Shown: positions 1-10,815 of the stretch, piece by piece
How positions within the stretch are numbered: position 1 is the first letter of the stretch
How the letters are laid out: each line of letters starts with the position of its first letter
Origin: Actinotalea sp.
GTDB lineage: Bacteria > Actinomycetota > Actinomycetes > Actinomycetales > Cellulomonadaceae
DNA length: 10,815 nucleotides
Direction of reading: 5' to 3'
NCBI GenBank assembly: GCA_014360395.1
Contig: JACIXM010000040.1
Location: 1-10,815, forward strand
Translations under genes and position numbers: made by a program
The notes under the pieces: generated by a model
Told to the model about the DNA's origin: nothing
Database searches by the model: none
What the model saw: only the letters and a program-made list of their open reading frames with translations

Positions 1-55
1 TCTCCCCGAGGGAGCCGGCGCCCGTCGTCCACACCCGTCCAGACAGGGAGCACCC

Positions 56-1522
56 ATGGCACGCCGGCTCGTCGCCGGGGTGGACTCGTCCACCCAGTCC
101 TGCAAGGTCGTCGTCCGCGACGCCGACACGGGCGCCCTCGTGCGCTCGGGCCGCGCGACGCACCCCGACGGCACCGAGGTCCACCCGCGCCACTGGTGGG
201 AGGCGCTGCAGCAGGCGGTCGCCCAGGCCGGCGGCCTCGACGACGTCTCCGCGGTCGCCGTCGGCGGCCAGCAGCACGGGATGGTCGCGCTCGACGAGGC
301 CGGGCAGGTCGTCCGCGAGGCGCTGCTGTGGAACGACACGCGCTCGGCGCGGGCCGCCGCCGACCTGGTCGCCGAGCTCGGCGACGGTGACGCCGAGGCG
401 GGCGCCGCCCGGTGGGCCGAGGCCGTCGGGTCCGTGCCGGTCGCGTCCTTCACCGTGACGAAGCTGCGCTGGCTGCGGGACGCCGAGCCCGACAACGCCG
501 CGCGGGTCGCCGCCGTGGCGCTCCCCCACGACTGGCTGACCTGGCGCCTGGCCGGGCACGGGCCCGTCGACGGGGCCGCCGCCGATCTCGAGGCCCTGAC
601 CACGGACCGCTCCGACGCCTCCGGCACGGGCTACTGGTCGCCGGTCACCGAGGACTACCGCCGCGACCTCCTGGCGCTGGGCCTCGGCCGCGACGACGTC
701 GTCCTGCCGCGCGTGCTCGGCCCGGCGCAGGCCGGCGGTCGCCTGGCCGGCGGCGGCGCGCTGCTGGGCCCCGGGGCCGGCGACAACGCGGGCGCTGCCC
801 TCGCCCTGGGCATGCGCCCGGGGGACGTCGCGCTGTCGATCGGCACCTCCGGCGTCGTCTCCGCGGTGACCGGGCGGCCGACGACGGACGCCTCCGGTCT
901 CGTCACCGGGTTCGCCGACGCCTCGGGCGCCTACCTGCCGCTCGTCGCGACCCTCAACGCCTCCCGCGTCCTGGACGCCGCCGCGCGGCTGCTCGGCGTG
1001 GACCACGCGGGCCTCAGCGAGCTGGCGCTCTCGGCGCCCCCCGGTGCCGACGGGCTGGTCCTCGTGCCCTACCTCGAGGGCGAGCGCACCCCCAACCGGC
1101 CGGACGCCACCGGCGCGCTGCACGGGCTTCGCCTGGCGAACACCACGCCGGCGCACCTGGCGCGGGCCGCCGTCGAGGGGCTGCTGTGCGGCCTCGCGGA
1201 CGGGCTGGACGCGATGCGTGCCCAGGGGGTCGACGTCGAGCGGGTCCTGCTCATCGGCGGCGGGGCGCGCTCGGAGGCCGTGCGTCGGGTCGCCCCCTCG
1301 GTCCTGGGCCTCGACGTCGTCGTGCCCGAGCCGGGTGAGTACGTCGCCGACGGCGCCGCACGCCAGGCCGCCTGGGTGCTGGCCGCGACGGAGGACCCCG
1401 AGGCCGAGGCCCCCGTCTGGGAGGCCTCCGGCACCGAGGTCGTCAGCGCGCCGGCCGCACCGCACGTGCGGGAGCAGTACGCCGCCGTCCGCGAGCTCAC
1501 GGGCACGCGACCGGGCGCCTGA
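56..1522 (+). CDS. xylB: Xylulokinase (FGGY-family carbohydrate kinase)
   Basis: Phosphorylates D-xylulose with ATP to xylulose 5-phosphate, feeding xylose into the pentose phosphate pathway in the cytoplasm. The 488 residues match the family's usual length. Visible signatures are the N-terminal phosphate-binding [11 protein letters not shown], the xylulose-recognition segment GGQQHGM (Q72-Q73-H74), the [10 protein letters not shown] segment, the SDASGTGYW segment, the catalytic GDN with Asp243 as likely base, [16 protein letters not shown], and the C-terminal ATP-site stretch [10 protein letters not shown] followed by ADGAARQA. The QQHG motif favours xylulokinase over gluconokinase or glycerol kinase. 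The ATG start is 7 bases after a GGGAG ribosome-binding sequence (44-48). The gene often follows xylA, but only 55 bases precede it here, so the operon partner cannot be seen. It converges on lsr2 across a hairpin-rich gap. Confidence 0.95.
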
Positions 1523-1590
1523 GCGCCCTCCCCAGCCGGTCGGCGGGCGGCCTGTCGAGCACCCACGAGGGCCCTCCGCCGACCACCACC

Positions 1591-1629
1591 GTCCGTGACG
1601 TCGGGGCGCAGGGCGCCGACGTCACGGAC
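1591..1629 (+). terminator. Hairpin terminator candidate after xylB
   Basis: A perfect 12-bp inverted repeat (GTCCGTGACGTC / GACGTCACGGAC) encloses a 15-base GC-rich loop that can pair further (GGCGC/GCGCC). It starts 69 bases after the xylB stop. There is no T-run on either strand, as is common for hairpin terminators in high-GC actinobacteria. A weaker 9-bp inverted repeat (1538-1546 / 1576-1584) lies between it and the stop codon. The terminator role is inferred from position. Confidence 0.55.
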
Positions 1630-1632
1630 ACC

Positions 1633-1682
1633 ACGAGGCCCCGTCCGCAGCCCGCCTCACGGCGGTGCGGACGGGGCCTCGT
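1633..1682 (-). terminator. Large hairpin terminator candidate after lsr2
   Basis: A 17-bp perfect stem (1633-1649 pairs with 1666-1682; core GAGGCCCCGTCC / GGACGGGGCCTC) continues into an inner 5-bp CCGCC/GGCGG stem. On the minus strand it begins 7 bases after the lsr2 stop codon. No T-tract follows. It lies only 3 bp from the xylB-side hairpin, so the pair probably insulates two converging transcripts. Confidence 0.6.
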
Positions 1683-1689
1683 CGCGCTG

Positions 1690-2019
1690 TCAGCGGTTGT
1701 CGTAGGCCGCCTTGACCTCGGCCGGGATGCGGCCGCGGTCGCTCACGGTGTAGCCGTTGGCGCGCGCCCACTCGCGGATCTCGGTGCTGCCGCCGGCCCC
1801 GCCGCCGGACCGCGACGTGCGACGGCCGGCGCTGCGGCTGCGGCCGCCGACGCGGCGCGCGTGGCCGACCCACGGCGCGAGCGCCTCGCGCATCTTCGCG
1901 GCATTCCCCGCATTGAGGTCGATCTCGTAGGAGACCCCGTCGAGGGAGAACGAGACGGTCTCGTCGGCGTCGCCGCCGTCGAGGTCGTCGATGAGCATGA
2001 CGACATTCTTCTGTGCCAT
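1690..2019 (-). CDS. lsr2: Lsr2 nucleoid-associated protein
   Basis: Actinobacterial H-NS-like protein that bridges DNA, coats AT-rich or foreign sequence and silences it. At 109 residues it has the family length. It begins with the typical MAQKNVVMLIDDLDGG. The N-terminal oligomerisation domain spans roughly residues 1-58 and includes the segment VSYEIDLNA. A basic Gly/Ser/Arg linker follows (about 59-77), then the DNA-binding domain with IREWARANGY and an RGR minor-groove hook at 95-97, ending in IPAEVKAAYDNR. The ATG start is preceded by a strong AAGGAAGG ribosome-binding sequence. The gene is monocistronic: it converges with xylB downstream and is separated from the lysS unit upstream by that unit's terminator. 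In a genome this GC-rich its preferred targets would be the rare AT-richer segments. Confidence 0.96.
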   Translation of the reverse strand: MAQKNVVMLIDDLDGGDADETVSFSLDGVSYEIDLNAGNAAKMREALAPWVGHARRVGGRSRSAGRRTSRSGGGAGGSTEIREWARANGYTVSDRGRIPAEVKAAYDNR

Positions 2020-2039
2020 GGTTCACCTTCCTTCTTGTG

Positions 2040-2100
2040 TGGGCGACAGTTCCGACGAACGCACCTTACAGCGGTATTTTGGAATTCCGCCACCGAATGC
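2040..2100 (-). promoter_or_regulatory. Putative lsr2 promoter and leader region
   Basis: This stretch is clearly more AT-rich than its surroundings. On the minus strand it holds TAAGGT (2068 to 2063), a TAnnnT -10-like hexamer that would place a start site near 2056 and leave a leader of roughly 35 bases. I cannot identify a convincing -35 element. The local AT-richness might also allow Lsr2 to bind its own promoter; that is a guess. Confidence 0.3.
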
Positions 2101-2180
2101 GAGCAGGAACACTCGTGCGGATCGTGCAATGGGAGTCGCAGTCCCGTCGCGGCCACCGGCAATGACGCCCGTCCGCCGGA

Positions 2181-2222
2181 CAAGAAAAGGGCCTCCGGCC
2201 CGGAAAAGCCCGGGCGGAGGCC
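2181..2222 (-). terminator. Intrinsic terminator of the lysS / small membrane protein unit
   Basis: The stem pairs 2190-2197 with 2215-2222 (GGCCTCCG/CGGAGGCC) and 2199-2203 with 2210-2214 (CCCGG/CCGGG), with one bulged G at 2198 and the loop at 2204-2209. Read on the minus strand the stem is followed at once by CTTTTCTTG, a clear U-tract. It sits 20 bases after the stop codon at 2243. This is the only hairpin in the window with a classical T-tail. Confidence 0.8.
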
Positions 2223-2242
2223 GACGAGGGCCGAAAGGCGCC

Positions 2243-2422
2243 TCAGTGCTCGACGCGGTCGCCCTCGGCCGGGCGGGGGCCACCCTGCTCCTGCTCCAGG
2301 CGCGCGATCGCCCGGCGTTCCCGGCGGTCGGCGTGGATGACGGCGCGCATGACGAACCAGAAGACCAGCCCGACCCCGATCGAGGGGATGAGCGCCGCCA
2401 GCACCTGCCACAGACCGTCCAC
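2243..2422 (-). CDS. Small single-span membrane protein downstream of lysS
   Basis: A 59-residue open frame with a GTG start, reading (M)DGLWQVLAALIPSIGVG at its N-terminus. Residues of about 4-28 are strongly hydrophobic (WQVLAALIPSIGVGLVFWF) and form one predicted membrane helix. The remainder is charged (ADRRERRAIARLEQEQ), helical in character, and ends in EGDRVEH. The likely topology is a short N-terminus and a cytoplasmic basic C-terminal tail, judging from the flanking arginines. It begins 54 bases after the lysS stop and ends just before the intrinsic terminator, so it is probably the last gene of the lysS transcript. The Shine-Dalgarno sequence is weak. I recall similar short proteins next to lysS in other actinobacteria, but the function is unknown. 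Confidence 0.7.
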   Translation of the reverse strand: MDGLWQVLAALIPSIGVGLVFWFVMRAVIHADRRERRAIARLEQEQGGPRPAEGDRVEH

Positions 2423-2476
2423 GGTCCGATGGTACGTCGGCGTCGCCGGGCACCGACCACCGGTGCCAGGTGTCCG

Positions 2477-3991
2477 TCAGGCCAGCGGCTTGACCAGCGG
2501 GAAGAGGATCGTCTCGCGGATTCCCAGGCCCGTCAGCGCCATGAGCAGGCGGTCGATACCCAGCCCCAGCCCGCCCGACGGCGGCATGGCGTGCTCCATC
2601 GCTGCGAGGAAGTCCTCGTCCAGCGGCATCGCCTCGTCGTCGCCGACCGCCGCGAGCCGTGCCTGGGCCTCGAAGCGCCGGCGCTGCACGACGGGGTCGA
2701 CGAGCTCGGAGTACCCCGTCGCGAGCTCGAAGCCGCGGACGTACAGGTCCCACTTCTCCACCGCGCCCGGCAGCGAGCGGTGGTCCCGCACCAGCGGGCT
2801 GGTGTCGACGGGGAAGTCGCGCACGAACGTCGGGGCGTGCAGGTGGTCGCCGACGTGGTGCTCCCACAGCTCCTCGACGAGCTTGCCGTGGTTCATCTTC
2901 TTCGGGTCGACCTGGAGGTCGAAACGTTCCACGAGCGCCATGAGCCGGTCCACCGGGGCCTGCGGGGTGATCTCCTCCCCCAGCGCCTCCGAGAGCGACT
3001 CGTAGAGGCTCAGGAATGCCCACTCCCCGCCGAGGTCGTACTCCTCGCCGTCGGCCAGCACGACGGTGGTCGTCCCGAGCGCATCCTGCGCAGCGGTCTG
3101 CACGAGATCGCGGGTGAGGACGGCCATCGTGTCGTAGTCGCCGTACGCCTCGTACGCCTCGAGCATCGCGAACTCCGGGGAGTGCGTGGAGTCCGCGCCC
3201 TCGTTCCGGAAGTTGCGATTGATCTCGAAGACGCGCTCCACGCCGCCCACGACCGCGCGCTTGAGGAACAGCTCCGGCGCGATGCGCAGGAACAGCTCCA
3301 TGTCGAACGCGTTCATGTGCGTCGTGAAGGGTCGGGCCGAGGCCCCGCCGTGCTGCGTCTGCAGCATCGGCGTCTCCACCTCGACGTAGCCGCGACGGTG
3401 GAAGTTCTCCCGCAGGGAGCGGACGACGGCGGCGCGCAACCGCACCGCGTCCCGGGCGGCCGGGCGCACGATGAGGTCGACGTAGCGCTGGCGGACCCGC
3501 GCCTCCTCCGACAGCTCCTTGTGCAGCACCGGCAGGGGGCGCAGGGCCTTGGCGGCGAGGCGCCACGCGTCGGCGAAGACGCTCAGCTCCCCGCGTCGGG
3601 ACGAGATGACCCGCCCGTGGGCGAAGAGGTGGTCGCCCAGGTCGACGTCGGCCTTGAACGTGTCGAGCGACTCCTCGCCGACGACCGCCTGGCTGAGCAT
3701 GACCTGCAGGCGGTTGCCCTCGCCGTCCTGGATCGTCGCGAAGCAGAGCTTGCCGGTGTTGCGCAGGTACATGACGCGGCCGGCGACGCCGACGACGACG
3801 TCGGTCTCCTGGCCCGCCTCGAGGTCGCCGTGCTCGGCGCGCACCTGCGCGACGGTGTGGGTGACGGGGACGCCGACGGGGAACGCCTCGCGGCCCTCGG
3901 CGAGCATGCGCTCGCGCTTCTCGCGCCGGACGCGCATCTGCTCCGGGAGGTCGTCCTCGGTCTCGATCGGGGGGTTCTCGGCCGTGGTCAC
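2477..3991 (-). CDS. lysS: Lysine--tRNA ligase, class II
   Basis: Charges tRNA-Lys with lysine using ATP, in the cytoplasm. The 504 residues match bacterial LysRS. The N-terminal anticodon-binding OB fold spans about residues 63-160. The class II catalytic core follows: motif 1 around [10 protein letters not shown] (201-210), motif 2 [13 protein letters not shown] (253-265) continuing into STHSPEF, and motif 3 [10 protein letters not shown] (474-483). No additional MprF-like transmembrane region is present, so this is the plain synthetase rather than LysX. The chosen GTG start gives the usual acidic lead-in before [12 protein letters not shown]. It has no obvious Shine-Dalgarno sequence, while an internal ATG at residue 19 follows a GGAG. 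The gene follows nadC by 42 bases on the same strand and is probably cotranscribed with it. Confidence 0.96.
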
Positions 3992-4033
3992 CGCGCGAGT
4001 TTACCGGCGGCCGCGCGCCGGACCCGGCCGCGC

Positions 4034-4951
4034 TCAGGACCCGCCCGCACGCTCCACGAGGTCCAGCGCGAGGTCCAGGATCGGCGAGGAGTGGGTGAGC
4101 GCCCCGACCGACAGGTAGTCCACGCCCGTGGCGGCCACCTCGGCGGCCCGCTCCAGCGTGAGGTTCCCGGTGGCCTCCAGCTCCACCCGGTCCCCGCCCT
4201 CGCGGGCCCGGACCGCCTCGACGACCTCCCGCAGGACGGCCGGCGGCATGTTGTCCAGGAGCAGGAAGTCGGCCCCGACGTCCAGGGCCTGCAGCGCCTG
4301 CTCCGGGGTGTCCGCCTCGACCTGGATCGCGACGTCGGGGAAGCGCCGCCGGACCGCCTCCACCGCCGCGGCGACGGACCCGGCCGCCACGACGTGGTTG
4401 TCCTTGACCATCGCGACGTCGAACAGGCCCATCCGCTTGTTGGTGCCGCCGCCGCACCGCACGGCGTACTTCTCCAGCTCCCGCAGCCCGGGGGTGGTCT
4501 TGCGGGTGTCGAGCACCTGCGCGCCCGTGCCCGCCAGCGCGTCGGCCCAGCGTCGGGTGTGCGTGGCCACGCCGGAGGCCCGGCTGACGAGGTTGAGCAG
4601 GGTCCGCTCCCCCACGAGCAGGACCTGCACCGGGCCGCGCAGGACCGCGACGACGTCGCCGCGGGCGACCCGGGCGCCGTCGTCGGCGCGCTGGTCGACC
4701 ACGGGCACGGGCAGCCCGAGGCGCTCGGCGACCTGGGCGAGGACCTCCGCCACGACGGGCAGGCCGGCGACGACGCCGTCGGCACGGGCCACGAGGTGGG
4801 CGGTGCCGACCTCGTCGGGCGCGATCGTGGCCTGGGTGGTCACGTCGCGACCGGGCGCCGGCCCGAGGTCCTCCTCCAGCGCGACGCGCACGGTGCGCCG
4901 CGTCCAGGCACGGTCCAGCGGGGCGCCGGGGGCGGGGTCAGGGGTGTCCAC
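4034..4951 (-). CDS. nadC: Nicotinate-nucleotide pyrophosphorylase (quinolinate phosphoribosyltransferase)
   Basis: Converts quinolinate and PRPP to nicotinate mononucleotide with release of CO2 and pyrophosphate, in de novo NAD synthesis. With the GTG at 4951 it is 305 residues; a second GTG at 4957 would add two. Visible motifs are the RVALEEDLG lead-in of the N-terminal domain (22-30), DTRKTTPG (148-155), RCGGG (165-169), KDNH (183-186), and the barrel strands VEADTPEQA, ADFLLLDN, LEATGN and VDYLSVGALTHS. The usual NHR is NKR here (Lys172), a change at a substrate-binding position. It heads the nadC-lysS unit and is divergent from the sulfur cassette, with the first cassette operator about 30 bp upstream. 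Its usual partner nadB lies on the far side of that cassette. I see no strong ribosome-binding site. Confidence 0.95.
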   Translation of the reverse strand: MDTPDPAPGAPLDRAWTRRTVRVALEEDLGPAPGRDVTTQATIAPDEVGTAHLVARADGVVAGLPVVAEVLAQVAERLGLPVPVVDQRADDGARVARGDVVAVLRGPVQVLLVGERTLLNLVSRASGVATHTRRWADALAGTGAQVLDTRKTTPGLRELEKYAVRCGGGTNKRMGLFDVAMVKDNHVVAAGSVAAAVEAVRRRFPDVAIQVEADTPEQALQALDVGADFLLLDNMPPAVLREVVEAVRAREGGDRVELEATGNLTLERAAEVAATGVDYLSVGALTHSSPILDLALDLVERAGGS

Positions 4952-4980
4952 GCCCACACCGTACGGAGGGTGCCGAAGTG

Positions 4981-4999
4981 ATACCCCAGGGGGTATGCT
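4981..4999 (+). promoter_or_regulatory. CsoR/CstR-type operator O1 overlapping a -10 element, upstream of the rhodanese gene
   Basis: A perfect palindrome, ATACCCC-AG-GGGGTAT (4981-4996), has the form of known CsoR-family operators: a G/C tract flanked by ATAC/GTAT. Its right half runs into TATGCT (4994-4999), a TAnnnT -10-like hexamer for the plus-strand cassette. A bound repressor would therefore block the promoter. A near copy precedes the reductase gene. The site is also about 30 bp upstream of the nadC start on the other strand and could touch that promoter. The cognate repressor is encoded two genes downstream. Binding is inferred, not shown. Confidence 0.75.
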
Positions 5000-5057
5000 G
5001 AGACGCAGGCCGCCCCGCCGGCGGCACCCGATCCCCTGCTCCGGAAGGACCCGCCCG

Positions 5058-5408
5058 ATGCCCGGCTTCCTCGACCGCCTCCTGCGCCGCGACCCCGACG
5101 CCCTGCCCAAGACCGTCCGCGTCGACCAGGCCCTGGACCTGCTGGAGGAGGGCGCGGTCCTCGTCGACGTGCGCGAGAAGGACGAGTGGCGCACCGGCCA
5201 CGCGCCGCAGGCCCGGCACATCCCGCTCGGCCGGCTCCAGGCCGAGTCGCGCCGCCTGCCCCAGGAGGCGCCCGTCGTCGTCATGTGCGCCTCGGGCATG
5301 CGGTCGCGCGGCGCCGCCGCACAGCTGCGCGCGGCGGGGTACCGTGCCACCAGCCTCTCCGGTGGGCTCGCCGCGTGGCGCACGGCCGGAGGGCGCGTGA
5401 CGAGATGA
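5058..5408 (+). CDS. Single-domain rhodanese (sulfurtransferase)
   Basis: Transfers sulfane sulfur between low-molecular-weight or protein thiols through a cysteine persulfide. The 116 residues form one rhodanese domain: LVDVREKDEW (35-44), GHAPQARHIPL, then the active-site loop CASGMRS with the catalytic Cys77, and a C-terminal LSGGLAAW. A short basic N-terminus precedes the fold. There is no signal peptide, so it should be cytoplasmic. The ATG lies 8 bases after GGAAGGA, a good ribosome-binding sequence. It is the first gene of the cassette, directly after operator O1, and ends 14 bases before the repressor start. The context points to persulfide handling rather than cyanide detoxification or thiolation of a tRNA or cofactor. 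The physiological donor and acceptor are not known. Confidence 0.9.
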   Translation: MPGFLDRLLRRDPDALPKTVRVDQALDLLEEGAVLVDVREKDEWRTGHAPQARHIPLGRLQAESRRLPQEAPVVVMCASGMRSRGAAAQLRAAGYRATSLSGGLAAWRTAGGRVTR

Positions 5409-5422
5409 TGGAGGGCGCCCCC

Positions 5423-5686
5423 ATGCAGCTGGACCCGGAGGACATGACCGCGGTCATCAACCGTCTGCGCCGCGCCAACGGCCAGCTCAACGGGGTCATC
5501 AAGATGCTCGAGTCCGGCGCCGACTGCGCCGACGTCGTGACGCAGCTCTCCGCCGCCTCCAAGGCGCTGGACCGTGCCGGCTTCGCGATCATCGCCACCG
5601 GCCTGGAGCAGTGCCTGCTCGAGGGCGGCGAGGACGCCGAGGTCAACCGCACGAAGCTGCAGAAGCTCTTCCTCTCCCTCGCCTGA
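5423..5686 (+). CDS. CsoR-family (DUF156) repressor, CstR-like persulfide sensor
   Basis: Small all-helical homotetrameric repressor of the CsoR/RcnR/FrmR/CstR family. From the ATG at 5423, which is 7 bases after GGAGGG, the protein has 87 residues. ATGs at 5405 and 5408 would give 93 or 92. The family core is visible as INRLRRANGQLNGVIKMLE (12-30). The sensing cysteines are C35 and C64, 29 residues apart as in Mycobacterium tuberculosis CsoR (C36/C65) and Staphylococcus aureus CstR (C31/C60). The copper-ligand histidine four residues before the second cysteine is Gly60. The positions matching the second-shell Tyr and Glu of CsoR appear as Asp34 and Gln80. Loss of His argues against Cu(I), Ni/Co or formaldehyde sensing and for a di- or tetrasulfide switch. 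Neighbouring rhodaneses support this. Likely targets are O1 and O2. Confidence 0.88.
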   Translation: MQLDPEDMTAVINRLRRANGQLNGVIKMLESGADCADVVTQLSAASKALDRAGFAIIATGLEQCLLEGGEDAEVNRTKLQKLFLSLA

Positions 5687-5689
5687 CCC

Positions 5690-6292
5690 GTGGACCGCTC
5701 GGCCTGGGACGAGCGCTACCGCACGGACGACCCGTGGGGCAGCGCCCCGAACGCCTTCGTGCAGGAGGTCACGGAGCCGCTGGCGCCGGGCCGCGCCCTG
5801 GACGTCGCCGCCGGCGACGGGCGCCACACCCTCTGGCTGGCCCGCGGGGGCTGGGAGGTCGACGCCGTCGACTTCTCGGCCGTCGCGATGGCGCGCGGTG
5901 AGCACCTCGCCGCCGAGCAGGGCGTCGCCGCGCGCACGCACTGGCACGTGGCCGACGTCGTCGCCGAGCCCCTTCCCCCGGGGCCCTTCGACCTCGTGGT
6001 GGTCGCCTACCTCCAGCTGCCGCCGGCACCCCTCGCCGCCGCCCTCACCGCCGCGTGCGCGCGCGTGGCCGCCGGCGGCACCGCCGTCCTCGTCGGCCAC
6101 GACGTGAGCAACCTGCGCGACGGCGTCGGCGGGCCGCAGGACGCCACCGTGCTCTGGGCGGCCGACGACGTCGCCGCCGCGGCCCGCGAGGCCGGGCTCG
6201 CCGTGAGCGCGGCCACCGTGCGCGAGCGCGCCGTCCCGGGCGCGGACCGCCCCGCCCGCGACGCCGTCGTCGTCGCGCGGCGCCCGGCGTGA
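5690..6292 (+). CDS. Class I SAM-dependent methyltransferase, TehB/thiol-methyltransferase-like
   Basis: A 200-residue Rossmann-fold methyltransferase. Motif I is ALDVAAGDG (36-44), followed by RHTLWLA. The acidic end of strand 2 is VDAVDFS (Asp61), which should bind the SAM ribose. LVVVAYLQLPP occupies the motif IV region and is followed by AGGTAVLVGHD. The N-terminus WDERYRTDDPWG resembles those of TehB-like and thiopurine/thiol methyltransferases. There is no signal peptide or membrane span. It starts with GTG only 3 bases after the repressor stop and has no Shine-Dalgarno sequence, so translation is probably coupled. The substrate cannot be read from the sequence. Operon context suggests a thiol, sulfide or persulfide, or a chalcogen oxyanion such as tellurite. 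The N- and C-terminal boundaries look complete. Confidence 0.85.
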   Translation: MDRSAWDERYRTDDPWGSAPNAFVQEVTEPLAPGRALDVAAGDGRHTLWLARGGWEVDAVDFSAVAMARGEHLAAEQGVAARTHWHVADVVAEPLPPGPFDLVVVAYLQLPPAPLAAALTAACARVAAGGTAVLVGHDVSNLRDGVGGPQDATVLWAADDVAAAAREAGLAVSAATVRERAVPGADRPARDAVVVARRPA

Positions 6293-6296
6293 GCCG

Positions 6297-6312
6297 GGTC
6301 CCACCTGGGACC
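6297..6312. repeat. 16-bp palindrome just after the methyltransferase gene
   Basis: GGTCCCA-CC-TGGGACC is a perfect 7-2-7 inverted repeat starting 4 bases after the methyltransferase stop. Its centre is 33 bp, about three helical turns, from the centre of operator O2. It could be a short hairpin ending the upstream transcript (no T-tail follows) or an accessory protein-binding site. It lacks the ATAC/GTAT ends of O1 and O2. Confidence 0.45.
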
Positions 6313-6328
6313 TTCGACCCATCCCGTG

Positions 6329-6348
6329 CATACCCCCCTGGGTATGTT
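6329..6348 (+). promoter_or_regulatory. CsoR/CstR-type operator O2 overlapping a -10 element, upstream of the persulfide reductase gene
   Basis: The inverted repeat CATACCC-CCCT-GGGTATG (6329-6346) is nearly the same as O1. As in O1, its right half merges into a TAnnnT hexamer, here TATGTT (6343-6348), placing a start site near 6355 and a leader of about 50 bases, as in the first unit. The duplicated geometry makes chance unlikely and implies that the reductase has its own promoter under the same repressor. No clear -35 hexamer is visible at 17 bp. Confidence 0.75.
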
Positions 6349-6404
6349 GCTCCTGCTGCCCGACGCCGTGCGCACCCCTTCACCCGACCAGCAGAGGACC
6401 TGTC

Positions 6405-8141
6405 ATGAAGATCGTCATCGTCGGTGGTGTCGCGGGCGGCATGAGCGCCGCGGCCCGGGCCCGGCGCCTGCGCGAGGACGCCGAGATCGTCGTCCTCGAG
6501 CGCGGCGAGTTCGTCTCGTTCGCCAACTGCGGGCTGCCGTACCACGTGGGTGACGAGATCCCGGACCGGTCCGCCCTCCTGCTGCAGACGCCGGAGTCCC
6601 TGGCCGCCTCCCTCGACCTGGACGTGCGCATGCGGCACGAGGTGACGGGGATCGACCGCGAACGCCGGCAGGTGCACGTGCGCCGCCTCGACGGCGGCGA
6701 CGACAGCCCGCTCACGCTCGACTACGACGCGCTGGTCCTCGCGCCGGGCGCCGTCGCGCTCCGGCCGCCGATCGACGGGCTGGACCTGCCGCAGGTGCAG
6801 ACGCTGCGCACCGTCCCCGACGCCGACCGCGTCCGGGCCCTCGTCGCCGGCGGTGCCCGCCGCGCGGTCGTCCTCGGCGCCGGCTTCATCGGCATCGAGG
6901 CCGCCGAGGCGCTGCGCGAGCGCGGCCTGGACGTGCACCTGGTCGACCTCGCCGACCACGTCCTGCCCCCGCTGGACCCGGAGCTGGCCAGCCTGCTCGA
7001 CGCGGAGCTGCGCGCGCACGGCGTCGTCACGCACGTCGGCGTCGCGGCAGAGGCGATCACCAGGACCGGCCCCGTCGCGGACGAGGTCGACGTCCAGGAC
7101 GGCGCGCTGGCGGCCCCGGCCGAGGGTGGGCCCGTCGTCGTCCGCCTGTCCGACGGCACGGCGCTGCCCGCCGACGTCGTCGTCCTCTCCGTCGGCGTGC
7201 GGCCCGACAGCCGGCTCGCCGAGGAGGCCGGCCTGGAGCTGGGCCGCGGCGGTGCGATCGTCGTCGACGACGAGCAGCGGACCTCGGACCCGCACATCTG
7301 GGCGGTCGGCGACGCGACCGCGGTGCGGCACGCCGTCACCGGCGTCGTGGCCCCCGTGCCCCTGGCCGGGCCGGCGAACCGGGCAGGGCGCCGCGCCGCG
7401 GACTCGATCCTCGGCCGCCTCACCGACGCCGGCCGTGCCCGGCCCGTCCTGGGGACCGCGGTGGTGCGCGTGTTCGGCCTGACCGCCGCGGTGACGGGCG
7501 CCGGCCACGAGGCGCTGGAGCGGGCCGGCATCCCCCACCACGTCGTGCACGTCCACCCCGGGCACCATGCCGGGTACTTCCCCGGCGCCCAGCAGGTGCA
7601 CCTGCTCCTCACGTTCGCGCCCGACGGCAGGCTGCTCGGCGCCCAGGCCGTCGGCCGCGCCGGGGTGGAGAAGCGCATCGACGTCCTGGCGACCGCGCTG
7701 GCCGCCGGGATGACCGTCGACGACGTCGCCGAGCTCGAGCTGTCCTACGCCCCGCCGTACGGCTCGGCCAAGGACCCGGTGAACATGGCCGGCTTCGTCG
7801 CCCAGAACGTCCTCGGCGGCGAGCTGCGCCTGTGGTATCCCGACGAGCTGGGCACCGTCCTGGAGGAGGCGCTGGTCCTGGACGTCCGCACGGGCACGGA
7901 GTTCCGCGGCGGGCACCTGCCCGGGGCCCTCAACGTCCCCCACACCCAGCTGCGGGCGCGCCTGGACGAGGTCCGCGAGGCCGCGGCCGGGCGGCCCGTG
8001 CGGGTGCACTGCCAGAGCGGCTTCCGCTCCTACCTCGCCCACCGCGTGCTCGTGCAGGCCGGCCTGGACAGCTCGATGCTCTCCGGCGGCATGCTGACGC
8101 TGCGCGCGGCCCTGCCCGACCTCGCGCTCGAGCGCGACTGA
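6405..8141 (+). CDS. CoA-disulfide / persulfide reductase fused to C-terminal rhodanese
   Basis: FAD- and NAD(P)H-dependent single-cysteine disulfide reductase joined to a rhodanese domain. It is related to CoADR-RHD of Bacillus and the NADH-dependent persulfide reductase Npsr of Shewanella, which reduce CoA disulfide or persulfides and polysulfides, releasing H2S. In the 578 residues I see the FAD-binding VIVGGVAGGMSAA (4-16), the catalytic SFANCGLPYH with Cys42, the NAD(P)H-site VVLGAGFIGIEAAEAL, a second FAD motif WAVGDAT, and a dimerisation domain with the tyrosine motifs GYFPGAQQ and YAPPYGSAKDPVN. The rhodanese occupies about 480-578, with LVLDVRTGTEF and active-site CQSGFRS (Cys536). 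AGAGGA lies 6 bases before the ATG. It has its own promoter/operator O2. The organism probably makes mycothiol, so the true substrate may be CoA or a persulfide of another thiol. Confidence 0.94.
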   Translation: MKIVIVGGVAGGMSAAARARRLREDAEIVVLERGEFVSFANCGLPYHVGDEIPDRSALLLQTPESLAASLDLDVRMRHEVTGIDRERRQVHVRRLDGGDDSPLTLDYDALVLAPGAVALRPPIDGLDLPQVQTLRTVPDADRVRALVAGGARRAVVLGAGFIGIEAAEALRERGLDVHLVDLADHVLPPLDPELASLLDAELRAHGVVTHVGVAAEAITRTGPVADEVDVQDGALAAPAEGGPVVVRLSDGTALPADVVVLSVGVRPDSRLAEEAGLELGRGGAIVVDDEQRTSDPHIWAVGDATAVRHAVTGVVAPVPLAGPANRAGRRAADSILGRLTDAGRARPVLGTAVVRVFGLTAAVTGAGHEALERAGIPHHVVHVHPGHHAGYFPGAQQVHLLLTFAPDGRLLGAQAVGRAGVEKRIDVLATALAAGMTVDDVAELELSYAPPYGSAKDPVNMAGFVAQNVLGGELRLWYPDELGTVLEEALVLDVRTGTEFRGGHLPGALNVPHTQLRARLDEVREAAAGRPVRVHCQSGFRSYLAHRVLVQAGLDSSMLSGGMLTLRAALPDLALERD

Positions 8142-8164
8142 CGCCCCGCACGCCCCTCGGCACC

Positions 8165-8204
8165 GCTGAGCCCGACGACGGCCGCGGGAGCCGTCGGGCT
8201 CAGC
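8165..8204. terminator. Shared hairpin terminator between the reductase gene and nadB
   Basis: A 13-bp perfect stem (GCTGAGCCCGACG / CGTCGGGCTCAGC) encloses a 14-base loop in the 58-bp convergent gap. It begins 23 bases after the reductase stop. Its right arm contains the nadB stop codon (8200-8202), so the nadB C-terminal codons and the terminator use the same bases. There is no T-tract on either strand. A bidirectional terminator role is inferred from the position. Confidence 0.6.
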
Positions 8205-9897
8205 CGATCGGGCCCGGGAGCGTCAGCGGGCCGTCGCGCCAGGTCAGGGCGCCGTCGGCGGACAGCTCGCCGACGAGGCGACGGGACCACGCGGCGTCGT
8301 CGGACGCCGGGAAGTCCTCCCGGAAGTGCCCGCCGCGGGACTCGGTACGCAGGGCCGCGGCCTCGGTGAGCAGAGCCGCGACCTGGTGCAGGTTGGTCGT
8401 CTCCCACTCGGCCACCTGCGGCGCCGCGACGACACCGGGCACGACGTCGGCGCGGGTGGGGATCGCGGCGAGGCCCTGCGCCGCGGTGGCGAGCGCGGGC
8501 GCGGTGCGGATGACGCCCGGCCCGCTCTGCGCGAGCCGCTGCACCCGCGAGCGCACGGTGGCCGCGACGAGCGCGGGTTCGCCGGGCCGCTCGACGGGCT
8601 CGCGCTGCGGCACGCCGCCCACGTGGCGGGCGATGCGCTCGGCGGCCCGGTGGCCGAAGACGAGGCCCTCCAGGAGAGAGTTGGACGCCAGCCGGTTCGC
8701 CCCGTGCACCCCGGTGCACGCCACCTCCCCCGCGGCGTAGAGCCCGGCCAGGGTGGTGCGGCCGTCGAGGTCGGTGAGGACCCCGCCGGAGTGGTAGTGC
8801 TGGGCGGGCGCGACCGGTACGAGGTCCGTGGTCAGGTCGATGCCCTCGGTGAGCAGCCGCTCGTGGATGGTCGGGAAGCGGGCGCGCAGGAAGTCCGCAC
8901 CCAGGTGCCGGGCGTCGAGGAAGACGTGGTCGGAGCCGGTCAGGGCCATGCGCCGCACGATCGCGTGGGCGACGACGTCCCGGGGCGCGAGCTCGGCGAG
9001 CGGGTGCACGGCCGGCATGAACCGGACGCCGTCGGTGTCCAGCAGGAGCGCGCCCTCCCCGCGGACCGCCTCCGAGACGAGCGGGAGCTGGCCCTTGACG
9101 CCCGCGCCGAGCCACAGGACGGTCGGGTGGAACTGGACGAACTCGACGTCGGCGACCGCGGCGCCGGCGCGCAGGGCGGCCGCGAGACCGTCGCCGGTCG
9201 CCTGGGCGGGGTTCGTCGAGGACGCGTAGACCTGCCCGATGCCACCGGTGGCCAGGACGACCGCCCGGCCGAGCGCCGCGCCGACGCCGTCGCGGGTGCC
9301 CTCGCCGATGACGTGCAGCGTCACCCCGCACGCCGGGCCGGGCCGCCCGTCGGCGTCGGGTGCGGCGGTGAGGACGTCGAGCACCAGAGCGTGCTCGATC
9401 ACGTCGATGCCCGGGTCGGCCCGCACCGCCTCGAGCTGCGCCACGAGCGCCCGGGTGATCTCCGCGCCGGTCGCGTCCCCGCCGGCATGGGCGATGCGGT
9501 CCGCGCCGTGGCCGCCCTCGCGGGTCAGGGCGATCCGCCCGTCCGGCTCGGTGTCGAAGCGTGCACCGGCCGCGACGAGCTCGTGGACCCGCAGCGGGCC
9601 CTCCTGGACGAGGACGTCGACCGCGGCCGGGTCGCACAGACCCACCCCGGCGGTGAGGGTGTCGGCGCGGTGCGCCTGCGGGGAGTCCTCCGGGTCCAGC
9701 GCGGCGGCGATCCCGCCCTGCGCCCAGACCGTGGAGCCGGACGCGACCTCACCCTTGGTCACCAGGAGCACCCGGTCCACCCGCCGACGCAGCCGCAGCG
9801 CCGCGGTGAGCCCGGCGATCCCCGAACCCACGACGACGACGTCGGCGCTCGCCACCCAGCCCGGCTCCGGGGCCGCCAGGCGCCGGGGGAACCTCAC
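8200..9897 (-). CDS. nadB: L-aspartate oxidase
   Basis: FAD enzyme that oxidises L-aspartate to iminoaspartate, the first step of de novo NAD synthesis, which NadA then condenses to quinolinate. The 565 residues fit the family. Visible are the FAD dinucleotide fold [10 protein letters not shown] (21-30), [14 protein letters not shown] (53-66), [27 protein letters not shown], the substrate-site region VEFVQFHPT, the capping-domain segments ending at [10 protein letters not shown], and the FAD site [13 protein letters not shown] followed by [11 protein letters not shown] succinate dehydrogenase-like helical C-terminal domain follows. The AQHYHSGG and missing covalent-FAD context favour NadB over SdhA/FrdA. 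The GTG start overlaps the panD stop (GTGA), indicating translational coupling; the Shine-Dalgarno sequence is weak. nadA is not in the window. Confidence 0.95.
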
Positions 9898-10376
9898 CGG
9901 GCGCCCCAGGGCAGCGCGGAGCTGAGCAGCTGGTCGGCGCCCGCACCGGTGAGGACGCCGTCGGCGGCCGCCCCCGGGTCACCGCCCAGCTCGACGATGC
10001 GGTTGGCGGCGTCGACGTGGACGACCGCCGGGGCGTAGGTGCGCGCCTCGGCGTCCGGCAGCAGCGCGTAGGCGATGAGGATGACGACGTCGCCGGGGTG
10101 CACCAGGTGCGCGGCGGCCCCGTTGACGCAGACGACGCCGGAGCCCCGCTCCCCCGCCAGGGCGTACGTGGTGAGTCGCGCGCCGTTGGTGACGTCGACG
10201 ACGTCGACCTGCTGGCCCGGCAGCACGTCCGCGGCCTCGAGCAGGTCCAGGTCGACCGTGACGGACCCGACGTAGTGCAGGTCCGCGGCCGTGACCGTCG
10301 CGCGGTGGATCTTGCCGACCATCATCGGCCGCAGCCGTCCGCTGCCGTGCCGGCCGGGCGTGTGCTCGGTCGTCAT
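9894..10376 (-). CDS. panD: Aspartate 1-decarboxylase proenzyme
   Basis: Pyruvoyl enzyme that decarboxylates L-aspartate to beta-alanine for pantothenate and CoA. Autocleavage should occur at Gly37-Ser38 in HYVGSVTVD, generating the pyruvoyl group on the new alpha chain; this corresponds to Gly24-Ser25 of the Escherichia coli enzyme. Other family motifs are [12 protein letters not shown] (22-33), [27 protein letters not shown] and VILIAYALL. The chosen ATG overlaps the panC stop as ATGA and follows a GGGGGGA ribosome-binding sequence. It gives 160 residues with a 13-residue Gly/Arg-rich extension. ATGs at Met18-Met19 would give the usual length. The C-terminal tail after VVHVD is also long. 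It lies between panC and nadB. Confidence 0.95.
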
Positions 10377-10815
10377 GCGGTCCCCCCTGTGGTCGTGCCG
10401 TCGCCGCGGGCCCCGAGGTGCAGGACGACGTTGTCGATGAGCCGCGTCGCGCCCACGCGCGCCGCGACGGCCAGGACGGCCTCGCCCCGGTGATCGGGGG
10501 CGACGTCGGTCGCGTCGGCCGGGTCCACGAGCGCGACGTAGTCGACGTCGACGCCCGGCTCCCGCTCGAGCAGGCCGCGGGCGGCGGCCCGCACGCCGTC
10601 GGCGTCGGCGCCGGTGGCGACCGCCTGGGCGGCGGCGCGCAGCGAGCGCCACAGGGCGAGGGCCCGGGCGCGCTGGTCGGCGTCGAGGTAGGCGTTGCGG
10701 GAGGACAGCGCCAGGCCGTCGGCGTCCCGCACGGTCGGGCCGGCCACGACCTCGACGGGGACGTCGAGGTCGTAGATCATCCGCCGGACCGCCATGAGCT
10801 GCTGCGCGTCCTTCT
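10373..10815 (-). CDS. panC: Pantothenate synthetase, C-terminal part (cut by window edge)
   Basis: Joins pantoate and beta-alanine with ATP to give pantothenate, directly using the product of the neighbouring PanD. About 147 C-terminal residues are visible of the roughly 280-300 expected; the N-terminus, including the HIGH-type motif, is beyond the right edge. The visible part begins [22 protein letters not shown], whose KDxQQ is the pantoate/ATP-site segment, and continues with [19 protein letters not shown], the hallmark family motif. A C-terminal domain with VDYVALVDP and GATRLIDNV follows. The first full codon in the window is AAG at 10813. Its TGA overlaps the panD ATG. The open frame is intact to the edge. 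Confidence 0.94.

What the first reader, a model, noticed from the sequence alone, without database searches (positions are those of the whole stretch)
4981..8141. Self-contained persulfide-response regulon with an unusual gene set
Four genes on one strand share a theme: rhodanese, a CsoR-family repressor lacking its copper histidine, a SAM methyltransferase, and a CoA-disulfide/persulfide reductase-rhodanese fusion. Two matching operators precede the two transcription units. The best-known cst operon (Staphylococcus aureus: cstR, tauE, cstA, cstB, sqr) uses a persulfide dioxygenase and sulfide:quinone reductase. Neither is seen here; this locus would reduce persulfides with NAD(P)H and perhaps methylate the product. 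It may be a distinct actinobacterial version of reactive-sulfur defence.
Basis: partly seen in the sequence, partly recalled or inferred. Interest (0 to 1): 0.8.

Follow-up and report, generated by a model that had tools for sequence, protein, structure and literature searches.

The report
Persulfide-sensing operon with a methyltransferase
This stretch carries genes that probably let a bacterium sense toxic reactive sulfur and chemically reduce it, a known kind of system, plus a methyl-transferring enzyme that recurs beside the same sensor in several related lineages and may turn surplus sulfide into a volatile gas.

Summary
Rhodanese (5058-5408), a CsoR-family repressor with the CstR two-cysteine pattern (5423-5686), a class I methyltransferase (5690-6292) and a CoA-persulfide-reductase-like/rhodanese fusion (6405-8141) lie on one strand. 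A perfect ATACCC-N4-GGGTAT operator precedes each presumed transcription unit, the type bound by the sulfane-sulfur sensor ScCsoR of Streptomyces coelicolor. The genome has a separate copper-type CsoR locus.

Two claims fail. It is not self-contained: further sites precede a lipoprotein-like rhodanese, thioredoxin-DUF302, DUF4395 and (weakly) a type III sulfide:quinone reductase on other contigs. And CstR plus reductase is not unusual: Enterococcus faecalis has it, and 37 of the 45 order-level genomes with the reductase (149 searched) carry it within 5 kb of a CstR-like gene. No persulfide dioxygenase was found.

What seems unreported is the methyltransferase. Of the 80 closest loci kept from a genome scan, 26 hold a CstR gene (about 0.14 expected), in several actinobacterial families and beside both dioxygenase- and reductase-type clusters. 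In an even phylum sample, however, only 3 of 35 genomes with the family show it within 5 kb. Likeliest reading: persulfide-induced reduction to sulfide, with S-methylation as an added outlet; the methyl acceptor is inferred, not shown.

The parts
4981..4996 (.). Operator 1, ATACCCCAGGGGGTAT, 61 bases upstream of the rhodanese start
   Evidence: Perfect ATACCCNNNNGGGTAT; fits ATACCn6GGTAT bound by S. coelicolor ScCsoR (PMC7533328); a site also precedes the orthologous unit in L017 and L018
5058..5408 (+). Single-domain rhodanese, 116 aa, Cys77 in a CASGMRS loop
   Evidence: PF00581 67.8 bits; only cysteine is residue 77
5423..5686 (+). CstR-type CsoR-family repressor, 87 aa, Cys35 and Cys64, Gly60 in place of the Cu(I) histidine
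   Evidence: PF02583 78.4 bits; best solved relative 7mq1, aligned at both cysteines; 76% and 72% identical repressors in G030 and G012
5690..6292 (+). Class I SAM-dependent methyltransferase, 200 aa, GTG start 3 bases after the cstR stop
   Evidence: PF13649 50.4 bits; model pLDDT 94.9; closest folds Slr1183, Rv0560c, TehB, halide methyltransferases among others
6330..6345 (.). Operator 2, ATACCCCCCTGGGTAT, 59 bases upstream of the reductase start
   Evidence: Perfect ATACCCNNNNGGGTAT; a site also precedes the reductase in L017 and L018
6405..8141 (+). CoA-persulfide-reductase-like protein, 578 aa: CoA-disulfide-reductase core (Cys42) fused to C-terminal rhodanese (Cys536)
   Evidence: E 1.6e-143 to E. 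faecalis CoAPR 8a56, E 7.5e-146 to 3nta; both catalytic cysteines aligned; domains

Best explanation
The locus is the core of a CstR regulon for reactive sulfur with a reductive outlet. In its reduced form the repressor (5423) sits on the two ATACCC-N4-GGGTAT operators and keeps rhodanese-cstR-methyltransferase and the reductase low. When persulfide or polysulfide rises, Cys35 and Cys64 react, the repressor leaves DNA, and the genes come on. The rhodanese collects sulfane sulfur. The reductase-rhodanese fusion takes it as CoA persulfide and reduces it with NAD(P)H to CoA and H2S. Thioredoxin-DUF302, a lipoprotein-like rhodanese and probably a DUF4395 membrane protein are induced in parallel through the same operator elsewhere in the genome. 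The methyltransferase most likely S-methylates the H2S (or a small thiol or persulfide) left by reduction, giving methanethiol or dimethyl sulfide that can leave the cell. Shown here: genes, active-site cysteines, operators, dispersed sites, recurring neighbourhoods, separate copper-type repressor. Inferred from characterised relatives: sensing chemistry and reductase activity. Inferred from context only: what the methyltransferase methylates.
For: Operators and genome census: the four perfect sites lie before this operon, before the reductase, at a lipoprotein-like rhodanese (C21) and before thioredoxin-DUF302 (C384). Repressor with both CstR cysteines and no copper histidine; a second, copper-type CsoR at C266 followed by a heavy-metal-binding protein and a P-type-ATPase-like frame. 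Reductase aligned with E. faecalis CoAPR at both catalytic cysteines. Reductase within 5 kb of a CstR-like gene in 37 of 45 genomes, own included. Repressor-MT-reductase with operators repeated in G030 and G012. MT relatives with CstR in 26 of 80 named loci against about 0.14 expected from CstR density in the order. Precedents: ScCsoR (PMC7533328), E. faecalis CstR-CoAPR (PMC9405070), H2S-induced H2S/MeSH methyltransferases of Actinomycetota (PMC12904073).
Against: No expression or binding data. In an even sample of the phylum only 3 of 35 genomes with the MT family, the window's own included, have a CstR-like gene within 5 kb (read from the two tables), and 1 of 27 newly fetched loci has an operator. 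In the order, the 26 weaker MT matches fetched have no CstR and no exact operator within 1.5 kb. The repressor's best solved relative, 7mq1, is labelled a copper-sensing repressor in the PDB (that it is a CstR is recalled). The reductase scores below the CoA-disulfide-reductase equivalog cut-off (399.9 of 578.8 bits). In 60 genomes of the genus of G185 (Mycobacterium, inferred through) only 2 have an MT match near E 1e-29, which fits poorly with this being the MddM1 described as common there.
Confidence: 0.75

Rival explanations
1. The methyltransferase is a chalcogen-oxyanion methyltransferase (TehB-like, for tellurite or selenite) that merely shares a redox-stress operon.
For: TehB is among the nearest solved folds (4dq0, 2xva) and PF03848 TehB passes its cut-off (25.5 of 20.4 bits).
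Against: NCBIfam TehB equivalogs score far below cut-off (38.2 of 218 bits). TehB folds rank below Slr1183 and Rv0560c and beside many other methyltransferases. Its recurrent neighbours are sulfur genes.
Confidence: 0.12
2. The methyltransferase acts on another acceptor, such as a cofactor, RNA or a metabolite damaged by reactive sulfur, and is not a sulfur S-methyltransferase.
Against: CstR linkage in several separate lineages and small-thiol methyltransferase precedents in the same phylum.
Confidence: 0.3
3. The repressor is a copper sensor and the locus is a copper-stress operon.
For: Same Pfam family as CsoR; the RicR model matches weakly and the best solved relative is labelled copper-sensing; the operator resembles CsoR/RicR sites.
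Against: No copper histidine, CstR-like cysteine pair, sulfur genes only, and a copper-type CsoR locus on C266.
Confidence: 0.03
4. The system is mainly an oxidative sulfide pathway: SQR elsewhere in the genome makes persulfide, and this locus supplies sulfur to DsrC/DsrE2-type carriers rather than reducing persulfide.
For: Type III SQR followed by DsrC-like and DsrE2-like genes at C377, with a 2-mismatch operator-like site upstream.
Against: No PDO found; the reductase is the gene directly behind operator 2; the C377 site is weak.
Confidence: 0.15

Closest known systems
Enterococcus faecalis cst-like operon (CstR, RhdA, RhdB, CoAPR)
   Same: CstR controls two rhodaneses and the CoA-persulfide reductase; no SQR or PDO is named among its genes in the passages read (PMC9405070)
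   Different: No methyltransferase ('methyltransferase' occurs 0 times in that text); different phylum; this genome also holds an SQR on another contig
Streptomyces coelicolor ScCsoR sulfane-sulfur circuit (SCO0618 PDO, SCO0620 CsoR, with rhodanese and TauE)
   Same: Same repressor type (Cys37/Cys66, spacing 29 as here) and same operator ATACCn6GGTAT (PMC7533328, passages)
   Different: Uses a PDO and a sulfite transporter; 'methyltransferase' and 'CoA' do not occur in its text
Staphylococcus aureus cst operon (cstR-tauE-cstA-cstB-sqr)
   Same: Repressor family and sulfur-stress role
   Different: Dioxygenase and SQR in the operon (gene list from the finding and recalled); not here
MddM1/MddM2 H2S and methanethiol S-methyltransferases of Actinomycetota
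   Same: About 200-aa SAM enzymes of the same phylum; MddM1 predicted cytoplasmic, transcription raised by H2S (PMC12904073, abstract and sections 7-10, 12, 31 read)
   Different: Reference sequences not available here, so membership untested; CsoR, rhodanese, operon and gene cluster do not occur in that text
Thermus thermophilus TTHA1953 regulon
   Same: CstR-like repressor with a methyltransferase and a thioredoxin among the genes behind its sites (PMC10318464, sections 7, 8 and passages)
   Different: Controls Sox genes; the methyltransferase (TTHA1729 by elimination) rose only about 1.5-fold in the mutant; whether it is related to the one here was not tested

Membership tests
CstR (persulfide-sensing CsoR family) | DUF156/Trns_repr_metal family | tested here: met
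   PF02583 78.4 bits, cut-off 22.8
CstR (persulfide-sensing CsoR family) | Two conserved cysteines, 29 residues apart in ScCsoR (Cys37/Cys66) | tested here: met
   Cys35 and Cys64, the only cysteines; both aligned to cysteines of 7mq1
CstR (persulfide-sensing CsoR family) | No Cu(I)-binding histidine | tested here: met
   Gly60 at the position of the 2hh7 histidine (role of that histidine recalled)
CstR (persulfide-sensing CsoR family) | Derepression by persulfide/polysulfide | not testable with these tools
   needs binding or transcript data
CoA-persulfide reductase (CoAPR) | CoA-disulfide-reductase core fused to C-terminal rhodanese | tested here: met
   domains; residues 2-572 aligned to 8a56
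CoA-persulfide reductase (CoAPR) | Both catalytic cysteines (C42, C508 in E. faecalis) | tested here: met
   Cys42 and Cys536 aligned to cysteines of 8a56
CoA-persulfide reductase (CoAPR) | NAD(P)H-dependent reduction of CoASSH | not testable with these tools
   biochemical
CoA-disulfide reductase equivalog TIGR03385 | Score above curated cut-off | tested here: not met
   399.9 of 578.8 bits
Canonical S. aureus-type cst operon | Persulfide dioxygenase and SQR in the operon | tested here: not met
   absent from the window's gene list; SQR on another contig, no PDO found
MddM1 | At least 40% identity over 70% to M. poriferae MddM1 (criterion of PMC12904073) | not testable with these tools
   sequence PP661493 not held
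MddM1 | Common in Mycobacterium/Mycolicibacterium | tested here: inconclusive
   57 of 60 genomes match at E <= 1e-8, but only 2 near E 1e-29; the rest are weaker and often cover about 100-140 of 200 residues
MddM1 | S-methylates H2S and MeSH | not testable with these tools
   biochemical
TehB tellurite methyltransferase | NCBIfam equivalog cut-off | tested here: not met
   PRK11207 38.2 of 218 bits; TIGR00477 30.1 of 219.5
Copper CsoR | Cys-His-Cys copper site | tested here: not met
   Gly60 for His; the C266 repressor of the same genome keeps a His four residues before its second Cys

The most novel reading that the evidence does not exclude
In several actinobacterial lineages the persulfide sensor CstR directly controls a sulfide/small-thiol S-methyltransferase. 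A persulfide burst is first reduced (or oxidised), and the surplus sulfide is methylated and released as methanethiol or dimethyl sulfide. Dimethyl sulfide from these bacteria would then be an output of the reactive-sulfur response, with CstR as the regulator of an S-methylation arm for which the paper found on such enzymes names none.
Probability: 0.4. Interest if true: 0.7.

Novelty: new variant of a known kind. Interest (0 to 1): 0.45.

Why it matters
In the papers read here, bacterial reactive-sulfur defence is oxidation (SQR, PDO) or reduction (CoAPR). A methylation arm under the same sensor would be a third outlet and would tie volatile sulfur emission to a defined sensor and operator. 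In the 34 CstR-chosen neighbourhoods examined, PDO and CoAPR look like alternatives: 15 with PDO, 8 with CoAPR, 0 with both, 11 with neither (hypergeometric 0.004; loci not independent, 5 of 34 cut short by contig ends). The methyltransferase occurs beside either. The prediction is directly testable in ordinary soil actinomycetes and in E. coli.

Tried and rejected
Copper regulon: rejected (no copper histidine; separate copper-type locus). Self-contained locus: rejected. Genome without SQR: rejected (type III SQR, NF049943 600.3 bits over cut-off 525). PDO on another contig: a search with a Streptomyces PDO-rhodanese gave a glyoxalase-II-like MBL protein (GloB model 68.6 of 200.8 bits, Blh dioxygenase model 21 of 625), rhodanese domains and one further weak hit (C205, E 3e-5, not examined). 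So no convincing PDO in a 95.66% complete assembly; absence is provisional.

Operator overlapping a -10 element (TATnnT): 43 of 104 operators with a downstream gene against 23 of 86 on the other side (p 0.046). Too weak to use. One-mismatch sites at C51 and C461 were looked at and not used: C461 lies inside an ORF, C51 near genes without a clear sulfur link. The remaining 2-mismatch sites (L008-L012, L014, L015 and two without a locus) were not examined.

Tree of 107 methyltransferases: the CstR/operator-linked label needs 16 changes (shuffled mean 28.4, 0 of 500 as low), and the window sits in a supported clade of 4 rows, all linked. So linkage is clustered but was gained or lost often; the bootstrap had not settled. 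Labels of L020, L021 and L023 came from 3.6-kb loci and were 'unlinked'; wider coordinates show a CstR gene about 2.2-2.4 kb away for L021 and L023. L116 is the same contig as G030's, so it must not be counted as a separate genome.

MddM1 membership could not be tested (no sequence). The fold search does not discriminate function. Promoter/terminator scan found nothing.
Full report
WHAT IS THERE. Rhodanese, repressor and methyltransferase are separated by 14 and 3 bases and so look like one transcription unit behind operator 1. The reductase follows 112 bases later with its own operator 59 bases before its start. Flanking genes are unrelated metabolism on the other strand: nadC, a class II tRNA synthetase and an Lsr2-like gene on one side, nadB and an aspartate decarboxylase gene on the other.

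THE SENSOR. The repressor belongs to the CsoR family (PF02583). Its best solved relative is 7mq1, with which it aligns at both cysteines; the PDB labels that chain copper-sensing, and that it is a pneumococcal CstR is recalled. Against M. tuberculosis CsoR (2hh7) the histidine between the cysteines is Gly60. S. coelicolor ScCsoR, which releases DNA on polysulfide, has the same two cysteines 29 residues apart and binds ATACCn6GGTAT (PMC7533328; passages). Both window operators fit that motif exactly. The same genome has a second CsoR-family gene on contig C266 that keeps the histidine, followed by a heavy-metal-binding domain protein and a P-type-ATPase-like frame (the ATPase was read by eye).

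THE REGULON IS DISPERSED. In the 2.84-Mb assembly (545 contigs, 95.66% complete) the pattern ATACCCNNNNGGGTAT with up to 2 mismatches has 17 places, its reversed control none. Four are perfect: the two in the window; C21, overlapping the start of a rhodanese with a lipoprotein-type signal (signal judged by eye); and C384, upstream of thioredoxin and a DUF302 protein. A one-mismatch site lies just before a DUF4395 membrane protein (C185). A two-mismatch site lies upstream of a type III SQR followed by DsrC-like and DsrE2-like genes (C377; the DsrE2 equivalog is below its cut-off, 90.6 of 210 bits, the Pfam family above). No convincing PDO was found.

THE REDUCTASE. It aligns over its length with E. 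faecalis CoAPR (8a56) and with 3nta, keeping both catalytic cysteines as Cys42 and Cys536. CstR control of rhodaneses and CoAPR is published for E. faecalis (PMC9405070, passages). Among 149 genomes of the order, 45 have the reductase at E <= 1e-80. In 37 of these a copy lies within 5 kb of a CstR-like gene, counting 87 CstR-like places, the rows down to E 5.6e-15; weaker rows, which I took for copper-type members without checking each, were left out. So this pair is common. Of the 87 CstR-like places I read 34 neighbourhoods, mostly the best-scoring: 15 have PDO, 8 the reductase, none both, 11 neither; 30 of 34 hold an operator with at most one mismatch.

THE METHYLTRANSFERASE. In the order the best matches after the window itself are G030 (59%), G012 (53%) and G001 (54%). 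G030 and G012 repeat repressor-methyltransferase-reductase with operators, G030 with the rhodanese too; G001 has an operator and a divergent rhodanese. The 26 weaker matches fetched have no CstR and no exact operator within 1.5 kb, though wider coordinates put a CstR gene 2.2-2.4 kb away in G049 and G093. Of these 80 loci 26 hold a CstR gene, 16 within 1.5 kb and 8 within 300 bases; 27 hold an operator with at most one mismatch. Of the 26, 14 also hold a PDO, 2 the reductase and 10 neither; 15 of the 80 loci are shorter than 9 kb, and L116 is G030's own contig. About 0.14 loci with CstR would be expected from CstR density in the order, assuming 3.7-Mb genomes. Linked loci include Micromonospora (CstR-PDO-rhodanese-TauE-MT in one direction), Streptomyces, Phycicoccus and Ornithinibacter (thioredoxin-CstR-MT), Paenarthrobacter (thioredoxin | operator | MT | operator | rhodanese-CstR), Nocardioides, Acidimicrobiia and a Dormiibacterota MAG, the last three types not all with operators. 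The full set of repressor, methyltransferase and reductase was seen in four genomes: the window's, G030, G012 and the MAG of L181.

AGAINST. In an even draw of 296 Actinomycetota genomes 35 have the family at E <= 1e-25. Only 3 of these 35 (the window's, G315, G316) have a CstR-like gene within 5 kb (read from the tables), and 1 of 27 newly fetched loci has an operator. The tie is real but belongs to some lineages.

IN PRINT. Searches for a CstR/CsoR-methyltransferase link were. One search found nothing. One search gave PMC8557817 (passages; no such link). One search gave PMC12423496, seen in the listing only, on ArsR-type repressors. One search gave PMC10318464, where a methyltransferase is among the genes behind sites of a Thermus CstR-like repressor. 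The library holds open-licence papers only, so 'unreported' means within it.

VERDICT. A CstR regulon with a reductive outlet, ordinary in its core and well explained by E. faecalis and S. coelicolor, dispersed rather than self-contained, with a methyltransferase whose recurrent place in CstR clusters appears unreported in the library searched. New variant of a known kind.

Noticed in passing
window 4034-4954 and 8200-9897: The sulfur genes sit between nadC and nadB, both on the - strand, genes that often neighbour each other (recalled); the block may be an insertion there.
   Followed up: no
window 5423-8141: Best matches of repressor, methyltransferase and reductase are in another family of the order (f12: G030, G012), not in the window's own family f1, whose 10 other sampled genomes have no MT match better than about E 4e-27: horizontal transfer or a binning question.
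   Followed up: partly
L248 4229-4882 and 6241-6507 (G294, same genus as G185): A different methyltransferase-like ORF lies about 1.4 kb from a CstR-DUF302 pair with two perfect operators nearby; possibly another methyltransferase type in CstR regulons.
   Followed up: no
L214 (C384), L094 5292-6059, L106 5213-6000: Thioredoxin-DUF302 pairs recur behind CstR-type operators; DUF302, without assigned function, looks like a standing member of the persulfide regulon.
   Followed up: partly
L120 6643-7653 and 13 other loci: A zinc alcohol-dehydrogenase-like gene is found in 14 of the loci clustered (one member checked by Pfam); reason unknown.
   Followed up: no
L217 1167-1823 (C185): DUF4395 membrane protein (83.3 bits) directly behind a one-mismatch operator; candidate further regulon member.
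   Followed up: partly
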